From positions 159,955 through 223,954 of IMG/VR virus record IMGVR_UViG_3300027893_000003: a DNA stretch of 64,000 bases; one strand, 5' to 3'. A program made the translations under genes and the position numbers. Below are positions 1 to 64,000 of the stretch, piece by piece; within the stretch, counting starts at the first letter, position 1, and every line of letters starts with the position of its first letter. Below the pieces are notes generated by a model that was not told the DNA's origin, made no database searches, and was given only the letters and a program-made list of their open reading frames with translations. The DNA comes from a virus.

Positions 1-2
1 AA

Positions 3-485
3 GCTATTGAAATAGCTGGTGCTGGTGCCCTGAGCGGTTCAGGAGCCGTTGCTGGCGCTGGTGCCCTTGCTATGTCCGATTCTGAAGCAGAAGCAGAATC
101 AGAAACCGAGGTCGAGGCTGACTTCGATTCTGACACTGACATAGACATTGACATTGACTGGATGCCAACTTATGGAATAGCTGGCGAACTGTTGATGGAA
201 AATGTTGTTCTCTTGGCCATGCAGCAGAGTGGTGGTCATGAGTCATGTGTCGGCGCTGCAGTAAGCATGGTTGGTGATGCTGATCTTGATCTTGAAGCGA
301 ACAATGTGTTCATACAAGAGCAGGTACAGCGGCCAGTGTTTGATGGCGAAGGTGTCCTTGTTGGAGCTTCTGGAGTCCAGCAACAGGCATCTCAGTCATA
401 TACCAAACTCACCATCAACAGCGCAGGATCGGTCCCGGTATTGGACGGGTCCATCACCTATAATGAGGGACTCGGCGGTCTCTAA
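3..485 (+). CDS. Partial Ala/Gly- and acid-rich protein, 5' end outside window
   Basis: The reading frame is open from the first complete codon of the window, so the start lies upstream. The visible part begins with an Ala/Gly-rich stretch (AGAGALSGSGAVAGAGALA), then a Ser/Asp/Glu-rich stretch with alternating acidic residues (DSDTDIDIDID), then a less repetitive C-terminal part. I do not recognise a family. Base composition is clearly richer in G+C than the genes after 1.36 kb and resembles the capsid gene, which fits strong expression or a different origin. It ends 22 bp before the next gene, with which it probably forms an operon. Confidence 0.6.
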   Translation, partial: AIEIAGAGALSGSGAVAGAGALAMSDSEAEAESETEVEADFDSDTDIDIDIDWMPTYGIAGELLMENVVLLAMQQSGGHESCVGAAVSMVGDADLDLEANNVFIQEQVQRPVFDGEGVLVGASGVQQQASQSYTKLTINSAGSVPVLDGSITYNEGLGGL

Positions 486-507
486 GCAGGAAAGGAGGAA
501 AGACCCT

Positions 508-1290
508 ATGAGGCGTAAGCTATTCATTCTGGTCGCACTACTTTCCTGCTTGGTGCTGAGTGCGCCTGCTGTTTTCGCTGATGCTATTGCAAATGGTGAC
601 AACTCCAACGCTAATGAAGTTGATAACCAGAACCTTAGCAACAATGAGCAGTCGCAACTTCAGATAGGTGGGAGTCCTAGTGCAACCATCACTACGTATG
701 GTTCGGAGATTCCCAGAAGCTTCCCGGTACCGGGCGATGTTAATTACCCCGGATATCCACAGTACTTCGGTCAGCCCACAGAGGACTACAACTTCCAGAA
801 AGCAGGCGTTATGTTGCTCTTCAAGAAGGTGTGGACTCGTGCTGAACTGGAGGCCATGGCAGGCGGTAGGATCAAGATCAATGCGAAATCCTTAGTTCCT
901 ATAAAGAAGAAGGACGAGAAAGCTGCTGAGGATACCATTGAGATTATAATTAAGCGACCTTCATACCCCGTTCAGCAGGTTGGTCTTATTTATGTATCAA
1001 GCAAGAATGTAGACTCAACCTCAATGGAGGTATTGGCGGCTGCTGCTCTTTCCGCTCTAGACATGGGAGCCAAAACGTTGTTTCTGACTGCAGAAGGTTA
1101 TTCTCGTGTAATCAAGGCCTTCGGGTGGGGCGTTGGTTTTAGCTACACTCAGGCATGGATTGAGACTGCCAAAAACAATCAGAACAGTGGTGGTGTTGGT
1201 TCCGGTGGTTTCGGATTCTCCGGCGGTGAGGCTGGATATAGGAGTAAACCCTGGATTCAAATGTTTGCTCTGAAGCCTTTAGCGGAGTAA
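508..1290 (+). CDS. Secreted protein with N-terminal signal peptide
   Basis: Product of 260 aa. The start at 508 is chosen because AGGAAAGGAGGAAAG lies just upstream and because the protein then opens with a classical signal peptide: MRRK, a hydrophobic core and a cleavage-like AVFA|DA at about residue 26. The mature part starts with an Asn/Gln-rich region, has a Pro/Tyr/Gly segment near residues 65-85, and ends in a Gly-rich stretch near residues 230-245. No enzyme motif is visible. Export through Sec is predicted; a role at the host surface or in the periplasm is inference. It is the last gene before a strong terminator. A longer frame beginning at 271 overlaps the previous gene and lacks a ribosome site. 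Confidence 0.75.
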   Translation: MRRKLFILVALLSCLVLSAPAVFADAIANGDNSNANEVDNQNLSNNEQSQLQIGGSPSATITTYGSEIPRSFPVPGDVNYPGYPQYFGQPTEDYNFQKAGVMLLFKKVWTRAELEAMAGGRIKINAKSLVPIKKKDEKAAEDTIEIIIKRPSYPVQQVGLIYVSSKNVDSTSMEVLAAAALSALDMGAKTLFLTAEGYSRVIKAFGWGVGFSYTQAWIETAKNNQNSGGVGSGGFGFSGGEAGYRSKPWIQMFALKPLAE

Positions 1291-1312
1291 CCAGCTTCAT
1301 ATGACAATTAAC

Positions 1313-1364
1313 CCCTACTGACGAGTCTTCTCTGCTCGTCAGTAGGGCAACTTTAATTTTTTTT
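1313..1364 (+). terminator. Rho-independent terminator
   Basis: A perfect 13-bp stem (CCCTACTGACGAG at 1313-1325 with its complement at 1335-1347) around a 9-nt loop is followed by a T-rich tract ending in eight T. It closes the two-gene operon on its left. Confidence 0.9.
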
Positions 1365-1940
1365 ATGGACGACATTATGAACCTTTGGTTAGAAGAAGAA
1401 CAGATTTCTAAGTGGGCATATGAATATTGCAGAGATGTAAAGAACCTATTTGAAGTCGCTAATTTAATTACATCTCCAAAGTGGGCATATGAATACTGTA
1501 GGTGGGTTAAAGATGATATTAGAATCAGGCGTCGAATAACTGCCTCCGAATATGCCTATTTCTATTGTAGGTTCTGTGTGGATTATCCAACCATACGAAA
1601 ATATATAACCGAACCAGAGGATGCATACTATTATTGTAAAGAGATCGAAAATCGCCCAGAGGTAAGAAAGTATATAACGGACTCTTACTGGGCATACATT
1701 TATTGCAGGGAAGTAGAACAAGATCCTGAGGTAGCAAGGTATATAACGATTCAGAACCTCTCAATGGTTTATTCTGTAAATACAGCTTCTAATTCGGATG
1801 AACTCATATTGAAGGAAACAGAGGTTCTTGAACTTATAGATAAGGAAACAAAAGAGGCATGTATAGACTCTGCCATTGAGAGTCATAAGAAATTAAAACA
1901 TACTAAAGCTAACAACGTGATAACGAAAAAATTGGGGTGA
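1365..1940 (+). CDS. Tandem 23-residue repeat protein (WAY-YCR type)
   Basis: Product of 191 aa. Residues 14 to about 128 consist of five 23-residue repeats of the form x3-(W/Y/D)AYxYC(R/K)x12-IT, each with a conserved AY-YC core and an IT end. The C-terminal 60 residues are not repetitive and are charged. Repeats of this kind are common in hypothetical proteins of large phages; they probably form a helical solenoid, but no function is known to me. The start is uncertain: ATG at 1365 and 1377 are in frame and neither has a good ribosome site, because the upstream terminator abuts the gene. Confidence 0.7.
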   Translation: MDDIMNLWLEEEQISKWAYEYCRDVKNLFEVANLITSPKWAYEYCRWVKDDIRIRRRITASEYAYFYCRFCVDYPTIRKYITEPEDAYYYCKEIENRPEVRKYITDSYWAYIYCREVEQDPEVARYITIQNLSMVYSVNTASNSDELILKETEVLELIDKETKEACIDSAIESHKKLKHTKANNVITKKLG

Positions 1941-1960
1941 CGCCCTTTTAGCATCACCCC
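1934..1960. repeat. Inverted repeat at gene end
   Basis: GGGGTGA at 1934-1940, overlapping the stop codon, pairs with TCACCCC at 1954-1960. There is no T tract, so it may act as a weak terminator or an RNA 3'-end protector. Confidence 0.45.
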
Positions 1961-2020
1961 GTAACTGAGTGGTAAATTCTTCTCGTTAAGTGAGATAGTA
2001 ATTTGTTATTTGTTCTACAC

Positions 2021-2725
2021 TTATTTGGAAATTAGTTTCTGAACCTCACTAACCTTTGGAACCCTTGAGTTGACAGTGATAATCTTCCAACCATCTCGTT
2101 TCAATTTTTCATTTCTACGAGGATCTTCAAAGGCCATCCTGTTGTGCCAAAAGGCATTTGGGAATTCAAAGTCGATCTTATTTATAGGGTCAGCCATATC
2201 TGTGATAAATTCATATTCAAGATGATTTGTCATGAGGAATTTCTTTATCAGATAGTTGTTCTGAATAAAGGGATACTTCTGTCTCAAAAATTTGAGAATT
2301 TGAATTTTATCTCTTGGACTTCGAACATCTTCATCCTCAACATTATATGGTTCAGGATCCTTAACTTCATCACTTTGGAAGAGATCGCTTAGATCTGTAT
2401 CTTGAAGTTTTTCTTGAATTTCTTCAATTGTCGGGGCATGCTCATCATCTAATACTTCGTCGTCAGTAATTACGTCGTCTTCACCGGTTTGGTTTAAATC
2501 AACTTCAACAGGTTTCTCTTTGAAAATCTCAGGTTTAGATTGTACCTGTGACATTGTTAAGGAGAACATCTTTCCAGAAGTTGGTGCATCAGGATATTTC
2601 GCCTTATATTCATCAATAGACATGTTGTGTTTTCTCCGAGTGTGGGATCCAGTTAATACTTTGTAGGCTCCTCCACACTCTTGACAAATTACTTCACCCT
2701 TCTCGCTAAATTCGGGATATTTCAT
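2021..2725 (-). CDS. Vsr-like (EDxHD-type) endonuclease with MucR-type zinc finger
   Basis: Product of 234 aa. Residues 13-50 form a Cys2-His2 finger of the MucR/Ros type ([20 protein letters not shown]) followed by the [14 protein letters not shown] signature that often accompanies phage homing endonucleases. The middle is acidic and probably a linker. The C-terminal half carries a Vsr-like core: [11 protein letters not shown], then [20 protein letters not shown], matching the conserved acidic, His and RN-x5-GW positions of very-short-patch repair nucleases and related homing endonucleases. Cleavage of DNA is therefore likely; whether it is a homing enzyme or serves the phage is open. It stands alone on the minus strand with a good ribosome site (GAAAGGAGAAACTCA) and a GAACAAAATA-type motif upstream. 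Confidence 0.65.
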
Positions 2726-2752
2726 TGAGTTTCTCCTTTCTCGATTTGAGCA

Positions 2753-2766
2753 TTTATATTTTGTTC
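2753..2766 (-). promoter_or_regulatory. Minus-strand GAACAAAATA motif
   Basis: GAACAAAATATAAA on the minus strand, 28-41 nt before the start of the Vsr-like gene. It is one of ten copies in the window, each preceding a minus-strand start. Confidence 0.5.
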
Positions 2767-2777
2767 TGGAGTTAGCT

Positions 2778-3146
2778 ATGTATCACTACCTAATTGGTTT
2801 ACGAGTTAACGAACGTAAAAGTCTTGAAACAGGAGAATTGATTTATCATGTTGATTCTGTATTTACCTATACAGAAGATGATGTTGAGAATGTCAGACTT
2901 ACAATAGAGGCATTAAAGAATGAAATGTGGCCTACTACAGATGAAGAAGCTGCTAAAGCATTTGGAACCTCAGGGTTGCTTACAAGTCTTGGTGGATTTC
3001 TCATGAGAGCAAGACAAAACAACCTTACTGTCTGTCATTTTTATAGTAATTTAAATTTGGACAATGAATGGTTCGATATCTTCTTTAGAACAAATAATAA
3101 GGAATATTTGTCAAAGAAGATCAGAGAAGCAAGAGTCAACATCTAA
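2778..3146 (+). CDS. Hypothetical protein, 122 aa
   Basis: Soluble mixed alpha/beta protein with no motif I recognise. The start follows CTGGAGTTAGCT, a usable ribosome site. It opens a short plus-strand run with two smaller genes and is divergent from the Vsr-like gene. Confidence 0.6.
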
Positions 3147-3162
3147 TTTGTAGAGGAATAAT

Positions 3163-3336
3163 ATGCTAATTAACATGAGAAAAGTCTTTGAAGATGTGAT
3201 AGGGAGACATCTTAACGAGAAAGTTGAAGTAATTAAAATTGATCTCAAGACCTCTAACAGTTGGTTAGTCGGTACCAGAGACCATGGTACTTTTACAATA
3301 ACTAAGGAGACAGACGGGGGCTTCTCCGTTTTCTAG
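3163..3336 (+). CDS. Small hypothetical protein, 57 aa
   Basis: Short frame preceded by TAGAGGAATAAT and followed 17 nt later by the next gene. The sequence (MLINMRKVFEDVIGRHLNEK at the start) looks like a folded small protein with a C-terminal beta-strand region. No family recognised. Position and ribosome site support it. Confidence 0.5.
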   Translation: MLINMRKVFEDVIGRHLNEKVEVIKIDLKTSNSWLVGTRDHGTFTITKETDGGFSVF

Positions 3337-3353
3337 GGAGGGGAGAGGATGTT

Positions 3354-3662
3354 ATGTTTAAACTTAGACACGTGGTGCTCACAGCAGTAGCTGTTGCCGC
3401 ATGGATAACTGGACTGTTATCAATGTTTGTTGGTTCAGTCATTGGTCTCCTTATCCATGTAAGTAGACTGGGATACTATTGGTATAGTATTACAGTCATT
3501 TCGATATTATGTGGAATATCACTAATAATTGTTTCCACAAAAGTGTACATAAAGTACCATAATAAGTTAGAATTATTAAGAATCGAAGCAGAGATTGATT
3601 TGGAACTTTCGGATATCGGACTAATAGACAGCAAATCCGAAGGCCGTTCTTCCTATAATTAG
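3354..3662 (+). CDS. Small membrane protein, two predicted helices
   Basis: Product of 102 aa with two hydrophobic segments at about residues 8-35 and 42-65, then a charged cytoplasmic-like tail. The start follows GGGAGAGGATGTT. No family recognised. It is the last gene before the structured RNA and the TIGR array. Confidence 0.6.
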   Translation: MFKLRHVVLTAVAVAAWITGLLSMFVGSVIGLLIHVSRLGYYWYSITVISILCGISLIIVSTKVYIKYHNKLELLRIEAEIDLELSDIGLIDSKSEGRSSYN

Positions 3663-3700
3663 AGAGAGGCGCATATGAGAGATACACAGGAAACTCTAAT

Positions 3701-3843
3701 GGTAGGGGGAATGGCAACCGGAATGCTGGATGGTTGTTCTACCACCATCCAAGACGGTCGGGAGGACTCTTTTCCAAAGTTGGCGGTCTTTCCTCCTTTC
3801 AACTGCCAATACCGTCTTTGGGTTCGATTCCCACCCCCTACCA
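3701..3843 (+). ncRNA. tRNA-like structured RNA with very large variable domain
   Basis: The 3' end looks like a tRNA: a T-arm with a canonical TTCGATT loop (3823-3829, 4-bp stem) and an acceptor helix in which GGTAGGGGG (3701-3709) pairs with CCCCCTACC (3834-3842). The middle has a 7-bp hairpin (GGATGGT 3728-3734 with ACCATCC 3744-3750), an 8-bp helix (AAGACGGT 3751-3758 with ACCGTCTT 3811-3818) and inside it another 8-bp helix (TTGGCGGT 3780-3787 with ACTGCCAA 3802-3809, one G-U). A 9+4-bp acceptor/T branch is longer than the normal 7+5. The D-arm does not fit a standard tRNA, no 3' CCA is encoded in frame with the discriminator, and the molecule is about 143 nt. If the hairpin is an anticodon arm, TCT is the best-placed triplet. 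Its own terminator follows. It may be a degenerate tRNA, a tRNA mimic or a leader for the array. Confidence 0.55.
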
Positions 3844-3851
3844 CCCTTTAG

Positions 3852-3884
3852 AAAAAAAGGTACTCGTTATGAGTACTTTTTTTT
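3852..3884 (+). terminator. Rho-independent terminator between structured RNA and TIGR array
   Basis: GTACTC (3860-3865) pairs with GAGTAC (3871-3876) around GTTAT, flanked by an A-run and an 8-T run. It ends the tRNA-like RNA only 17 nt before the first array box, so the array either needs its own promoter in that gap or depends on read-through. Confidence 0.8.
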
Positions 3885-3901
3885 AGTAATTTATTCTGCA
3901 A

Positions 3902-5428
3902 AGTGAACCATCGTGAAACAGATTACCTGAGCGAGAGAGTGAACCAAAGGAGAGAAATAGGAACCCTCCTAACCTCAGTGAACCTAACTTTATCAGTATC
4001 TAAACAGAATGAGTGAACCATGCATCCAGAAAAATTCATACCCGCCGAGTGAACCTGTGGTACAATTAATCCAATCAGTCTAGTGAACCAAGATAAAGAA
4101 GTATCTAAGAATCTTAAGTGAACCAAAATTGAGCAGAAATCAAATGACGAAAGTGAACCAGTAGTGATCAAAAAACTCAGACGTGGCGAGTGAATCAGAA
4201 GTGAGGATAATAACCAGAAAACGGGAATGAACCGGTCTGGGCGAGAAAACCATTCAAGGAAAGTGTAAAAAACCAGTCGGTGCAGGGCACCTTAGAGTGT
4301 ACCAATCCGAAATTAGTGTGAACCAAGCGAGGCCAGAAGACCAGGATTTTTGAGTGGACCGTTTTGGCGAAGTAACCCATCGTTGGAAAGTGAACCAGAT
4401 AAAGACACAAAAAATCATCATTGTTAAGTGAACCATAGCATATCAGGTAACCGATGCAAGGAGTGTACCTACGTTGGCTAGAAAATCCCGTACATGAAAG
4501 TGAACCAAAGTCTACAGCTAAACCATTATAGTCCAGTGAACCAATAAGCCCGGAGAAAACCTGGGAGCTGCAGTGAACCAGTTGAAGGCAGTTATTCATG
4601 ATGACTGAGTGAACCCAAAAAGTCATGCAAACCCATTTTTCAAAGTGAACCAACGACGAAAAAAATCTAATATGATAAAGTGGACCATTCCCCTGTAATA
4701 ATTCACATTCACCAAGTGAACCACCCAGCAACAGAAACCCAGTGCGCCGGAGTGAACCAATCTAAGGAAAAAAACCAATTTTTGAATAGTGAACCAACAG
4801 GGAGCAGAGGAATCCAGCGACACGGAGTGGACCATAAAATGTCAGAAACCCAAAAATTTGAGTGAACCAAGTGGGGGAGATTAACCTGAAAAAAGAGTGA
4901 ACCGTCCTCTCGCAGAAACCCAGCGCGTTGGAGTGGACCAAGTTACGTAGTAAAAACCCAATTGCCGAGTGAACCCGGAATGGATAAACAACCTAAGACG
5001 ATAAGTGAACCAGGTGGGGGAGAATATTCCGAAGAAAAAAGTGAACCTAGAATTGGGAGAAATCCTGTGGGTGTTAGTAAACCATGTAATTACAGCAACC
5101 CATTTCTATAAAGTGGACCTTCAAGCACAAAAAAATCAGAACTCAAAAGTGAACCGTATTGGCAAGGAAAAACCATTTGTTGGCAGTGAACCATCATTTG
5201 ATAAAATTCAAACATCCGGAGTGAACCAGAAGTCCGCAGTATCCAACGAACATGAGTGAACCTATATCTCTTAAAAAATCTAGAAGAAAAAGTGTACCAA
5301 GGAATAAGAAAAATCAATAAATTGTAGTGTACCAAGAGAAGCGTGTTTCCGATTCCAAAGAATCGAGACGTACCGGCACGTAGAGTGAACCATCGAATTA
5401 AAGAATCCCATATATATATAGTGAACCA
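3902..5428 (+). repeat. TIGR-type array (tandem interspaced guide RNA), about 43 units of 36 nt
   Basis: A strict box AGTGAACCA recurs 44 times; 30 copies hold GTGAACC exactly, five read GTGGACC, four GTGTACC and five are more degenerate. Start-to-start distances are almost all 34-39 nt and most often 36, with one short unit (21 nt at 4296) and an irregular stretch at 5326-5384. At about +18 in each unit lies a weaker related box, roughly AG(A/T)AA(A/C/T)C(C/T)A, so each unit is strict box, 8-10-nt spacer, weak box, 8-10-nt spacer. The spacers differ between units. This matches the edge repeat, spacer A, loop repeat, spacer B plan of TIGR arrays, which are processed to 36-nt tigRNAs. The last box overlaps the ribosome site of the Tas gene, so array and protein are one locus. 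It is not coding: the strict box itself contains TGA. Confidence 0.9.
5350..5365 (+). other. Hairpin inside the irregular last part of the array
   Basis: CGATTC (5350-5355) pairs perfectly with GAATCG (5360-5365) around a CAAA loop. It replaces the normal weak-box region in the 58-nt stretch 5326-5384, just before the final two strict boxes, and may mark a decayed unit or a structural end of the guide precursor. Confidence 0.5.
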
Positions 5429-5440
5429 AGGAGAAGTGTT

Positions 5441-6604
5441 ATGGCTAAGGAAGTTTTAGAACCTATAAAATCAATCGCAGATGTTTTCAAGGGCAGAGGT
5501 TTTAGCATACCTGTGCAACCTGTACCTGAGTTGTGGAGTCCAAAGATTGAATTGAGAGGATTAATTAGAGGATATGACGATATTCAGAGGGATAGGATCA
5601 GGATGGGAAATAGGATTCTTGGTAATCTATATCGTCGCTTTGGACTAAAACCGGGAGAAAAGAAAGAAGGTCTTTATGGTCTCCCAAAAGAGTTAATGGG
5701 ACTTATCTCTAGAGAATACAAGAGAATCACTGACGGTGTTGTGATAAACATGAAAGAGATTCCTAAGATTATGAAGGATGCACACCCTGGTATAATCTCT
5801 GGTGAAATTATGTTTATATTTGTTGACACCTATATATCTCTTGTCAAACAGGAGTACAAGATCAATAAGCAAATTGAGAAATTTCTTGATGAGTTTCCAA
5901 TCTGGACAGAATTCCTGAAAGGACTTGAAGGAGTTGGTCCTACAATGGGCGGCGTTCTTGTGAGCGAACTTGATCCTCATAGGGCAAACCATGTCACCGC
6001 ATTTTGGAGTTATGCTGGTCTTGACGTGGTATGGACTCTAGATGAGATCGAAGGTGAAGAGGTTGTCAGAGGAGAAGGTAGAAGTAAGAAATCTCACCAC
6101 TTAGTCGATAGGGAATATACAGATAAGTCTGGTAAAACCAAAACAAAGAAGAGTATAACATATTCCCCATACCTAAAAACAAAACTCCATGTCCTGGCAA
6201 CCAGTTTCCTTCGTAAGCAAGATAATATTTATTCACCTATTTTCTATGATTACAGAACTAGAATGCAGGGAAGAAGGGAGTTCTTCATAAGAGCTCTAAG
6301 GCAAAAACAAATCCTCTATAAAAAAGACCCCCATGATTCTGAGGGAACCCTGACCATTAACTCTGAGAAATATGAGTTATGTAAGAAATGGTTGGCAAAA
6401 CAGAAAAAACAACCAACTCTAAAAGAAGCAAAGAAGTTTGTCTTGAGTAATATCATAAGCGATAACCATATAAAGAATATGAGTATTCGCTATATGCTCA
6501 AAATATTTCTTCTTGACTTCTGGAGGAAGTGGAGGGAGTTAGAAGGACTACCGATATCCGCTCCATATGAAGAAGAAAAATTGGGTATCGTACATTCTAG
6601 GTGA
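5441..6604 (+). CDS. tas: TasA-like Nop-domain protein of a TIGR-Tas system
   Basis: Product of 387 aa. Residues 34-70 form the start of a coiled-coil-like region (IELRGLIRGYDDIQRDRIRM). Residues 160-194 carry the helix-hairpin-helix signature LEGVGPTMGGVLVSELD...FWSYAGL, shared by the C-terminal (Transposase_20) domain of IS110 enzymes and the Nop domain of box C/D and Tas proteins. Residues 240-365 are basic and helical (KTKLHVLATSFLRKQ, then RYMLKIFLLDFWRKW). There is no N-terminal DEDD/RuvC domain as in IS110 or TasR, and no HNH motif, so this fits the stand-alone TasA class: a predicted RNA-guided DNA-binding protein without nuclease. The start follows AAGGAGAAGTGTT, which overlaps the last array box. 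A terminator follows. The main alternative is a truncated IS110 transposase, made unlikely by the array and the intact length. Confidence 0.85.
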   Translation: MAKEVLEPIKSIADVFKGRGFSIPVQPVPELWSPKIELRGLIRGYDDIQRDRIRMGNRILGNLYRRFGLKPGEKKEGLYGLPKELMGLISREYKRITDGVVINMKEIPKIMKDAHPGIISGEIMFIFVDTYISLVKQEYKINKQIEKFLDEFPIWTEFLKGLEGVGPTMGGVLVSELDPHRANHVTAFWSYAGLDVVWTLDEIEGEEVVRGEGRSKKSHHLVDREYTDKSGKTKTKKSITYSPYLKTKLHVLATSFLRKQDNIYSPIFYDYRTRMQGRREFFIRALRQKQILYKKDPHDSEGTLTINSEKYELCKKWLAKQKKQPTLKEAKKFVLSNIISDNHIKNMSIRYMLKIFLLDFWRKWRELEGLPISAPYEEEKLGIVHSR

Positions 6605-6626
6605 GTCACCATTTCTCACTTTCCTT

Positions 6627-6667
6627 AAAGACCCCAAGTTATTAATATACTTGAGGTCTTTTTTTTG
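6627..6667 (+). terminator. Rho-independent terminator after tas
   Basis: AAAGACC-CAAGT (6627-6639, one mismatch) pairs with ACTTG-GGTCTTT (6649-6661) and leads into an uninterrupted T-run. It ends the TIGR-Tas locus. Confidence 0.85.
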
Positions 6668-6687
6668 GTTATATAAAAAACCTCCTG

Positions 6688-6701
6688 CTATATATATAAC
6701 T
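6688..6701 (+). promoter_or_regulatory. Plus-strand CTATATATATAA motif (variant)
   Basis: CTATATATATAACT lies 52 nt before the start at 6740. It is one of eight copies or variants of CTATATATATTAAT, all before the first gene of a plus-strand cluster. Confidence 0.55.
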
Positions 6702-6739
6702 TATTAAGATAAAACATTTTGGAAAGGAGGTTATTATTT

Positions 6740-7042
6740 ATGAAGTACGTATGTGTAAAATGTAAATATACTTGGTCGGTTAACGTTGAGAATCATAGCC
6801 TCGTCAAAATATTCCTTCTTAATCTGCAAGAAAAATGGATAAATAAGATTTTTACCAAAGGCAATAATAACCACCATCTATCAGGAGGTCTCTGTGATCA
6901 ATGTATCACTGACTATGTACGAGCAAAGCAGATAAAGAACGGATTCGAAGATTGCTTCAAACGAGCTGTCGAGGTGTGTGGAAGAGATGATTGTAACTAC
7001 CACGATCTTTGCTGTCGTGGGTTAGGGAAAAAGGAGGGGTAA
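6740..7042 (+). CDS. Cysteine-rich zinc-binding protein
   Basis: Product of 100 aa. A CVKC pair at residues 5-8 and a CDQC pair near residue 52 could bind zinc; four further Cys lie in the C-terminal 30 residues (CGRDDCNYHDLCC). The start follows AAAGGAGGTTATTATTT; an upstream in-frame TTG lies inside that region and is not used. First gene of a four-gene operon. Function unknown. Confidence 0.6.
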   Translation: MKYVCVKCKYTWSVNVENHSLVKIFLLNLQEKWINKIFTKGNNNHHLSGGLCDQCITDYVRAKQIKNGFEDCFKRAVEVCGRDDCNYHDLCCRGLGKKEG

Positions 7043-7045
7043 CCT

Positions 7046-7399
7046 ATGCTTACAAAAAAAGAAGCCGCTTTGGCAGTCGTTGGTGAATTCTGTCTCAATA
7101 AAAGAATGGGACCTGAGGACTTAACAGATGAGCATGTATATTTATCGTCAAAACTCGCTGTTGCTATGGAGTACCTCAATTTAATTAAAAGCGATGAAGC
7201 AAAGAAGCATGCAGCAACTCGTGGAGGAACTCTAGATAAGGTGGTCCTATATTACTTTTCAGACAGCGGTGTAAAGACTCTAAGTTTTAGAGAAATCTTC
7301 GATCTCTTACCCGAGGATAACAAGAAATCAAAAATTGAATGGAAAAACGTCAAACCCGATAAGGAGACCGGTGTTATCAGATGGAGGGATATCAAATGA
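7046..7399 (+). CDS. Hypothetical protein, 117 aa
   Basis: Soluble, mostly helical N-terminal half and a beta-rich, charged C-terminal half; no motif recognised. It starts 3 nt after the previous stop with GGAGGGGTAACCT as ribosome site and overlaps the next gene by ATGA, so translation is coupled. Confidence 0.6.
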   Translation: MLTKKEAALAVVGEFCLNKRMGPEDLTDEHVYLSSKLAVAMEYLNLIKSDEAKKHAATRGGTLDKVVLYYFSDSGVKTLSFREIFDLLPEDNKKSKIEWKNVKPDKETGVIRWRDIK

Positions 7400-7536
7400 A
7401 AACATTAAAGGGATTAATTGCCACTTTGGTTTCCCTCCTCCTTATCCTTATCATCTTGGGTTTTAGATTAATAACCTGGTTTTGGGATGCAAGTCCCCCA
7501 GAAATCGAAATTTCAGAAATAGAAAGGAGGATCTAA
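7396..7536 (+). CDS. Small single-helix membrane protein, 46 aa
   Basis: Short frame that overlaps the previous gene by ATGA and the next by TAATG. Residues 6-27 form one hydrophobic helix (GLIATLVSLLLILIILGFRL), followed by an acidic tail. Its C-terminal codons include AGAAAGGAGG, the ribosome site of the next gene. Function unknown; a lysis or membrane role is possible but not shown. Confidence 0.6.
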   Translation: MKTLKGLIATLVSLLLILIILGFRLITWFWDASPPEIEISEIERRI

Positions 7537-7715
7537 TGAAGTATCTTGCAGTTTATCTTCCTTTAATATTAATGGTGTGCTGCTTTCTATTGGCCTGGTT
7601 TTCTACAGAGGAGAAAAAGGAAGAGGTTGAGGAAAAACCAATTTCCCCTAAAGTCGCCTTCATTAAAGAGAGTATGATTCCTTGGAGGAGACAGGGAGGA
7701 ACATGGAAAGACTAA
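7536..7715 (+). CDS. Small single-helix membrane protein, 59 aa
   Basis: Start at 7536 is set by AAAGGAGGATCTA and by the TAATG overlap. Residues 4-22 are hydrophobic with a CC pair (LAVYLPLILMVCCFLLAWF), followed by an acidic then a basic tail. The pair of adjacent small membrane proteins could be lysis-related, but no spanin signature is clear. Confidence 0.55.
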   Translation: MKYLAVYLPLILMVCCFLLAWFSTEEKKEEVEEKPISPKVAFIKESMIPWRRQGGTWKD

Positions 7716-7724
7716 AAAACGAAA

Positions 7725-7766
7725 AAATAACCCCCGAGTGTGAATCACCCGAGGGTTATTTTTGTT
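7725..7766. terminator. Bidirectional terminator between small operon and capsid gene
   Basis: AAATAACCC (from 7726) pairs with GGGTTATTT (to 7762); an inner, slightly mismatched stem extends it. A-rich and T-rich flanks allow termination on both strands, at the end of convergent genes. Confidence 0.8.
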
Positions 7767-7783
7767 GTTATTTTTTTGTCGAA

Positions 7784-9238
7784 TTACGCTCCAATTGTCA
7801 GTGTAGCAATACCCAGTGGCCTGACCAACGAAGTCGCATAACGACTCAAGATGGTCAGAGATGGAGTATATCCAAGTGGGTATGGATGCAACACGGCAGG
7901 AACGTATGGACAGTAGTAGTAGACAACCTTCAGTTCTTCCACTGGTTTGTAAACGATGACCATGGTACCTTGTGGAACAACGGCACTGGTTAGAACTCGC
8001 CACTTGCCACCTGCAACAGTAGCAGAGCGATAGCCGAAGTCACCGTCAACAGTTGAGGTTCCAGTGTAATTGAAAGTCTGAATATCTTCCAGAATAGCAA
8101 CATCAAGCGGGTTGGCCGCAATGGTGTTACCTGCTTCAATATTAGTGTCTGTGTAGATCTGGGCAGACAGCACATTCAGAACTGGAATAATATTCTCATG
8201 CCAATACTTAGTACCCCAAGTATATCCTACAGGTGGAGTACGGTTGAAGGTATCCTGGTGAGTTGCTGGGTTCAGCCTTGTGTTGCCCGTAATCAAGGCA
8301 TTGATAATCTCCCTATCAATGTCAAGGGCGATCTGTTGACCAAGGATATTGACGATTTCAGCCTGCATGGACAGATCAAACAGAGCTCTCATGTCCTGCT
8401 CCATATTAATCGTCCAGTTTGCAGAGATCTGGCGATCCCTAGCATAGAGGCGTACCTTGTCAACATTCAGCTTGACGTATGGATTTACCCTATTCTCTTC
8501 AAGTGAAGTAGTGCAGGTAAACCTGATAACGGTGACAACTCCAGTAGCACTGGAAATGTCAACAGTACCATTGAGATAGTCAACTTTACCGGAGATTACG
8601 TCATCACCAACACCAGTGACTGTTACTCCGCCAGAGAAGTGACCCTCAACGGCAGGGATGATTGAAACTTCGGTCCAAGCAGTACCATCCGCGCTAACAG
8701 CGGTGATTTCGAAGTCACGTTCAATGTGAACTTCTGTGCTGGTTAGACCGATCAATGCCAGGACATCGTATGCCTTACTTGGAACAGGCATCGTGGCTGC
8801 CACAGGAGTACCAACAGCTGGACCCTGCGAAATATCAGTGGCCTGCGCGGGTGCTGGGTACCCAGTTGCGTCACCATGTCTGTAAAAGGTGGCGGTCAAG
8901 AAGGCCTTGATTGTTTCCGGTTTGTCCATCGGCGAAACAGTGATAAGTTCCTTAGCGATCAGCTTCGGATAAAACACGCGCAGAATTGGCAGAGTCAAAG
9001 TTTCATATGGGTTGATCTGAAACATTGAATTTTCCAGGAGGTTGATCCTGGTGTTCTCAGCCAATTGTAGGAAGTTCTTGCGGTCTTTCTTATCCTCAAT
9101 GGACTCAGCAAGACTTGTAACATAAGCCTCAAACGCGGAATCATCTACAAGTACGGCCTTCAGATTTCCAGGTTTTGATGGATCAATACCGGAAATCTTC
9201 TTCGTAGTCCTGTAGCATTCCATTAAGAGTTCTTTCAT
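7784..9238 (-). CDS. Major capsid protein, T4 gp23-like
   Basis: Product of 484 aa, in the size range of gp23-type HK97-fold capsid proteins. The C-terminal half has the typical region RQISANWTINMEQDMRALFD followed by a helix with IALDIDREIINALITGN, matching the gp23 pattern in which a WTI-EQDMR segment precedes the spine-helix region. The middle (about residues 140-250) is a beta-rich insertion that may be a surface domain. G+C and codon use are richer than in most neighbours, as expected for the most highly expressed virion gene. Strong ribosome site (GACAAGGAGGTAGT). Last gene of the head operon. The N-terminus is probably cleaved by the prohead protease at 10049. Confidence 0.9.
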   Translation of the reverse strand: MKELLMECYRTTKKISGIDPSKPGNLKAVLVDDSAFEAYVTSLAESIEDKKDRKNFLQLAENTRINLLENSMFQINPYETLTLPILRVFYPKLIAKELITVSPMDKPETIKAFLTATFYRHGDATGYPAPAQATDISQGPAVGTPVAATMPVPSKAYDVLALIGLTSTEVHIERDFEITAVSADGTAWTEVSIIPAVEGHFSGGVTVTGVGDDVISGKVDYLNGTVDISSATGVVTVIRFTCTTSLEENRVNPYVKLNVDKVRLYARDRQISANWTINMEQDMRALFDLSMQAEIVNILGQQIALDIDREIINALITGNTRLNPATHQDTFNRTPPVGYTWGTKYWHENIIPVLNVLSAQIYTDTNIEAGNTIAANPLDVAILEDIQTFNYTGTSTVDGDFGYRSATVAGGKWRVLTSAVVPQGTMVIVYKPVEELKVVYYYCPYVPAVLHPYPLGYTPSLTILSRYATSLVRPLGIATLTIGA

Positions 9239-9268
9239 ATACTACCTCCTTGTCTCATTAATGTAGTC

Positions 9269-9685
9269 CTACACTCTTGAAAATCTCTTACTTACCATAT
9301 TTGTTATTTCTCTCAACTGATGATTTAACTTTTCCTCTGATAAATTATCGACTATTTTTAAAAGAACCACCATCTGGTTCCTCATAGCCCCTTCATGAAC
9401 TAACCCAGTTGAAACCAATTTTGCAATTCTTTCAACTAGAGTTTTCACCTTCTTCTTTCTCTTGTGCTCCTTCATTAATTGTTCTAGTTCTTCTTTTTCT
9501 TTATAAATTCTTTTTCTGAGGTTTTTATAACGCTCCTTCAATTCCTCAAGTTGATTTGCCTTTTCTCGATAAATATCGTCGAGTAAAGGATGAACGCCCT
9601 CAACTATTTTTTCAGCAAGATGTAATTTCGATTTATTGATGTTTTTTAGATCAACGTCAGGAATTGAAGTTTCAACTATTTTCAT
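9269..9685 (-). CDS. Coiled-coil protein, candidate prohead core component
   Basis: Product of 138 aa, highly charged. Residues 38-80 are a long coiled coil (EKANQLEELKERYKNLRKR). It lies between the prohead protease and the capsid gene, where T4-like phages encode the scaffolding core protein gp22. Assignment to the prohead core rests on position and coiled-coil character, not on a recognised motif. Overlaps the upstream gene by ATGA. Confidence 0.5.
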   Translation of the reverse strand: MKIVETSIPDVDLKNINKSKLHLAEKIVEGVHPLLDDIYREKANQLEELKERYKNLRKRIYKEKEELEQLMKEHKRKKKVKTLVERIAKLVSTGLVHEGAMRNQMVVLLKIVDNLSEEKLNHQLREITNMVSKRFSRV

Positions 9686-9996
9686 AGTTCACTTCCTAAA
9701 GATTCGAGAAGCATTTCTCTGAGACTCATCGTCTCTTCTTCGATATTAGATATTTTTTCAGTTACTTCGGTTCTAATTTTCGTTGCTTCTTTTAGAAGGT
9801 TCTCTTGTTTAGTAACCTTCTTTTGTTGAATTTCAACTTGGTTTTCAACTGACTGCAGTTTTTCCCGTGCTTGAAAATTTTCATCATTCATACAAATTAG
9901 GAAAATTCTGTCTACGACTTCCGAGATAAAGTTCTCGGAGGATGGATTTTTGTTTTGTTCTAACTTTTTACCTAAACTAGTTTTTTTAATTTGCAT
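9682..9996 (-). CDS. Coiled-coil protein, candidate prohead core component
   Basis: Product of 104 aa with a coiled coil over residues 45-95 (QSVENQVEIQQKKVTKQEN). It is translationally coupled to the following coiled-coil gene, and together the two occupy the usual place of gp22. They may form a two-part scaffold. No ribosome site is strong before its start. Confidence 0.5.
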   Translation of the reverse strand: MQIKKTSLGKKLEQNKNPSSENFISEVVDRIFLICMNDENFQAREKLQSVENQVEIQQKKVTKQENLLKEATKIRTEVTEKISNIEEETMSLREMLLESLGSEL

Positions 9997-10048
9997 AAGC
10001 TAAATCCCCAGATTCTATCTAAGCGGAAAACAGTAGGAAGATAGAATC

Positions 10049-10717
10049 TTATACCCAAGTCTTGAAGAATTGAATCATTCGAGTCTCAACTAATTTATCA
10101 AAATAATTTGCTAAATAACAAGTACCGTCTGCTGTACAGACAGTTTCACAATCACAGTTTTCAATTAACAAAGATTTATTCTCAAACTTCATCTCTTTAA
10201 AGTCAACTACTGCAGATGAATGACTAGGTAGGGATACGGAGTCATAAGTAATGATCATTAACGGACCTTCAACCTCATTATATTCTCTCATCCTTTTTAA
10301 GGATGCCATTCCCCTCATACTCATTCCAATACCAGAACGATCTTTTAATAGACCTAAAAGGATTGCTCCGTTGGGAGTATTGGTCGTCTCTAATTCTCCT
10401 ATTAGTTGCTTCCCCCTCCAATCATAATCACGAATTAGATGAGATACCTCTTTTAGCATAACTGTTGTTTGTCTGACTTCATCAAACTGATTTCCTGTAG
10501 GAACCGGGTGATCTAACTCGCCCAAAAATGCGCGTCGACTCATACGATTCTCAACTTCTTTCATTCCCTCAGCTAGGACAGCTTGTGGATATAACCTCTT
10601 ATTCTGGTTGACTTGATCGGCAGTTTGAAGAACCATACGAAATATTGCTTTACCCGGTTCTTCTCTCATTAACTTAGCTTCTTGCATAATTGCACTTTCA
10701 ATAAAAAAGTGTGACAT
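10049..10717 (-). CDS. Prohead core protease, T4 gp21-like
   Basis: Product of 222 aa. The family hallmarks are visible: NQNKRLYP near the N-terminus, a candidate catalytic His in FLGELDHP (about residue 91), and a Ser in the GIGMSMRGMASL segment (about residue 140), with a conserved Pro-Ser pair in SLPSH later. It would cleave scaffold and capsid N-termini during head maturation. Its place just upstream of the core candidates and the capsid gene supports this. The C-terminal 45 residues hold four Cys (NCDCETVCTADGTC), unusual for the family. Confidence 0.85.
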   Translation of the reverse strand: MSHFFIESAIMQEAKLMREEPGKAIFRMVLQTADQVNQNKRLYPQAVLAEGMKEVENRMSRRAFLGELDHPVPTGNQFDEVRQTTVMLKEVSHLIRDYDWRGKQLIGELETTNTPNGAILLGLLKDRSGIGMSMRGMASLKRMREYNEVEGPLMIITYDSVSLPSHSSAVVDFKEMKFENKSLLIENCDCETVCTADGTCYLANYFDKLVETRMIQFFKTWV

Positions 10718-10728
10718 AGCAGCACCTC

Positions 10729-11727
10729 TTATTTGCTTTTAAGCATCTCCTTTGTAACATTAATATCTTTTACCGCCCAAGCATCCCAACAGAAATCATT
10801 GATATAATCATAAGAGAGATAACCGTAACCCTTTTCTCCCCAATTTGTTCCCCATGAATTCTTAAATTTAACTAATTTCTTTTTAGAATCATAACCAACG
10901 AGACATATGGCATGACCACCATAGAGGATATCTGATCTTGCTGGATATGGCACATATCCATCATTACCAACGAAGAATATCTCTTCATAGCAACCAATCC
11001 CAGCAACACATGGTCCAATATTACTCAATGTCCATTCAATCTGCTTTATGCCTTCTAGTCTATAATAGTGACCACACATAGTCCAAAGGGCAATCATTTT
11101 AGCCCACCTTTTTGGACTACCTAAAGTTCTATCACTATATGGCCATGCTTTTTCAGGCGGAACTCCCATTTTTTGAAGAATCTTAAGAGCATATCTAAAA
11201 CTTGTACCCTCTTGGTTTGGCCAAGCATCAATTTCTTTTGTCTTATGATATAACCATTGCTCTGATAAATCGTAGTGTTTAGCTTTCCTTCTATATACCT
11301 TTCCCTTTATTATTTCATTAATATGTTCTTTTTGTTCTTGCCATTCTTTCATCGCAACAACTGCAAAACCAACGCAAGAACCTTTTTGACCTTGATCTTT
11401 TACTGGAGACATTTTACTTGTGTGATCTACGGATAGAGAATAAGAGAGTGGTTTATCAATAAGTTTAGAAATTCTATAATCTCTCATGTCAAGAGGGTCT
11501 GGTTTATAATTGAGAGAGTATGGAAATGACTGTGTTCTTTTTTTCTCGCCAGGTCTTTGAATTACCACAGGAATATCAATAATATAATTTGAAATACCTG
11601 CTGATCTCAATTGATTAAAAATTAAATCTCGGTTAAAATCATTAAGCTCTATTATACAGGGGGTTCTCACTTGACTGTGGCCCGTATTCAGGAGAAACCC
11701 TCTCTGGTTTATCCTCAATCTTGGCAT
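10729..11727 (-). CDS. Papain-like (C1A) cysteine peptidase with N-terminal module
   Basis: Product of 332 aa. The catalytic Cys is in KDQGQKGSCVGFAVV, the His in YGGHAICLVGYD and the Asn in FKNSWGTNWGEKGYGYL, so the papain triad and oxyanion-hole Gln are complete. Residues 1-50 form a separate module (RTPCIIELNDFNRDLIFNQL) also seen at 15205 and 56039. The start at 11727 is set by GAGGAGAGACGGG; the gene overlaps the end of the preceding one by 86 nt. Its place inside the head operon suggests a virion or maturation protease in addition to the gp21-like enzyme, or an injected one. There is no signal peptide. Confidence 0.8.
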   Translation of the reverse strand: MPRLRINQRGFLLNTGHSQVRTPCIIELNDFNRDLIFNQLRSAGISNYIIDIPVVIQRPGEKKRTQSFPYSLNYKPDPLDMRDYRISKLIDKPLSYSLSVDHTSKMSPVKDQGQKGSCVGFAVVAMKEWQEQKEHINEIIKGKVYRRKAKHYDLSEQWLYHKTKEIDAWPNQEGTSFRYALKILQKMGVPPEKAWPYSDRTLGSPKRWAKMIALWTMCGHYYRLEGIKQIEWTLSNIGPCVAGIGCYEEIFFVGNDGYVPYPARSDILYGGHAICLVGYDSKKKLVKFKNSWGTNWGEKGYGYLSYDYINDFCWDAWAVKDINVTKEMLKSK

Positions 11728-12568
11728 CCCGTCTCTCCTCTTTAGTCTTTGCATTATAATATTTCTTTAGTAGAGTATATACTCTCTCAAGAAATTCATA
11801 ATATAGAACAATTATACTATTCATCTTATCCTTAAACAAATCAACATTTGCAATCATAACTCGGAAGACTTCAATTGATTGAGATACTATATGACGTAAC
11901 TTTAGGAGAACTTCATCAGTAGATGAAGACAGATGATGATCAAGAGAAATTAATCTCGCATATATCTTCTTTAATTCATAAATACGACCAACTTCTCCTG
12001 GTGTTTCAGGTCCTGTATCTTCCTCACCTGGCATACCTGGTATACCTGGCATACCCGGTATACCTTCTTCTTCACCTGGCATCTCTTCTCCCGGCATACC
12101 TGGTATATCTTCTTCACCACCCGCAGGTTCTTCGACAGGTTCTTCCTCTTCTTCGGGTTGTTCACTTATCTTTCTTGGTAATATATCAACCTTTTTTATC
12201 TTTTCTTCCTTTTCTTTATCCTCAGTATCTTCATCAAACTCACCAACAGAAGGAGGCTGCTGTAAAGGAACGGGTTGCTCAGTTGCTAATTTTTCATGCT
12301 CCTTTTCTTCCTCTTCTTGTTCTTCAACTTTTTTATTTGTCAGACCATAACCTTCTACTGGTATTGTACTACCAATTGCAGTTGTAGGGGGCACAATAGG
12401 TCCAATCGCAGTATAAGTTGCATAATCTTCCCATCCAGTAGCTGCTCTAGGGTCATAATAAGTTATTACATCTTGTGATTGACGCCTAAAACCATGTGGA
12501 CCCCAGAACATTGTACTATTCATCGTAGTTGTTAATTCATCGAGTATTTTTTGAAGTCTTTCGGACAT
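11642..12568 (-). CDS. Acidic protein with collagen-like GMPGEE region
   Basis: Product of 308 aa. The N-terminal 75 residues are ordered-looking; residues 80-150 are Glu/Lys-rich; residues 155-190 hold a short collagen-like region rich in G-M-P-G and P-G-E triplets; residues 195-265 are helical. It lies between the portal and the papain-like peptidase in the head operon and is probably a virion or assembly protein. Ribosome site AAGGAGATAATGTT. No family recognised. Confidence 0.6.
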   Translation of the reverse strand: MSERLQKILDELTTTMNSTMFWGPHGFRRQSQDVITYYDPRAATGWEDYATYTAIGPIVPPTTAIGSTIPVEGYGLTNKKVEEQEEEEKEHEKLATEQPVPLQQPPSVGEFDEDTEDKEKEEKIKKVDILPRKISEQPEEEEEPVEEPAGGEEDIPGMPGEEMPGEEEGIPGMPGIPGMPGEEDTGPETPGEVGRIYELKKIYARLISLDHHLSSSTDEVLLKLRHIVSQSIEVFRVMIANVDLFKDKMNSIIVLYYEFLERVYTLLKKYYNAKTKEERRDAKIEDKPERVSPEYGPQSSENPLYNRA

Positions 12569-12580
12569 AACATTATCTCC

Positions 12581-14482
12581 TTAGAATGCGCCTCCACCAA
12601 ATCCTGGAGTTTCCTCTTCTTTCTCAGTACCCATCCCTTTATCAATATCCTCATCAACCTTATATTTCTCAATTTCAGACCAGTCAATTTGACTAAGATA
12701 TTTCTTCTTGGCATATTCTTTTGGTATGCCTATTCTATCCATTGTATCAATCATATTCGCTAGATCACTTAGGTACCTTGCTTCTCTTTCAAATTGTAGA
12801 GATTTGGGTGGAGCGAGAGCTATTAGAACTGTATCTAATAACTCCAGTGCAATATCCGGTTTAACAAGAGTTATGACCTTATATAACAAGTTATTTATTT
12901 GATGAGTAAAATATTTTTGATGACCAACAATCGTCCTCGCAAATAAAATATTCTCTTCTGATAGAGCAGCTTTACTTGAGAGATTTTCCTCAATATTTAG
13001 AAAACTAGCAGGAACTCCAAGACACGCAACAATACTATCTCTCATAAACTTCAACTCATCAACCTTACCCCTAACATCCACACCACCTTCATTAAAAGTA
13101 CTAACGTCAACGAATGCTTTCCCATCTTTCTGAGGAATATAAATATCTTCAAATGTAGTAATCATGCTTGGAATAGTATCAACTGTACCAAATGAATCTA
13201 AACTAATTTTTCTCTTTCTAAACTCCTCTTTCATTTTCTCAATTGCTTTCTTAGCATCACGCGGCAATCCAATCTCTATTGCAACTTTTCTCTTCTCAAT
13301 AGATCTTGTTAATCTGTGGATTGCTAAAGCAGTTTCCAAAGCAATCAAGACTTTTGCATTATATTGGCATGCATCAAATATGGATTCTCCGTATGGAAAA
13401 TATTTATCTGATGGAATATGAAAGTGTTCTATTTTGTCAGCAGGTACAAACCTAATATTTAACGATCTAGAAAAATCTGAGGTTTTTATCATTGTTCTAA
13501 TAATATCTTTCAAGTCCTCGTTATCTTGTAATTCTTTTGCTTGAGGAATTCTTTTCTCAATGTTTTTTAGGATTGCAAGACAGATGTTATTAACTATTTG
13601 ATCTTGAATTGCTAATTGAGGAATTGACAGTGCTCTAGGAAATATTAAATAACCAAAACAGAGAGGAAAAAGATCGCTTTGAAGTTTTACTACAAATTTT
13701 GGTTCATGGTAAACTAAATGTACATCATTTAAATTCATTTCATCTTCTTCATCATCATCTTTACTTTTTTCTCCCTCTTCTGATACTTCTGCTTCTGTAA
13801 AGGCAGAATAATCAATAGTAATTTTTGTATTAAAATCAGACTTCTTAAATTCATCACTTTCTATTACTATAGTTTCCTTATCTGTATTTATCTTATTTGC
13901 ATCTAAATACTGGTGATATTCTGCAATTATGGCTCTAGATGTCAATGCTGTTTTTGTATCTGCAATCTCGCAAAAATAATCACCAAACTTTAAAGTGTTT
14001 CTAACTATCCTAGTTAAATGTTGCTCAAGTTTTACCCTCTTGATAATCTCCTCTACAAGATTCACTATTGTCTCAGTCGATATTTCATCTGTTATTTGTT
14101 CAATTGGTTTAATATCAAGAGAAATTTTTGTAATGTCATCTGGTGAAAGAATATTATCTGTTAAAACACTTAGGGCCCTGAAACAATAACTTATATTTGA
14201 GACGATTGCTTCATATGTTCTATAGCGCATTAACCTCCCACCTTGACCCATCATTGCAGGAGTTGCTGCTTGTCCAAATAAACCTTGTCCACCAGTACCA
14301 ATATCTATTTGACCACTCTTAGCAATAACAGAACGCACTAAGTCTATATATCCATTTCTTCCGGATTGAGACTTATACATTGAAATGTCTCGAACCGCTT
14401 TATCTAATGTTTTATCAATCTTTGTAGTTTTTACTCCAAGGACTGACGATTTTAATTTATCAAATGTATCACTGAGTGGCAT
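12581..14482 (-). CDS. Portal vertex protein, T4 gp20-like
   Basis: Product of 633 aa. Position upstream of the protease and capsid genes, size and several sequence features match T4-like portals: an N-terminal region with YRTYEAIVSNISYCFRALSV, a central GYLIFPRALSIPQLAIQDQI, the later ARTIVGHQKYFTHQINNLLY helix and a C-terminal acidic/Gly tail. As a ring it would nucleate head assembly, pass DNA and bind terminase, though no terminase is in this window. Start is 3 nt before the previous stop on the minus strand. Confidence 0.8.
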   Translation of the reverse strand: MPLSDTFDKLKSSVLGVKTTKIDKTLDKAVRDISMYKSQSGRNGYIDLVRSVIAKSGQIDIGTGGQGLFGQAATPAMMGQGGRLMRYRTYEAIVSNISYCFRALSVLTDNILSPDDITKISLDIKPIEQITDEISTETIVNLVEEIIKRVKLEQHLTRIVRNTLKFGDYFCEIADTKTALTSRAIIAEYHQYLDANKINTDKETIVIESDEFKKSDFNTKITIDYSAFTEAEVSEEGEKSKDDDEEDEMNLNDVHLVYHEPKFVVKLQSDLFPLCFGYLIFPRALSIPQLAIQDQIVNNICLAILKNIEKRIPQAKELQDNEDLKDIIRTMIKTSDFSRSLNIRFVPADKIEHFHIPSDKYFPYGESIFDACQYNAKVLIALETALAIHRLTRSIEKRKVAIEIGLPRDAKKAIEKMKEEFRKRKISLDSFGTVDTIPSMITTFEDIYIPQKDGKAFVDVSTFNEGGVDVRGKVDELKFMRDSIVACLGVPASFLNIEENLSSKAALSEENILFARTIVGHQKYFTHQINNLLYKVITLVKPDIALELLDTVLIALAPPKSLQFEREARYLSDLANMIDTMDRIGIPKEYAKKKYLSQIDWSEIEKYKVDEDIDKGMGTEKEEETPGFGGGAF

Positions 14483-14484
14483 AT

Positions 14485-14928
14485 TTATTCTCCGGTAGTT
14501 TCCTCGCCCTCGTCAATTTCTTTTTCAATCATTGCTGTCATGGCATCTCGCCTTATCTCATCATCTTCATATTTAGTATTAAAGAACTCAGTTATATTAA
14601 AGATAAGAGTATCGAGATTTCCATAAATATAAGTGAACTCTTTTGTCAATTTAGGGCCCATTAATTTAAGTACTAAACCTATAAAATCTTTTGTAATAAC
14701 ATTAAACTGCTCATCTGGAACTCTCGTTGCTTCAAGAGAATAGACAAGCATTCTGTCTTTATGAATTATCTCATATGCTTTTTCTAAATGATAACCAAGT
14801 GTAGTAGCATACGATGGGAAATTTTTTATTGCCTCCATTCTCTTTCTTGAATCTTGATATCTATTGAATAGAAACAATAGTGCACAAAATGCTATAGAAG
14901 CTAAACCTACAGGGATGTATGGTGACAC
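14485..14928 (-). CDS. Membrane-anchored hypothetical protein next to portal
   Basis: Product of 147 aa with one N-terminal hydrophobic helix (residues 5-22, PVGLASIAFCALLFLF), then a soluble helical domain and an acidic tail. A membrane anchor beside the portal gene could help attach the assembling prohead to the membrane, as known for T4; that is inference. No family recognised. Confidence 0.55.
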   Translation of the reverse strand: MSPYIPVGLASIAFCALLFLFNRYQDSRKRMEAIKNFPSYATTLGYHLEKAYEIIHKDRMLVYSLEATRVPDEQFNVITKDFIGLVLKLMGPKLTKEFTYIYGNLDTLIFNITEFFNTKYEDDEIRRDAMTAMIEKEIDEGEETTGE

Positions 14929-14929
14929 A

Positions 14930-15208
14930 TTATTCTCCGTCAGTAACGACGTCCTCGCTTTCTATACTTTCGGTTTCAGTCACAGTTTCTTTAACTAGTT
15001 CACCTTCATCATTTACTTCGGAGACTACAATTGAGCACACTCGCGATGGCCTAACTATAACTGACCCCGAAGTGGTCTCTAATATTGTTACATTACTAGC
15101 TTCAAGAAGTTTTGAAAGGTTCTCGGCATATGATACCAAATCTCTTTCATCGTTGTCGTGAACTTCAATAGGGTCCGCATTTTCGTGGATTATTTTAATA
15201 ACCTTCAT
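14930..15208 (-). CDS. Hypothetical acidic protein, 92 aa
   Basis: Small protein, beta-rich in the N-terminal 65 residues and with a Glu/Thr/Ser-rich tail. It overlaps the upstream gene by ATGA. No motif recognised; virion assembly role by position only. Confidence 0.5.
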   Translation of the reverse strand: MKVIKIIHENADPIEVHDNDERDLVSYAENLSKLLEASNVTILETTSGSVIVRPSRVCSIVVSEVNDEGELVKETVTETESIESEDVVTDGE

Positions 15209-15501
15209 TTTTCTTCCAAAATTCTATCAAGGGTTGACTGGCCCTCGAACTCTTCGACACCAACTACTTCTTCAATATCCTGAGGGACTTTCATAACTAA
15301 ACTTTCTTCGAAAGGCGCCTCATTCTTAATTATGTCTTCAACTTCATATTTCATAATTCCTCTAGACTGTATATTCATCATAATAAAATCGAATTCTTTA
15401 TCGGTAACATCCAAAGTAACTGGAGTTCTTACTGGCCGACCTCTAAATATTATTACATGATTCGCTTCATGAATCTTCACTCTTCGTTTTTCTTTTTTCA
15501 T
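15205..15501 (-). CDS. Small protein with the shared RTP module
   Basis: Product of 98 aa. Residues 8-55 (IIFRGRPVRTPVTLDVTDKE, then MNIQSRGIMKYEVED) align with the N-terminal modules of the papain-like peptidase at 10729 and of the protein at 56039: R-T-P, a beta-strand, a helix ending in (S/Q)-x-G-I, then K/N-Y-E/I. The start at 15501 is the first ATG; an upstream TTG has no ribosome site. An adaptor or interaction function in the virion is inferred. Confidence 0.55.
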   Translation of the reverse strand: MKKEKRRVKIHEANHVIIFRGRPVRTPVTLDVTDKEFDFIMMNIQSRGIMKYEVEDIIKNEAPFEESLVMKVPQDIEEVVGVEEFEGQSTLDRILEEK

Positions 15502-15519
15502 GGCATTTTCCAAAAATCC

Positions 15520-15567
15520 AAAAAAATAGACTCAACAGTGAAGGAAGACTGACCTCCACTGTTGAGT
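15520..15567 (-). terminator. Terminator after the acidic scaffold candidate
   Basis: A perfect 11-bp stem, ACTCAACAGTG (15530-15540) with CACTGTTGAGT (15557-15567), is followed on the minus strand by CTATTTTTTTGG. It separates the gene at 15580 from the portal operon. Confidence 0.8.
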
Positions 15568-15579
15568 TCTATTTAAGTT

Positions 15580-16461
15580 CTAGACAATTACTTCATCTGA
15601 GCTAATGTCAGGAGTGTCATCTTCCTCAATTTGCTCTTTGAAGATTTGAAAGGACTCATACATCTCTTCCATCTCTTCTTTATCCAATCCGCCTGCACCA
15701 GCTATCTTTTGAATAGGAATTTGCTCTTCAATAGCTTCCTCTTCCTCTTCCTCTTCTTCTTCCATTTCTTTGTCGACGTCTAACTCTTCTTCTTCCTCTT
15801 CTTTCTCTTCCTCCGCTTCTTCATCCTGCTCAGCGACGGGTGCAGCTTCCTCTTCCTCTGCTTCCTCGTCTGCTTCTTCCTCTTCCATCTCAGAGATCAG
15901 CTTTTCGATAACTGCATTTTCAACTGAGTCATCTTCCTCGACGACCTGTGACTCTAGTTTTGCAGGCTCAACTTGCCCCTCACCATCTTTACCTTTACGT
16001 GGCGGAAGTTCTTTTTCATCTCCAGAAAGACCAGCAGGCTCCTCGGGAACCATTTGCTCTTCTACTTCCTCAGTCTCTTCCTCTTCCTCTTCCACATCCA
16101 TTTCTTCCTGCTCCATAGCCATCGCATCTTCAGTATCATCTTTGGACTTTTTGACTGATTCTGGTTCATCGGCAAGAGCAGCTTTGTCCTTGCCCACAGT
16201 CACAATATCCTTATTGACGACAGACTCTTCTTCATCAAGGGATATGGTAACGCCTTCATCCTGTTCCTGCTTAAAATAATACCTTTCAAGGATTGATGCG
16301 GCATCTTTGTGGGTGGGTAGTTCGCCATCGCCCTTATAACTGAGTATAGGATCGAGGAATGGACCCAACGTATCTACATTTTTCGGAGTATCGGTATAAT
16401 CCGAAAGAGCCTCCTTCAGTAAGTTAGCATACGATACCTTTTTAGTTTTTTTCTCGCTCAT
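15580..16461 (-). CDS. Glu-rich acidic protein, candidate scaffold
   Basis: Product of 293 aa. The N-terminal 75 residues look folded (YANLLKEALSDYTDTPKN); residues 105-245 are extremely acidic with long Glu runs; the C-terminal 45 residues are again less biased. Composition and its place just before the head genes suggest a scaffold or an internal head protein. It is monocistronic, with a terminator after it and a GAACAAAAAATAAA motif before it, and its codon use is richer in G+C than its neighbours, which points to high expression. No homologue recognised. Confidence 0.55.
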   Translation of the reverse strand: MSEKKTKKVSYANLLKEALSDYTDTPKNVDTLGPFLDPILSYKGDGELPTHKDAASILERYYFKQEQDEGVTISLDEEESVVNKDIVTVGKDKAALADEPESVKKSKDDTEDAMAMEQEEMDVEEEEEETEEVEEQMVPEEPAGLSGDEKELPPRKGKDGEGQVEPAKLESQVVEEDDSVENAVIEKLISEMEEEEADEEAEEEEAAPVAEQDEEAEEEKEEEEEELDVDKEMEEEEEEEEEAIEEQIPIQKIAGAGGLDKEEMEEMYESFQIFKEQIEEDDTPDISSDEVIV

Positions 16462-16519
16462 AATAATTCCTCCCTAATCTTTTTTTCCTCCTCAAAGGTT
16501 TTATTATCTTCTCAAATTG

Positions 16520-16533
16520 TTTATTTTTTGTTC
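16520..16533 (-). promoter_or_regulatory. Minus-strand GAACAAAATA motif
   Basis: GAACAAAAAATAAA on the minus strand, about 60 nt before the start of the acidic scaffold candidate; one of ten copies. Confidence 0.5.
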
Positions 16534-16567
16534 TTTATTTGGTTGGTATTTGCAGTAAGATATAATC

Positions 16568-18079
16568 TCATATTGTCATACCCTGGAAAGCAATGTCATC
16601 CATAGGAGTTGTACCAATACGAGATTCTGCTCTTTCTTCCTTTGATACAGCAACAACGTTTCCATTTACAAATTTATATTTATCAAAATTAGCATGAAAG
16701 TCTATAGCTACATTTGATTTTCCACTTCTGTTTTTTCCAACAAATACATGAACTTTGCTTTCCTCTGTAACATTTCTAGCAAGTAATGCCACAAAATCAG
16801 CATGCTCGACTTTCTTGATTGACTCAGATATCATACCAAGATGAAGCTCTCTTGCATTGTTTATTCCATCATAAACTTGACGACCCAATTGACTAGCTGT
16901 AATTACTGGAATTTTATAATAACTTGAGATACCTTTAAGAGATAGAGCAATGTGACCTAACTCTATCCTATAATATTCATGTCTACGATCTGGTCTGAGC
17001 AAATCAAGATAATCAACATATAAACCTTTAATAGATTCCTGACCATATTCAGAAATTGCATCATTCACAATAGGCATGAGATCATTAGGGGTAATTGAAT
17101 ATGCAGGAAAGAATTTCATAATTATTGTACTGCCTTTTTGCTTGAGTTTTTCAATTATTGCTTTCCTTATATCCATCCCCTTCTTCACATCATCAACTGC
17201 TTGCGCAGTTGTTCTATCATATAATGGTTGATATGTTCTTAAATATGCATCACTCAAAGAATTCTCAAGAGTGATATAAATATAAACCCTTTCGATCTCA
17301 TCTCCTTGATAACATCCATCTAATACGGGATCAAATATGGTTGCAGAATTAATTATCATGTTATTTATTAAAGTTGATTTCCCTGCACTGGTCCCCCCAC
17401 CAAAAATATATAATCTTTCTGTCTCAAAACCTCCATTCATAACATCAGCATCAAAAACTCTAAAACCAGTTGAAACTTTATTCTTACTTGTATATTTATC
17501 AACTATCTCTTCTAAGATAGGAGTATGATCATCTTTAATAAAATCTAGAGAAGCAGATGCTTCAATATCTGAACTTCGACTGTGTTCCATTACATTTACA
17601 TATAATCTTTTTATCTCACCCTCATAATTCGTTACTAAATCATCAATTGCTTCGAAAGAACCATCTTTAATTAACTCAACTAATCTAACTAGTTCATTAT
17701 AATTTGAAAACATTGAGGCTGCTTTTCTATGTATTCTTATATGATCTATATTTCTTGCAATCTCTTGACTAACCAGTTCTTCACTAGACTTTGCTTCGAG
17801 AAAATCTTTTAAACCTGAATATTTCTTACCCATACCAGTCAGGCTAGAGATTATTGCATCATTACTCCTTCCTTCAAGTCTAAGTGAGCAAACTCTCTTA
17901 AGACAATCCCATTTATTTCTTGAGGTAACTGGGATACCCGTATTATCTTTCCCTTCGAAGAAATCGAGAATCTCTAAAATGTCTCGAGATATTGTATTAT
18001 CTCTTCTAACTTTTGTTCCTTCGGGAGATTTGCAAAATAATACTGAGAAGCAAACATTAAGAAATGCCTCTGTTATCAT
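16568..18079 (-). CDS. Replicative DNA helicase, DnaB/T4 gp41 type
   Basis: Product of 503 aa. Walker A is GGGTSAGKST (residues 227-236), Walker B is GLYVDYLDLL (352-361), the sensor motif is ITASQLGRQ (393-401) and an arginine-finger-like KNRSGKS is near residue 449. It would unwind the phage fork as a hexamer with the polymerase at 26039. The N-terminal 190 residues are helical and diverged from bacterial DnaB. Overlaps the upstream zinc-knuckle gene by ATGA. Confidence 0.85.
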   Translation of the reverse strand: MITEAFLNVCFSVLFCKSPEGTKVRRDNTISRDILEILDFFEGKDNTGIPVTSRNKWDCLKRVCSLRLEGRSNDAIISSLTGMGKKYSGLKDFLEAKSSEELVSQEIARNIDHIRIHRKAASMFSNYNELVRLVELIKDGSFEAIDDLVTNYEGEIKRLYVNVMEHSRSSDIEASASLDFIKDDHTPILEEIVDKYTSKNKVSTGFRVFDADVMNGGFETERLYIFGGGTSAGKSTLINNMIINSATIFDPVLDGCYQGDEIERVYIYITLENSLSDAYLRTYQPLYDRTTAQAVDDVKKGMDIRKAIIEKLKQKGSTIIMKFFPAYSITPNDLMPIVNDAISEYGQESIKGLYVDYLDLLRPDRRHEYYRIELGHIALSLKGISSYYKIPVITASQLGRQVYDGINNARELHLGMISESIKKVEHADFVALLARNVTEESKVHVFVGKNRSGKSNVAIDFHANFDKYKFVNGNVVAVSKEERAESRIGTTPMDDIAFQGMTI

Positions 18080-18435
18080 CCTTTCTCCTTCCCAAGCAAT
18101 TCTGAAATTATCATTTCATCAATCTCCATTGCAATTTTGTTACTCATTGCTTGAATAATTTCTTTTTCAATATCTACTTGTGCTTTTAGAAACGTTGTTT
18201 TTCCGTGCATCCTTGGATAATTAATAGCAACTCCTTTTGTCTTTATATCAATGACTCCGGAAGTATCTATATTTACCTTTCTTCTCTTTCCAACAATATT
18301 CTCGACCCAATCCAGATGTCCATCTCCGTCGCACTTTGGACACATAGATAGAAAAGCTTGATTATTCTTATTACAGCGGTAGTACATTCCTGTACCATCA
18401 CATTTATCACACTTATATCTCTCATACTCGTTCAT
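18076..18435 (-). CDS. Zinc-knuckle protein with LDWVENIVGK motif
   Basis: Product of 119 aa. Two DnaJ-like knuckles, CDKCDGTG (residues 9-16) and CPKCDGDG (32-39), are followed at once by HLDWVENIVGKR. The C-terminal half is helical and may be a partner-binding domain. It is one of five paralogues between 18.0 and 20.6 kb with the same two knuckles and the same LDW-EN-VGK signature. Zinc binding is likely; function is unknown. Confidence 0.6.
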   Translation of the reverse strand: MNEYERYKCDKCDGTGMYYRCNKNNQAFLSMCPKCDGDGHLDWVENIVGKRRKVNIDTSGVIDIKTKGVAINYPRMHGKTTFLKAQVDIEKEIIQAMSNKIAMEIDEMIISELLGKEKG

Positions 18436-18697
18436 ATATCATCCTATGTAACCAGTCGAAGATCTTTCTTGCGTATGATTTGTCTCGCCAATATTGCTGA
18501 GGCATTCTAGGATCAGGTCCAACTATATTTCTAATCCAGTCAACCTTTCCAGCAGTACCACAAAGGGGACAAGAAAGTGTTTCCTTAACTCCCCATTTGG
18601 GTTTTCGATATATATAACCGGAACCTTTGCAATACGGGCAGATAAGTTCGCCCTCATTCAGTTTTAACTTTATCCACCGCCACAACGATACCATCAT
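18422..18697 (-). CDS. Zinc-knuckle paralogue with VDWIRNIVG motif
   Basis: Product of 91 aa with CPYCKGSG and CPLCGTAG knuckles and then KVDWIRNIVG, the diverged version of the shared signature. Overlaps the genes on both sides in other frames. The start is uncertain since no good ribosome site precedes the two N-terminal Met codons. Confidence 0.55.
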   Translation of the reverse strand: MMVSLWRWIKLKLNEGELICPYCKGSGYIYRKPKWGVKETLSCPLCGTAGKVDWIRNIVGPDPRMPQQYWRDKSYARKIFDWLHRMIYERV

Positions 18698-19112
18698 AAA
18701 GAGCCTGCCTCGCTTTCGCCTCTACTTCTTCTATGGTTTTATATATCTCTTTTCGTGCTTCATCAGGAGGAGTCATTAAATTTCCAAATATTTTTGCGTA
18801 TGGAGTTTTCATCATTTCTTCATGCTTTTCCATCTCTTTATCAATTTCACTTATAACTCTTACCCTCCACATTTGCAATACTGCATCTATAATAGCTTTT
18901 GGACTATCTTCAAGACCTTCTCTAAACCCTTCTTCATTTGTCAAGTACATAATCCAGAATTTGAAAGATACTAAAGCAAGACCTCCAAGGAATTCTGACC
19001 ATAAATAGTAGAAGGGATTATCATAATTTTTTGACCCGGCTATCTTTTCTGCAAAATATCTAGCGGCATCGTCCTTAATCGACTCTTTTGACTTTTCCTG
19101 TTTCTCTGTCAT
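18654..19112 (-). CDS. Hypothetical protein, 152 aa
   Basis: Helical protein with one moderately hydrophobic stretch (residues 40-60, FLGGLALVSFKFWIMYL). The start at 19112 is preferred because GGGAG lies about 10 nt upstream. It sits between zinc-knuckle genes, and overlaps of 44 and 38 nt suggest translational coupling. No family recognised. Confidence 0.5.
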   Translation of the reverse strand: MTEKQEKSKESIKDDAARYFAEKIAGSKNYDNPFYYLWSEFLGGLALVSFKFWIMYLTNEEGFREGLEDSPKAIIDAVLQMWRVRVISEIDKEMEKHEEMMKTPYAKIFGNLMTPPDEARKEIYKTIEEVEAKARQALYDGIVVAVDKVKTE

Positions 19113-19425
19113 ATTTAAAAACACTCCCATATTTGGGTCTTTGCCTCTTACCTACAGCATTCTCGACCCAATCTAGTTTTCCTGCTCCATTACATTTCTC
19201 ACAATCCTTGACCCAGTAACTTCTAACATATGGTTGAGTATACGGCCATTCACCTTTCCTTTTTTGGATAACTCCCCAACCATTACAAGTATCACATATT
19301 AATTCACCTTCTTCTAAATCAAGTCCAGTTGCTTTAAGTGAGCAAACTGACTCCATCTTATTTTCTTTATGATTCTGAGATAATCTTAAATCGTTTTTTG
19401 ACTCTTCTTGGTTTGTCACTATCAT
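19075..19425 (-). CDS. Zinc-knuckle paralogue with LDWVENAVGK motif
   Basis: CDTCNGWG and CEKCNGAG knuckles are separated by an aromatic-rich stretch and followed by KLDWVENAVGKRQ. Start chosen at 19425 (MIVTNQ) after GTGGGGAAAC; an earlier Met lies deeper in the neighbouring gene and a later one at 19356 lacks a ribosome site. The pre-knuckle leader is longer than in its paralogues. Confidence 0.5.
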   Translation of the reverse strand: MIVTNQEESKNDLRLSQNHKENKMESVCSLKATGLDLEEGELICDTCNGWGVIQKRKGEWPYTQPYVRSYWVKDCEKCNGAGKLDWVENAVGKRQRPKYGSVFKYDRETGKVKRVD

Positions 19426-19660
19426 GTTTCCCCACAACATTCTCAACCCAATCTAATTTACCCTCCCCCTTACAAGTAGGGCATTGTTTATCAACTATAT
19501 AGCAATCTTCCTCAATAAATTTACATAGACCATCTGTAAGAGGAGAACGGAATTGCTTCTCCTTTACCAAACCACTACCATCACAATGATCACAAAAAAC
19601 CTCGCCTATTTCTAGGCGAGGTCTTATCCTTTTTACTCGATACTTTTTTACTTTAACCAT
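19367..19660 (-). CDS. Zinc-knuckle paralogue with LDWVENVVGK motif
   Basis: Product of 97 aa: basic N-terminus, CDHCDGSG knuckle near residue 22, CPTCKGEG near residue 60, then KLDWVENVVGK and a basic tail. It starts inside the last codons of the endolysin gene, so the two are probably translated together. Confidence 0.55.
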   Translation of the reverse strand: MVKVKKYRVKRIRPRLEIGEVFCDHCDGSGLVKEKQFRSPLTDGLCKFIEEDCYIVDKQCPTCKGEGKLDWVENVVGKHDSDKPRRVKKRFKIISES

Positions 19661-20240
19661 ATTGTTTCGCTACTTTAAGGCGCTTAGACCATCCTCTCAT
19701 ATATTTTTCCAACTTTGGATTATTCTTGGATATGCTTGCGTATCTAGCTCCCTGAAATACATTCAACCACAGAAGAACTAATTCAGGCGGATCATAACTT
19801 AAAAGAGTTTTAAGAGCCTTAATTGTATTCTTGCCAACATCTCCATCTTCAGAAATATCTGCATAAAGATGACCTTCTCTATTTAGAAGGTTAAGAGTCT
19901 GTTGTAGAAACATTGATGCCCAATAAACTCCCATATTCACCCCAGTATCAAACATCTCAATTGCAATATCATCATCTGGAATCAAATCTCCACAAAGATG
20001 ATCCCAGAAAGTTATCTTATAAAATTCTTTGATGCATTCTTGTAAATCTTCATCACCATCTAGATTCTTTGGGAAGTTGGGTTCATTTTTCTTCTTGTCA
20101 ATTACTGCCCAACCTCTCCAAGTTGGATGACGATCTCTTGCAACACCTTTATAAGTCTCTCCACCTGGATCATCTGGATCATGCACATATCCGCCTTCGT
20201 GACCCATTGTCACTTCAAATGCCTTGTCAAAATCTGCCAT
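19653..20240 (-). CDS. Endolysin, glycoside hydrolase family 108 (N-acetylmuramidase)
   Basis: Product of 195 aa. The N-terminus carries the GH108 hallmark GHEGGYVHDPDDPGGETYKG, with the catalytic Glu in HEGGY; FDTGVNMGVYWASMFLQQTL is the second conserved region and the C-terminal peptidoglycan-binding-3-like part follows. It would cut peptidoglycan glycan strands. The start at 20240 follows AAGAAGGAGCAAAAA; no signal peptide, so it would depend on another release route. Flanked on both sides by zinc-knuckle paralogues. Confidence 0.85.
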   Translation of the reverse strand: MADFDKAFEVTMGHEGGYVHDPDDPGGETYKGVARDRHPTWRGWAVIDKKKNEPNFPKNLDGDEDLQECIKEFYKITFWDHLCGDLIPDDDIAIEMFDTGVNMGVYWASMFLQQTLNLLNREGHLYADISEDGDVGKNTIKALKTLLSYDPPELVLLWLNVFQGARYASISKNNPKLEKYMRGWSKRLKVAKQYG

Positions 20241-20610
20241 TTTTTGCTCCTTCTTTTGGGTTTGCGAGCGTAAACCAAGTTTTTCCATTATAGATTTTAA
20301 GAACGTCCTTATCCTTATCATAGAATGCTGTCCCCTCCTCTAGTTTTGGTGGGGGATCTCCAGCTATGATACCGGTTACTGCTCTTGGTCTCCAATCACA
20401 ATCATCACTTCTATTCTCTTCTCTTTTTCCAACTATATTTTCAATCCAATCGAGTTTCCCGTGTCCAAGACACACTGGACATTTAAGGAAAGGAGTACGA
20501 AGCAATTCATCCTCATTTAGAATACGCCCCCAACCATTACATGGTTTACACAAATATTCACCCTTTTGGAGATTTATATTTGGGTTTACTTTATCTACAA
20601 AAGGTCTCAT
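20227..20610 (-). CDS. Zinc-knuckle paralogue with LDWIENIVGK motif and C-terminal extension
   Basis: Product of 127 aa: CKPCNGWG and CPVCLGHG knuckles, KLDWIENIVGKRE, then an extension (FYDKDKDVLKIYNGKTWFTL) resembling short beta-repeat segments of phage structural proteins. The start at 20610 overlaps the DpdA stop as TAATG and follows GAGG. The extension is not seen in the other four paralogues. Confidence 0.55.
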   Translation of the reverse strand: MRPFVDKVNPNINLQKGEYLCKPCNGWGRILNEDELLRTPFLKCPVCLGHGKLDWIENIVGKREENRSDDCDWRPRAVTGIIAGDPPPKLEEGTAFYDKDKDVLKIYNGKTWFTLANPKEGAKNGRF

Positions 20611-22016
20611 TAGAACCTCAATGGACAAGATGAATCTAGGTGAATAAATTCATCTTTTGCTAGAAATCTTTTGACTACGTATTCACAATATTCTTCATCA
20701 AGAGTTGTTAGCATATCTAGAGACCTTATTAAACTGTTTGTCTTTGCTTTCTGCTTTCTTGTTATTCTTTCATGATTAAACTTTCTCGTTACTAATTCTA
20801 CACCCCTATTAAACTCTTCCAACTGTCTGGCCTCATATAGTGGATATAATTCATCTGTGCGTTGTTTTGAAACTTCTTGTATTTGTCTCATTGATTCTAA
20901 GGAGTACAACATAGAGTAGATTTTTACAACGTCGTGAAAAGTTCCCTCTCCATCTTTTTGATAAATATCTGAGGCTTCATTTAGAGATAATTGTTTGAAA
21001 CCATATCTATTGGCCATATTATTTAATTCTGTACTATAAGCATCAATTACTCGTCTGTTATTCCTACCGAATCTTCTATTGAGATAGGATGTTTTTATAT
21101 ACATCTTTACAACCATATCATTAACCCTATCATAAACTAATATATACCTTGCTCTATTCAACTGTTTAAAGGCCGCTCCAGCTGAATCGTATGATATAGT
21201 TAGATCTATATTATGAACCTTCTTAACATGAGTTTTGAAGAACTCATAGAAAAATATATCTCTAGGATTTCCAATTCCAAGAACATGAAAATGTAAATAA
21301 TTCCTTTTATTTCTTTTTGCTTCGTTTAGTAGAGGAATTAAAGGAATAATATAAGTGATACATGGAGTGACAGAATCAGATGAAAGGTTTGCAACCATAC
21401 CTCCAGTTCCATGGTGCTCAAATTCAACAAATAAATTATCATCCCGCATAATTTTCATAAATATATCCCAAAGAGCAGGAGTTCTAAAATGGTGAATATA
21501 AATTAACTTATTTCTTATAGCCTTTGGAAAACTGGCGGCCTTAGTATAAGACATATAATTCCACTTATAGATATCATCAAACGTCTCAAAGAATTTTGGA
21601 TGACCCCCTTGACCAGGAGGTAGGTCTAATACAAATGCTCGATCATAGACATCTTGATGTCTTTCTAAGAAGTCATGATATATCTCAAAAAGTCCTTTCG
21701 TTTGCTCTAAATCCAAATCTCCCACACTAACCTGAAATCCACCAGAGTCTACAACTAATTCAGAGTGGCCAAATATTGTACCCTGTTTCATACCTCTTAA
21801 CATTTCTGCTTCATTATCAGCATATCCCTTCATATTCTTTCTTTTTCGAAGGTTTTGACCAAAAGAATGCAGAAATGTATTGCAGGTTTTATCAAAGAAA
21901 TCGGATAAAGTATCACGAGTGAAATGATTATCAAAACCTCTCTCAGGGTCCCTATAGAAATTCTCTAATATATTATTTAGAGTTTGGACACCCGCACAAA
22001 TATAATCTGACCGCAT
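20610..22016 (-). CDS. dpdA: DpdA-type DNA 7-deazaguanine transglycosylase
   Basis: Product of 468 aa, related to tRNA-guanine transglycosylases. VVDSGGFQVS (about residues 88-97) is the conserved DSGGFQ substrate motif; FHVLGIGNPRDIFFYEFF and the following TISYDSAGAAF match the second-half region with the catalytic Asp. In phages, DpdA swaps guanine in DNA for a 7-deazaguanine, which blocks restriction enzymes. QueE at 24370 and QueC at 37469 supply the precursor pathway, strongly supporting DpdA over a tRNA enzyme. Extra C-terminal 150 residues are helical and basic. Ribosome site ATAGGAGTG, with a GAACAAAT motif upstream. Confidence 0.85.
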   Translation of the reverse strand: MRSDYICAGVQTLNNILENFYRDPERGFDNHFTRDTLSDFFDKTCNTFLHSFGQNLRKRKNMKGYADNEAEMLRGMKQGTIFGHSELVVDSGGFQVSVGDLDLEQTKGLFEIYHDFLERHQDVYDRAFVLDLPPGQGGHPKFFETFDDIYKWNYMSYTKAASFPKAIRNKLIYIHHFRTPALWDIFMKIMRDDNLFVEFEHHGTGGMVANLSSDSVTPCITYIIPLIPLLNEAKRNKRNYLHFHVLGIGNPRDIFFYEFFKTHVKKVHNIDLTISYDSAGAAFKQLNRARYILVYDRVNDMVVKMYIKTSYLNRRFGRNNRRVIDAYSTELNNMANRYGFKQLSLNEASDIYQKDGEGTFHDVVKIYSMLYSLESMRQIQEVSKQRTDELYPLYEARQLEEFNRGVELVTRKFNHERITRKQKAKTNSLIRSLDMLTTLDEEYCEYVVKRFLAKDEFIHLDSSCPLRF

Positions 22017-22034
22017 ATTACACTCCTATCTCGA

Positions 22035-22049
22035 TTTTTTTATTTGTTC
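22035..22049 (-). promoter_or_regulatory. Minus-strand GAACAAAT motif
   Basis: GAACAAATAAAAAAA on the minus strand, about 20 nt before the dpdA start. Confidence 0.5.
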
Positions 22050-22107
22050 CATATTATAAAAAAATATTCTTGGTAAGTCAAGCATAAAATGGAATAGGTT
22101 TAACGGG

Positions 22108-22569
22108 TTAGTACTTACCAGGAAGATTTATAATATAGAACCTATTGTCGAGATATTTCCTAAGGATCGGTTTCACTTCGGAAAGCCACTTAAGTTTTCC
22201 ATTGTGACAACCAGGTCTTGGTAGGATCACTTTTTGCCAACCCATTTCATCGGTCAATTTTACAAGTTGTTTTGCTGAAGATTCAAGCAGATTTATATCT
22301 GCTTTCTCCCACCAATTATGTTTAACTGGAAAAGATAAAATGAATGTATTCTCTAATTTCCAAATAATCTGAACTATATTTCCTTTCTCTTTAATTAAAC
22401 CTCCCAAGGATTTATCAATACCATCAAATTTATCTCTTGCTTGTTTAGCGTTTCCAGCTCCCATTACACAACAACCATTCTTTTTTACAAATCCATTTGT
22501 GGTAAGACATATTGCATCAGCGAGTTTGACCACCTTTTCGCTGAACATGTCTGCCACTATTTCGTTCAT
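22108..22569 (-). CDS. Macrodomain protein (ADP-ribose binding)
   Basis: Product of 153 aa, nearly all macrodomain: IVADMFSEKVVKLADAICLT, then CCVMGAGNAKQARDKF, the ADP-ribose-binding loop, and PRPGCHNGKLKW near the C-terminus, the second loop. Macrodomains bind or hydrolyse ADP-ribose derivatives. In phages such proteins may process ADP-ribose phosphate from nucleotide metabolism or undo host ADP-ribosylation-based defence; which applies here is not decidable. Start at 22569 is set by AAAGGAAAAAGA. Confidence 0.75.
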   Translation of the reverse strand: MNEIVADMFSEKVVKLADAICLTTNGFVKKNGCCVMGAGNAKQARDKFDGIDKSLGGLIKEKGNIVQIIWKLENTFILSFPVKHNWWEKADINLLESSAKQLVKLTDEMGWQKVILPRPGCHNGKLKWLSEVKPILRKYLDNRFYIINLPGKY

Positions 22570-22681
22570 TCTTTTTCCTTTCGTTGTACTTTTGAATATT
22601 CTCTTCAATCTCTTTAAGCAAATAAGGAGGGCCGCTTAAATGTGGTGCAATTAATCTTTGTAACATTGTGCCTTTAATCAT
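22517..22681 (-). CDS. Small hypothetical protein, 54 aa
   Basis: Frame starting 3 nt after the thymidylate synthase homologue, behind TAAGGGGGAATAATT, and ending inside the macrodomain gene by a 53-nt overlap in another frame. Basic, with LLKEIEENIQKYNERKKNER in the middle. The ribosome site and tight spacing support it; no function can be suggested. Confidence 0.45.
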   Translation of the reverse strand: MIKGTMLQRLIAPHLSGPPYLLKEIEENIQKYNERKKNERNSGRHVQRKGGQTR

Positions 22682-22683
22682 AA

Positions 22684-23547
22684 TTATTCCCCCTTAAACA
22701 TAAAACCCTCTTCTTTCATTCTGACGCATTTGGCCAGATCAAAAGCATAATCATAAATATGGAGACCTTTAGATGCACAAACTATTTCTCCATCGTCAAC
22801 TCCAATTTCTGCTGCCATATATTCTTTCAATAATTGGATCGCTGCTAAGTTTGCAGGGAAACCATTCCATAAATCCCACGATCTAAAATAAGGGAAAAAA
22901 TGTAACTTATTGTCTTGAACTCTTGTATCAATATGTCTTAAACACGGTGGATCTTTTAAAACAATATCACTTGGACTAGCAACCTGTAAAACCATCTGAT
23001 TATTTCTATGACCTTTATTTTTATAAGTCCATATTACCCAATTAACTTGACTCAAAAACCACATCTCATTTCCTCGAGAATCAAATTCTAAAGGAACAAC
23101 CTCTCGATTATCCCAACAAGCATCAGTATAGACTAAACACTCTTCATCTGTTTTATGACCGTCTAAAAACTCTTTTCTTCTATAGTAGTAATCAAGAGGC
23201 ATAGAGACTTTATTTATTCTCTGTCCGTAAGTATATGATTCTTTCTCAGAAACTAAATCAGTCATTAAATATGGTAAGTAGTCATCTAAATAATCATCAG
23301 CAACAGGATTAGGTATCCCATATTGCTCTGGTATCCTAGGGAGTAATCTACTACTATCGGGTAAATACATATGTTCTTTATTTCCTGGATCTTTTATTCC
23401 AACTACAACATAATCAAATTCAAGTCGCTTCTGACCAGCATATGAGCCTTGGTCAATCTTGAAAACTCGCCCATTTTCAATCATTTCAAATAATGTTCTA
23501 AACCATGCATCTTCGAGTGTTGTTGCTTCTATTTTCACTATATTCAT
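22684..23547 (-). CDS. Thymidylate synthase family protein
   Basis: Product of 287 aa. The C-terminal half carries the family core: PPCLRHIDTR with the catalytic Cys (about residue 206), then FFPYFRSWDLWNGFPANLAA, matching the R-S-D and G-x-P-x-N-L substrate-binding region, and KGLHIYDYA. A standard PCHxxxQF is replaced by PCLRHID, as in diverged archaeal and phage members, so the substrate could be dUMP or dCMP and the product methylated or hydroxymethylated. With the dCMP deaminase at 31831 a dTMP-supply role is the simplest reading. Confidence 0.75.
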   Translation of the reverse strand: MNIVKIEATTLEDAWFRTLFEMIENGRVFKIDQGSYAGQKRLEFDYVVVGIKDPGNKEHMYLPDSSRLLPRIPEQYGIPNPVADDYLDDYLPYLMTDLVSEKESYTYGQRINKVSMPLDYYYRRKEFLDGHKTDEECLVYTDACWDNREVVPLEFDSRGNEMWFLSQVNWVIWTYKNKGHRNNQMVLQVASPSDIVLKDPPCLRHIDTRVQDNKLHFFPYFRSWDLWNGFPANLAAIQLLKEYMAAEIGVDDGEIVCASKGLHIYDYAFDLAKCVRMKEEGFMFKGE

Positions 23548-24092
23548 CGCCAGCTCCTAGGCGGTGGAGTTGTACTCGTTGTTGAAGTAGCAGGCCATGT
23601 GGTAGTTGTTCTGGGAAACTGATTTTTCTCAAAATCTATTCTTAATTCCTGTATTTTTTCAAAGAATTCAAACTTATCATCTATATCAATTGGGTCTCTT
23701 TGCTCAACAATCTCGTCATCATCAACTATTGTAACCTTTTCACACTCCTTACAAATAACCAATTTTTTATTTACATTATCACCCTTTATATGACTCCATG
23801 ACCATTTACGCACAACTTCTATCCATTCAATACTGCCACAAGGACAAAAAACTTTGTGAAACCATTCAAGGGTTTCTGCTAGAGGTCCAGTAGAAGGATC
23901 ATAAGGCCATGCTGTACTAAAACTATGGCTATGACTATGCCCCGGTACCGCATGAGTATGACCTTGCGTAACTCCAGTATAGGAATGACCATGACCCATA
24001 CTATGGTTATGAGAAACCACTTGGGAATTTACTGGTCCTCCATTAAGGGCCTCTTTTGCTTTTCTAATCTTCTCTTTTACTTTCTTAAGCAT
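23544..24092 (-). CDS. Hypothetical protein with His-rich and zinc-ribbon-like regions
   Basis: Product of 182 aa. Residues 28-60 are strikingly His-rich (SHNHSMGHGHSYTGVTQGHT), followed by a CPCG...CKEC pair (about residues 86 and 118) that could form a zinc ribbon, and a Thr/Pro-rich C-terminus. Metal binding is likely. It overlaps thymidylate synthase by ATGA and the co-chaperonin by one base. Confidence 0.55.
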   Translation of the reverse strand: MLKKVKEKIRKAKEALNGGPVNSQVVSHNHSMGHGHSYTGVTQGHTHAVPGHSHSHSFSTAWPYDPSTGPLAETLEWFHKVFCPCGSIEWIEVVRKWSWSHIKGDNVNKKLVICKECEKVTIVDDDEIVEQRDPIDIDDKFEFFEKIQELRIDFEKNQFPRTTTTWPATSTTSTTPPPRSWR

Positions 24093-24355
24093 TACTCTCT
24101 TACAACTCCATAGATTTCACCATATGCTAATACTTTATAAAGTTTTCCTTTATAAAGAATATCTTGCCCTCCGGCCCTATGGCACATAATAATATCATTG
24201 GGTTTAATCGTCTCAATTGTTTCTCCAACAGACATTACTTTTCCATTAATTTGTGGATTTTTAGTGGCTGTATCAGGAACAATTATTCCAGCTTCAGTTT
24301 TTGGTTCTTCTTTTAGAACTTCAACTACCACTTTATCCATCACTGCTTGAATCAT
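24092..24355 (-). CDS. GroES-like co-chaperonin
   Basis: Product of 87 aa, the usual GroES length. It has the fold pattern DKVVVEVLKEE, the mobile-loop region EAGIIVPDTAT, GKVMSVGE and a YKGKLYKVLAYGEIYGVV end. In T4-like phages the analogue gp31 replaces GroES to let host GroEL fold the capsid protein, a likely role here. Ribosome site AGAGGAGAAGAGA. Confidence 0.8.
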   Translation of the reverse strand: MIQAVMDKVVVEVLKEEPKTEAGIIVPDTATKNPQINGKVMSVGETIETIKPNDIIMCHRAGGQDILYKGKLYKVLAYGEIYGVVRE

Positions 24356-24369
24356 TCTCTTCTCCTCTC

Positions 24370-25041
24370 TTAGATAAATTCGAACATTAAATGCATTCTC
24401 GTTGAAATGTTTACTTTAAACTTTTCAGCCATATCCAATACAAATGGTGTATTCTTTAATAGTTCTTCTCTATTGCATCCTTGTGGCATCAAATAGATCC
24501 TATCATTGATATCCATATCAGAAATCTTTTCAATAAAATTATAATCCTCACGAGTCCTGTTATATACAACTTTTATATAAACATTTTTACGAGTTTTAGC
24601 CCATTTAGTCATCTCAACTGCATCATCTACTTCATGTGGATAAAACATCTTAGGAGAGTAAATATAGTTGATATTATCTTGTGTACTTTGTTTATAGAGG
24701 TCTCTTAAGCGATAACCATTTGTTTCAACGTTTGCAGATTTATACTTTAACATCCTCAATAATAGAATCGTATCTTTATAATGTGGATCCCATGTGGGTT
24801 CTCCACCAGTTATCATCAAACCACATTTCTGATCATCTATTATATTTTGTAATTCTTGTAAGGAATATTCTGCTTCTGGACTAACTCTCATCTTAACTAA
24901 TGTATCGCACCAATTACAAGGGTTCTTATGATCAACTCGATCGCAATGTTTAAATCTGATAAGAAGCATTGATTTACCAGTATCTGGTCCTTCGCCCTGC
25001 CATGTTTGAATACATTCGATTGCTTTGATTCTCCGTTTCAT
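24370..25041 (-). CDS. queE: 7-carboxy-7-deazaguanine synthase (QueE)
   Basis: Product of 223 aa, a small radical SAM enzyme. The iron-sulfur motif is C-x8-C-x2-C (HCDRVDHKNPCNWCDT, about residues 33-48) instead of the common C-x3-C-x2-C; the CNWCDT part and QTWQGEGPDTG before it are typical of QueE. MITGGEPTWDP is the SAM-binding GGE motif. It makes 7-carboxy-7-deazaguanine, the step before QueC. Two further precursor enzymes (FolE, QueD) are not in this window and may come from the host or elsewhere in the genome. Confidence 0.85.
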   Translation of the reverse strand: MKRRIKAIECIQTWQGEGPDTGKSMLLIRFKHCDRVDHKNPCNWCDTLVKMRVSPEAEYSLQELQNIIDDQKCGLMITGGEPTWDPHYKDTILLLRMLKYKSANVETNGYRLRDLYKQSTQDNINYIYSPKMFYPHEVDDAVEMTKWAKTRKNVYIKVVYNRTREDYNFIEKISDMDINDRIYLMPQGCNREELLKNTPFVLDMAEKFKVNISTRMHLMFEFI

Positions 25042-25056
25042 TTGACTCCTTTCTGT

Positions 25057-25070
25057 TTTTTATTTTGTTC
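25057..25070 (-). promoter_or_regulatory. Minus-strand GAACAAAATAAAAA motif
   Basis: Exact consensus copy, 16-29 nt before the queE start. It pairs with the plus-strand motif at 25106 in the same divergent gap. Confidence 0.55.
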
Positions 25071-25105
25071 TCAATCTCAAGTTCTTTTTCTCATATCTAA
25101 AGTTG

Positions 25106-25119
25106 CTATATATATTAAT
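25106..25119 (+). promoter_or_regulatory. Plus-strand CTATATATATTAAT motif
   Basis: Exact consensus copy, 55 nt before the start at 25161, whose ribosome site is AAAGGAGGATAATC. Confidence 0.6.
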
Positions 25120-25160
25120 TTTAAAGAGAAATTGGCTATGTCTTTTAAAGGAGGATAATC

Positions 25161-25424
25161 ATGAAGAATTTTCTAAAGAAACTTTTCAAAAGCATTTTCA
25201 TTTTCATAGGCGGTCTTCTCAGGAACGCTATTGCTTTTGCACTTGGCGTATCAGTGTTTCTAGTGATTGTCTACATGGGAATGAAAGGTGTTCCGTTTCC
25301 GGAACTCTTTGGTCCTGTAATACTCATAGGAACAGGGGTCCTTGTAGCAAGAATGAATAAGACCGCTGAGGTCTTTTCAACCGTAAGTGGTTTCGTTCTT
25401 ACCTACATCTTCGTCATGTTGTAA
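25161..25424 (+). CDS. Small membrane protein, three predicted helices
   Basis: Product of 87 aa with a basic N-terminus and hydrophobic segments at about residues 12-40, 47-62 and 68-87. The sequence pattern (GLLRNAIAFALGVSVFLVIV) is similar to the two following genes, which look like diverged copies. Function unknown. Confidence 0.6.
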   Translation: MKNFLKKLFKSIFIFIGGLLRNAIAFALGVSVFLVIVYMGMKGVPFPELFGPVILIGTGVLVARMNKTAEVFSTVSGFVLTYIFVML

Positions 25425-25431
25425 AACCAGA

Positions 25432-25466
25432 TGGAATGGAGAGGGATTGATATCCTCTCCATTCCA
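25432..25466. repeat. Perfect 13-bp inverted repeat in intergenic gap
   Basis: TGGAATGGAGAGG (25432-25444) pairs with CCTCTCCATTCCA (25454-25466). There is no T-run after it, so it may be an attenuator or an mRNA-stabilising hairpin between two membrane-protein genes. Confidence 0.65.
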
Positions 25467-25485
25467 TTACTTCAGGAGAAGATAA

Positions 25486-25701
25486 ATGGATATAAAAACA
25501 ATTTTTAGAAATTTACTATCGTTTGCTGCTGGAGTAATTATTTTTCTGATTATTAATATAGCCAGGTCAAAGTTTGGAGTTTCTCAAGTTCCAATAATGA
25601 TTATTCTCCTTATGATAGGTATTTTTATCGGTGTAAAAAGTAAAGGTGTTGAGTTCATATCCTTCATGGGCGGATACCTTATTGCTTACGTAGTAATATA
25701 G
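25486..25701 (+). CDS. Small membrane protein, two to three helices
   Basis: Product of 71 aa, nearly all hydrophobic, with IFRNLLSFAAGVIIFLII resembling the N-terminal part of the gene before it. Ribosome site TTCAGGAGAAGATAA. Function unknown. Confidence 0.55.
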   Translation: MDIKTIFRNLLSFAAGVIIFLIINIARSKFGVSQVPIMIILLMIGIFIGVKSKGVEFISFMGGYLIAYVVI

Positions 25702-25710
25702 GAGAAGAGC

Positions 25711-25953
25711 ATGAAAAGAAATCTCTTATGTTTTTTAACAGGTTTGATTGGAATGATTTCTCTATTATCATGTAAAACTTCTGGTTTAGCAATTACTAGC
25801 TTAATTATATCAGCACTAGCAATTGGTTTGTTTGCAGCAGATATAAAAGAGGGTTTTACATGGAAAACATTTACCAGAACCTTTATAGGAATTGGTGGAT
25901 ATTTAGCAGGTGCGATTATTGTGATAGCCTTTATCCCACAATTTCTAAAATAG
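25711..25953 (+). CDS. Small membrane protein, three helices
   Basis: Product of 80 aa; residues 5-22, 27-44 and 58-76 are hydrophobic. The C-terminal GGYLAGAIIVIAF resembles GGYLIAYVVI in the previous gene, supporting a small duplicated family. Starts after AGGAGAAGAGC. Confidence 0.55.
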   Translation: MKRNLLCFLTGLIGMISLLSCKTSGLAITSLIISALAIGLFAADIKEGFTWKTFTRTFIGIGGYLAGAIIVIAFIPQFLK

Positions 25954-25964
25954 TGATTATCGAA

Positions 25965-26038
25965 ATACTGAGTTAGGCATTTTAATTACCTTCCCCCAAC
26001 TCAGTATAGGGAGTGACGATGCCCACTCCCTTTTTTTT
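25965..26038. terminator. Double terminator between convergent genes
   Basis: ATACTGAGTT (25965-25974) pairs with AACTCAGTAT (25998-26007); directly after it GGGAGTG (26009-26015) pairs with CACTCCC (26024-26030) and runs into eight T. The second serves the plus-strand operon; the first could serve the polymerase gene on the other strand. Confidence 0.85.
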
Positions 26039-29000
26039 CTAGATTGTCATTAGTTCCTGCTTCGGACTCATTACTGGTTCTAATATTAAACTAAATCTAT
26101 CCTCCCATGCAAATTTTAACATTGCACTAACATCAACTACATAATATGACGGTAGAGATATTTCCTCATCTGGAAGAGATATATAGTCCAATTTCCTACC
26201 ATTTGCTAAGAATTTTTGGTTATATTTTTCAGCTACGTCTGGAGGAGCTTTCATGAGGTCTATGCCATTTAATTTGAATAGATAACCTTTTGAACCAACA
26301 TCAAAAATCTTATACTCCAATTCATTCCAATTTAACATTGAGATTACTCCAGGAGGTACTTTTTTATAATGATCTAATCTCCTCGTAAATGCAGAAGGGC
26401 GAGCGACTCTTTTATCACCTGCTCTTATCTTATGAATAAATGAAGTTTTTCTTGAGTGAATAAAATCCATAATTTTCTTTAATGATACTTCTTCTGACTT
26501 CAGAATTAGATCCAATAAATCACTTAGAGATTGTTTTGTATAGCTCGGATAATCACTTCGTTTCGTTGCAATACCCATATTTACTATTTCATCTGTTTTC
26601 CTTCCCTCTTGCGAAGTTACATAAATTGCATAATGTTTCTTAGCTAAAAACAAACCTCTCTTAATAACTAGCTCATTCTTTAACTCAAGACGATTTCTTT
26701 CTAGAGGAACATTATGATTAGTAACTAATGGCATAATGATCTTATTGTTCAAAAATAATTGAATTTCATCACACCAACTTTCAATTTGCTTCATTAACTC
26801 ATCTTCTGATTTATTTTTATCTACAATATCATCAAATGATACAAATAAACTATCAGTATCTCCCGTAATGATAAACTCAGTATCTCTTGTAACATCACCA
26901 TACATTTCTTGCTTTGTCAGTGGTTCAGGAGCTTCGTATTTAGAAGCTTTCTTTTTAATCATATCAACATAATTATTTCCATGAATGATTGAGGTTTTCA
27001 AAGCTTCTTGACCACTTAGAGTGATACTACTTCCGAGATCGTCATGGTAGAATCTAAAGAAATGGTTTGTAAGAATTCCATATAAAGCGTTAGCTAAAAC
27101 TTTGTAAACTAATTGACGACCATAGTACATATCATGTAAATGATCTTCCCCTGCTTGTTTGGCATCAAACATTTTGTCTTTATATTCTTTTCTAGAAATC
27201 AGTAAATGGTCCAAAACCTCCGAATAAACGGAAACCTCTTTATCATGTGGTTTATAGAAACATCCATTTATTGTATATGTAAGGTTTGCATCTTTGACCT
27301 TCTTAATAAAATCCTCTTTCTTGACTGTCATTTCTTTATTAAGAAAACCAGGATCATAGATTATAGTGAACTCTTCCGGGAGATTATCCAGTTGATATAC
27401 AAAGTCATATCCTAACGTATGATCTTTAAACTTTGCAACAAATGTGTTTATCCCAATGTTATAGGTTAAGATTAGACTTGGATATAGGGATGTGAAATCA
27501 AAATCAACAATATACTCATGTATACCTGTTCTCGGTTCCTTGACAAATGCTCCAGGAATTGAAGCTTCTTTTACTTTATGGACATTTGCATTCCTTGAAG
27601 CAAAACCTTTATCTTTCAAAAATGAAATCACTAAGCTGTCAAGTTTCCCAAGATTACTAAATGCTCCAGCAAAACTAGAGCTACCAATTTTTCTAATTTC
27701 ATTTTCTAAAACTATAAGTCGGAGTTTATTATCTATTCGTAGAATCAATTCAACGTCTTTTATGTTATAGTCAATTGCTCCATTAATATCTTTCTCATAT
27801 TTCTCCGAGAAGTTCTCACCAACATCTGTTTTCTCTTCTCCCAACTCCTCCTGAGCGATTGTTCCAAGACGATAATTTTCTTTCTGTGTAAATGTGAAGC
27901 TTCTATATAATCTAAGCAGATCAAGAACTACTAACCCAGCAATCTCACAATATTGTCTTTTCTCATCAATTGAGAATGATACTTCATTAAATTTTGAGAG
28001 TGATTCTTGCTTTATTCTTAGTTTTCTGCATCTGTTATAAATATAATAAAGGTCAAACCCAATTACATTCCAACCCACGAGAAAGTCTGGTTCCAATGTT
28101 CTCAAATCTTTTATAAATTTAAGGATCATTTCACGCTCAGATTTAAAAATATGAATAGGATCCTCTTTAGTTGTTATAATATCTGGAGCATTTCTATCAT
28201 TTAATAGAATCTTGTTATCGACTACATATGTTATGTATTTTCCATGATAATAGTATGTTATAAGACAAATCGGATGATCCGCATCTTCAACATTTGGAAA
28301 TTCCTTTGTTTTACTGTATGTCTCAATATCCAAGAACATTATATTTAATTCTTTTTCTGATGGTTCGCCCTTACTAAAGTGATAGTAATCTTGGGCATAC
28401 TTTACTGATATTCTTATATCACCTTCGTATGTTCTTTCTGGATCTAGTGCTGATTTTTGTTTATATGGAACTTTGATTATCTCCAATTTATCATATTCTA
28501 CAAGATGTTTATTCTCAATACCTTCTGGAACTCTATAGCAGAAATAATCATCATTTTCCTTATGATAAATTTTATTATTATCCTTATCTCTAAAGATATG
28601 TATAACTTCATTTGTCTTATGTAAAAATTGGACATCAACAAGTCTATAGTCTGGACTATAGAATTCCTCTGGAATTTTATAACGATATTTTCCTGTTCCT
28701 ACAGCATTCATCCCTTTCTCTGCTTTCACTTCAAGTTCTGCACCAAGCATTACTGCAGCAGTTTGTATATCCCTTTCAAACTTACCTTTATAACTTTGAT
28801 TTCTATTTACAAAAGATGGATGAACAGTTAGGAGAACATCATAATCTCTCCATTTAAATACTTGGCCTCTCAAATCAGTTATACCTGTTTTTGCAAAACC
28901 AAAAGCAGACATTGGACTTGCACCCATAGCCACAATCAATTTCGGACTACACGCTTCGATTATATTAAAAGCATTCTCTTTACATCTCTCAATAATTTCT

Positions 29001-29296
29001 GGCGTTGGGTTACCTGTCTTACCGTCTGGTAATAACGTACAACATAAAACACAATTTGTTAATAACCACTTGAATTTATCTCTAATATATAAATCAAATG
29101 GTTTCCTGAATGTTCTTCCCGCTCTTCCTATTAAAGGTCTCTTTTTCTTGACCTCATTTTTTCCGGGATTTTCGGATACAAATACAACTTCAATATCCTT
29201 TAGGTTATCTGAACAATTAGTTTCAAGAATACATGATGGGGCATCAAGGAGAGGGCAAGACATACAGTCAGCAAAAGAGTTCTTAATGCTAAACAT
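26039..29296 (-). CDS. Uracil-DNA glycosylase (family 4-like) fused to family B DNA polymerase
   Basis: Product of about 1085 aa. Residues 1-190 resemble an iron-sulfur family 4 uracil-DNA glycosylase: Cys pairs near 13/16 and 84/87, VSENPGKNEVKKKRPLIGRAG and the later HPSF motif. The rest is a family B polymerase: Exo I FLDIETY (about 323), Exo II NVIGFD (412), Exo III YNIKD (512), motif A DFDFTSLYPS (600), motif B KVLANALYG (734) and motif C GDTDS (815). Proofreading and polymerase residues are all present, so this is the likely replicative enzyme. The fusion suggests uracil sensing or removal at the fork. Start at 29296 is preferred over 29302 because GGAG lies 7 nt before it. Confidence 0.85.
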   Translation of the reverse strand: MFSIKNSFADCMSCPLLDAPSCILETNCSDNLKDIEVVFVSENPGKNEVKKKRPLIGRAGRTFRKPFDLYIRDKFKWLLTNCVLCCTLLPDGKTGNPTPEIIERCKENAFNIIEACSPKLIVAMGASPMSAFGFAKTGITDLRGQVFKWRDYDVLLTVHPSFVNRNQSYKGKFERDIQTAAVMLGAELEVKAEKGMNAVGTGKYRYKIPEEFYSPDYRLVDVQFLHKTNEVIHIFRDKDNNKIYHKENDDYFCYRVPEGIENKHLVEYDKLEIIKVPYKQKSALDPERTYEGDIRISVKYAQDYYHFSKGEPSEKELNIMFLDIETYSKTKEFPNVEDADHPICLITYYYHGKYITYVVDNKILLNDRNAPDIITTKEDPIHIFKSEREMILKFIKDLRTLEPDFLVGWNVIGFDLYYIYNRCRKLRIKQESLSKFNEVSFSIDEKRQYCEIAGLVVLDLLRLYRSFTFTQKENYRLGTIAQEELGEEKTDVGENFSEKYEKDINGAIDYNIKDVELILRIDNKLRLIVLENEIRKIGSSSFAGAFSNLGKLDSLVISFLKDKGFASRNANVHKVKEASIPGAFVKEPRTGIHEYIVDFDFTSLYPSLILTYNIGINTFVAKFKDHTLGYDFVYQLDNLPEEFTIIYDPGFLNKEMTVKKEDFIKKVKDANLTYTINGCFYKPHDKEVSVYSEVLDHLLISRKEYKDKMFDAKQAGEDHLHDMYYGRQLVYKVLANALYGILTNHFFRFYHDDLGSSITLSGQEALKTSIIHGNNYVDMIKKKASKYEAPEPLTKQEMYGDVTRDTEFIITGDTDSLFVSFDDIVDKNKSEDELMKQIESWCDEIQLFLNNKIIMPLVTNHNVPLERNRLELKNELVIKRGLFLAKKHYAIYVTSQEGRKTDEIVNMGIATKRSDYPSYTKQSLSDLLDLILKSEEVSLKKIMDFIHSRKTSFIHKIRAGDKRVARPSAFTRRLDHYKKVPPGVISMLNWNELEYKIFDVGSKGYLFKLNGIDLMKAPPDVAEKYNQKFLANGRKLDYISLPDEEISLPSYYVVDVSAMLKFAWEDRFSLILEPVMSPKQELMTI

Positions 29297-29319
29297 AAAC
29301 ATACTCCATTACAAATCAA

Positions 29320-29333
29320 TTTTTATTTTGTTC
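29320..29333 (-). promoter_or_regulatory. Minus-strand GAACAAAATAAAAA motif
   Basis: Exact copy, 24-37 nt before the polymerase start, paired with the plus-strand motif at 29376. Confidence 0.55.
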
Positions 29334-29375
29334 CCTTCTATAAAAATAGATACCCATTTAGAATTGAGAATTTTT

Positions 29376-29390
29376 CTATATATATAAATA
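29376..29390 (+). promoter_or_regulatory. Plus-strand CTATATATATAAATA motif (variant)
   Basis: Variant of the consensus, 67 nt before the start at 29443. Confidence 0.5.
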
Positions 29391-29442
29391 TTTGAAGGCG
29401 GTGGGTTTGTGTTTTTAAAAATTATGAAAGGGGGTTAGTAAA

Positions 29443-29655
29443 ATGAGAAGATTTTTCAGATTACTTACAATATTTAATCCGCTAATACGTGCAATTGCTT
29501 TGCTCAGCATAGTAATATGGATACTATGTATGATAGACCTTCTCCTCCTAAACCATTTCAGACGCGCAGTATATATCATACCTGTAATCTGGGTTGGTTG
29601 GTCAATTTATAAATTCTATAAAGGGAGAAAGAAGACTCTAGATTATATATTCTAG
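29443..29655 (+). CDS. Small membrane protein, 70 aa
   Basis: Two hydrophobic segments (about residues 14-36 and 43-58) with basic ends. Ribosome site GAAAGGGGGTTAGTAAA. No family recognised. Followed by a terminator. Confidence 0.55.
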   Translation: MRRFFRLLTIFNPLIRAIALLSIVIWILCMIDLLLLNHFRRAVYIIPVIWVGWSIYKFYKGRKKTLDYIF

Positions 29656-29671
29656 AGCTCCAGAATAGTAT

Positions 29672-29694
29672 GTTGCCTTCGGGCAACTTTTTTT
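29672..29694 (+). terminator. Rho-independent terminator with TTCG tetraloop
   Basis: GTTGCC-TTCG-GGCAAC hairpin followed by seven T; a textbook terminator after the small membrane protein gene. Confidence 0.95.
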
Positions 29695-29735
29695 GAATGG
29701 GAGGTAACAATATGGAATAGAGGGGGGAGGGGGTC

Positions 29736-30365
29736 ATGATTAAATCATGTATTGAGCAAGATATGATAGACAATGCTATATGGGCATTAGATCTCGTTAA
29801 TAAAATTGATGAACTTGATGAGAAAATCATTATAGCATCCTTTGTCAATTTACTCGAAGATCTAAAAGGAGACAAGGACGGGACAGAGAAGATTATCACT
29901 GCAAAAAATACACTAATAGCAGCAATAATCGAGGATCAACTAGCTGAAAAATCTAGATATTACATTAGAATCCCCATAAATAATCCTTGCCCGAATTGTA
30001 GGGGAAAAGGATTCAGACCCGATTTTCATTATGATATCCTTGTGCTTCCATGTAAATTATGTGATGGCACAGGTATAGCCAGAAGTAAATGTAAGAGGTG
30101 TGAAGGCACAGGTAAGGTTGGTACAAAGACTTGTCGAACCTGTGAGGGTAAAGGAATATACGAGTACAGAAAAACTATCAAAAGAAAAAGAGTAATAAAA
30201 TGCAAGTCTTGCTTAGGATCTGGTAATAAATCAAGACCAGTAAATACAGGAAAAATCAAGGAGGTAATTAGGTGCAAAAGGTGCAAAGGAGTGGGAAAAA
30301 AACCAATAACAGTTTCTACTCCAGTCTTAACAGAAGATATTGCAAAAAAGTTGACAGATATTTAA
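29736..30365 (+). CDS. Multi-zinc-knuckle protein, DnaJ cysteine-rich type
   Basis: Product of 209 aa. The N-terminal 85 residues are helical without a J-domain HPD. The C-terminal part has six C-x2-C-x-G-x-G type knuckles (CPNCRGKG, CKLCDGTG, CKRCEGTG, CRTCEGKG, CKSCLGSG, CKRCKGVG), where DnaJ has four. It is probably a zinc-binding chaperone-like or nucleic-acid-binding protein. It is related in motif style, but not in the LDWVEN signature, to the five paralogues at 18-20.6 kb. Ribosome site GGGGGGAGGGGG. Confidence 0.65.
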   Translation: MIKSCIEQDMIDNAIWALDLVNKIDELDEKIIIASFVNLLEDLKGDKDGTEKIITAKNTLIAAIIEDQLAEKSRYYIRIPINNPCPNCRGKGFRPDFHYDILVLPCKLCDGTGIARSKCKRCEGTGKVGTKTCRTCEGKGIYEYRKTIKRKRVIKCKSCLGSGNKSRPVNTGKIKEVIRCKRCKGVGKKPITVSTPVLTEDIAKKLTDI

Positions 30366-30379
30366 ACTCTGTCCCGCCG

Positions 30380-30408
30380 TAGAGATAGGTACTATTTTCC
30401 TATCTCTA
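30380..30408. terminator. Inverted repeat between convergent genes
   Basis: TAGAGATAGG (30380-30389) pairs with CCTATCTCTA (30399-30408), with short GCC/GGT extensions. It overlaps the stop of the minus-strand gene and probably ends transcription from either side, though no T-run is present. Confidence 0.5.
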
Positions 30409-30901
30409 TGGTGGTGAAATTCTCCATAAACTCTTCTAAACTAACTTTATTTTTTTGCTTCATTGAACGGTTTGGAATTTTACATGCTTTTGGTTTTTTA
30501 TCAATACCAAGAGAACTATAGATTGCTTCTTTATCATCAGATTTATTTACCAATTGAGTTAATAAATCAAGGTCATCACTTTTCAATGTAGCCACTCGAT
30601 TCCTTAGTGCATTAAATAAATCATCGCTTGGTTTTCTGGGAAAGAATGTTATATTCCTTCGATTAATCCTAAAGTCTATTACGCACTTCTTAATGAAGTT
30701 AAAGAACTCCTCCTTATCTAAATAATATAGACCCATATTATTAAAATACTTATCTAAATAATGATTTAATTTCCCACTTCTCTGAAATAGACCCATAACA
30801 TACATATTAGTAATTGGTGAATTATATTTCAATAAACTGGGATCAATTTTTGATTTTTTATTTCCATCGAAGAGCCATTTATTGAATATCTTAAACGGCA
30901 T
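30392..30901 (-). CDS. Hypothetical protein, 169 aa
   Basis: Basic, helical, soluble protein (FNKWLFDGNKKSKIDPSLLK near the N-terminus; a Lys-rich C-terminus). No motif recognised. It overlaps the glycosyltransferase gene by 11 nt. A replication accessory role was considered because it is close to the polymerase, but nothing in the sequence shows it. Confidence 0.5.
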   Translation of the reverse strand: MPFKIFNKWLFDGNKKSKIDPSLLKYNSPITNMYVMGLFQRSGKLNHYLDKYFNNMGLYYLDKEEFFNFIKKCVIDFRINRRNITFFPRKPSDDLFNALRNRVATLKSDDLDLLTQLVNKSDDKEAIYSSLGIDKKPKACKIPNRSMKQKNKVSLEEFMENFTTIEIGK

Positions 30902-31838
30902 CTTTCATCTCCATTACAAGGTTTTGATAAAAGTTGTCAATCTTTTCTTGATTAAGAAGCTTGGGAACTTTTAAACCTCTAACTCCCTTCCCATCAGTCC
31001 ATCTTAGAATTTCGAATAACTCATCTATTCCACTATAAAGATATTCATCTGGTAATAGCTCAGGATATGAAAAACCTCTAGGAGCAATTGGTATACAATT
31101 ATTTATTACCGCATCAATAACTTGGTAACCATAACACTCTTCCTTACTAGTAATTAACATACACTCCGAGCTCCCTAGAAAATCATAATAACCATACCAT
31201 TCTAAAAATTGAGGAGCATCAATTATTTCTCCATATCTCTTTCTTACGGCGTCTTCAATTGACTTAGTCCTTTTTTGAACAGAGTGTCTAGCAACTGAGA
31301 CAATAGGATAAACCTTCTCGGAGTTACAACCCTTAAATGAAGGATTAGGTAATGCTCCTAAATTTACAACATTTGTCCACCCCAATTTTTTCTTATGGTA
31401 TTCACTAGCAACAAATACTTTTTTATATGATCTCGCATGACCACACTCAACTGCCTCTTTACTGTTTCTGACTGGGGTAAAGTAATCAAGTTTGTTCTTT
31501 GAAGTGGCGTGACACATCACAAATGCGTTCTTGACCTGTTTATGATGCAATACGTTATGAAATATACCAGGAAAACTAAGATCCGCGTGAAGTAGAAAAT
31601 CGCTATCTCCTAAGTCATAATTTAAAAACTCATTGACTTGTTTACATTCAAATTTAATTGCTCTTTCAATATTTGAGAAATCCTTGCCGCTAGAAACACC
31701 CTCAGTAAAAGCATATTGTTCACCCACTACAATAATTTTATCAAAATACTTAGATAATTGCTCTGGAATCTGTGTGAACCACCATTCCTGATATCTCATC
31801 TTTATTGGCAATTGTGGAACAAAAAATAATCTACTCAC
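30891..31838 (-). CDS. Glycosyltransferase, GT-B fold
   Basis: Product of 315 aa, started by GTG behind GGAGAAGAGG. The second half has the GT4-like donor-site pattern: [20 protein letters not shown], then [20 protein letters not shown] and [12 protein letters not shown], equivalent to the E-x7-E region of family 4 enzymes with some change. It probably moves a sugar onto a glycan, a virion protein or modified DNA; the acceptor is unknown. It overlaps the deaminase gene by 8 nt. Confidence 0.65.
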
Positions 31839-32298
31839 CCTCTTCTCCTTTCCAATGAATTAACCTAATATTCGCTTCTTCGAGCATCTCTTTTGTCTCT
31901 GGAGCATTGTAGTACTCTTCATAGTATATCTCTGATATACCTGAGTTTATTAGAAGTTTAGAACATATAAAACATGGAAATGTTGTACAATAAACAGTCG
32001 CACCTTCACTGGATATGCCACGTTTTGATGCTTGAGCGATTAGGTTTTGCTCGGCATGTACAGCTCTACATAACTCATGCTTTTCACCAGATGGAATATT
32101 TAACTCTTCTCTTAAACACCCTATATCGAGACAATGCTTTTGTCCAGTCGGTGCTCCATTATACCCTGTCGCTATTACTTGCCGATCCTTAACTAGGACA
32201 GCTCCAACTTTTCTCCTTAGTCAAGTTGAACGGCTCTTAGCTAAATGGGCCATTTCCATAAAGTATTTATTCCAACTAGGTCTCTCTACATTATCCAT
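31831..32298 (-). pseudogene. dCMP deaminase (ComEB-type) interrupted by an in-frame TGA at a conserved Cys position
   Basis: The frame encodes 155 residues with one stop, TGA at 32221-32223 (codon 26). Around it the sequence reads SRST[16 protein letters not shown], where family members have Cys between RST and LRR. All other motifs are intact: TGYNGAP, KHC...[18 protein letters not shown], the catalytic VHAEQN and the zinc pair PCFIC. No start codon with a ribosome site follows the stop. The reaction is dCMP to dUMP, feeding thymidylate synthase. Either a single-base nonsense mutation or sequencing error (TGT/TGC to TGA) has hit it, or UGA is read through, for example as selenocysteine; a weak stem (CTA-GGA with TCC-TAG) follows the stop. 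TGA is a normal stop in several other genes here. Confidence 0.75.
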
Positions 32299-32756
32299 TT
32301 ACATCTTCCTTCAAAAAGATAATATTTTGCATCATTCAACCATAGATTAATTTGACTTGGATAAACTAAATCTAACAATCTTTTCTTCTCGCCAGGTTCT
32401 TTGGTTTCATGAATATACGGAGCGTTCATTTGAATAGAATAGAAAATAACATCGAATCCACTTCTAAGCATCGCTTCACCTACTGATCCCCATTTTCTGT
32501 GGGCAGGATGAATTTCATAGGCTGGATCAGGGAAATAAAAAATATTCTTAGGTGACATAATAGTACTGGGAATATCTTTAAAGAATAATTGACCCTTAAC
32601 TAATTGGTGATCTTTTAATAATTTCGCCGCCTCATCTCTTCTCTTTTGATCAGCGGGTTCAGTATAAACAACTATAGTATTCTTATTTAGAATTTCAAAA
32701 CAACCGATGATCTCATCGTCACAATGAGGAGCAATAATAATTTGATCTCCAGCCAT
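32286..32756 (-). CDS. PIG-L family deacetylase
   Basis: Product of 156 aa. The N-terminus has the zinc-binding IIIAPHCDDEIIGC motif (PHxDDE) and a later YEIHPAHRKWG carries the second His region (HPxH). The family removes acetyl from GlcNAc-linked substrates. It is short for the family (usually over 200 aa), but the core seems complete. It neighbours the glycosyltransferase at 30891, so it may act on a phage-made glycan or base modification. The first gene of its minus-strand run; it overlaps the deaminase start by 13 nt. Confidence 0.75.
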   Translation of the reverse strand: MAGDQIIIAPHCDDEIIGCFEILNKNTIVVYTEPADQKRRDEAAKLLKDHQLVKGQLFFKDIPSTIMSPKNIFYFPDPAYEIHPAHRKWGSVGEAMLRSGFDVIFYSIQMNAPYIHETKEPGEKKRLLDLVYPSQINLWLNDAKYYLFEGRCKWIM

Positions 32757-32774
32757 TTTCTGTGACTCCTTTCC

Positions 32775-32788
32775 TTTTTATTTTGTTA
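32775..32788 (-). promoter_or_regulatory. Minus-strand TAACAAAATAAAAA motif
   Basis: One-base variant of GAACAAAATAAAAA, 19-32 nt before the PIG-L gene; paired with the plus-strand motif at 32808. Confidence 0.5.
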
Positions 32789-32807
32789 CCATATATAAAA
32801 AAAGTGT

Positions 32808-32821
32808 CTATATATATTAAT
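32808..32821 (+). promoter_or_regulatory. Plus-strand CTATATATATTAAT motif
   Basis: Exact copy, 54 nt before the start at 32862. Confidence 0.6.
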
Positions 32822-32861
32822 TATCGGGTAATGATTTTATACTTTTAGAGGAGGATAGATA

Positions 32862-33086
32862 ATGGATAGGTATGATACTTATGGAACCACACAGACATTT
32901 CATTCCAGAAATCATACTGATCTCAATGAGGTTCAATGCCCATGTTGTTTATCAATAGTTGATGCTCAAAAATTAGAGTGTAACTATTGGGGTTTCACAC
33001 ATCTTGGAGATGACCAGGTTAAATGCCATGTCTGTTCAAGCGTAATTCCAGTAGGCAAAATTCCACCAAACTGGAGGGGTAAATAA
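32862..33086 (+). CDS. Small zinc-ribbon-like protein, 74 aa
   Basis: CPCC at residues 27-30 and CHVC near residue 58 could bind one zinc. It begins the plus-strand run 32.9-34.4 kb behind GAGGAGGATAGATA and overlaps the next gene by one base (TAATG). Confidence 0.6.
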   Translation: MDRYDTYGTTQTFHSRNHTDLNEVQCPCCLSIVDAQKLECNYWGFTHLGDDQVKCHVCSSVIPVGKIPPNWRGK

Positions 33087-33490
33087 TGGGACTACCACAA
33101 GGGATTAAGGTTTCTTTATCATCATCTCTAGCTGATTTGGTGAAGGTAGTTTTTCATGAGATTCAGGATAAGTATGATCGCCGAGGAGAAATAGCTACCT
33201 TCATATTTAAGAAATATATAAATCAGCCATATCAGATTTATGTAACTACAAATACTTTGAGAGCAATAGTATCCTTACTTTCTCCCACTTATGCTTTTAT
33301 GGATATCAATGAGTACGGTGATGAAGAGTTGAATGACTGCTGGACTTACCATAGAGTAAAGGGAGAATTCTTCACAATAACTATAAAGCACAAATACTGG
33401 GGAGAGGGTCAATTAATTGCTTTCAAAGAGATTGTCCTTGCTATCGCCAAACTTAGAAAAGTAGAAGTCGAGGACAATTCTAATTACTAA
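33086..33490 (+). CDS. Hypothetical protein, 134 aa
   Basis: Soluble alpha/beta protein without recognised motif; the middle contains DINEYGDEELNDCWTYHRVK. It is coupled to the gene before it. Confidence 0.55.
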   Translation: MGLPQGIKVSLSSSLADLVKVVFHEIQDKYDRRGEIATFIFKKYINQPYQIYVTTNTLRAIVSLLSPTYAFMDINEYGDEELNDCWTYHRVKGEFFTITIKHKYWGEGQLIAFKEIVLAIAKLRKVEVEDNSNY

Positions 33491-33508
33491 CAAGGAGGGT
33501 TTAGGGCT

Positions 33509-33766
33509 ATGAAATCAGAAAAATTTCTTAGGTGGAGCATATTATATTCACTAATAATGATAATAGCAATATATACTCACTCACAGTCAACAAGTCTCTT
33601 TACGAAGATTCCTGCGCTTTTGATAATGATTACCGCTTGGATCATAATGGTAAAGTTCTTCATTCTTGACCGGAAACATGAGAAGAAGAGAAAGGCAGAA
33701 GTCATAGAAAGAGAAATACAAGAACAAGAACGTCAACAAAGAATCAAATCTTATTACAGAAAGTGA
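33509..33766 (+). CDS. Small membrane protein with charged C-terminal helix, 85 aa
   Basis: Two hydrophobic segments (residues 9-22 and 30-50) followed by a long Lys/Glu/Arg-rich helix. Ribosome site CAAGGAGGGTTTAGGGCT. Function unknown. Confidence 0.55.
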   Translation: MKSEKFLRWSILYSLIMIIAIYTHSQSTSLFTKIPALLIMITAWIIMVKFFILDRKHEKKRKAEVIEREIQEQERQQRIKSYYRK

Positions 33767-33780
33767 AGGAGGACACGGCC

Positions 33781-33996
33781 ATGTTTAAAGGAATGAGTTT
33801 GCTTGATATTATCGTGGTATCGTTTCTAGCACTCTCAATCCTCTACTACTTAGTTTGGATGTGGAGAAATAGTGACCCATTCGAATCTAAAAGAAAGAGA
33901 AGGAAGAGAGAAGAAGAATTCAAAATGACACTAGAGGGTGCTGGTTATTGGCAGCAAATTGAAAGTACCAAGAAACATTACGGAAATCAAAAATAA
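33781..33996 (+). CDS. Small single-helix membrane protein, 71 aa
   Basis: The start at 33781 is set by GAAGGAGGACACGGCC. Residues 6-24 are hydrophobic (LLDIIVVSFLALSILYYLV), followed by a basic stretch. Function unknown. Confidence 0.55.
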   Translation: MFKGMSLLDIIVVSFLALSILYYLVWMWRNSDPFESKRKRRKREEEFKMTLEGAGYWQQIESTKKHYGNQK

Positions 33997-34006
33997 GGAG
34001 GTTATC

Positions 34007-34219
34007 ATGGTTTTTGAACTAGATGGAGAATTAGATCAAAACGCTGGTTGCCAACTTATCAAAGTTGAGATGGAGAGTTATCTCAACGGAGAACTCGACG
34101 ACGAAGTTTCTCAACTCATTCGTGATCATGTATGCTCCTGTAAGAAGTGTGACGACTTCCTCTTTGAAAAGGCCTTTGACAAATTCAAAGGAGGTGAGAG
34201 TCGTGCAAGCAGTATTTGA
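34007..34219 (+). CDS. zf-HC2 (anti-sigma-like) zinc-finger protein
   Basis: Product of 70 aa. The pattern CQLIKVEMESYLNGELDDEV then H-x3-C-x2-C (HVCSCKKC) is the zf-HC2 finger found at the N-terminus of anti-sigma factors, including the typical Y-x-(N/D)-G-E-L. It has no membrane domain. Possible roles are binding a sigma factor or RNA polymerase; this is inference from the finger alone. Start set by AAGGAGGTTATC. Confidence 0.6.
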   Translation: MVFELDGELDQNAGCQLIKVEMESYLNGELDDEVSQLIRDHVCSCKKCDDFLFEKAFDKFKGGESRASSI

Positions 34220-34373
34220 GAGCGGAGAATCCATTTCTCTAGATTTCTGCGGCGACTACCTCAAGGGTAATATTGGAGGATACACAGTCAAGTGGAACCT
34301 TGATGGACAGATAATCAACAGGGATGAACTACCTGACTGGGTCATAGAAGTCGCAGAGACTCTAAAAATCTAA
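34203..34373 (+). CDS. Small hypothetical protein, 56 aa
   Basis: Starts with GTG inside the end of the previous gene, after AAAGGAGGTGAGAGTC. Likely a small beta-rich protein (GGYTVKWNLDGQIINR). Function unknown. A terminator follows. Confidence 0.5.
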   Translation: MQAVFESGESISLDFCGDYLKGNIGGYTVKWNLDGQIINRDELPDWVIEVAETLKI

Positions 34374-34374
34374 T

Positions 34375-34420
34375 CCTGGAACCACCAGGGGAAAAAGGGG
34401 ATTTGACCCTTTTTCTTTTT
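34375..34420 (+). terminator. Terminator after the 32.9-34.4 kb operon
   Basis: A small CCTGG/CCAGG hairpin (34375-34389) precedes AAAAAGGG (34392-34399) pairing with CCCTTTTT (34407-34414) and a T-rich tail. Confidence 0.75.
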
Positions 34421-34442
34421 AAACCCAATTATTTTTTTTGTT

Positions 34443-34730
34443 TTATTCCCAAGTTCTCTTTGCTTTTCTCTTCTTTACTTCAGCAGATAATTGAGTCCTT
34501 ATTTTGGTTATACAGGAGTGAGTGATTCTGCCTGTACGGAACCCGGTTCCAGTTAGATAATTCATGACTATTCTAATTTTCTTATTAGAGGCACTCGAAA
34601 TTGAACCCAAGTATTTGTTTAATTGGGCACAACACCACTCTGGTCTCTCCTTCCACTGACCTAACAAACTCTCTCGTACTTTTTGCCATTGAGGATCTTT
34701 AACTAAATCTCTGATATGTTCTCTCGCCAT
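34443..34730 (-). CDS. Hypothetical basic protein, 95 aa
   Basis: Helical, basic, Lys/Arg-rich C-terminus; no motif recognised. The final gene of the minus-strand run from 36286. Could bind nucleic acid, judged by charge only. Confidence 0.5.
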   Translation of the reverse strand: MAREHIRDLVKDPQWQKVRESLLGQWKERPEWCCAQLNKYLGSISSASNKKIRIVMNYLTGTGFRTGRITHSCITKIRTQLSAEVKKRKAKRTWE

Positions 34731-34732
34731 TA

Positions 34733-35092
34733 TTATCTCCCTGGTCTATTGCCTTGTTGCTGTATCCCCCTCAATGCTCTATAAAAATGCTCAAGATAGA
34801 AAGGAACAAGAAAAGGACTTAATGTTTTAGCAAATAGAATCATCAGATCTTTAACTGAGTATACTTTGAAATACTCACAAGTTCCAAAGGCCTCAATCGA
34901 AATAAAGAATTCATTCCTATCTTCTCTCCTGCTAATTAGTATACCAAATGGAAACGGAGGTTCAATAAATTGATGGACATTTTCAGTAAACTCAAGATGG
35001 TTAGCAATTTCTCCAGGAACTAACCCATCAGGTACATTATATTTAACAGGTTTTAATTCTGCACCTTCTACTGTATTCACTTCAATTTCCAT
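34733..35092 (-). CDS. Hypothetical protein, 119 aa
   Basis: Mixed alpha/beta protein with no recognised motif. Spaced 2 nt from both neighbours, so part of the same operon. Confidence 0.5.
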   Translation of the reverse strand: MEIEVNTVEGAELKPVKYNVPDGLVPGEIANHLEFTENVHQFIEPPFPFGILISRREDRNEFFISIEAFGTCEYFKVYSVKDLMILFAKTLSPFLVPFYLEHFYRALRGIQQQGNRPGR

Positions 35093-35093
35093 A

Positions 35094-35504
35094 CTAAACT
35101 CCAGTCATAAAGTTTAGAGCAAAGTAAAGTTCTTCTCTGCACATACCATGATTCATAAAATCTCCCCATAACGAGGAGATAAAACACTTATCAGCATAAA
35201 GAATGACAGCAATTCCTTCAACACAACCTTCTTTTACCTTCTCATAATTCTTCTTAATTCTTTCTGATATTTCACCGACAAGATTTCTTAAATTCTGGGG
35301 ATTCTCATAAACTTTTTCTTCTTCACCATTAAACCTCTCATGGATAGCATTACTAATACTCACCATAATAATCTCATCTAAATTAGATAAATCAGCATCA
35401 CAAATAAGACTAACAAATAAAGGAAAACCAAATTTGTTTGTCTTTCTAATAATCATTGGTGAATGTTCTTTGCCCAACAGTTTCGTTGCAACTTTAGGTT
35501 CCAT
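35094..35504 (-). CDS. Internal-start product: C-terminal domain made on its own
   Basis: ATG at 35504 lies in frame inside the longer gene and is preceded by AAAAAAGGAGTCGGTA, a strong ribosome site, and by the GAACAAAAAATAAA motif. These signals are the same as before stand-alone minus-strand genes, so a separate 136-aa protein is likely. The translated motif gives the linker EQKIKKES in the long form. Function unknown. Confidence 0.5.
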   Translation of the reverse strand: MEPKVATKLLGKEHSPMIIRKTNKFGFPLFVSLICDADLSNLDEIIMVSISNAIHERFNGEEEKVYENPQNLRNLVGEISERIKKNYEKVKEGCVEGIAVILYADKCFISSLWGDFMNHGMCREELYFALNFMTGV

Positions 35505-35915
35505 TACCGACTCCTTTTTTATTTTTTGTTCTATATATTCTAATTGATGACTCAATAAGTAATCAAAGCAAGATCGGATTGAATAAAATACTCCTCTTAT
35601 ATGATAGGCAACCCAGATATCTTTTGCAATTTCCCCGTTAGTTACGTCTATTAATATGACAGGTATTCCGTGCATATAAGCAAATATGATTTCCATAGCT
35701 GTCCCAAAAGTTGCTTTTCTAATATATGCAACAAGAACATGACAAGTAAGAATTAATGCTTTATCTATTGGGGGAATATCCATTGGATCAGTTTCTTCTA
35801 ACTTAGCTTTTAAAACCGGATCAATAAGGTCAAACTGTTCTCCATATTGCTTCTTGACAATTTCTCTATATTCTTCCTCAAGGGCATGACCAGCTAGATA
35901 CACTCTTAATCTCAT
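35094..35915 (-). CDS. Nucleoside 2-deoxyribosyltransferase-like protein with C-terminal extension
   Basis: Product of 273 aa. Residues 1-120 match the deoxyribosyltransferase-like fold: RVYLAGHALEEEY at the start, DKALILTCHVLVAYI, and KATFGTAMEIIFAYMHGIPV with the catalytic-type Glu in GTAMEI. It would act on nucleoside or nucleotide glycosidic bonds. Residues 138-273 are a separate domain of unknown function that appears to have its own start at 35504. Overlaps the SLOG gene by ATGA. Confidence 0.6.
   Translation of the reverse strand: MRLRVYLAGHALEEEYREIVKKQYGEQFDLIDPVLKAKLEETDPMDIPPIDKALILTCHVLVAYIRKATFGTAMEIIFAYMHGIPVILIDVTNGEIAKDIWVAYHIRGVFYSIRSCFDYLLSHQLEYIEQKIKKESVMEPKVATKLLGKEHSPMIIRKTNKFGFPLFVSLICDADLSNLDEIIMVSISNAIHERFNGEEEKVYENPQNLRNLVGEISERIKKNYEKVKEGCVEGIAVILYADKCFISSLWGDFMNHGMCREELYFALNFMTGV
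35515..35531 (-). promoter_or_regulatory. Minus-strand GAACAAAAAATAAA motif inside a coding region
   Basis: Copy of the recurrent motif, 11-27 nt before the internal start at 35504. Confidence 0.5.
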
Positions 35916-36286
35916 ACCAATACTGCCTTTCTTTTTCTATGTCTCTCAAATTTTTCAATGGTGTCTTCAGAACCACCAGTCCGATCTTCTGCAACACAAG
36001 CAATAAGAATATTAGATATTGCTGCAATATATGTATTCCTCACAATACCCGCACCTCTACCATACTTTGTCCAATTTGGGTAGAATATAAGAATTGGTAT
36101 CCCATATTTTTTTGCAATCTTCTCAGCAAATCTATCTCCACCCCTCGGACATCCCCCTGAGCAAATCCAATCTCCTTCTTCATAGATTTTAAAGAATGCT
36201 TCTTCGACCGCTTTATAGTCATTGAAACTATTTCTTCGTCTTGTACCAATAATACCAATGATCTTTCCTGGTTTAGTTGGGTCCAT
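35912..36286 (-). CDS. SLOG-superfamily protein (DUF2493/YspA-like)
   Basis: Product of 124 aa with a Rossmann-like pattern: IIGIIGTRRRNSFNDYKAVE, then GDWICSGGCPRGGDRFAEK and a conserved FYPNWTKYGRGAGIVRN. Members bind nucleotides or nucleotide-derived ligands. It is translationally coupled to the deoxyribosyltransferase-like gene, a member of the same broad fold group, suggesting joint handling of a nucleotide. The start at 36286 follows GGTGG; an earlier Met is 4 codons upstream. Confidence 0.65.
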   Translation of the reverse strand: MDPTKPGKIIGIIGTRRRNSFNDYKAVEEAFFKIYEEGDWICSGGCPRGGDRFAEKIAKKYGIPILIFYPNWTKYGRGAGIVRNTYIAAISNILIACVAEDRTGGSEDTIEKFERHRKRKAVLV

Positions 36287-36314
36287 TTTTGCCACCATAT
36301 ATAAAGATTCACTA

Positions 36315-36328
36315 CTATATATATTAAT
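36315..36328 (+). promoter_or_regulatory. Plus-strand CTATATATATTAAT motif
   Basis: Exact copy, 61 nt before the pseudopilin-like gene. Confidence 0.6.
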
Positions 36329-36375
36329 TAATGATAGGGCGAAATGTTTGGTGTTTTTGAAAGGAGGTAATTAAG

Positions 36376-36783
36376 ATGAATATAAGAAACAAAAATGGTT
36401 TCACATTTCTCGAGATCGTTTTAGTGATTGCACTCCTTGGCATGTTAGCAGCTATAGCCTTTCCTGCATATCTTGATTTAAGAGACGAAGTTAGAGAAGG
36501 AAAGGTAAACCAAATAATTGTAACAATAACCACCGCTGCATCTTTCGGATATATCGAGAGTGCTGTAAAGGGCAACAGCCCTCCAATCTACCCAGAAACT
36601 TCAGACTTAAAGAATCGTATAAGTCTTTCTGGTCTAGAACTCAATTGGGTAGATAGTGGTAATTGTGCAACTGCTGATATTGATGGTCAAGGATATTCTT
36701 TCCTATACGATCAATCAACTGGTAATGTAACAGCTGAGAAAGGTAAAGGAAGTTGTAAACCTGCAAAAAAGAAAAAGAAATAG
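36376..36783 (+). CDS. Type IV pilin / pseudopilin-like protein
   Basis: Product of 135 aa. The N-terminus is a class III signal: MNIRNKNG followed by FTFLEIVLVIALLGMLAAIA, with Glu at position 5 of the mature protein, exactly as in type IV pilins and type II secretion pseudopilins. A short globular C-terminal domain with two Cys (GNCATAD, GSCKP) and a Lys-rich tail follow. It would need host prepilin peptidase. A phage pilin-like protein could poison or decorate the host pilus or exclude other pilus-specific phages; the role is not known. Ribosome site GAAAGGAGGTAATTAAG. Confidence 0.75.
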   Translation: MNIRNKNGFTFLEIVLVIALLGMLAAIAFPAYLDLRDEVREGKVNQIIVTITTAASFGYIESAVKGNSPPIYPETSDLKNRISLSGLELNWVDSGNCATADIDGQGYSFLYDQSTGNVTAEKGKGSCKPAKKKKK

Positions 36784-36799
36784 GTCAGGCCATGACCTA
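36781..36799. repeat. Inverted repeat between pseudopilin-like and peptidase genes
   Basis: TAGGTCA (36781-36787) pairs with TGACCTA (36793-36799) around GGCCA; no T-run. Possible mRNA-stability or attenuation hairpin. Confidence 0.5.
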
Positions 36800-36815
36800 A
36801 AAGGAGGATAATATC

Positions 36816-37376
36816 ATGAAACAAAAAACAATGTTAAGGTGGCTATTGGCTATAGTGTTAGTTCTTAGTTTAGCAAGTCCAGTGCTCGCTGAGAACTTCA
36901 ATGTCCGAACCTTAAAGGTTCTGGTACTGACTGATGGTGTATTTAAACAAGATCGGATTTACCAAGCGATTTCAAATGCAAGTAGAATCATGGAAGGTCA
37001 AGTCTATATGGATCTCGAAATCGTGGCGGTCAAGAAGGTTCATTGGAACAAAAAAGTGGGATCAAGGTTAATGGTCCAACTTAAGCATAAGGCCAAACGC
37101 TTCGAGAAGAAATATCCTTTTGATGTTGCAATCGCCTATCTGAACCTTCCAAATAGACCATTCATGGCAAAATGTGCTGGTCGCTATATTCTGATTAGGT
37201 CGACCATGAGAGGTAGTGGTATTGTCACTGCTCATGAACTTGGTCATACTTTCACACACCATCGTCATGATTCAATCGGTCTGATGGCAGCAAATGTTGC
37301 CAAAACCAAAAATACAAGCATCCAGGCTGATCGTCAACTTATGTGGAAAAATAATCGTTGGCGAGAATTCTACTAA
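36816..37376 (+). CDS. Secreted metzincin-like metallopeptidase
   Basis: Product of 186 aa with a signal peptide (MKQKTMLRW, hydrophobic core, cleavage after VLA near residue 25). The catalytic site is TAHELGHTFTHHRHDS, an HExxH motif with several possible third ligands, and a downstream IGLMAAN could be the Met-turn. Zinc peptidase activity outside the cytoplasm is likely; the spacing HExxH-x6-H is not the classical HExxHxxGxxH, so the exact family is uncertain. It is cotranscribed with the pseudopilin-like gene. Confidence 0.7.
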   Translation: MKQKTMLRWLLAIVLVLSLASPVLAENFNVRTLKVLVLTDGVFKQDRIYQAISNASRIMEGQVYMDLEIVAVKKVHWNKKVGSRLMVQLKHKAKRFEKKYPFDVAIAYLNLPNRPFMAKCAGRYILIRSTMRGSGIVTAHELGHTFTHHRHDSIGLMAANVAKTKNTSIQADRQLMWKNNRWREFY

Positions 37377-37413
37377 AACTATCTGTTGAAATCTTCCAAT
37401 GAACCAGATAGTC

Positions 37414-37448
37414 AAAAAGGCATATTAACTCTAATGCCTTTTTGTTTT
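37414..37448. terminator. Bidirectional terminator between metallopeptidase and queC
   Basis: AAAAAGGCAT (37414-37423) pairs with ATGCCTTTTT (37434-37443) and continues as TGTTTTT; an outer CTATCTG/CAGATAG pair precedes it. Confidence 0.8.
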
Positions 37449-37468
37449 TCTTCGATTTATTTTTTTGT

Positions 37469-38068
37469 CTAAACTTCTGCCTGTATATCCCCATATCCTG
37501 AAAAGATTTCATGCTCAGAAATTTCATACTCTTTCAACAAACCTATTATCATCTCTTTTGTCATACCGGCTAAAGGTGCCATATATTTAATTGGTTTTGG
37601 GCCAGCAATTGCAAATAATTCATTTACTTTGACAACATATTCTTGGTAACAATCTGGAAATAAATTTAGACGATCTGAAAAATCAGCCCCATGCCATATT
37701 TCATCAATCCTTTTATTTTCAGCAATTCCCAATGCAATTCCAGCGAACATTGTATTTCGACCAGGAACATGCCATATACTAATCTCGTCTTTATCTCCGA
37801 ATGTACCTTGCTCGCCACTACCTGTTAATGCACTCTCATACAAAAGTCCTTGGACCGTAACCATCTGCCACGGAACCTTAAGTTTATCAAGTTGATTTAT
37901 TGCAAAATCAAGTTCCTCTTTATGTAGTTGACCATAATGAATTAATAGGCAATGTGGTTTTCTGCCCAATCTAAGAGCAATTTCTAACATCAATCGACTG
38001 TCTGCTCCGCCACTATAAAGTATCAATAGATCCCTAACTTCTTCACTTATTGGTCCAATATTCACCAT
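37469..38068 (-). CDS. queC: 7-cyano-7-deazaguanine synthase (QueC), short form
   Basis: Product of 199 aa. LYSGGADSRL is the PP-loop ATPase motif; VPGRNTMFAGIALGIAENK and FPDCYQEYV match the QueC substrate region. The enzyme turns 7-carboxy-7-deazaguanine into preQ0. The zinc-binding four-Cys cluster that usually closes QueC is missing: the protein ends at IFSGYGDIQAEV. With QueE and DpdA it makes a DNA-modification pathway. It stands alone between a terminator and a divergent promoter-like motif. Confidence 0.8.
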   Translation of the reverse strand: MVNIGPISEEVRDLLILYSGGADSRLMLEIALRLGRKPHCLLIHYGQLHKEELDFAINQLDKLKVPWQMVTVQGLLYESALTGSGEQGTFGDKDEISIWHVPGRNTMFAGIALGIAENKRIDEIWHGADFSDRLNLFPDCYQEYVVKVNELFAIAGPKPIKYMAPLAGMTKEMIIGLLKEYEISEHEIFSGYGDIQAEV

Positions 38069-38148
38069 TCGTTTCTCCCTTCATTTTTAATATATGTTCT
38101 CATATCCAAAAATTTTATCTCACATGATTCTTGGTTAATCATCTGTGT

Positions 38149-38162
38149 CTATATATATTAAT
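38149..38162 (+). promoter_or_regulatory. Plus-strand CTATATATATTAAT motif
   Basis: Exact copy, 69 nt before the start at 38218. Confidence 0.6.
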
Positions 38163-38217
38163 TACTGGAATATAATTATTGTGCGTCGAAAATTTACTTG
38201 TGGAAGGAGGCTAGCAG

Positions 38218-38406
38218 ATGCAATTGGCGATCGACGTAATGACGGTGGTCGGGTTCGTTCTAATTTTGATAGCCTTAGCAGTAATAGGCTTCTTCTTTGG
38301 AATGGCGGCAGGAGGTCTTGTGGGATTAGTAGCATTTCCCGCATATGGTTTCAAAATCATTAAAGGTTATGGAAGTTCGGAAATTGAAAGGGAAGAAATA
38401 GTATAA
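38218..38406 (+). CDS. Small membrane protein, 62 aa
   Basis: Nearly all hydrophobic over residues 5-45 with Gly-rich turn (FFFGMAAGGLVGLVAF); short charged tail. Ribosome site GGAAGGAGGCTAGCAG. Precedes a larger membrane-anchored protein in the same operon. Confidence 0.55.
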   Translation: MQLAIDVMTVVGFVLILIALAVIGFFFGMAAGGLVGLVAFPAYGFKIIKGYGSSEIEREEIV

Positions 38407-38439
38407 TTACCGAACGAAGAAAAAAGGAGGATGTTACTT

Positions 38440-39516
38440 ATGGACGAAAAAGAAAAGCAACTTCGTCAAAACCGAGCATCATTGATGCGAGAATGTGCAG
38501 CAATTGAGGATCGGATCACCCAAGGAGTAGCCACCGATGGTGACAAAGCAAGGTTGCTTAAGGCTAAAGAGGAGCTAGTTGAAATTAGTTCCAAACTTGC
38601 CGAGATTGAAGAAAAAGTGGCCTTCACCAAAAGAACAGGTTTCTTTGAAACCTTGGGAAAGATGTTTGGTAAGAAAGCCAAAGAACTAGAACCAGAGGAG
38701 TTGAAGACAAATCCGTTAGTATATACAGCCAAAGTTCTAGCAGGTGTGATCCTAGTACTTGCTATAGTATTCGGCGGGATAGCTGGAGTGGTTCTATATG
38801 AGACTGGACCACAAGTCATCAAGCAAGCTGTCGAAGATTACTCAAGGCAAGCATCTGTTCTGGAAGAAATCAAGGATGCCCTAGTAGGAAGAATCCAAAC
38901 ACTCAAAAACCCCAACTTTGACGGCATCGAAGTAATTGAAGACAAAGATGGATTTGTCACAATCCGACCCGCTAACATAGAAGGTATCAATAAAGAGTTA
39001 GCAGAGGCTATGTCAAAACGAGCAAAAGAATGGGGGTATGACAGTATTCTAATCGGCGATGGCTATACTTCCATGAGCGGCCCATTCGTCTATAGAGATT
39101 TCAAAGGCGGAACCGAAACTGACATGGAAGTAATGGTCAATGCAATGCGTGAAAAAGGTCTTAAGAATTGCTTTGCTTTTATGGGCAATCCAGACCATCG
39201 AGCAATGCCTCATCCAATAAAGAATTATGTACAAGGCCCTCTAAAAATTGAACAAGTTGAGGTCCGACGTGCATCTATCCTTTGGAGGACAGGGCAAAAG
39301 AAGATTACCTTCCATTCTGATAATTTCAAGGGGCAACTTAAGGGTAGTGTACTGAAAGCAAAAATGAAAGAAATTCCCCTTGAACAGATTCAACAGTATC
39401 AAATGAAACAAAAGGAGAAGGAGAAAGAGAACCCAGGTCGAATTGTCAGATCCTATAATTATGTCAAAGACAGAATTAAGGCTGGCTGGAAATGGGCTCT
39501 CGATAGAGTCGAATAA
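38440..39516 (+). CDS. Membrane-anchored coiled-coil protein, 358 aa
   Basis: The start at 38440 follows AAAGGAGGATGTTACTT; an in-frame ATG 9 nt upstream lies against the ribosome site. Residues 1-65 are a charged coiled coil, residues 90-120 one hydrophobic helix (VLAGVILVLAIVFGGIAGVV), and the C-terminal 230 residues an alpha/beta domain ending in a Lys/Glu-rich helix. Function unknown; no signal peptide. Confidence 0.6.
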   Translation: MDEKEKQLRQNRASLMRECAAIEDRITQGVATDGDKARLLKAKEELVEISSKLAEIEEKVAFTKRTGFFETLGKMFGKKAKELEPEELKTNPLVYTAKVLAGVILVLAIVFGGIAGVVLYETGPQVIKQAVEDYSRQASVLEEIKDALVGRIQTLKNPNFDGIEVIEDKDGFVTIRPANIEGINKELAEAMSKRAKEWGYDSILIGDGYTSMSGPFVYRDFKGGTETDMEVMVNAMREKGLKNCFAFMGNPDHRAMPHPIKNYVQGPLKIEQVEVRRASILWRTGQKKITFHSDNFKGQLKGSVLKAKMKEIPLEQIQQYQMKQKEKEKENPGRIVRSYNYVKDRIKAGWKWALDRVE

Positions 39517-39543
39517 GACTTAACTCCCCCGCCATTCTCCGGA

Positions 39544-39577
39544 TGAGGTACATGATTTATATGTACCTCATTTTTTT
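39544..39577. terminator. Terminator between convergent genes
   Basis: TGAGGTACAT (39544-39553) pairs with ATGTACCTCA (39561-39570) and runs into seven T; it overlaps the stop codon of the glycosyltransferase on the other strand. Confidence 0.85.
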
Positions 39578-40599
39578 GAATTACTCCATATATTTAAGTT
39601 CATATTACAAACTTTACTCATAGATATTCTCTCCTCAATATTTTTTTTCGCTTGATTCTTATACTCATCGTATTTATACATACCATGTTGTAATTTAACT
39701 TTTAAACTTTTATCATCAAATATTATAATTCCAGATTTCTTATAGAAACTTAAAAGACGGGTTCGTTTTCTTAGTAATAGAGGAGTGCCGGACATCATTA
39801 CTTCAGTTATAACTCTTGGACATCCATCAACTTCATTTGATGTTACTATACCGAAATAGCTAGAATTCAAATACTCATTTAGAATTGGTCTTTCAACCCA
39901 ACCAGCAAATTCAATATTATTAACTCCATATTTCCTACACATCTTTCGGCCATCTTCGGATTTATTTCCTACATGAACAATAGCTAATTGCTTAAGATGA
40001 GATGATTTCGAAACCTCATTTATAAAGAATTCTTGACCCTTATGTCTTATCTGTACAAAATTACAAATCCAACATAGGTTATATTTTTTTGGCATATCAA
40101 GGGGTTTAAATATTTCACTATTAGCAGTTTTATAAAACGGAGCTGTTTTATAGTCAGTTCTTTGATCTTCTTCGTCTTCTAGGAGTACTAAGTCATACTT
40201 TCCTCCATGTTGAGGATAGACTCTCCTACCAGCTCCAAGATATAATTTCTTACCTAGATAACCCGGGTTGGAATTTGTAATCTGACAGTACTCGGGGAAT
40301 CCTCCTCGAAAAAAGGAGATTTTTGGTGGGTCATATTTGAATACTTCGTTAAAACTATTTACCCATCTCTGAATAAATTTCTTACCATCTATATCGAAAA
40401 CTATATCTTCCAATTTCTGTCTCTTCGGATTCAACCTCCATATTATAAAATTATCATATATTCTATTTCTCAGAAACCAAACGCCCATTAATAAATAAAA
40501 ATCGTGGCAATTCTTTTCAAAATTCTCTAAACTCTTATATTGATGGTAATACTCTAATGGCCTCAAATTTGTTCTGAACAACCAAAAGTTTTTACTCAT
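39568..40599 (-). CDS. Glycosyltransferase, GT4-like
   Basis: Product of 343 aa, GT-B type. The C-terminal half has IVHVGNKSEDGRKMCRKYGV, EFAGWVERPILNEYLNSSYF and VDGCPRVITEVMMSGTPLLL, the donor-site E-x7-E-like region of family 4. The acceptor is unknown. The last gene of a nine-gene minus-strand glycan island (39.6-47.4 kb). Confidence 0.7.
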   Translation of the reverse strand: MSKNFWLFRTNLRPLEYYHQYKSLENFEKNCHDFYLLMGVWFLRNRIYDNFIIWRLNPKRQKLEDIVFDIDGKKFIQRWVNSFNEVFKYDPPKISFFRGGFPEYCQITNSNPGYLGKKLYLGAGRRVYPQHGGKYDLVLLEDEEDQRTDYKTAPFYKTANSEIFKPLDMPKKYNLCWICNFVQIRHKGQEFFINEVSKSSHLKQLAIVHVGNKSEDGRKMCRKYGVNNIEFAGWVERPILNEYLNSSYFGIVTSNEVDGCPRVITEVMMSGTPLLLRKRTRLLSFYKKSGIIIFDDKSLKVKLQHGMYKYDEYKNQAKKNIEERISMSKVCNMNLNIWSNSKK

Positions 40600-40611
40600 T
40601 TACCATCCTCG

Positions 40612-41496
40612 TTAAAGTTCTGCCAATATGTGATCAACCCTATTACTTATATTATGGTCTCTCACACACCTCTCTAATGCTCTTGTACCTATTTGTTCTA
40701 ACTCAGATGAGTTACTAAGATAATAATTTACTTGTTCCAAAAGGTCATCGTAGTTATGATAAGTAAGAATTTCTTTGTCTTTTTCAAAATGTAGTAATGG
40801 TTCTTCTCTATGTCTGGTTATAATAGGTACTCCACAAGCAGAAAACTCAAATATCCTTCTTGTTAAAATGAAGCGTTTCTCGACTGGATCCAGACCTAAC
40901 TTTGTACTATTTATAGCAACCAAAAATTCTTGACCTTCAATATGGCCACGATTTCTCAAGTTTTTAGGCCATTTCTTTCCATATGCTACAATAATCCAGT
41001 TAGTATCTTTTCTAAGTTTGTTGATTGTCTCTATTCTTAATTTTTGATTTTTAAAGCGGGAATGTACTGCTGTACCAATCATTGAAAGATCGACTGTTTT
41101 TTGAAGGTTTAATTTTTGGTGAAATTTAAAATCGCATGAAGGCGGGTTATAAATACACTTTATTTTATCTTTAAGACTAAGGTAAGTTTTATAATGATTA
41201 GTTATATAAACGTCATATTTCTCTGGATACAACTGTGTGTAATAGGGATCACTAAAACCAAAACCGATAATTGGTTTCTTTATTTTCTTTCTAACCTCAT
41301 TTGAGAAAAATAAACCTGTATGTGCTAACCATATCTGATCTGGATCATACTCAAATATAAAGTCCGAAATCTTCCATATCAAACCTTTATCCAAATAAAT
41401 AACATCATGACCTTTCCTTTGCAATTCTTCAGAAATTGAGCGCTTAACTCCCATTACATTCCATGAATAACCGTCCGAAAAATATAAGATTCTCAT
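40612..41496 (-). CDS. Glycosyltransferase, GT-B (CgeB-like C-terminal domain)
   Basis: Product of 294 aa. The C-terminal pattern LTRRIFEFSACGVPIITRHR then a run of helices (EILTYHNYDDLLEQVNYYL) is typical of Glyco_trans_1_2/CgeB-like proteins. The N-terminus RILYFSDGYSWNVMG suits a Rossmann start. Overlaps the upstream methyltransferase by ATGA. Confidence 0.65.
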   Translation of the reverse strand: MRILYFSDGYSWNVMGVKRSISEELQRKGHDVIYLDKGLIWKISDFIFEYDPDQIWLAHTGLFFSNEVRKKIKKPIIGFGFSDPYYTQLYPEKYDVYITNHYKTYLSLKDKIKCIYNPPSCDFKFHQKLNLQKTVDLSMIGTAVHSRFKNQKLRIETINKLRKDTNWIIVAYGKKWPKNLRNRGHIEGQEFLVAINSTKLGLDPVEKRFILTRRIFEFSACGVPIITRHREEPLLHFEKDKEILTYHNYDDLLEQVNYYLSNSSELEQIGTRALERCVRDHNISNRVDHILAEL

Positions 41497-42080
41497 TTCT
41501 CACCTTTCGATTTTATAACTAATATATAGCTATATGGTGCACTCCCACATGATCTAGCAAGTTCAAATGTCTCATTCACATTCATTTTTTCATTCATAGA
41601 TGCTAACAATAAAAGGCAAATTTGACAACTCATGGCAGGTTTAAATTTACAATCTAATGATGAATTAGTCATAAAAGGTAAAATATGGTCTCGATAATTT
41701 GGAAGTTTACAAGGATGCTTATGGCCTAATTTTTCTTTTAGTTCCTCAACCTGCCTAGCATGTGGACCAAATGGGAATTCATGTATTGATACAATCCTTG
41801 CTACTCTGATAGCCTCAAGAAGAAAATTCTTCTTAAGTTTCACATGCTCAAGTGTATTAATAGAAACAGATGCGTCAAATGACTTATCTTCAAATGGCAT
41901 ATTGGTTGCATCTATCCCTTGTTTTATATTAGCATCTGTCACCTTAAAAGATGTAAGTTTTCCTAATCTCCCGACCCCTCCCATATCAATAACTGTCGAA
42001 GGTTTATGATGTTTCAATTCTTCTGCAACTCTCCAATGAGTCCATTTAGCAATAACTGGAATGTTCTTCAATTTTTTCAT
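41493..42080 (-). CDS. SAM-dependent methyltransferase-like protein
   Basis: Product of 195 aa: TVIDMGGVGRLG corresponds to the SAM-binding motif I, IDATNMPFEDKSFDASVSIN and TLEHVKLKKNFLLEAIRV to motifs II-III of class I methyltransferases. A Cys-rich stretch (MSCQICLLLL) follows. Likely methylates a glycan or small molecule in this island. Overlaps both neighbours by ATGA. Confidence 0.6.
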   Translation of the reverse strand: MKKLKNIPVIAKWTHWRVAEELKHHKPSTVIDMGGVGRLGKLTSFKVTDANIKQGIDATNMPFEDKSFDASVSINTLEHVKLKKNFLLEAIRVARIVSIHEFPFGPHARQVEELKEKLGHKHPCKLPNYRDHILPFMTNSSLDCKFKPAMSCQICLLLLASMNEKMNVNETFELARSCGSAPYSYILVIKSKGEK

Positions 42081-42769
42081 AGTGGCCTTTTTCTCTTCTG
42101 ATACATAGTTTTTCCCTTTTTAACATAATATTTCTTCATAAAAGCACTACCTTCTTTTCTCCACATCTCAACAGTTCTTCTGAAATGCCCAGAAGATGGT
42201 TTGATTTTGTTACTAACAACTAAATGTAATTCTCCATGTTTCCTTAGGCTTTTAGTTATCCTATCTACTTCTCTAATTGGATCATATACATGCTCGAGGA
42301 CGTTAGTACATATAACTATATCAAATTTAGAATTTGGGAGTTTATCATCATTAGAATAAACCTTCTCAAACGACAACTTTCTTAAAGCAGCTCTTTTTAC
42401 AGTTAGATCCAAAAGTGGACTAGGCACATCTAAAATTGAAACATCATTACCTCTCTCTAACAAAGCAATTGCATGAGTTCCAACTCCACAACCAAAATCA
42501 AGACACTTCTTTCCTGAAGTTCTATTTATAAGTTGATAAAGCTCCTCATCTCTCGCGTTAATACTAGTACACATTAGGATTCTCATATACTCAACAGTTT
42601 TCAATCCATAGTCCTTTGAGTAAAGTTCTATATATCCATTCTCGGTTTCTGGTTCTTCATAACCACATCTAGGTTTTGTTATATCGAGTTTCCTAATTAT
42701 ATCTATAGAGATCCCAGTCAATTTAGAAAGTTCTCCATCTCGCTGCTCTTGACTCTCTTTGAGTATCAT
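42077..42769 (-). CDS. SAM-dependent methyltransferase
   Basis: Product of 230 aa. KCLDFGCGVGTHAIALLERG is a clear motif I, followed by VSILDVPSPLLDLTVKRA and FDIVICTNVLEHVYDP. Class I, UbiE/Ubi-G-like core. Substrate unknown; probably a sugar of the island. Confidence 0.75.
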   Translation of the reverse strand: MILKESQEQRDGELSKLTGISIDIIRKLDITKPRCGYEEPETENGYIELYSKDYGLKTVEYMRILMCTSINARDEELYQLINRTSGKKCLDFGCGVGTHAIALLERGNDVSILDVPSPLLDLTVKRAALRKLSFEKVYSNDDKLPNSKFDIVICTNVLEHVYDPIREVDRITKSLRKHGELHLVVSNKIKPSSGHFRRTVEMWRKEGSAFMKKYYVKKGKTMYQKRKRPL

Positions 42770-42773
42770 ACTT

Positions 42774-44051
42774 TTACCCCTTATTTAATTTTCCAGTTTC
42801 ATCTAAAAAGTCTAAAAACTCTAAATTTTCTTTATTGACTTCATCCATATTCCTATCTTTAAGTCTGATAAAATCAATATGTTCATTCATTCCTTCCGGG
42901 CCGAAGAAATAGAAATTATAATCATCTAAATTTCTATTTAGAATTTCAATGTTATAATGATCAGGATTATTCCAAATGTCGCTCCCGGGCATTGGAACAA
43001 ATCTTTTACAAGCAACCATATTAAATGGAACTTTCGGAATCCAGTATTTATTTCTCTCAATAGTTTTTCTTGTCTGCCCTGGCGTTCCGATCATCATTAA
43101 GATTCTTGCTTTTATTCCAATTTTATCAGACAATTCTAAAGCTCTAACATTATCAGCAACAGTCGCACCTTTATTTAATATCTTAAGTATATCGTCGTCA
43201 AAACTCTCAACTCCAAAAGATATCTCTTTTAAACCGGCCTCATGCATCGCTTTAAAGACATCATAATCAAATGGTTTGACTCGAGTTGATATTCTCCAAG
43301 CAACATCTAATTCTCCAAATAATTCGGCTACTCTTAGACAATGCTTTTTATTTACTGTAATCGTATCATCTGAAAATCTAAATTGGCGGATATTGTAACT
43401 ATCTATTACATGCCTGACTTCCTCTGCTACTTTCTCAGGAGTTCGCCACCTTACAACTCGATTATTGAAACAGGGAGAAGAACAAAAAGAACAATTAAAA
43501 GGGCAACCCCTACTTGTCATGAGTACAGTACTCCCTGTACCCTTATAATCTCTGTCATATGCAAAGATCTTGCCACCTTGTTTGTCTTTTAATAAATGGC
43601 GGGCAGGTAAAGGTAGAGAATCTAAATCTTTAATAAAATTACCATTATATATTCTTCTTAGAGCACCTTTATTAGAATCATTTATCATATCAAAAATTGT
43701 ATGCTCAGCTTCACCTTTACAAATTGAATCTATATATTTCCAATCAATATATTCATCTGTATATGTTCCGGGTCCACCTACAAATACAGTTGAATTAGGA
43801 TACTTCTCCTTTATAGATTTAGCAAATCTATTACTTTGGAGCAATTCAAGACTAGTTGTAGTAAGGCCATAGATGTCAGCAAAAGGTAGATCTTCAATTG
43901 CCTGTTCATTTGAATAACTTGAATAATTTTTCATCTCCACTTCAATTCCCTCTTCCTCCAATACTGCACCCAAATATAAGAGTCCTAATGGAGCTTGTGA
44001 ATCCGGTTGCTTAAAATATGGGTGCGGTAAATAAATTAGAATAACTTTCAT
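42774..44051 (-). CDS. B12-binding-domain radical SAM protein
   Basis: Product of 425 aa. Residues 1-130 form a cobalamin-binding-like Rossmann domain (APLGLLYLGAVLEEEGIEVE, then VFVGGPGTYTDEY). The radical SAM motif is MTSRGCPFNCSFCSS (C-x3-C-x2-C, about residue 190), followed by FSDDTITVNKKHCLRVAELF and ISFGVESFDDDIL. Such enzymes catalyse methylations and rearrangements on glycans or lipids. Its presence in a phage glycan island is unusual and points to a rare sugar. Confidence 0.8.
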   Translation of the reverse strand: MKVILIYLPHPYFKQPDSQAPLGLLYLGAVLEEEGIEVEMKNYSSYSNEQAIEDLPFADIYGLTTTSLELLQSNRFAKSIKEKYPNSTVFVGGPGTYTDEYIDWKYIDSICKGEAEHTIFDMINDSNKGALRRIYNGNFIKDLDSLPLPARHLLKDKQGGKIFAYDRDYKGTGSTVLMTSRGCPFNCSFCSSPCFNNRVVRWRTPEKVAEEVRHVIDSYNIRQFRFSDDTITVNKKHCLRVAELFGELDVAWRISTRVKPFDYDVFKAMHEAGLKEISFGVESFDDDILKILNKGATVADNVRALELSDKIGIKARILMMIGTPGQTRKTIERNKYWIPKVPFNMVACKRFVPMPGSDIWNNPDHYNIEILNRNLDDYNFYFFGPEGMNEHIDFIRLKDRNMDEVNKENLEFLDFLDETGKLNKG

Positions 44052-44060
44052 CTTATCTCC

Positions 44061-44828
44061 TTAAAAGGGGTGACTTTCTAGAAGTCTGTCCAGATTTAAT
44101 TTCAGTTTATATTTTTTTACAAATCTTAATGGTGCATCAATGTCTTGGTATGGGATTGCTGGATAATATGGTTTATAGGGTTCAACACCAATTGATAAGA
44201 GATAATCTCTAAATTTAAAACCCTTTCCCTTTACCTTGTCGGATAGTTTAATCCATAACGATGGAATTTCATACGCATCAGCTACAATTAGGCCATGCAA
44301 AGAACTAGAAAGAATTGCTTTACAAGACAAAATATCTATGATAACTTTTTCGATTGGATCATAAACATTTATTATCAAAACATCATCTTTGGCATTCTGA
44401 ATTTTTATCCAACTATCTTTCTGATCAATAAAATGTGGAACTATACCCACTCTATATTTCTTCTCAACTTTTGGATTGAATAAACGAGGTAATAAAAGGG
44501 CTGGATCTCCATAAATAGCGGGACAATCTATCCCTTGTCTTATTAGGAATTGTCTAGTTAATGGTCCTCTAACAGCATGAATCTTTTTTGGAGAAACTAA
44601 TGTATGGTTTTGGTCCATTAAACCAGAACCCCAAATCTCACACCATTTCATTCCAGCAGCTAAATGATGGAGAATACTACCTACAGCTAGATATATAACT
44701 TTTGTTGGAGTAGGGCTATTAGAAAACTTAACTTTTTTTCCAGATATTTTGCTGACAATATAAGGAGATAATTCATCTCCAAAATTTCCATCTTTGTGTT
44801 GCCAAAATAAATTTATTTCTTTTTCCAT
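44061..44828 (-). CDS. Polysaccharide pyruvyl transferase family protein
   Basis: Product of 255 aa. NFGDELSPYIVSKISGKKV at the N-terminus and SCKAILSSSLHGLIVADAY in the second half are family hallmarks (CsaB/WcaK-like). It would add pyruvate ketals to a sugar, giving the glycan negative charge. Overlaps the upstream gene by 16 nt. Confidence 0.8.
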   Translation of the reverse strand: MEKEINLFWQHKDGNFGDELSPYIVSKISGKKVKFSNSPTPTKVIYLAVGSILHHLAAGMKWCEIWGSGLMDQNHTLVSPKKIHAVRGPLTRQFLIRQGIDCPAIYGDPALLLPRLFNPKVEKKYRVGIVPHFIDQKDSWIKIQNAKDDVLIINVYDPIEKVIIDILSCKAILSSSLHGLIVADAYEIPSLWIKLSDKVKGKGFKFRDYLLSIGVEPYKPYYPAIPYQDIDAPLRFVKKYKLKLNLDRLLESHPF

Positions 44829-45559
44829 ACCAAAAATGGCCCTTCTTCTGGTTCAGGTTTATTGAAACCTAGAGTCTGTCTCCATACTAAACCATTATCA
44901 ATTGCAAGAGTAGGTTGACCCGGTGTTCCATAAATTGCATATTTCCATTTCATAATAAACTCTCTCATTACTATATTTCCATATCTAAATTGTTTTTCAG
45001 GATTTTTAGATGTAACCATCAATGGAACTGCTCTTCTAACAAAAGTTCCTCTTATCAAAACCGGATTTAGGCCAAATTGTGCTTTTCTATCATCAGCGAT
45101 ATAAAATCCATCGGGATTATACTTATATCTAGACCGAAACATCATAATTAATCTTTTATTTGGAATGGGGTGTTTTGGAAGTCTAAGGCATGCGATATCT
45201 TCATATTTTTTAAGAATGTTGATCATATGATTTATGCTAACTTCACGAGAAACTTTCCAGTCATCTTCAAGGTGAAAGATCCACTCAGATCTTGCCTTTC
45301 TCCAAGTCCATATTACAGCAGCTGGGAATGATGGTTTATCAGCCACATTATAAATAATATCATCAAAGTAATTTTCACAAACTTTTATTACTTCTTTTGG
45401 TTTTATATTTTCACCGACTGGATCAATATTGATAATTAAACGATATCTATCTCGATCAGTCAACATTTTTTCACAGAACGACCTAAGAGTCGCATCGACT
45501 ATACTTGGTCGAAGGACACTAGTCATCGTAATATCTATTTTCTTAGAGGTGTTCTGCAT
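44813..45559 (-). CDS. Glycosyltransferase, GT-A (family 2-like)
   Basis: Product of 248 aa. IDITMTSVLRPSIVDATLRS starts a nucleotide-binding domain; SEWIFHLEDDWKVSREV contains the metal-binding DDW/DxD-type motif. Start at 45559 is preferred because GGGAAACCTT precedes it. Confidence 0.65.
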   Translation of the reverse strand: MQNTSKKIDITMTSVLRPSIVDATLRSFCEKMLTDRDRYRLIINIDPVGENIKPKEVIKVCENYFDDIIYNVADKPSFPAAVIWTWRKARSEWIFHLEDDWKVSREVSINHMINILKKYEDIACLRLPKHPIPNKRLIMMFRSRYKYNPDGFYIADDRKAQFGLNPVLIRGTFVRRAVPLMVTSKNPEKQFRYGNIVMREFIMKWKYAIYGTPGQPTLAIDNGLVWRQTLGFNKPEPEEGPFLVWKKK

Positions 45560-46376
45560 AAGGTTTCCCATACTTTGTCAATACTAACTTTAATTTATCT
45601 AGAGGATGGGGATCTATAAATTGATTAAGTCGGGATGGGATTTCTTGATTGTGCCAATAATCAATAACAAAACCCATATCAATCGTTCTCCCTCCTCTAG
45701 CCTTGATTAATCCGGAATATATTCTACCCAATTCTCCAGCTCCCACAATCCAAAAATCATAGAGGTTTGCACGACCTTCAATGAGACTAACAACTTTAGA
45801 AAAAGATTTTGCAAAATGCCTCTCATAATGACCAACAATTTCTATAACGTCAATATTATAATTGGGAAGCTTATTTATAGCTTGTGGGCAAGAGGTTATA
45901 CAACATACCTTCTTATCCTTCATTATCTCAAAGATAGTCTTCTTTCCAGGAAAAACCACACACATTAAATAATTAACTTCTGGGTTACAGTATTTAGCGT
46001 TATGAATATCAAATCCTGCACGACTATATAACTCTTTCCACATTCTCATTCTCATCAAAGTTTTATCAGATGCTTGAACAAATCCCTTCCTATACTTACC
46101 CCAGAAACGCTTTGAAAAATAAACATCAAGGCAATCTATATAATCAGCTTCATTTGCATATCTTGCCCATAAATCAATAATGTATTTAACTCTATCTCCT
46201 GGCAATCCTTCTTTCTTACAGATTGCATATAATTGCTTATGATCATGAAAGTAGTATGAATGAATTAATTTAATACCACCATCTCCAAAACGTATTAGAG
46301 AAAATGGTCTCTTCTCTTCTATAGAACTTTCAAGATCTTTTAGTATTTCTGCTACTTTATATACTTTTAGGCTCAT
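45543..46376 (-). CDS. GT-D fold glycosyltransferase-like protein
   Basis: Product of 277 aa. FSLIRFGDGGIKLI is the RFGDGE-type motif of GT-D (DUF1792) enzymes with the final Glu replaced by Gly, and FWIVGAGELGRIYSGLIKAR and TIDMGFVIDYW are the typical C-terminal region. The Glu-to-Gly change sits at the metal/donor site, so activity needs testing. Confidence 0.65.
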   Translation of the reverse strand: MSLKVYKVAEILKDLESSIEEKRPFSLIRFGDGGIKLIHSYYFHDHKQLYAICKKEGLPGDRVKYIIDLWARYANEADYIDCLDVYFSKRFWGKYRKGFVQASDKTLMRMRMWKELYSRAGFDIHNAKYCNPEVNYLMCVVFPGKKTIFEIMKDKKVCCITSCPQAINKLPNYNIDVIEIVGHYERHFAKSFSKVVSLIEGRANLYDFWIVGAGELGRIYSGLIKARGGRTIDMGFVIDYWHNQEIPSRLNQFIDPHPLDKLKLVLTKYGKPYAEHL

Positions 46377-47368
46377 ATTAAACTCTTTAGATAGTTAATC
46401 ATTAGATACATATTGGTTTTCCGGTCACCCAATTCCATAATCTTTAATCTACCATTCTTTCCCAATGTTTGCATGACCCCAGGTTGGTTAATTAATTCTC
46501 TAACAATATGAAAAAATGACATAAAACTGTCTCCCGATACTCTACCGGTTTTACCATCTATCAAATAATCCTGCATGCCGCTCATTTGTGCATCAGTACC
46601 TACAACTGGACATTCAGTCATCATTGCTTCAGCAGGAGGAAGATGTAGACCTTCTGACATAGTGGGTGCAATCCATAAATGAATTTTATTATAGAATTCA
46701 TTCTTTTGTTGAAATGAGGGCATTCTAAGATAATTATCAATGAAGGGAAGGTTTGGTTTTGATTCTGATCCAAACATCCAAAATTTTATTTTCTTAGTTG
46801 TATGTAACTGTTTTGCAACATCAAGAGCCCAGTTTGTTCTCTTTCTCTGACCATGGACTCCCTCACGGTAAAGAGCGCCTATAATGATTTGTTTATCTCT
46901 GTAGTTTCTAAGATTGAGAGGATATAACTTTCCAAAATCATATCCTGGTCTTACAATATGAGATGGAATTTGATACTGTTCAAGTTTCCTTTGAAGACAT
47001 AAACTATTAACAAGTTTGATGGTTGGCACATTAAGAACTCTACTAAGAATTTGATCATGTGGCATTTGCCAGTGTTCCCATGCTCTTATCCAATGTGCTT
47101 TAATTCCACACCTATTAGGTAACTTGAGAGTAGGAGCTACAGTTTTGAAACCTGTTGCAATGACCACATCTGCATCTGGGCAATCGTCTAAATCTCTCAA
47201 TATTATATGATCTGCTTTTAATGGAAACCAAGTAAACTTATTTTTCATACTATCAATAATTTTTACATTATGGCCCATTTCAAGTAGAGTATTAGCTGAA
47301 TGAATTATTGTAGATGACCCTCCATTATTACCTAGTCCACAATTAACCAGATTGAAAAGAATTCTCAT
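46373..47368 (-). CDS. Glycosyltransferase, GT4
   Basis: Product of 331 aa. The donor site TMSEGLHLPPAEAMMTECPV is the E-x7-E motif, preceded by FWMFGSESKPNLPFID; the N-terminus MRILFNLVNCGLGNNGGSST is a Gly-rich acceptor-domain start. First gene of the island, behind the GAACAAAATAACA motif. Confidence 0.8.
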   Translation of the reverse strand: MRILFNLVNCGLGNNGGSSTIIHSANTLLEMGHNVKIIDSMKNKFTWFPLKADHIILRDLDDCPDADVVIATGFKTVAPTLKLPNRCGIKAHWIRAWEHWQMPHDQILSRVLNVPTIKLVNSLCLQRKLEQYQIPSHIVRPGYDFGKLYPLNLRNYRDKQIIIGALYREGVHGQRKRTNWALDVAKQLHTTKKIKFWMFGSESKPNLPFIDNYLRMPSFQQKNEFYNKIHLWIAPTMSEGLHLPPAEAMMTECPVVGTDAQMSGMQDYLIDGKTGRVSGDSFMSFFHIVRELINQPGVMQTLGKNGRLKIMELGDRKTNMYLMINYLKSLI

Positions 47369-47389
47369 GTTCGCTCCTTCGGTATATAT

Positions 47390-47402
47390 TGTTATTTTGT
47401 TC
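47390..47402 (-). promoter_or_regulatory. Minus-strand GAACAAAATAACA motif
   Basis: Near-exact copy, 22-34 nt before the first gene of the glycan island; paired with the plus-strand motif at 47425. Confidence 0.5.
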
Positions 47403-47424
47403 TATTTGGATAATAAAATGTACT

Positions 47425-47438
47425 CTATATATATTAAT
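47425..47438 (+). promoter_or_regulatory. Plus-strand CTATATATATTAAT motif
   Basis: Exact copy, 92 nt before the start at 47517, the longest spacing seen for this motif. Confidence 0.55.
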
Positions 47439-47516
47439 ATCTGAAGCAGAACAATATGTTTGTGAGTGATTTTAATGCCAAATATAAAAGTAATTTTTGA
47501 AAAGGAGGGGTAACCT

Positions 47517-47834
47517 ATGAAGACAAAAATTTTAGTTTTATCAGTAATAATTCTATTTCTTTCCTCTGCGCTGTGTTATGCTAATCCGGACTCTGTCACA
47601 ACTTTTGAAATTAGCTTACATGATGGTGAAACCACAATAAGTCGAGTTATAGACGAAGAAGCTGGAGTAGTTATCTGGGTCGCAAACAGTAAGACTTTCG
47701 GATTAGCCGTCGCCCTAGCTATCTTACCTATAGCGCAGACTAGATTAGCTAAGGGTGGAAAATTTGTGCCAACCGATCCACAAACTTATATGAGATATAG
47801 GAAAGAATTCGAAGAATTAAGTAAAACTAAATAA
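47517..47834 (+). CDS. Small secreted protein, 105 aa
   Basis: Signal peptide MKTKILVLSVIILFLSSALC with cleavage near residue 22 (CYA|NP); a Cys at the site also allows lipoprotein processing but the lipobox is poor. A second hydrophobic stretch lies at residues 62-75. Ribosome site AAAGGAGGGGTAACCT. Function unknown. Confidence 0.6.
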   Translation: MKTKILVLSVIILFLSSALCYANPDSVTTFEISLHDGETTISRVIDEEAGVVIWVANSKTFGLAVALAILPIAQTRLAKGGKFVPTDPQTYMRYRKEFEELSKTK

Positions 47835-47859
47835 CCCTAAGTTGAAAGGAGACCTGAGG

Positions 47860-48018
47860 GTGGCAGAGATATTAAGAGAATTAAGAGTCGAGGTGATAGT
47901 TGATACTAATAAAGTAACACATATGAAAACCTTTGAAATAAGAGATTTTGAATCATTAGATGAACTTTTTAAGAAAGCAAAAGAGTTTACAGAGGAAGTT
48001 TTGCCAAGATATGAATAG
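47860..48018 (+). CDS. Small hypothetical protein, 52 aa
   Basis: GTG start after GAAAGGAGACCTGAGG. Looks like a compact beta-beta-alpha protein (VEVIVDTNKVTHMKTFEIRD). Placed in an unbroken operon between the secreted protein and the PilZ-like gene. Confidence 0.5.
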   Translation: MAEILRELRVEVIVDTNKVTHMKTFEIRDFESLDELFKKAKEFTEEVLPRYE

Positions 48019-48039
48019 ATAAATCAAGGAGGAGTTAAG

Positions 48040-48528
48040 GTGAATGGTCTAAATCTGGAAACATATCAGGAATATGAGGTTATTCCAGTTGGTCCATCCG
48101 GGGGTACTAAAATCGAATGTCCTAAATGTTCAAGAATATACCATATGAGACTCACAAATGGAAAACTAAATAAGCAACTTAGAGCTAGTTGTACTTGTGG
48201 TGAAAAATGGAACGTAATTTTCTGTACCAGATCTTGGTATAGAAAAAAGGTGAGTCTCCCTGGTTCGTGGATAGACGGATTCGGGAAAGAGCATGGTATG
48301 ATTGTCGAGGACCTATCAAGGACTGGAATCTCGTTTCTATCAAGTAGTAATGTAAATCTCAACAAAGGAGACCGAATCAAAGTTTCATTTGCTCTTAATA
48401 ATGGAAATCTGATTTGGATACATGAATGGATGTTGGTAAAGAGAACAGAAGACAGAAAAGTTGCTGCTGAGTTTATAATCCTAAGTATCCATAACCAGAA
48501 AATCATCGGTTTCTATTTAATGAACTAA
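48040..48528 (+). CDS. PilZ-like domain protein with N-terminal zinc ribbon
   Basis: Product of 162 aa, GTG start after AAGGAGGAGTTAAG. Residues 25-60 hold a CPKC...CTC zinc-ribbon-like region. Residues 65-155 resemble PilZ: TRSWYRKKV gives the RxxxR motif and VEDLSRTGISF the DxSxxG motif, the two c-di-GMP contact sites, followed by the beta-barrel strands. If it binds c-di-GMP it could sense or sequester the host second messenger. Classical PilZ spacing between the two motifs is met. Confidence 0.7.
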   Translation: MNGLNLETYQEYEVIPVGPSGGTKIECPKCSRIYHMRLTNGKLNKQLRASCTCGEKWNVIFCTRSWYRKKVSLPGSWIDGFGKEHGMIVEDLSRTGISFLSSSNVNLNKGDRIKVSFALNNGNLIWIHEWMLVKRTEDRKVAAEFIILSIHNQKIIGFYLMN

Positions 48529-48541
48529 AGAGGAGGATATC

Positions 48542-48847
48542 GTGGGTAAAAAACTTTTAGGATTTGTTATAAGTTTAGTATTGATGTTTAATATTACTTA
48601 TAAGTTCTGGTTACCTAATCCTGATACAAGAGGAGGTGATTCTCAATTTATGACAGTAATACAGAATATCAATACTCCCTATTTCAAAATTTCTGAAGAG
48701 GAAAAATATACTCTTTGTTACATGGAGAACCCCGGAGGGGACCTCTATCACCGAAGTCTCTGGTTGGCTATTCCAACTGAACACGTGATGCAGATACGAG
48801 CATTAAGCGCTCAAGAAATACGTCAGTTACAGCAGCAAGCTAGATAA
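48542..48847 (+). CDS. Small membrane-anchored or secreted protein, 101 aa
   Basis: GTG start after AGAGGAGGATATC. One N-terminal hydrophobic helix (residues 5-20, LLGFVISLVLMFNITY), soluble rest with a Gln-rich helix at the end. Function unknown. Confidence 0.5.
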   Translation: MGKKLLGFVISLVLMFNITYKFWLPNPDTRGGDSQFMTVIQNINTPYFKISEEEKYTLCYMENPGGDLYHRSLWLAIPTEHVMQIRALSAQEIRQLQQQAR

Positions 48848-48858
48848 AGGAGGCACTA

Positions 48859-49332
48859 ATGCATGCTGAAAAATTCAAAAAGGATCCATTCAAGATTACA
48901 TACAATTTCCTTTGTGCCCAAACCGCTCTCAACATAATATTTGCGGCGCTTATAATTGTGATGCTTTGGGGAATGATAAGAACTAAAGATCAGATGTTAG
49001 TTGTAATAGATGGTACCGATAAAGCTATTTCTTCTAGTGTCACTATTGCTAAACAATCATCTAAAGTATCTCAAGATTTAAGAGCCCTCAAACTCCAATT
49101 AGATATTCTTGAAGGGATGCAAATACAAATAATTGCTCGAAGTCCAGAACTCTATGAACAACATAAACAAATGTTTGGTATGGTTGAGATGGAGATCTTA
49201 TCTAAACTTGAACAAGAGTTGGAAAAAATTAAAAAACAAATGAAAGAAGTTGAGAAAGGAATAGGCGAAATTGTCCCTAAAGAAGGTGGGTTAAAATTAG
49301 AACTTGATTACTCAGGGGAGTACCCAATATGA
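48859..49332 (+). CDS. Membrane-anchored coiled-coil protein, 157 aa
   Basis: A helix at residues 17-36 (TALNIIFAALIIVMLWGMI), then a long coiled coil up to residue 145. Probably bitopic, with an extended periplasmic part. Ribosome site AAAGGAGGCACTA. Function unknown. Confidence 0.55.
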   Translation: MHAEKFKKDPFKITYNFLCAQTALNIIFAALIIVMLWGMIRTKDQMLVVIDGTDKAISSSVTIAKQSSKVSQDLRALKLQLDILEGMQIQIIARSPELYEQHKQMFGMVEMEILSKLEQELEKIKKQMKEVEKGIGEIVPKEGGLKLELDYSGEYPI

Positions 49333-49568
49333 CCGAGAACAAATATCCAATAAAAACTGTTAGATGCATAAGTTCAATTAGGTCAGCAATGTTTCTAAGA
49401 GGCATCGACACATATGGTTTGATTAAACAGGGTCGATGCCTGGCCTGCTCAAGTAATATTACTCTTGACCAATTCCAAACAAATATCGAAATTGAGAAAT
49501 TTCGAAAAACAGGTCTCTGTGTTAAGTGCATCGGAGAACTTAGCCAAATTATCGAAGGGGGTCGATAA
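49329..49568 (+). CDS. Small CxxC zinc-binding protein, 79 aa
   Basis: CLAC near residue 37 and CVKC near residue 63 form a likely zinc site. It overlaps the previous gene by ATGA. Function unknown. Confidence 0.55.
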   Translation: MTENKYPIKTVRCISSIRSAMFLRGIDTYGLIKQGRCLACSSNITLDQFQTNIEIEKFRKTGLCVKCIGELSQIIEGGR

Positions 49569-49570
49569 AG

Positions 49571-49942
49571 ATGGAAATTCTTGTAGCATTAATTGTTGGT
49601 CTCGCTTTAGGATGCTTCATATTCGCCGGTTTCTATGATTATAGAATGGAAAAGAAGGAAACATTTGTCTCCGTAATCTTTAGAGTTGATGATACAAAAC
49701 TTTGTGGAAATTGTAGCGCAGTATATGATGCACTAGAACACCGCTGCTGTCCAAAATGTACATCAACAACTGGCGTATTCATAATTCATTACATTGAAAG
49801 TGAAGACCCAAAAGTCGAGATGGTCAGGAAACATTTGGTAGATATGAGGAAAGGGAAGTTCAGAACAACTCCAAAACCCATCAAGGTCGTTCAGCTAGAT
49901 ACCGTGAGGAAAGAAAAGGTTTCAGCGTCCGATCTTAAGTAA
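49571..49942 (+). CDS. Membrane-anchored zinc-ribbon protein, 123 aa
   Basis: Residues 2-22 are a hydrophobic anchor (EILVALIVGLALGCFIFAGF); CGNC and CCPKC near residues 43-62 form a zinc ribbon. Last gene before a terminator. Function unknown. Confidence 0.55.
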   Translation: MEILVALIVGLALGCFIFAGFYDYRMEKKETFVSVIFRVDDTKLCGNCSAVYDALEHRCCPKCTSTTGVFIIHYIESEDPKVEMVRKHLVDMRKGKFRTTPKPIKVVQLDTVRKEKVSASDLK

Positions 49943-49965
49943 AGGAGAGCTGTGTTCTGGAAATT

Positions 49966-49989
49966 GGGAGGTCTGACCTCCCTTTTTTT
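49966..49989. terminator. Terminator between convergent genes
   Basis: GGGAGGT (49966-49972) pairs with ACCTCCC (49976-49982) around a 3-nt loop, followed by seven T. Confidence 0.9.
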
Positions 49990-49991
49990 AT

Positions 49992-50294
49992 CTAGTTAGT
50001 GATAGAATCTGGAGAACCTGTAACAATCACTCCTACTATACAGCCGGAAAAAACATCGCCAATTCTACATTGACCCCTTCCATTTGTAATCACATTTGGA
50101 GACCCACTTGCCATTATAGAAGTATGACCACAAGTTCCTAAAAATACGTCCCCAATTCTTGCGGTTGGTAATCCATTCGTAATCTTATCCGGAGATCCAG
50201 AAACAATCATACCAGTTTTTGGTCTACAATCCGGATCGTGGTGGCAGCAGCAAGTACCTACTCCAATTGATGTAAGGAATGCTGTTCCGGGCAT
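49992..50294 (-). CDS. PAAR-repeat spike-tip protein
   Basis: Product of 100 aa with typical PAAR features: GSPDKITNGLPTARIGD and GSPNVITNGRGQCRIGD repeats, a C-C-C-HH cluster (TCCCHHDPDC) and CGHTS, giving the Cys/His metal site at the tip. It would cap the tail spike and pierce the outer membrane, which supports a Gram-negative host and a contractile tail. First tail-related gene in the 50-61 kb block. Confidence 0.85.
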   Translation of the reverse strand: MPGTAFLTSIGVGTCCCHHDPDCRPKTGMIVSGSPDKITNGLPTARIGDVFLGTCGHTSIMASGSPNVITNGRGQCRIGDVFSGCIVGVIVTGSPDSITN

Positions 50295-50302
50295 GTTTTC
50301 TC

Positions 50303-51055
50303 CTAAAATAAACTTAGTATAGAACTAGCTTCACTCTTGAGGTTATCCATTCTAGTTTGTAAACCTAGAGTGGATTTTGTTTCCTCTACTGATAAATTAT
50401 AAATTTCAGTTGGATTATCGGTTATTTGTTTTGCATTATCAACTGCAGTAAAAGTTTGATTGGCATATGTATTATAAGTTTCCATAGCAGGTCCAAGATC
50501 ATAGAAATTATTAAACATCTGTACTCCACATCCTATCCACTCACCAAGGAAACCTAAAGCACGGTTTACATCATCGACAAATTCTTTTGCATCATCTACA
50601 AATTGTTTTGCTGCATCAATAAGATCTTTACGGTCATCTGTCTTATCAGATAAATTATCAAATAAACTTCTCACCCAAGCTTCTATAGCAGGTATACTAC
50701 AGTCAAAAGGTCCTGTTTGATCTAGCATATACTGTAGTTGATCATTAATTGGATTATATATGTCACCGCTTTGTGCTTTCTCAAATATGTCATATCTATC
50801 AGTTATTAAGTCATCAGCATCTTGACCAAAATATGCTCTGGATGCACAATTAATTCCGTATTTCTCTAGTAGAGTACTAAATTCTTCACTGATCATATCA
50901 ACAGCAGTATTATATATAGTTGTCACATTTGCTGAGACTATTGCTAATTGTGTTTGAATATCGGGGAATAAGGTAAGACAATCATTATATTTTGCCTGTA
51001 CATCTGCTATCTTGGCATTAGTCCCTGCGTAAACTGCATCAATTGGAAGGGCCAT
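50303..51055 (-). CDS. Hypothetical probable virion protein, 250 aa
   Basis: Helical protein next to the PAAR gene (spacing 8 nt), with an Asp-rich helix DAAKQFVDDAKEFVDDVNRA. No motif recognised; a baseplate or tail role is inferred from position. Confidence 0.5.
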   Translation of the reverse strand: MALPIDAVYAGTNAKIADVQAKYNDCLTLFPDIQTQLAIVSANVTTIYNTAVDMISEEFSTLLEKYGINCASRAYFGQDADDLITDRYDIFEKAQSGDIYNPINDQLQYMLDQTGPFDCSIPAIEAWVRSLFDNLSDKTDDRKDLIDAAKQFVDDAKEFVDDVNRALGFLGEWIGCGVQMFNNFYDLGPAMETYNTYANQTFTAVDNAKQITDNPTEIYNLSVEETKSTLGLQTRMDNLKSEASSILSLF

Positions 51056-51056
51056 T

Positions 51057-51344
51057 TTATTCTCCCTTTAAAGTCGATATCTTGCCCTTTAGGTGTTTAT
51101 TCTCAATCTCAAGGGTTTCAATTTTGGCTTTCAACTTACTAATATCTACTTCTGGTTTCGACTTTAATTCCACATTTTCTCTATTCAGTCTTTCTATCTC
51201 GTTTATTAAACCACTCGTAAGCATGATTGCTTCACCAAGATTTATATCTCCTCCATAAGAACCCTTCATTCGGTGTTCTTCAAATTGGCGAAGTAATGCT
51301 TTGACCTTCTTTCTATTCGAAATTAACCAAACATTCTCATTCAT
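51057..51344 (-). CDS. Coiled-coil protein, 95 aa
   Basis: C-terminal half is a coiled coil (EIERLNRENVELKSKPEVDI). Overlaps the end of the glycosyltransferase-like gene by 8 nt and is followed 1 nt later by the next gene. Function unknown. Confidence 0.5.
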   Translation of the reverse strand: MNENVWLISNRKKVKALLRQFEEHRMKGSYGGDINLGEAIMLTSGLINEIERLNRENVELKSKPEVDISKLKAKIETLEIENKHLKGKISTLKGE

Positions 51345-52257
51345 TTTTCGCTCCTTCTTTGAGTTTTCTTTTCAGGATTTTCGTCATGTCTTTAATGATC
51401 GCCTCTGGCGGAGTTTTATAAAATTTATCAGTGATGAAGTTAACTTTAGTATTAAAGACATTATAAGTTTTTGTATGTTCTCTTGGTTCATTACCCCACT
51501 CTAAAACTTCAACTCTTAATATCATGCCAACATTTGGTATAGCAGACTGGGACCCAACAACGAGCATTGACCTTCTTATAGTTTCAATAGTAAGACCAAT
51601 AAGAGAGCTATTTTCATGCCTTTCGATACTATTAATATCGAAAAATCTCTGTCGCTCATCCGGGACATATTCAGGTTCCTTTCCACAAATCACAAAATGA
51701 AAATTATTTACTAACCAACTATTTGCTGACAGTATGCTATAGAATTTCTGCCAATGAGGCCAATTTCTTCTGAAACCCTTCCTAAATCTTGGTCCCAAAA
51801 CAACAACTGGTTTATCATTAGGTACATACTTTCCAACTAGAATTCTATTAGACTTTCTAGGCCGGTAATCATAAATCATAATTTTTTGTGGATATTGATT
51901 CTTATTTAAATATGCAGGTTTTGTAATCTTTGGATATATATGTTCTATAATATTATATTTAGCAGAAAATTGTTTCCTAAAAGATTCTGCAAGTTTATTA
52001 TAAGTTTTAGCTGAAAAACCTATTGCTCGGAAACATTCAGGTTTATAATTGTGATAATCGCCCTTTAATCGAAGAGGCACTAGAGTGTCTGCCCATACAC
52101 CATACAGGTCAAACCTCTCTGGCCTCGTAAAAACAATAAATTTTACATTTTGACCTTTATACTTTTTTGTCTTCATATAGGGAAGCATTGGAGCAAACCT
52201 CAGCAATTCCCACCCCATTTCCCCAATGAAAGGACCCATTAAGACTGCTTTCTGCAT
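51337..52257 (-). CDS. Glycosyltransferase-like protein (GT9-related)
   Basis: Product of 306 aa, GT-B type: PVVVLGPRFRKGFRRNWPHW and IRRSMLVVGSQSAIPNVGMI, with EVLEWGNEP near the end, similar to heptosyltransferase-like proteins. Start at 52257 overlaps the upstream stop as TAATG and follows GAGG. Possibly acts on a virion or surface glycan. Confidence 0.55.
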   Translation of the reverse strand: MQKAVLMGPFIGEMGWELLRFAPMLPYMKTKKYKGQNVKFIVFTRPERFDLYGVWADTLVPLRLKGDYHNYKPECFRAIGFSAKTYNKLAESFRKQFSAKYNIIEHIYPKITKPAYLNKNQYPQKIMIYDYRPRKSNRILVGKYVPNDKPVVVLGPRFRKGFRRNWPHWQKFYSILSANSWLVNNFHFVICGKEPEYVPDERQRFFDINSIERHENSSLIGLTIETIRRSMLVVGSQSAIPNVGMILRVEVLEWGNEPREHTKTYNVFNTKVNFITDKFYKTPPEAIIKDMTKILKRKLKEGAKNE

Positions 52258-53087
52258 TACCAACCTCGCTGAACTCTTGGATCCGTAATAACCTTTTCAT
52301 AAAATTCATCGAATGACATTGCTTCGATTTTCTTCTCTTGTTCCTTAAATTTTATTGCCTCCATACTTATCTTGCTATCCTTTTGCTTCGTGAGAATATT
52401 GCATACGGAACCAGCAAATGGACCACAATGGTATCCAAGTTTTTTCCTAATACCTAAAATATATTCCTTACCATTAGTCTTTCTATTCATTAAAGACCAA
52501 TACATTTGGTCATGGCGTTTATTATGTCCAACTAATTGTTTTATATCTAAATATCCAATATCTCTAAAAAAGTTTGTCCTAACAGTCCAAAGTCCAGACC
52601 CGCCTAACTTTCCCATCGCTGCAGTACATCCTGCAATTTGACTTTTCAAATTTTTTCTTTCTTTAATCCCCCCTGGCAATTGGCCAATTACTTTTATATT
52701 ACTCAATTTTTGATTATTAACAAATTTCCAACCTTCATAAAAAACTTGGTCCCAACCAGGTACAACAATAACATCGTTATCAAGAAATACTAAAAAATGA
52801 TAACTATCTTTAGCAGGGTCTTGCTCATGTGCTAACCCAAAAGCATTTAGAGCAGATGCTTTACTAAATGCCTTATATGTACTAGCATCAGTATTGAAGG
52901 TTATTTGCGTTACTAATCCATTCTTATAGAGATTATAAGCATATTCAAAATGTTCCTTTATTAGATGATTAGTTGAATTATTATATAAATATAACTGGTG
53001 GGGAATCTTTGAATGCTTTTTAATCGCTGCTATACACTTTTTAGTAATTGCAAGTCTATTACGAATAGTGACTGCAATTTTAATCAT
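52257..53087 (-). CDS. Glycosyltransferase family 2
   Basis: Product of 276 aa. IKIAVTIRNRLAITKKCIAA is the GT2 start; FLVFLDNDVIVVPGWDQVFY carries the DND (DxD) metal motif. The start at 53087 follows GAGGAGTTGTACA; an earlier TTG-type start is less likely. Confidence 0.75.
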   Translation of the reverse strand: MIKIAVTIRNRLAITKKCIAAIKKHSKIPHQLYLYNNSTNHLIKEHFEYAYNLYKNGLVTQITFNTDASTYKAFSKASALNAFGLAHEQDPAKDSYHFLVFLDNDVIVVPGWDQVFYEGWKFVNNQKLSNIKVIGQLPGGIKERKNLKSQIAGCTAAMGKLGGSGLWTVRTNFFRDIGYLDIKQLVGHNKRHDQMYWSLMNRKTNGKEYILGIRKKLGYHCGPFAGSVCNILTKQKDSKISMEAIKFKEQEKKIEAMSFDEFYEKVITDPRVQRGW

Positions 53088-54336
53088 TGTACAACTCCTC
53101 AATCCTTTCAATAAGTTCATCTAAATTTATTTGCTCATAGCATCTTGGAGTTCCATCTGCAGCAGCACCGGGGCAAGGTTTATGGCCATGTAAAAAACAT
53201 GGAGCACAATGATACTCAGCATTTATCCAACGACTTTTTGGATATGTAGTAAGTCTTATTTCTCCAGGAAAAGGACCATAAAGTCCAAATCCTTTAATAT
53301 CTAAAGCAGCAGCAAGGTGCATCATAGCAGTATCAGTAGATAATGCCATCTTTGCTAATGAAGTTAGAGCAATGGTATAATCCAAACTCTTTGAATGATG
53401 CGCAAAATTAAACACAAGATCTTTATCTTTTATAAATTTATCAATTAGAAAATCTATTTCTTTTGCATAATGAGGTGCATCAGTAATTATTACCACATGA
53501 TCATTTTTAGTCAAACGATTTATTATATCTCCCCAAAGACCTAACCTTGGAGACCTAATTGGAGAACTAGCCCTTAATTGAATAATAATAAAATCTATCC
53601 CTTCTAAGTTCCATTCATCTTCCAAAATCTTCTTACACTCTTCAAGTTTGTCTAGTTTTACATCTTGTGTAGGTACTAATCTATCTTTTGGGAGATCTAA
53701 ACCTAACCATCTAGTAAATAACTCATATGCATTTGTAGTTTGTGCTTCTTTACATCTTTCGATAACTCCTTCAAAAACTGCATGGTAATCAGCTCTAATT
53801 AAGTATTGAAATAGGAAAGGAAGATCAAGAACCATATCAACCGCTGGCCAATCTTCAACCATTGCTTGATACTGAGGACCACAGGCTAAAATGATTTCAC
53901 AAGTTGGATATATTTCTTTGAGATAATTTAGGTTTGGTTGGATAAATAAAAGGTCGCCGATACCCCCGGTTCTCCATACTATAAGGGTTTCATCTTCAAG
54001 ATCATGACCTATATATGGATTATATATGTTTTTAAATTTTACTTTAGCGGGTCTCAATATTTTGGCATTCATCTTTGGTTCAAATTTTAACTGCTCATAT
54101 ACCCCCAAACCCATTACATATTTACTTTTCTTTTTCACAACTTGTTGCTTAAATTTATTTTGAATAAAATGAGCAGTTTTCAGACATTCCGCAATCACAA
54201 TATTCGGAGGGTCTGACCTCAATTCTTCTATCTTGTCAACTAATTTTATTGAATCTTCAGAAAGACCAAACATTCTTAGTTCGAGTGGAGTTATCTGTTT
54301 AGCTACCGGTTGCCTCGAAAATCTTGCTCTTTTCAC
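53080..54336 (-). CDS. Glycosyltransferase family 9 (heptosyltransferase-like)
   Basis: Product of 418 aa with a 100-residue N-terminal extension. IVWRTGGIGDLLFIQPNLNY is the GT9 N-terminal motif and STDTAMMHLAAALDIKGFGL the D-x6-A donor motif; the C-terminal Cys cluster (HCAPCFLHGHKPCPG) is unusual. Such enzymes build LPS core heptoses. GTG start. Confidence 0.75.
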   Translation of the reverse strand: MKRARFSRQPVAKQITPLELRMFGLSEDSIKLVDKIEELRSDPPNIVIAECLKTAHFIQNKFKQQVVKKKSKYVMGLGVYEQLKFEPKMNAKILRPAKVKFKNIYNPYIGHDLEDETLIVWRTGGIGDLLFIQPNLNYLKEIYPTCEIILACGPQYQAMVEDWPAVDMVLDLPFLFQYLIRADYHAVFEGVIERCKEAQTTNAYELFTRWLGLDLPKDRLVPTQDVKLDKLEECKKILEDEWNLEGIDFIIIQLRASSPIRSPRLGLWGDIINRLTKNDHVVIITDAPHYAKEIDFLIDKFIKDKDLVFNFAHHSKSLDYTIALTSLAKMALSTDTAMMHLAAALDIKGFGLYGPFPGEIRLTTYPKSRWINAEYHCAPCFLHGHKPCPGAAADGTPRCYEQINLDELIERIEELYND

Positions 54337-54361
54337 TTTTCAAAACCTTTCGAGAGTTCGA

Positions 54362-54922
54362 TTATTTGCCACCTAGGAATCCCTGCATAATCCCCGTTAT
54401 AGCTCTTTTGTCATTCTCTTTCCCTTGATTCTTCGCAATCTCTTTCGCTCGATTCAACATTCCATATAATTTCTTTTCATCCGTTAGGCCTTTTTTCTTC
54501 AGGTCTTCAAAATAGTCTTTGAAATCTTCTGGACCAAGTTCTTTAGCCTCGGAGAGAGCACCCTCTACCTCTTTAGCGACATCAGCTTTAACATCTTTCT
54601 TTAAACTCCCAACATTCTGATCAACGTCACCTGAATCCAGTTCATTTTCTACTTTCTCAGGTTCTTTTGCCGGTTCGAGGTCAGTTTGTTCTTTTGCAAT
54701 CTCTTCCTTTCTTTGTTCCTTCTCTTTTGGAACAGATGAGAGATGACCTGATGCATCACCAACGTCAGTACCAGTCACAGTTTCAACTTCTTCACCACCA
54801 TCGCCTTCTTTTACATGCTTCTTACCACAGCTCTCAAGTAGCTGGTCTACTAATCTCTCCGCTTCTTTAACTTTATTGTACTTTCCGTCAAGTACAAGGT
54901 CTACTAATTTATCTGACTTCAT
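54362..54922 (-). CDS. Acidic, low-complexity hypothetical protein, 186 aa
   Basis: Charged N-terminal helix, a disordered Glu/Asp/Lys-rich middle and a helical C-terminal 70 residues (SEAKELGPEDFKDYFEDLKK). Ribosome site GATAGGAGGCAGTTACA and its own GAACAAAAATAAAA motif. Function unknown; could be an assembly factor. Confidence 0.5.
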   Translation of the reverse strand: MKSDKLVDLVLDGKYNKVKEAERLVDQLLESCGKKHVKEGDGGEEVETVTGTDVGDASGHLSSVPKEKEQRKEEIAKEQTDLEPAKEPEKVENELDSGDVDQNVGSLKKDVKADVAKEVEGALSEAKELGPEDFKDYFEDLKKKGLTDEKKLYGMLNRAKEIAKNQGKENDKRAITGIMQGFLGGK

Positions 54923-54934
54923 TGTAACTGCCTC

Positions 54935-56038
54935 CTATCTTTTTATTTTTGTTCCTGAGAAATCAGCAACAGTTAAAACAAGTAAACCGTTTGCAACAGA
55001 AGTAAGTGGATTCTTAGCCCTCCTTACTTCACTAACACCAAATGGCAACTCATATTGAGATATCATAGACTTAAACAACTCAAGAAAACCATTCGGCATT
55101 GACGTTCCTCCAGATATAATAACTGGCAAATTCTCGTCAACTTCAATGTCAACCTTCTCATTAAATTCATTAATTATCTTTTTTATTGTATAGTTTATAA
55201 GAGCAGAATAATAATACTCAAGTGCCTCAATAACTCGCCTTATTTTTTTGTCCTTCTCTTGCATAAAACCTTTAGTTAGATCAAGACGTCTTTCTTTTAT
55301 TGAAGTCACTCTGTTTGGAACTATATTTAGAGATTCGGAAACGGAATTATCAATATAATCCCCACTTCTAGAAGTAGAGAACTTTAAAACTTCCACTCCC
55401 TTATACATTATTGCAACATTACACATACCTGCACCAAAAGATATTCCAACTCCAGAAAACCTCTCCTTACTACACTCTGAGTATATAATTGCTGCACCTT
55501 CGTTAACTGGGCGATGATTGACGCCAAGGGCACCCAAAATTCGACCAAATACTCTTGTATGATAGATAACAGATCTAGTTTCGTCAATCGCTTCAGCAGG
55601 GATACTATAAGCACAATAAACATCTCTATTCTGCACTGGACCTATTAGATCTTTGACTATTAATGTGAGAACATCAATTGCAGATATCTCTTTTGGAGAG
55701 ATTAAACCCTTCTCCATTGGTCGAGAAACTGCTTGACCAAATATATTTGCAAATTTAAACGCATCTTCTCCTATAATAAACAATTCTCCATCATCTGATT
55801 TCACATAGCTAATATTTGATAACTCAGACATTGAAACAGAATCGTCGCTAATTGGCAGAAAGACATTTCTTGTAATTCTAATCTGGTCTACATCATTTCT
55901 GGCACAGCAGATATTCATTGTCCCACAATCAAGACCAATAAATAATCTATTATCTTTTTTCTCTGGTCGAGGTGGAGGCGGGTGAGGTACTATCTCAGGC
56001 TGCTCAACTATCTCCTCTTTCTTTTCTTCATCACTCAT
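54935..56038 (-). CDS. Actin-like ATPase (ParM/Hsp70 superfamily)
   Basis: Product of 367 aa. After a Pro/Glu-rich leader (1-30), the fold signatures follow in order: phosphate-1 FIGLDCGTMNICCAR (33-47), connect-1-like YCAYSIPAEAIDE, phosphate-2 GVGISFGAGMCNVAIMYKG (about 197-215) and the adenosine motif PVIISGGTSMPNGFLELF (about 315). A nucleotide-driven filament or chaperone-like role is likely. Phage actin homologues can segregate or position DNA. It lies inside the virion gene block, next to the RTP-module protein. The last codons contain the motif for the next gene. Confidence 0.8.
   Translation of the reverse strand: MSDEEKKEEIVEQPEIVPHPPPPRPEKKDNRLFIGLDCGTMNICCARNDVDQIRITRNVFLPISDDSVSMSELSNISYVKSDDGELFIIGEDAFKFANIFGQAVSRPMEKGLISPKEISAIDVLTLIVKDLIGPVQNRDVYCAYSIPAEAIDETRSVIYHTRVFGRILGALGVNHRPVNEGAAIIYSECSKERFSGVGISFGAGMCNVAIMYKGVEVLKFSTSRSGDYIDNSVSESLNIVPNRVTSIKERRLDLTKGFMQEKDKKIRRVIEALEYYYSALINYTIKKIINEFNEKVDIEVDENLPVIISGGTSMPNGFLELFKSMISQYELPFGVSEVRRAKNPLTSVANGLLVLTVADFSGTKIKR
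54940..54954 (-). promoter_or_regulatory. Minus-strand GAACAAAAATAAAA motif inside a gene end
   Basis: Located in the last codons of the actin-like gene (encoding GTKIK), 18-32 nt before the start at 54922. Confidence 0.5.
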
Positions 56039-56512
56039 CTATGTATCTCCTCCTTTTAGTTTCCTTAGTTTCTCTGCTGCGTCCATAACATCTTCTGCCT
56101 GTTCAGTTCTATAATCTAATTCAACATCACTAAGATCACTAATATCAATTCCGGGGATGAACTCTTCTACATCGGGTTCATCAAATTTTTCCTCCACTAA
56201 CCTATCTAAAGTCTGTACAGCAGAATGGTAGTGATGCTCAACCGTTGGTTCTCTCTCTATCAGTTGTTGCATCATTTTATATATTGCATCTACTTTCTCT
56301 GCTAATGGATTCTTCTGAGGTTTTCGCCTTGGTTGTACTGATTCTGAAATTATCTCCTCAACTATCTCATAGTTTATCACACCATACTGCTTTAATTCCA
56401 TTCTAAGGGTATTTAAGTCTACCTTCGATATATCAACTACAGCGGGAGTCCTAAATGGTTTAATCCCTGTTAATGTTAAGAATAGGCCAGCCTGCTTAAT
56501 AGTAAGTTTCAT
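56039..56512 (-). CDS. RTP-module protein, 157 aa
   Basis: The N-terminal 50 residues (FRTPAVVDISKVDLNTLRME, then KQYGVINYEIVEEI) match the module at 15205 and in the peptidase at 10729. The rest is charged with predicted helices and an HHYHSA patch. It lies 1 nt before the actin-like start and overlaps the Nudix stop by one base, so these three are probably coexpressed. Confidence 0.55.
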   Translation of the reverse strand: MKLTIKQAGLFLTLTGIKPFRTPAVVDISKVDLNTLRMELKQYGVINYEIVEEIISESVQPRRKPQKNPLAEKVDAIYKMMQQLIEREPTVEHHYHSAVQTLDRLVEEKFDEPDVEEFIPGIDISDLSDVELDYRTEQAEDVMDAAEKLRKLKGGDT

Positions 56513-57069
56513 TATTTACCCCAAATTTTCTTCGATTCCTTAATTTTTTCAATTGAACCATCTTCTGGATATGCAACCATTCTATGGTCAAAATCAAATA
56601 CTTTTACAAGAGTTCTTTTCATTTCACCAGCGTTAACCATTAGTTCAACTTCTCCAGCAGTTCTTACCCATCTATAATCTTGATGCTCTTTTGATAACTT
56701 AACTATCTGGTCTGGTTTTTCTAACTTACAAAGATAATTATATTGTGTTGATTTTCTTTTACCTCCCATAGCCAAATATTCAAATTGATCAATAAATCTA
56801 AGAGGAATTATATCAAGACCAGTTTCTTCTTTAATCTCTCTTTTTAGGCAAGGATATAAATTCTCATCTGAACCTTGATCACATTTTCCTCTTGGAAACT
56901 CCCAATGACTTGGCCAGTGATCTTCTTTAGCTCTCTGAATAAGTAGAATTTCGGGAACTCCATTCTCATCTAGACGAACTATAACTCCAGCAGCGACATC
57001 TACTTCAAATTCTACCTTATTAGTTTGCCCTATCATCAAACCTTCAAGATATTTGTCAAGGATTTTCAT
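56512..57069 (-). CDS. Nudix hydrolase
   Basis: Product of 185 aa. The Nudix box is seen as FPRGKCDQGSDE...LKREIKEETGLD: the E-x7-REIKEETGL part is standard while the first Gly position is shifted by a short insertion. It would hydrolyse nucleoside diphosphate derivatives or cap-like nucleotides. In front: AAGVIVRLDENGVPEILLIQ, the family's first strands. Its place among virion genes is unusual. Confidence 0.75.
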   Translation of the reverse strand: MKILDKYLEGLMIGQTNKVEFEVDVAAGVIVRLDENGVPEILLIQRAKEDHWPSHWEFPRGKCDQGSDENLYPCLKREIKEETGLDIIPLRFIDQFEYLAMGGKRKSTQYNYLCKLEKPDQIVKLSKEHQDYRWVRTAGEVELMVNAGEMKRTLVKVFDFDHRMVAYPEDGSIEKIKESKKIWGK

Positions 57070-58276
57070 AAGTTACCTCATATACATATAATTCAAGAAC
57101 ATCTCCCTCTCTAAGTCTAACTTGAGGAATTTTGATTAATAATTTCGTACCATTATCAATTAATTCATAGTGATCCCAGTAATCTAAATGACCGGCATAG
57201 GAATTTACAATCAACCTCTTTTCATCCGTTATTTGCTCCGGCATATCAATTATAATATCAGCTGTTGAATCTGCTTCAGCAGCGGTTACAACATGAAAAT
57301 ATCTAGTTTTGAAAACAAAATCTTTTTCCTCTACTATATCAACCTGTTCCTGAAGTAGAGAAAGATCAATTGTCATAGACGCAGTAGTATCAAGACCCCA
57401 GTCCCAACTAGTCCTCCAATACTGCCTGTTGGCGGGGTTATTATAATCTTCATATTCAGTATAAACTGCTCCATACCTTAGCTCATACTCAATATTTTCA
57501 AGTAGGTAATCAGATTTAATAACTAAAAATGTGGGCAACTCAACTTCATATTGAATCTGTGCTGATAATCTCCAGTCTGCAAGTTTATCTCCACCATACT
57601 TTGTGCTAGCATCACTTATCGAAGTTAATTTATACCACGGTCTAATATTACACGGAACTACAAGTTCATTTCTTGCAGTGCTTTTGACTAATTCTGGGTT
57701 TGCATTAGCAGATTCCCAATTCAGATTATATGAAACACCAGTAACCGGATTGTTATATCTATAATTAATTAGTTCTTCTGGAAGTATTATAAAACTATGA
57801 AACCATTTTGGATATATTATTCTTTCCATGCCTCCAAAAATAAGTAGCATTAAAGTTCTAACATCACAATACTCATAAAATGAATTTAAGAGCATTATCA
57901 GCTCTAACTCACCAGATATCCTTGTAAATGCGGGAGTTATCAAAACATTCTGATCTTGATAGATAGGATCAAATAGCTTATCTACAAAACCCGGTTGAAG
58001 GTTTGGAAATCTCCAATATTGTTTACCGCCGTAGTCAGATACATTCCAATCGCCAGCAGGATTCAAAATGAGAGCAGGGAGTAATGGTTTGTCTGTTTCT
58101 CTTGCCTCTTGCTGTTTTTTAGCAATGTACTCAACTGCCTTATCATATGTACCAATGGTTACCCACAGAAATCTGGGCCATACATGCTTCGAAAAGTAAT
58201 CAGCAGTAGAACTAAAAAAGTGAGCGTAAACATTGTGTATGAACGTATACTCATATCTATCTGGTTTAGTAGGCAT
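57056..58276 (-). CDS. Large probable virion protein, 406 aa
   Basis: Soluble, aromatic-rich, beta-rich C-terminal half, no recognised motif. Overlaps the Nudix gene by 14 nt and the next upstream gene by one base. A tail, neck or baseplate role is inferred from size and block. Confidence 0.5.
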   Translation of the reverse strand: MPTKPDRYEYTFIHNVYAHFFSSTADYFSKHVWPRFLWVTIGTYDKAVEYIAKKQQEARETDKPLLPALILNPAGDWNVSDYGGKQYWRFPNLQPGFVDKLFDPIYQDQNVLITPAFTRISGELELIMLLNSFYEYCDVRTLMLLIFGGMERIIYPKWFHSFIILPEELINYRYNNPVTGVSYNLNWESANANPELVKSTARNELVVPCNIRPWYKLTSISDASTKYGGDKLADWRLSAQIQYEVELPTFLVIKSDYLLENIEYELRYGAVYTEYEDYNNPANRQYWRTSWDWGLDTTASMTIDLSLLQEQVDIVEEKDFVFKTRYFHVVTAAEADSTADIIIDMPEQITDEKRLIVNSYAGHLDYWDHYELIDNGTKLLIKIPQVRLREGDVLELYVYEVTYENP

Positions 58277-58887
58277 TATTCTTCCTCTAGTTTTATTACC
58301 TCATCTATTGGGAACTTTGGTTCTAGCCCCACTTTACCACCTACCTTAAAATCTTCGTGAAATTCATTTATCATCTCTAATGCTGAAGTCGTAGCAATTT
58401 GGATACCCGTCGTTCTCACGATCTTCTTACTAAAACGCCTAACAATGTTCTGCCTCTCAGCTAGAAGAAAAATTATCTCCGATTGAAATGCAGAGAGAGT
58501 AAAACCATATATCATTAGTTGATCAAAAAATGTTTTTTCTCCAGTTTTGACTTTTGAAAGAACTATTGTCTCATTCAAGATAAAATTTATTTCCGAGTAA
58601 TATTCATCTCTGATCGAATCAAATTGATTTAATATATCTAGATTATCTCCTCGGTAACTGTGTAAACTCAAAAAAGTTTCACAAAATTTAGATGATTCAA
58701 TATTTTTAAACATATTTATCTTTATACCATGAACGCTTCTATCTCCCTTAGGAAAATCAGAATCAACTTTAAATAGTAAGAAAGTAGATTTCTTATTAAA
58801 AAATACACCTATATTATAATATCCATCGAGAAATGGCAATCTCATACTGAAACAACGATCAAGAGATTTTCCTAAAGTTAATCCCAT
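58276..58887 (-). CDS. Hypothetical protein, 203 aa
   Basis: Mixed alpha/beta protein; helical C-terminal half (LSAFQSEIIFLLAERQNIVR). No motif recognised. Part of the 57-61 kb run. Confidence 0.5.
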   Translation of the reverse strand: MGLTLGKSLDRCFSMRLPFLDGYYNIGVFFNKKSTFLLFKVDSDFPKGDRSVHGIKINMFKNIESSKFCETFLSLHSYRGDNLDILNQFDSIRDEYYSEINFILNETIVLSKVKTGEKTFFDQLMIYGFTLSAFQSEIIFLLAERQNIVRRFSKKIVRTTGIQIATTSALEMINEFHEDFKVGGKVGLEPKFPIDEVIKLEEE

Positions 58888-58898
58888 TCACGATTCTC

Positions 58899-60890
58899 CT
58901 ATTCTTCCATGGCCTCCAACATAGCACCAAAATCTTCAACTATATCTTTTTTCAATTCTTTTTCTTCTTCTTCTTCTTTGGCCTTATATATATCAAGAAT
59001 ATTCCTTTTCGACATAGTACATTCTTCATGAACATACGTGATAAAGTCATTTCGTTTTAAGTTCCTCTGATCCTTCTCCAAACTATTATGATGATATATT
59101 GCTCGTATATATCTCTCCTCTAAATCTTCCAAATTTATAGGAGGATTATCAAATGGAAAATCATTATCTCCAAGTTGTTCAAAATAACTAATTAATTTAT
59201 CTTCATGACCCTTTGGAAGGTCACCTTGATATTTATTAAAATACCAATGGAGATTAGAGTTATATTTTGTCTTCTCCACCGGTTTTCTCAAACTTTTCGG
59301 AGCACGTAATAAATCAAATAACTCAGGAGGAATTTGCATATTAATAGTCTGATTTAGTTGTGCTAAATCAATCTCATAAACATTCAATTCCTTAACAAAA
59401 TGAAGAACGTTAATCTTAACTACCTCATTTGTAATTTGTTCTAAACTAACCTTATTTGTAGCAGGTAGCAATAATTTATCTTCATGGAGTTTATTATGTA
59501 AATTATTAATATAGAGCTCAGCAGGTAAAACCTTCTCAACTAAAAGATCCAGAAATGACTGTATATCCTGCTCAACGACAGAAGTACAATTATTTACAAG
59601 AAGAAGATCTTGATATTGCTTGAAAAATCCTATCTTCTCATAATCTCGAAATCTTGTCATTACACAATTCTTTACAATACTTCCTTCCACATCAGTCAGA
59701 AAACTAAAGCATAAAATATCAGTAAAGCACCTATGTGCATAATAGAATAGTGATTTATTACTCTGACTATCTGCAATCTTTTGACCTAGTTTCTGAACTA
59801 AACATTTTACAAAAGCACTTATTGTCAATAGATCATAAGCTACTTCAACGTTTAAATCTTGAACTTTGGATTTATCGGGTCTATATTTAATCGGAGCGAT
59901 AGAAGTTGGAATTTGAATTTTATCTCTGGAATATAATTTGAATCCAGTTAAATAATTAAACCTTGAAATATATAGAGCAGATTTATAATCACTCTCAGAT
60001 ATTCCCGGCAAAAATTCATAATCTTCAGATTGTGTTATAGTTTCTTTTAACCTTTCTAATATCGCCTCAGTTGTATTATACTCTCCAGATGCTGCTGCAA
60101 GTAATCTCTCATAATTTCCCATATCCAACTTTAAAACATCACGAATAAATTCACTATTTATTTCTGGAGGTGCCTCTACCTCTTGTTGTTGTTCTATCCT
60201 CTTTTCTTCCGGAAGAGGTTTTTCTAGAACCTCTTCATCTTTAACATATTTCTCAAAATCATTCTGCTCTTCAGTAGACTCGATTGGTGTTTCAATATTA
60301 AAACTTGGAAATTCTACCTGAGATGTGGAAATTGAGGAAGGTAAAGTCCTAATAGCTCTTTCCATTGCTGAAGTATTTTCAACTATCTTATGATTAATGA
60401 TTTGATCTTTGAGTTCTTTTCTAAATATGTGATAACTATGACGAAACAATGAGAATATATGAACTATTGTCTCAAATTCTTCTAAAGGAATTACTATTTG
60501 ACCATAATCATTCTCACTGTGGATAATAGTTAACACGACACATCTTACTTGAGTTCTTGAAAGTTTATACATAATCTCAAGGTATTTATTACCATATTTA
60601 TTTGAGATTTTGAATGGTTCTTCTTTTTCATAAGCGGCCTTATAATCTCTTGAAACCTCTAAGAAAGAGTTGAACAAACTCCTAACATCATTAATATTTA
60701 AATTACAATTTCTCCTACTTCTATCCGAATCTGAAGTAATTGAGATGTTTAGAGTCACCTGTGAAAAATATTTGAAATCTTTCGTATTAATTGAAGTTGA
60801 AATATCCATTGTTGAAGCTGAACCATATTCTACATCTTTGTACTGAAATTCCTTTTGATTAACCCATACTGTTTCTTCTCCATTGTACAT
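58899..60890 (-). CDS. Large hypothetical protein, 663 aa
   Basis: The start at 60890 (MYNGEETVW) is set by AAAAAAGGAGATCAACGA and by the GAACAAAT motif just before it; the open frame continues 41 codons further upstream but that part is the untranslated leader. The N-terminal 160 residues look beta-rich, the middle (about 215-260) is disordered, and the C-terminal 370 residues are helical. No family recognised. Confidence 0.55.
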   Translation of the reverse strand: MYNGEETVWVNQKEFQYKDVEYGSASTMDISTSINTKDFKYFSQVTLNISITSDSDRSRRNCNLNINDVRSLFNSFLEVSRDYKAAYEKEEPFKISNKYGNKYLEIMYKLSRTQVRCVVLTIIHSENDYGQIVIPLEEFETIVHIFSLFRHSYHIFRKELKDQIINHKIVENTSAMERAIRTLPSSISTSQVEFPSFNIETPIESTEEQNDFEKYVKDEEVLEKPLPEEKRIEQQQEVEAPPEINSEFIRDVLKLDMGNYERLLAAASGEYNTTEAILERLKETITQSEDYEFLPGISESDYKSALYISRFNYLTGFKLYSRDKIQIPTSIAPIKYRPDKSKVQDLNVEVAYDLLTISAFVKCLVQKLGQKIADSQSNKSLFYYAHRCFTDILCFSFLTDVEGSIVKNCVMTRFRDYEKIGFFKQYQDLLLVNNCTSVVEQDIQSFLDLLVEKVLPAELYINNLHNKLHEDKLLLPATNKVSLEQITNEVVKINVLHFVKELNVYEIDLAQLNQTINMQIPPELFDLLRAPKSLRKPVEKTKYNSNLHWYFNKYQGDLPKGHEDKLISYFEQLGDNDFPFDNPPINLEDLEERYIRAIYHHNSLEKDQRNLKRNDFITYVHEECTMSKRNILDIYKAKEEEEEKELKKDIVEDFGAMLEAMEE

Positions 60891-60915
60891 TCGTTGATCT
60901 CCTTTTTTGTTTTTC

Positions 60916-60929
60916 TTTTTGATTTGTTC
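60916..60929 (-). promoter_or_regulatory. Minus-strand GAACAAAT motif
   Basis: GAACAAATCAAAAA, 26-39 nt before the start at 60890; a diverged copy of the recurrent motif. Confidence 0.45.
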
Positions 60930-61073
60930 TTTAACGTATAAGGCGTATGCCCAAAAGCACTTTGGTGTGGTGAAACCAATGAACCACACCGGAGTGTCAT
61001 AAATCATTATCATAAATCAGGGAAAATGTGGTTCTGTAAATCTTTAATTTTATTCAAATTTTTATGGCCTCTT

Positions 61074-61166
61074 GAATATACTTTTTGGGTAATGAATATA
61101 CTTTTTGGGTAATGAATATACTTTTTGGGTAATGAATATACTTTTTGGGTAATGAATATACTTTTT
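61074..61166. repeat. Iteron-like 20-bp direct repeats (4 full, 1 partial)
   Basis: GAATATACTTTTTGGGTAAT is repeated head to tail without spacers at 61074, 61094, 61114 and 61134, with a 13-nt partial copy at 61154. Copies are identical. The unit length, lack of spacers and position beside a Rep-like gene are typical of replication-origin iterons. The interval 60891-61169 holds no gene, only the leader of the 663-aa gene and these repeats. Confidence 0.8.
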
Positions 61167-61169
61167 ACC

Positions 61170-62114
61170 TCACTTTCTATTTATAATATATCTTCTATTC
61201 TTAAATCCACCCCTTGATTCTACTTCGATAAAGTTATTTTGCACCAGATCATCTAAGTACCTATCAATGAGCATACATAATTGACTCTTCTTTTGATTAG
61301 GTTTCAGCTGTAGTTTTTCAACTATTTCACCCAAGTTATACTCATAGTCCTTTTTTACCTTCCCTGCTAGCATTAGTATATAAAGAAATTTACTATAATT
61401 GTTCATCTTCAGGGTATATATCTCCTCGGGTATCCAGTCGATAGTTACATACATGGCACCCTGGTACATTGAATAGAAGTATATATTGTTCATCTTTATA
61501 TGAAATTCAATATCTGATATACCACCTCTACTAAATTTTTCTTCCTTGGTTATCTCAAAGTTAAATAATTTTGATGCTGGTTTATTCATTGTATTCATAA
61601 AGAAACTATCGTATTCAGGATATTCTTTATTATAATCTTTATGAGTTTGATAATTGTACATCTTCTTTTTCGCATGATATACTGCTCTTACTCTCATAAC
61701 TAAGTTGAATCTCATATTATTAAGCTCTAGAATCAACTTTTTCAATGATCCGGCATGTTTTATACGCTCCTTTAGAAAGGGATATTTATTATATAGATAG
61801 GTATAAGTATAATCTTTTGAACGCTCAGTTGATGTACCATTATATATATTGAACCAATCTCCTCTATGTATCAATGGTTTAATACCTTTCCAAACTATTG
61901 GATTTTTCCAGGATTTGGGTATTTCTCCGTTGTTCCTCCCATCCCAATAATTCTGAATTAACATATCTTGAATAATGTTAACTAGTAGCATATGATCTAT
62001 ATTAAATAATGGTTTTGAACCATTTAAGGAGCTACATTTGAATTTACTACCCCACGAACCATACCTACATGGACACAATGCTTGTCGTATAGATCGTTCA
62101 ATTTTTATATTCAT
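61170..62114 (-). CDS. Rep-like winged-helix protein, candidate replication initiator
   Basis: Product of 314 aa. N-terminal CPCRYGSWGSKFKC Cys group, a central helical domain, and a C-terminal winged-helix-like region (NLGEIVEKLQLKPNQKKSQL, then RYLDDLVQNNFIEVESRGG and a final beta-hairpin RRYIINRK). The layout resembles plasmid initiators with two winged-helix domains, but I see no decisive family motif. The iterons 3 bp past its stop are the main support. Ribosome site GGAGGGAGTAGTGCAAAT. Confidence 0.55.
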   Translation of the reverse strand: MNIKIERSIRQALCPCRYGSWGSKFKCSSLNGSKPLFNIDHMLLVNIIQDMLIQNYWDGRNNGEIPKSWKNPIVWKGIKPLIHRGDWFNIYNGTSTERSKDYTYTYLYNKYPFLKERIKHAGSLKKLILELNNMRFNLVMRVRAVYHAKKKMYNYQTHKDYNKEYPEYDSFFMNTMNKPASKLFNFEITKEEKFSRGGISDIEFHIKMNNIYFYSMYQGAMYVTIDWIPEEIYTLKMNNYSKFLYILMLAGKVKKDYEYNLGEIVEKLQLKPNQKKSQLCMLIDRYLDDLVQNNFIEVESRGGFKNRRYIINRK

Positions 62115-62219
62115 ATTTGCACTACTCCCTCCAAACTGATTCTATCATTCATTTGTTACTATATTCTAAAAAAGTATCTCATTCAGTAGAAATTTTCTTA
62201 TTTTTAAACCTTCAATCCA

Positions 62220-62233
62220 CTATATATATTAAT
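62220..62233 (+). promoter_or_regulatory. Plus-strand CTATATATATTAAT motif
   Basis: Exact copy, 58 nt before the start at 62278. An ATG at 62236 lies only 2 nt behind the motif and is unlikely to be used. Confidence 0.6.
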
Positions 62234-62277
62234 TTATGAATAATAGACTTGTTGATTTTTTTAATTGGAAGGAGGGT

Positions 62278-62586
62278 ATGGTGGGTTATCGGTTTAGAAT
62301 GTGGATAAAGAAGTTAAAATACGAGTGGGAAATTAGAAGATTCAAATATCCATGTACCGGATGCATATTGATTCAGACTTGCCAAGAGAGGTGTGATAAA
62401 GTTGACCAGGCACAAGTTAGCTACATAAGTGATATATATCCGGGTATGTGTCCATACTGTGGGGGAATTATTCAAAGAACCGGAGAAACCGAATGGTTTC
62501 GTGATTGTCAACCGCCAGCATTGGGAAATATTTATAGATGTAAAGGTTGTAGTTATAAATATTCTGTAGCTGGACCTGGTTGGTAG
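62278..62586 (+). CDS. Zinc-ribbon protein, 102 aa
   Basis: The start at 62278 is set by GGAAGGAGGGT. Cys pattern PCTGCILIQTCQERCDKV, then CPYCGG and CKGC. It shares this order with the next gene, so the two are paralogues. Zinc binding is likely; function unknown. Confidence 0.6.
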   Translation: MVGYRFRMWIKKLKYEWEIRRFKYPCTGCILIQTCQERCDKVDQAQVSYISDIYPGMCPYCGGIIQRTGETEWFRDCQPPALGNIYRCKGCSYKYSVAGPGW

Positions 62587-62597
62587 AAAGGAAAAAA

Positions 62598-62972
62598 ATG
62601 TCATTCGTTTGGGATTTCTGTACTCAGATGTTTAAACTTTTTGGGTTTTTGAAAGATGGAGAATATGAGCATCCATCAGAAGTTACCTATGAAATGGTTA
62701 AACCAACAAATGTAGTTATGAGAATTGAAAGAGAATTATTTCCCTGCACTGATTGTATAGTTACAACTAATTGTACTGAAATATGTGATAAGGTTGTGAT
62801 GGATGATGAAGAATTAACAAGGATAGCTAGAAAGTATAATTGCTGTCCGGATTGTGGTGGTCGGGAATTTCTTGAGGGACCTCAAGGAGGACTTTGTACT
62901 AATATAATGTGTGCTAAATGTAGGCATAGATTTAATGCCAGTCCATTTGGACTTGAGAGAATTGGTATATGA
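62598..62972 (+). CDS. Zinc-ribbon protein, paralogue of the gene before it, 124 aa
   Basis: PCTDCIVTTNCTEICDKV, then CCPDCGG and CAKC match the previous product position by position with a 35-residue longer N-terminus. Start after AAAGGAAAAAA. Likely a tandem duplication. Confidence 0.6.
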   Translation: MSFVWDFCTQMFKLFGFLKDGEYEHPSEVTYEMVKPTNVVMRIERELFPCTDCIVTTNCTEICDKVVMDDEELTRIARKYNCCPDCGGREFLEGPQGGLCTNIMCAKCRHRFNASPFGLERIGI

Positions 62973-62984
62973 AAGGAGATTGTG

Positions 62985-64000
62985 ATGTTTATTGATGAAT
63001 ATCTAGATGATATTATCTATGATATAAAGTTTTTAATTGAGCAACTTAGTGCTTATATTTTCCATGAGATAAGTATAGATGTAGAGGAAGTTCTACTTGG
63101 TCATACTACCTTTGTTGAGTTATCTAACGTCTCAAAATGGATATATACTGGCGAGAAGGATGTGTGGTCTTGGTGGGATAGTAAAATATTTCCTTGCTTA
63201 TCGCCACCGTGGCCATTTAGTTGGTTTGAGTTTACAGTTCCTACTATATCAATTGCTAATGAACTGGTAAAGAATTATTTCTCTAGGGTAAAGAGAGTTG
63301 GTGCATTTTCGCTTGGCCTTTCAAAAAAAGATCATGGGAAATTATTTCGACGAATCTCTAGAATTGGTCTTTGGAGTCATCAACTAGAAGTAGAAGGAAG
63401 ATTAGTTCATATGGATGATAGCTTAATTAATTGGGTTGTTATTCATATAATCTTTTTAAAAAGTATGAAATTCAAGGAAGGTTATAGTTGTGCCGGTATA
63501 TATAATAGTTACCTTGATGATCAAGGTCAAGAACTGTTTGCGACTAAGAGAGTTAGTGAATTTGATCACCTTCCAGTTGTAAAACCTGCTCCTACATTAG
63601 CAGGATTCGATGATGGTGAAGATGTTAATAATCTTATTTTCTTCACAACTATACTTCCTTCTCTCTTTGGAGTATCTTTACTACACTGTAAGAATGTTGA
63701 AGCAGTTGAGAGAAAAAGTGAAGTGAGAATTAACAAATATCGAGAGAAAAAGGGAAAAAGACCTCTAATGAAATTTAAAACTCTCGAAATAGATGCAGCA
63801 AGGAAAATTTTGAAATATGAGGGGAAGAGTGATAAAGTAGGTTTGAGACGAGCTCTTCATATTTGTCGAGGTCACTTTCGAGATTGTCGAGAGGGACGAG
63901 GTCTTTTTGGACGTCATAAAGGTGTATATTGGGTTCCAATGCATACTAGGGGAGATAAGAAGGTAGGCATTATTGAGAAAGATTATAAGATAGGGAAAAT
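62985..64000 (+). CDS. Partial hypothetical protein running off the window end
   Basis: Open frame of 338 codons without a stop, started by ATG at 62985 after GAAAGGAGATTGTG. The N-terminal two thirds show no motif. The last 55 residues (LRRALHICRGHFRDCREGRG, then LFGRHKGVYWVPMHTRGDKK) resemble a His/Arg-rich C-terminal domain found in uncharacterised phage and actinobacterial proteins (CRGHF, LFG, W-x-P-x-H-x-RG). Function unknown. Confidence 0.65.
   Translation, partial: MFIDEYLDDIIYDIKFLIEQLSAYIFHEISIDVEEVLLGHTTFVELSNVSKWIYTGEKDVWSWWDSKIFPCLSPPWPFSWFEFTVPTISIANELVKNYFSRVKRVGAFSLGLSKKDHGKLFRRISRIGLWSHQLEVEGRLVHMDDSLINWVVIHIIFLKSMKFKEGYSCAGIYNSYLDDQGQELFATKRVSEFDHLPVVKPAPTLAGFDDGEDVNNLIFFTTILPSLFGVSLLHCKNVEAVERKSEVRINKYREKKGKRPLMKFKTLEIDAARKILKYEGKSDKVGLRRALHICRGHFRDCREGRGLFGRHKGVYWVPMHTRGDKKVGIIEKDYKIGK

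What the first reader, a model, noticed from the sequence alone, without database searches (positions are those of the whole stretch)
3902..6604. Phage-borne TIGR-Tas-type RNA-guided locus
Seen: about 43 units with a modal period of 36 nt, each with a strict AGTGAACCA box, a weaker related box at +18 and two short variable spacers, joined to a 387-aa protein with an IS110-C-terminal / Nop-like helix-hairpin-helix signature (LEGVGPTMGG...YAGL). Known: TIGR-Tas systems combine such arrays, processed to 36-nt tigRNAs with tandem spacers, with Nop-domain Tas proteins in phages and parasitic bacteria. Inference: this is a TasA-class member whose guides direct DNA binding.
Basis: partly seen in the sequence, partly recalled or inferred. 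Interest (0 to 1): 0.95.

Follow-up and report, generated by a model that had tools for sequence, protein, structure and literature searches.

The report
Phage TIGR-TasA guide-RNA system
A ~277-kb bacteriophage carries a long array of paired 9-letter RNA guides next to one RNA-binding (TasA) gene, a member of the TIGR-Tas class of RNA-guided DNA-binding systems described in 2025; the less expected part is a second guide array with no Tas gene, and guides that related phages keep in common.

Summary
The array (3902-5428) has 42 edge boxes within one mismatch of AGTGAACC, modal period 36 nt, parsed as 9-nt edge / 9-nt spacer A / 9-nt loop / 9-nt spacer B. It abuts a 387-aa gene (5441-6604) that passes NCBI's curated TIGR-Tas model and whose confident AlphaFold model matches solved TasH and TasR first, then IS621, then archaeal Nop5. 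There is no room for an N-terminal nuclease, so it is TasA type. Scanning IMG/VR for the array pattern alone gave 204 loci; 125 hold a Tas gene (0 of 38 control loci). So this is a new member of a known kind. New here: (1) the phage has a second array of about 29 guides ~134 kb away with no tas gene, so one TasA probably serves both; (2) in related phages most guides are replaced, yet a subset stays nearly identical and some sit in the other array, as if selected for an external target; (3) no guide pair has a target in the phage or in 2.2 Mb of viral DNA above controls. Processing, DNA binding and biological role are inferred from characterised relatives, not shown here.

The parts
3852..3884 (.). 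intrinsic-terminator-like hairpin 17 nt before the first edge repeat
   Evidence: conserved in L003
3902..5428 (+). TIGR dual-repeat array: edge repeat AGTGAACC(A), 9-nt spacer A, loop repeat AGAAANCC(A), 9-nt spacer B; 42 edge boxes within one mismatch, about 38 regular guide units
4261..4316 (+). irregular element inside the array, about 92% identical to the 83%-TasA relative although neighbouring spacers are replaced
5326..5383 (+). irregular unit that folds as a hairpin; a pairing change (G-C to A-U) and a wobble change keep the stem in L003
5420..5440 (+). last edge repeat, directly followed by the ribosome-binding site (AAGGAG) of tasA
   Evidence: sequence; same junction in L003
5441..6604 (+). 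tasA: 387-aa solo-Nop TIGR-associated protein
6627..6668 (+). probable intrinsic terminator of the array-tasA unit (AAAGACCCCAAGT..ACTTGAGGTCTTTTTTTT)
   Evidence: read from the sequence; 9-nt loop, so outside the limits of the scan

Best explanation
A TIGR-TasA system of a ~277-kb tailed phage. The array and tasA lie between two terminator-like hairpins and are probably one transcript. Cuts inside each edge repeat would release 36-nt tigRNAs (half edge, spacer A, loop, spacer B, half edge). A TasA dimer holds one tigRNA, its two Nop domains gripping the AG..CC boxes of edge and loop. Spacers A and B pair with opposite strands of an 18-bp site whose one strand reads A followed by the reverse complement of B. 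With no nuclease, TasA would bind and bend DNA and so block transcription or replication there, most likely on a competing element or the host. A second, tas-less array elsewhere in the genome feeds the same TasA in trans. Shown: array anatomy, protein family and fold, gene-array linkage, second array, guide conservation and turnover between phages. Inferred: transcription, processing, DNA binding, blocking role, use of the second array. The confidence below is for membership and the guide-binding mode; for the blocking role against a rival element or the host it is about 0.5.
For: NF052498 above cut-off; phmmer to TasR 9mty (3e-13) and TasH 21kl (1e-5); AlphaFold pLDDT 86, pTM 0.83 from 97 array-linked homologues; Foldseek top hits TasH/TasR, E down to 3.5e-8, prob 1.00. 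Array geometry equals the published one (PMC12045711). Of 204 loci found by array pattern only, 125 hold a Tas ORF vs 0 of 38 control loci; for the 123 Tas ORFs with a parsed array the strand is the same in all and the median distance is 28 bp. One Tas gene but two arrays in the genome. Guides conserved in related phages while loops drift.
Against: No sigma-70-like promoter fits between the upstream terminator and the first edge. Expression, processing and DNA binding are untested. The Foldseek TM-score is moderate (0.4-0.7) because TasA has inserts absent from TasR/TasH and complex conformations differ.
Confidence: 0.9

Rival explanations
1. The gene is an IS110-family transposase, or a decayed one, next to an unrelated repeat.
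For: Pfam Transposase_20 above cut-off; PHROGs 'transposase' families.
Against: Only the C-terminal helix-hairpin-helix part matches; IS110's N-terminal DEDD/RuvC domain is absent (about 36 aa precede the Nop region); NF033542 transpos_IS110 scores 30.6 of the 140 bits needed; Foldseek ranks TasH/TasR well above IS621; array linkage recurs in 125 loci.
Confidence: 0.02
2. TIGR-TasA that regulates the phage's or host's own genes rather than acting against rival elements (a rival on the role, not on the membership).
For: No nuclease; a subset of guides is nearly identical between phages whose flanking DNA is 76-79% identical, as expected for a stable target.
Against: No guide pair of G000 or G003 matches its own phage genome above shuffled controls, so phage self-regulation with near-full pairing is unlikely; a host target stays open because the host is unknown.
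Confidence: 0.3
3. RNA-directed use of the guides (box C/D snoRNA-like targeting of RNA).
For: Nop fold and box C/D-like motifs are shared with snoRNPs; the genome carries tRNA genes and a tRNA-like RNA.
Against: Characterised TasR did not cleave RNA and TasR/TasH work on DNA (PMC12045711); fibrillarin and L7Ae partners were not seen among the few neighbouring genes scanned (not searched genome-wide).
Confidence: 0.04

Closest known systems
TIGR-TasA dual-repeat systems (Faure et al. 2025, PMC12045711; e.g. FpTIGR)
   Same: Solo-Nop protein beside an array of edge-A-loop-B units, 36-nt unit, 9-nt spacers, shared boxes in edge and loop, phage host
   Different: 42 edge boxes against the usual 5-15 units; box D is AG rather than UG; a second, tas-less array in the same genome; about 100 aa of inserts compared with many array-linked TasA proteins
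TIGR-TasH of Salicola phage CGphi29 (L019)
   Same: Related boxes: edge AAGCGAGCCA and loop AGACAACCA against AGTGAACCA and AGAAANCCA here; same Nop fold
   Different: TasH has an N-terminal HNH nuclease; none here
IS110/IS621 bridge-RNA recombinases
   Same: Transposase_20/Nop-like helix-hairpin-helix; two-part guide RNA
   Different: No DEDD/RuvC domain and no transposon ends seen here; guides are in a long array
Archaeal box C/D snoRNP Nop5
   Same: Nop fold; paired guides flanked by C/D-like boxes
   Different: Weak Foldseek match (E 0.3-0.8); methylation partners not seen

Membership tests
TIGR-Tas | Nop-domain Tas protein | tested here: met
   NF052498 116.5 bits > 100; Foldseek TasH/TasR top
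TIGR-Tas | Adjacent dual-repeat array, two alternating 8-12 nt repeats with ~9-nt spacers | tested here: met
   9/9/9/9 layout by information content
[quoted passage not shown]
   AG..CC(A) in both repeats; AG..CCA also in TasH CGphi29
TIGR-Tas | Array processed to 36-nt tigRNAs | not testable with these tools
   modal unit is 36 nt; no RNA data
TIGR-Tas | tigRNA-directed binding of both strands of duplex DNA | not testable with these tools
   known for TasR/TasH only from the paper
TasA subtype | No N-terminal HNH or RuvC nuclease | tested here: met
   Pfam finds only Transposase_20; the Nop region starts near residue 37
IS110 transposase | N-terminal DEDD/RuvC catalytic domain | tested here: not met
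IS110 transposase | NCBIfam transpos_IS110 cut-off (140 bits) | tested here: not met
   30.6 bits
CRISPR array | Long identical repeats with single spacers, and cas genes | tested here: not met
   8-9 nt repeats, two repeat types; no cas gene among the proteins scanned, PADLOC silent for the adjacent gene

The most novel reading that the evidence does not exclude
Split-repertoire TIGR system: one TasA serves a tas-linked and a distant tas-less array; guides move between the two arrays, and a core set is kept by purifying selection in diverging phages because it recognises a conserved external target (host or rival element).
Probability: 0.45. Interest if true: 0.62.

Novelty: new member of a known kind. 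Interest (0 to 1): 0.45.

Why it matters
Natural targets and array evolution of TIGR systems are named as open questions in the founding paper. This phage group gives related genomes in which some guide pairs are kept and most are replaced, and in which guides turn up in different arrays. That makes both questions testable: the kept guides are the best candidates for target hunting, and the tas-less array tests supply in trans.

Tried and rejected
Self-targeting: pairs A+rc(B), gap 0-2, against G000, G002 and G003, with other orders and shuffled pairings as controls: no excess. Conserved guide GAAGTCCGC/ACGAACATG: 0 hits in viral contigs; 24 in genome contigs where about 22 are expected by a simple base-count estimate, scattered over taxa. 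Conserved guide TTCGATGAA/TTGTAAAAC: 13 hits falling into about six site groups, several in near-identical contigs. First structure model with two sequences failed (pLDDT 33). Two protein-based scans of viral contigs found only three near relatives; a genome-contig scan found none. Edge repeat abutting a start codon as a general rule: only weakly enriched, 23 vs 14.5 expected, so it is a habit of this phage group at most.

Full report
What is there. The window is the last 64 kb of a 223,954-base virus record. A 277,131-base record (G002) holds the same phage almost identically, with the two records permuted relative to each other, which fits a circular or circularly permuted genome of about 277 kb. 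The window encodes a gp23-type capsid protein, portal, DnaB-like helicase and DNA polymerase, so it is a tailed phage. From 3902 to 5428 on the + strand lies an array with 42 boxes within one mismatch of AGTGAACC. All 29 exact copies in the window are in it; 1.4 are expected by chance. Column information over 52 exact 36-nt units gives edge AGTGAACC(A), nine variable bases, loop A-G-A-A-A-N-C-C-(A), nine variable bases. That is the published TIGR layout (PMC12045711): 36 nt, 9-nt spacers, the same boxes in edge and loop.

The protein. The gene at 5441-6604 starts 13 nt after the last edge box; its ribosome-binding site touches that box. NCBIfam NF052498 TIGR_Tas_endo scores 116.5 bits against a cut-off of 100, and the IS110 transposase model scores 30.6 against 140. 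I collected array loci from IMG/VR by DNA pattern only and found Tas ORFs in 125 of 204 such loci and in 0 of 38 control loci; among the 123 Tas ORFs with a parsed array in the locus the strand is always the same and the median distance is 28 bp. An alignment of 97 of these proteins gave an AlphaFold model with pLDDT 86 and pTM 0.83. Its best PDB matches are TasH and TasR complexes, then IS621 and ISCro4, then archaeal Nop5; in the viral library the best is a phage 'IS110 family' protein, E 5e-20. About 36 residues precede the Nop region, so there is no nuclease domain: TasA.

A second array. The same genome has another array at G000 31150-32132 (+), about 29 guides, about 134 kb from tasA on this record. 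A profile from the 97 Tas proteins finds only one Tas gene in the 277-kb record (its two rows are two parts of one gene). So the second array has no tas gene of its own; TasA very likely serves both, which is inference. Its last edge also abuts the ribosome-binding site of the next gene. Three other contigs (L047, L050, L073) carry the same array-2 locus with flanking DNA 76-79% identical over the longer aligned blocks and no Tas on the fragments held.

Guides between relatives. Against the phage whose TasA is 83% identical (L003), about nine or ten of 41 units keep both spacers, mostly in the same order; the rest have no recognisable partner, so units were gained and lost rather than slowly mutated. 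Some kept guides sit in the other array: window guide 5220 (GAAGTCCGC/ACGAACATG) is identical in array 2 of L047, L050 and L073, and two array-2 guides of this phage lie in array 1 of L003. If homologues are chosen by spacer A alone, spacer B differs by 15% and the loop by 29% (17 guides, Wilcoxon p 0.006); chosen by B, spacer A differs by 17% and the loop by 29% (15 guides, p 0.08). The units are related by descent, and pairs more than 5 edits apart in the other spacer were left out as false matches, which favours conservation, so the p-values are indicative only. The pattern fits selection on the guide rather than on the loop, as expected if guides have a target.

Targets. The published overhang and cut rules imply that one target strand reads A followed by the reverse complement of B; this is my derivation from the text of the paper. 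The phage therefore does not appear to target itself; what it does target is unknown.

Verdict. The finding is a well-supported TIGR-TasA member, a known kind. Array size is at the high end but not unique: arrays of 30-46 boxes occur in other contigs. What adds interest is the tas-less second array and the comparison of guides between related phages, for which I found no counterpart in the one primary paper held (its supplements could not be read).

Noticed in passing
window 3698-3846 (+): tRNA-like structured RNA: 9-10 bp acceptor-like stem, T-arm GGGTTCGATTCCC, a long hairpin with compensatory changes against L003, and a large extra domain; fold z-score -4.4. ARAGORN finds no tRNA here and no Rfam family reaches its cut-off (best tRNA-Sec, 22 of 47 bits). 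A pattern from it occurs in only three IMG/VR contigs.
   Followed up: partly
G000:C1 31150-32160 (L006 11150-12160): Second TIGR array, about 29 guides, no tas gene nearby; tRNA-His just upstream and tRNA-Trp/Cys 2 kb further.
   Followed up: yes
L003 5390-5665: A 91-aa ORF of unknown function sits inside the array of the relative, with its ribosome-binding site abutting an edge repeat.
   Followed up: partly
window 4261-4316 and 5326-5383: Two irregular elements in the array conserved in the relative, one a hairpin with compensating changes; possibly stem-loop-type guides or regulatory sites.
   Followed up: partly
window 61073-61166: Perfect 20-bp tandem repeat, 4.7 copies (TGAATATACTTTTTGGGTAA), in an intergenic gap.
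   Followed up: no
window 2021-2725 (-): 234-aa protein with a ROS/MucR zinc-finger-like N-terminus (Pfam, 28.3 bits, cut-off 25.4).
   Followed up: no
L017 2956-3639 (Arthrobacter phage Talia1610): Weak Tas-like protein (profile E 4e-40) with no dual-repeat array detected nearby by a period-36 motif check.
   Followed up: no
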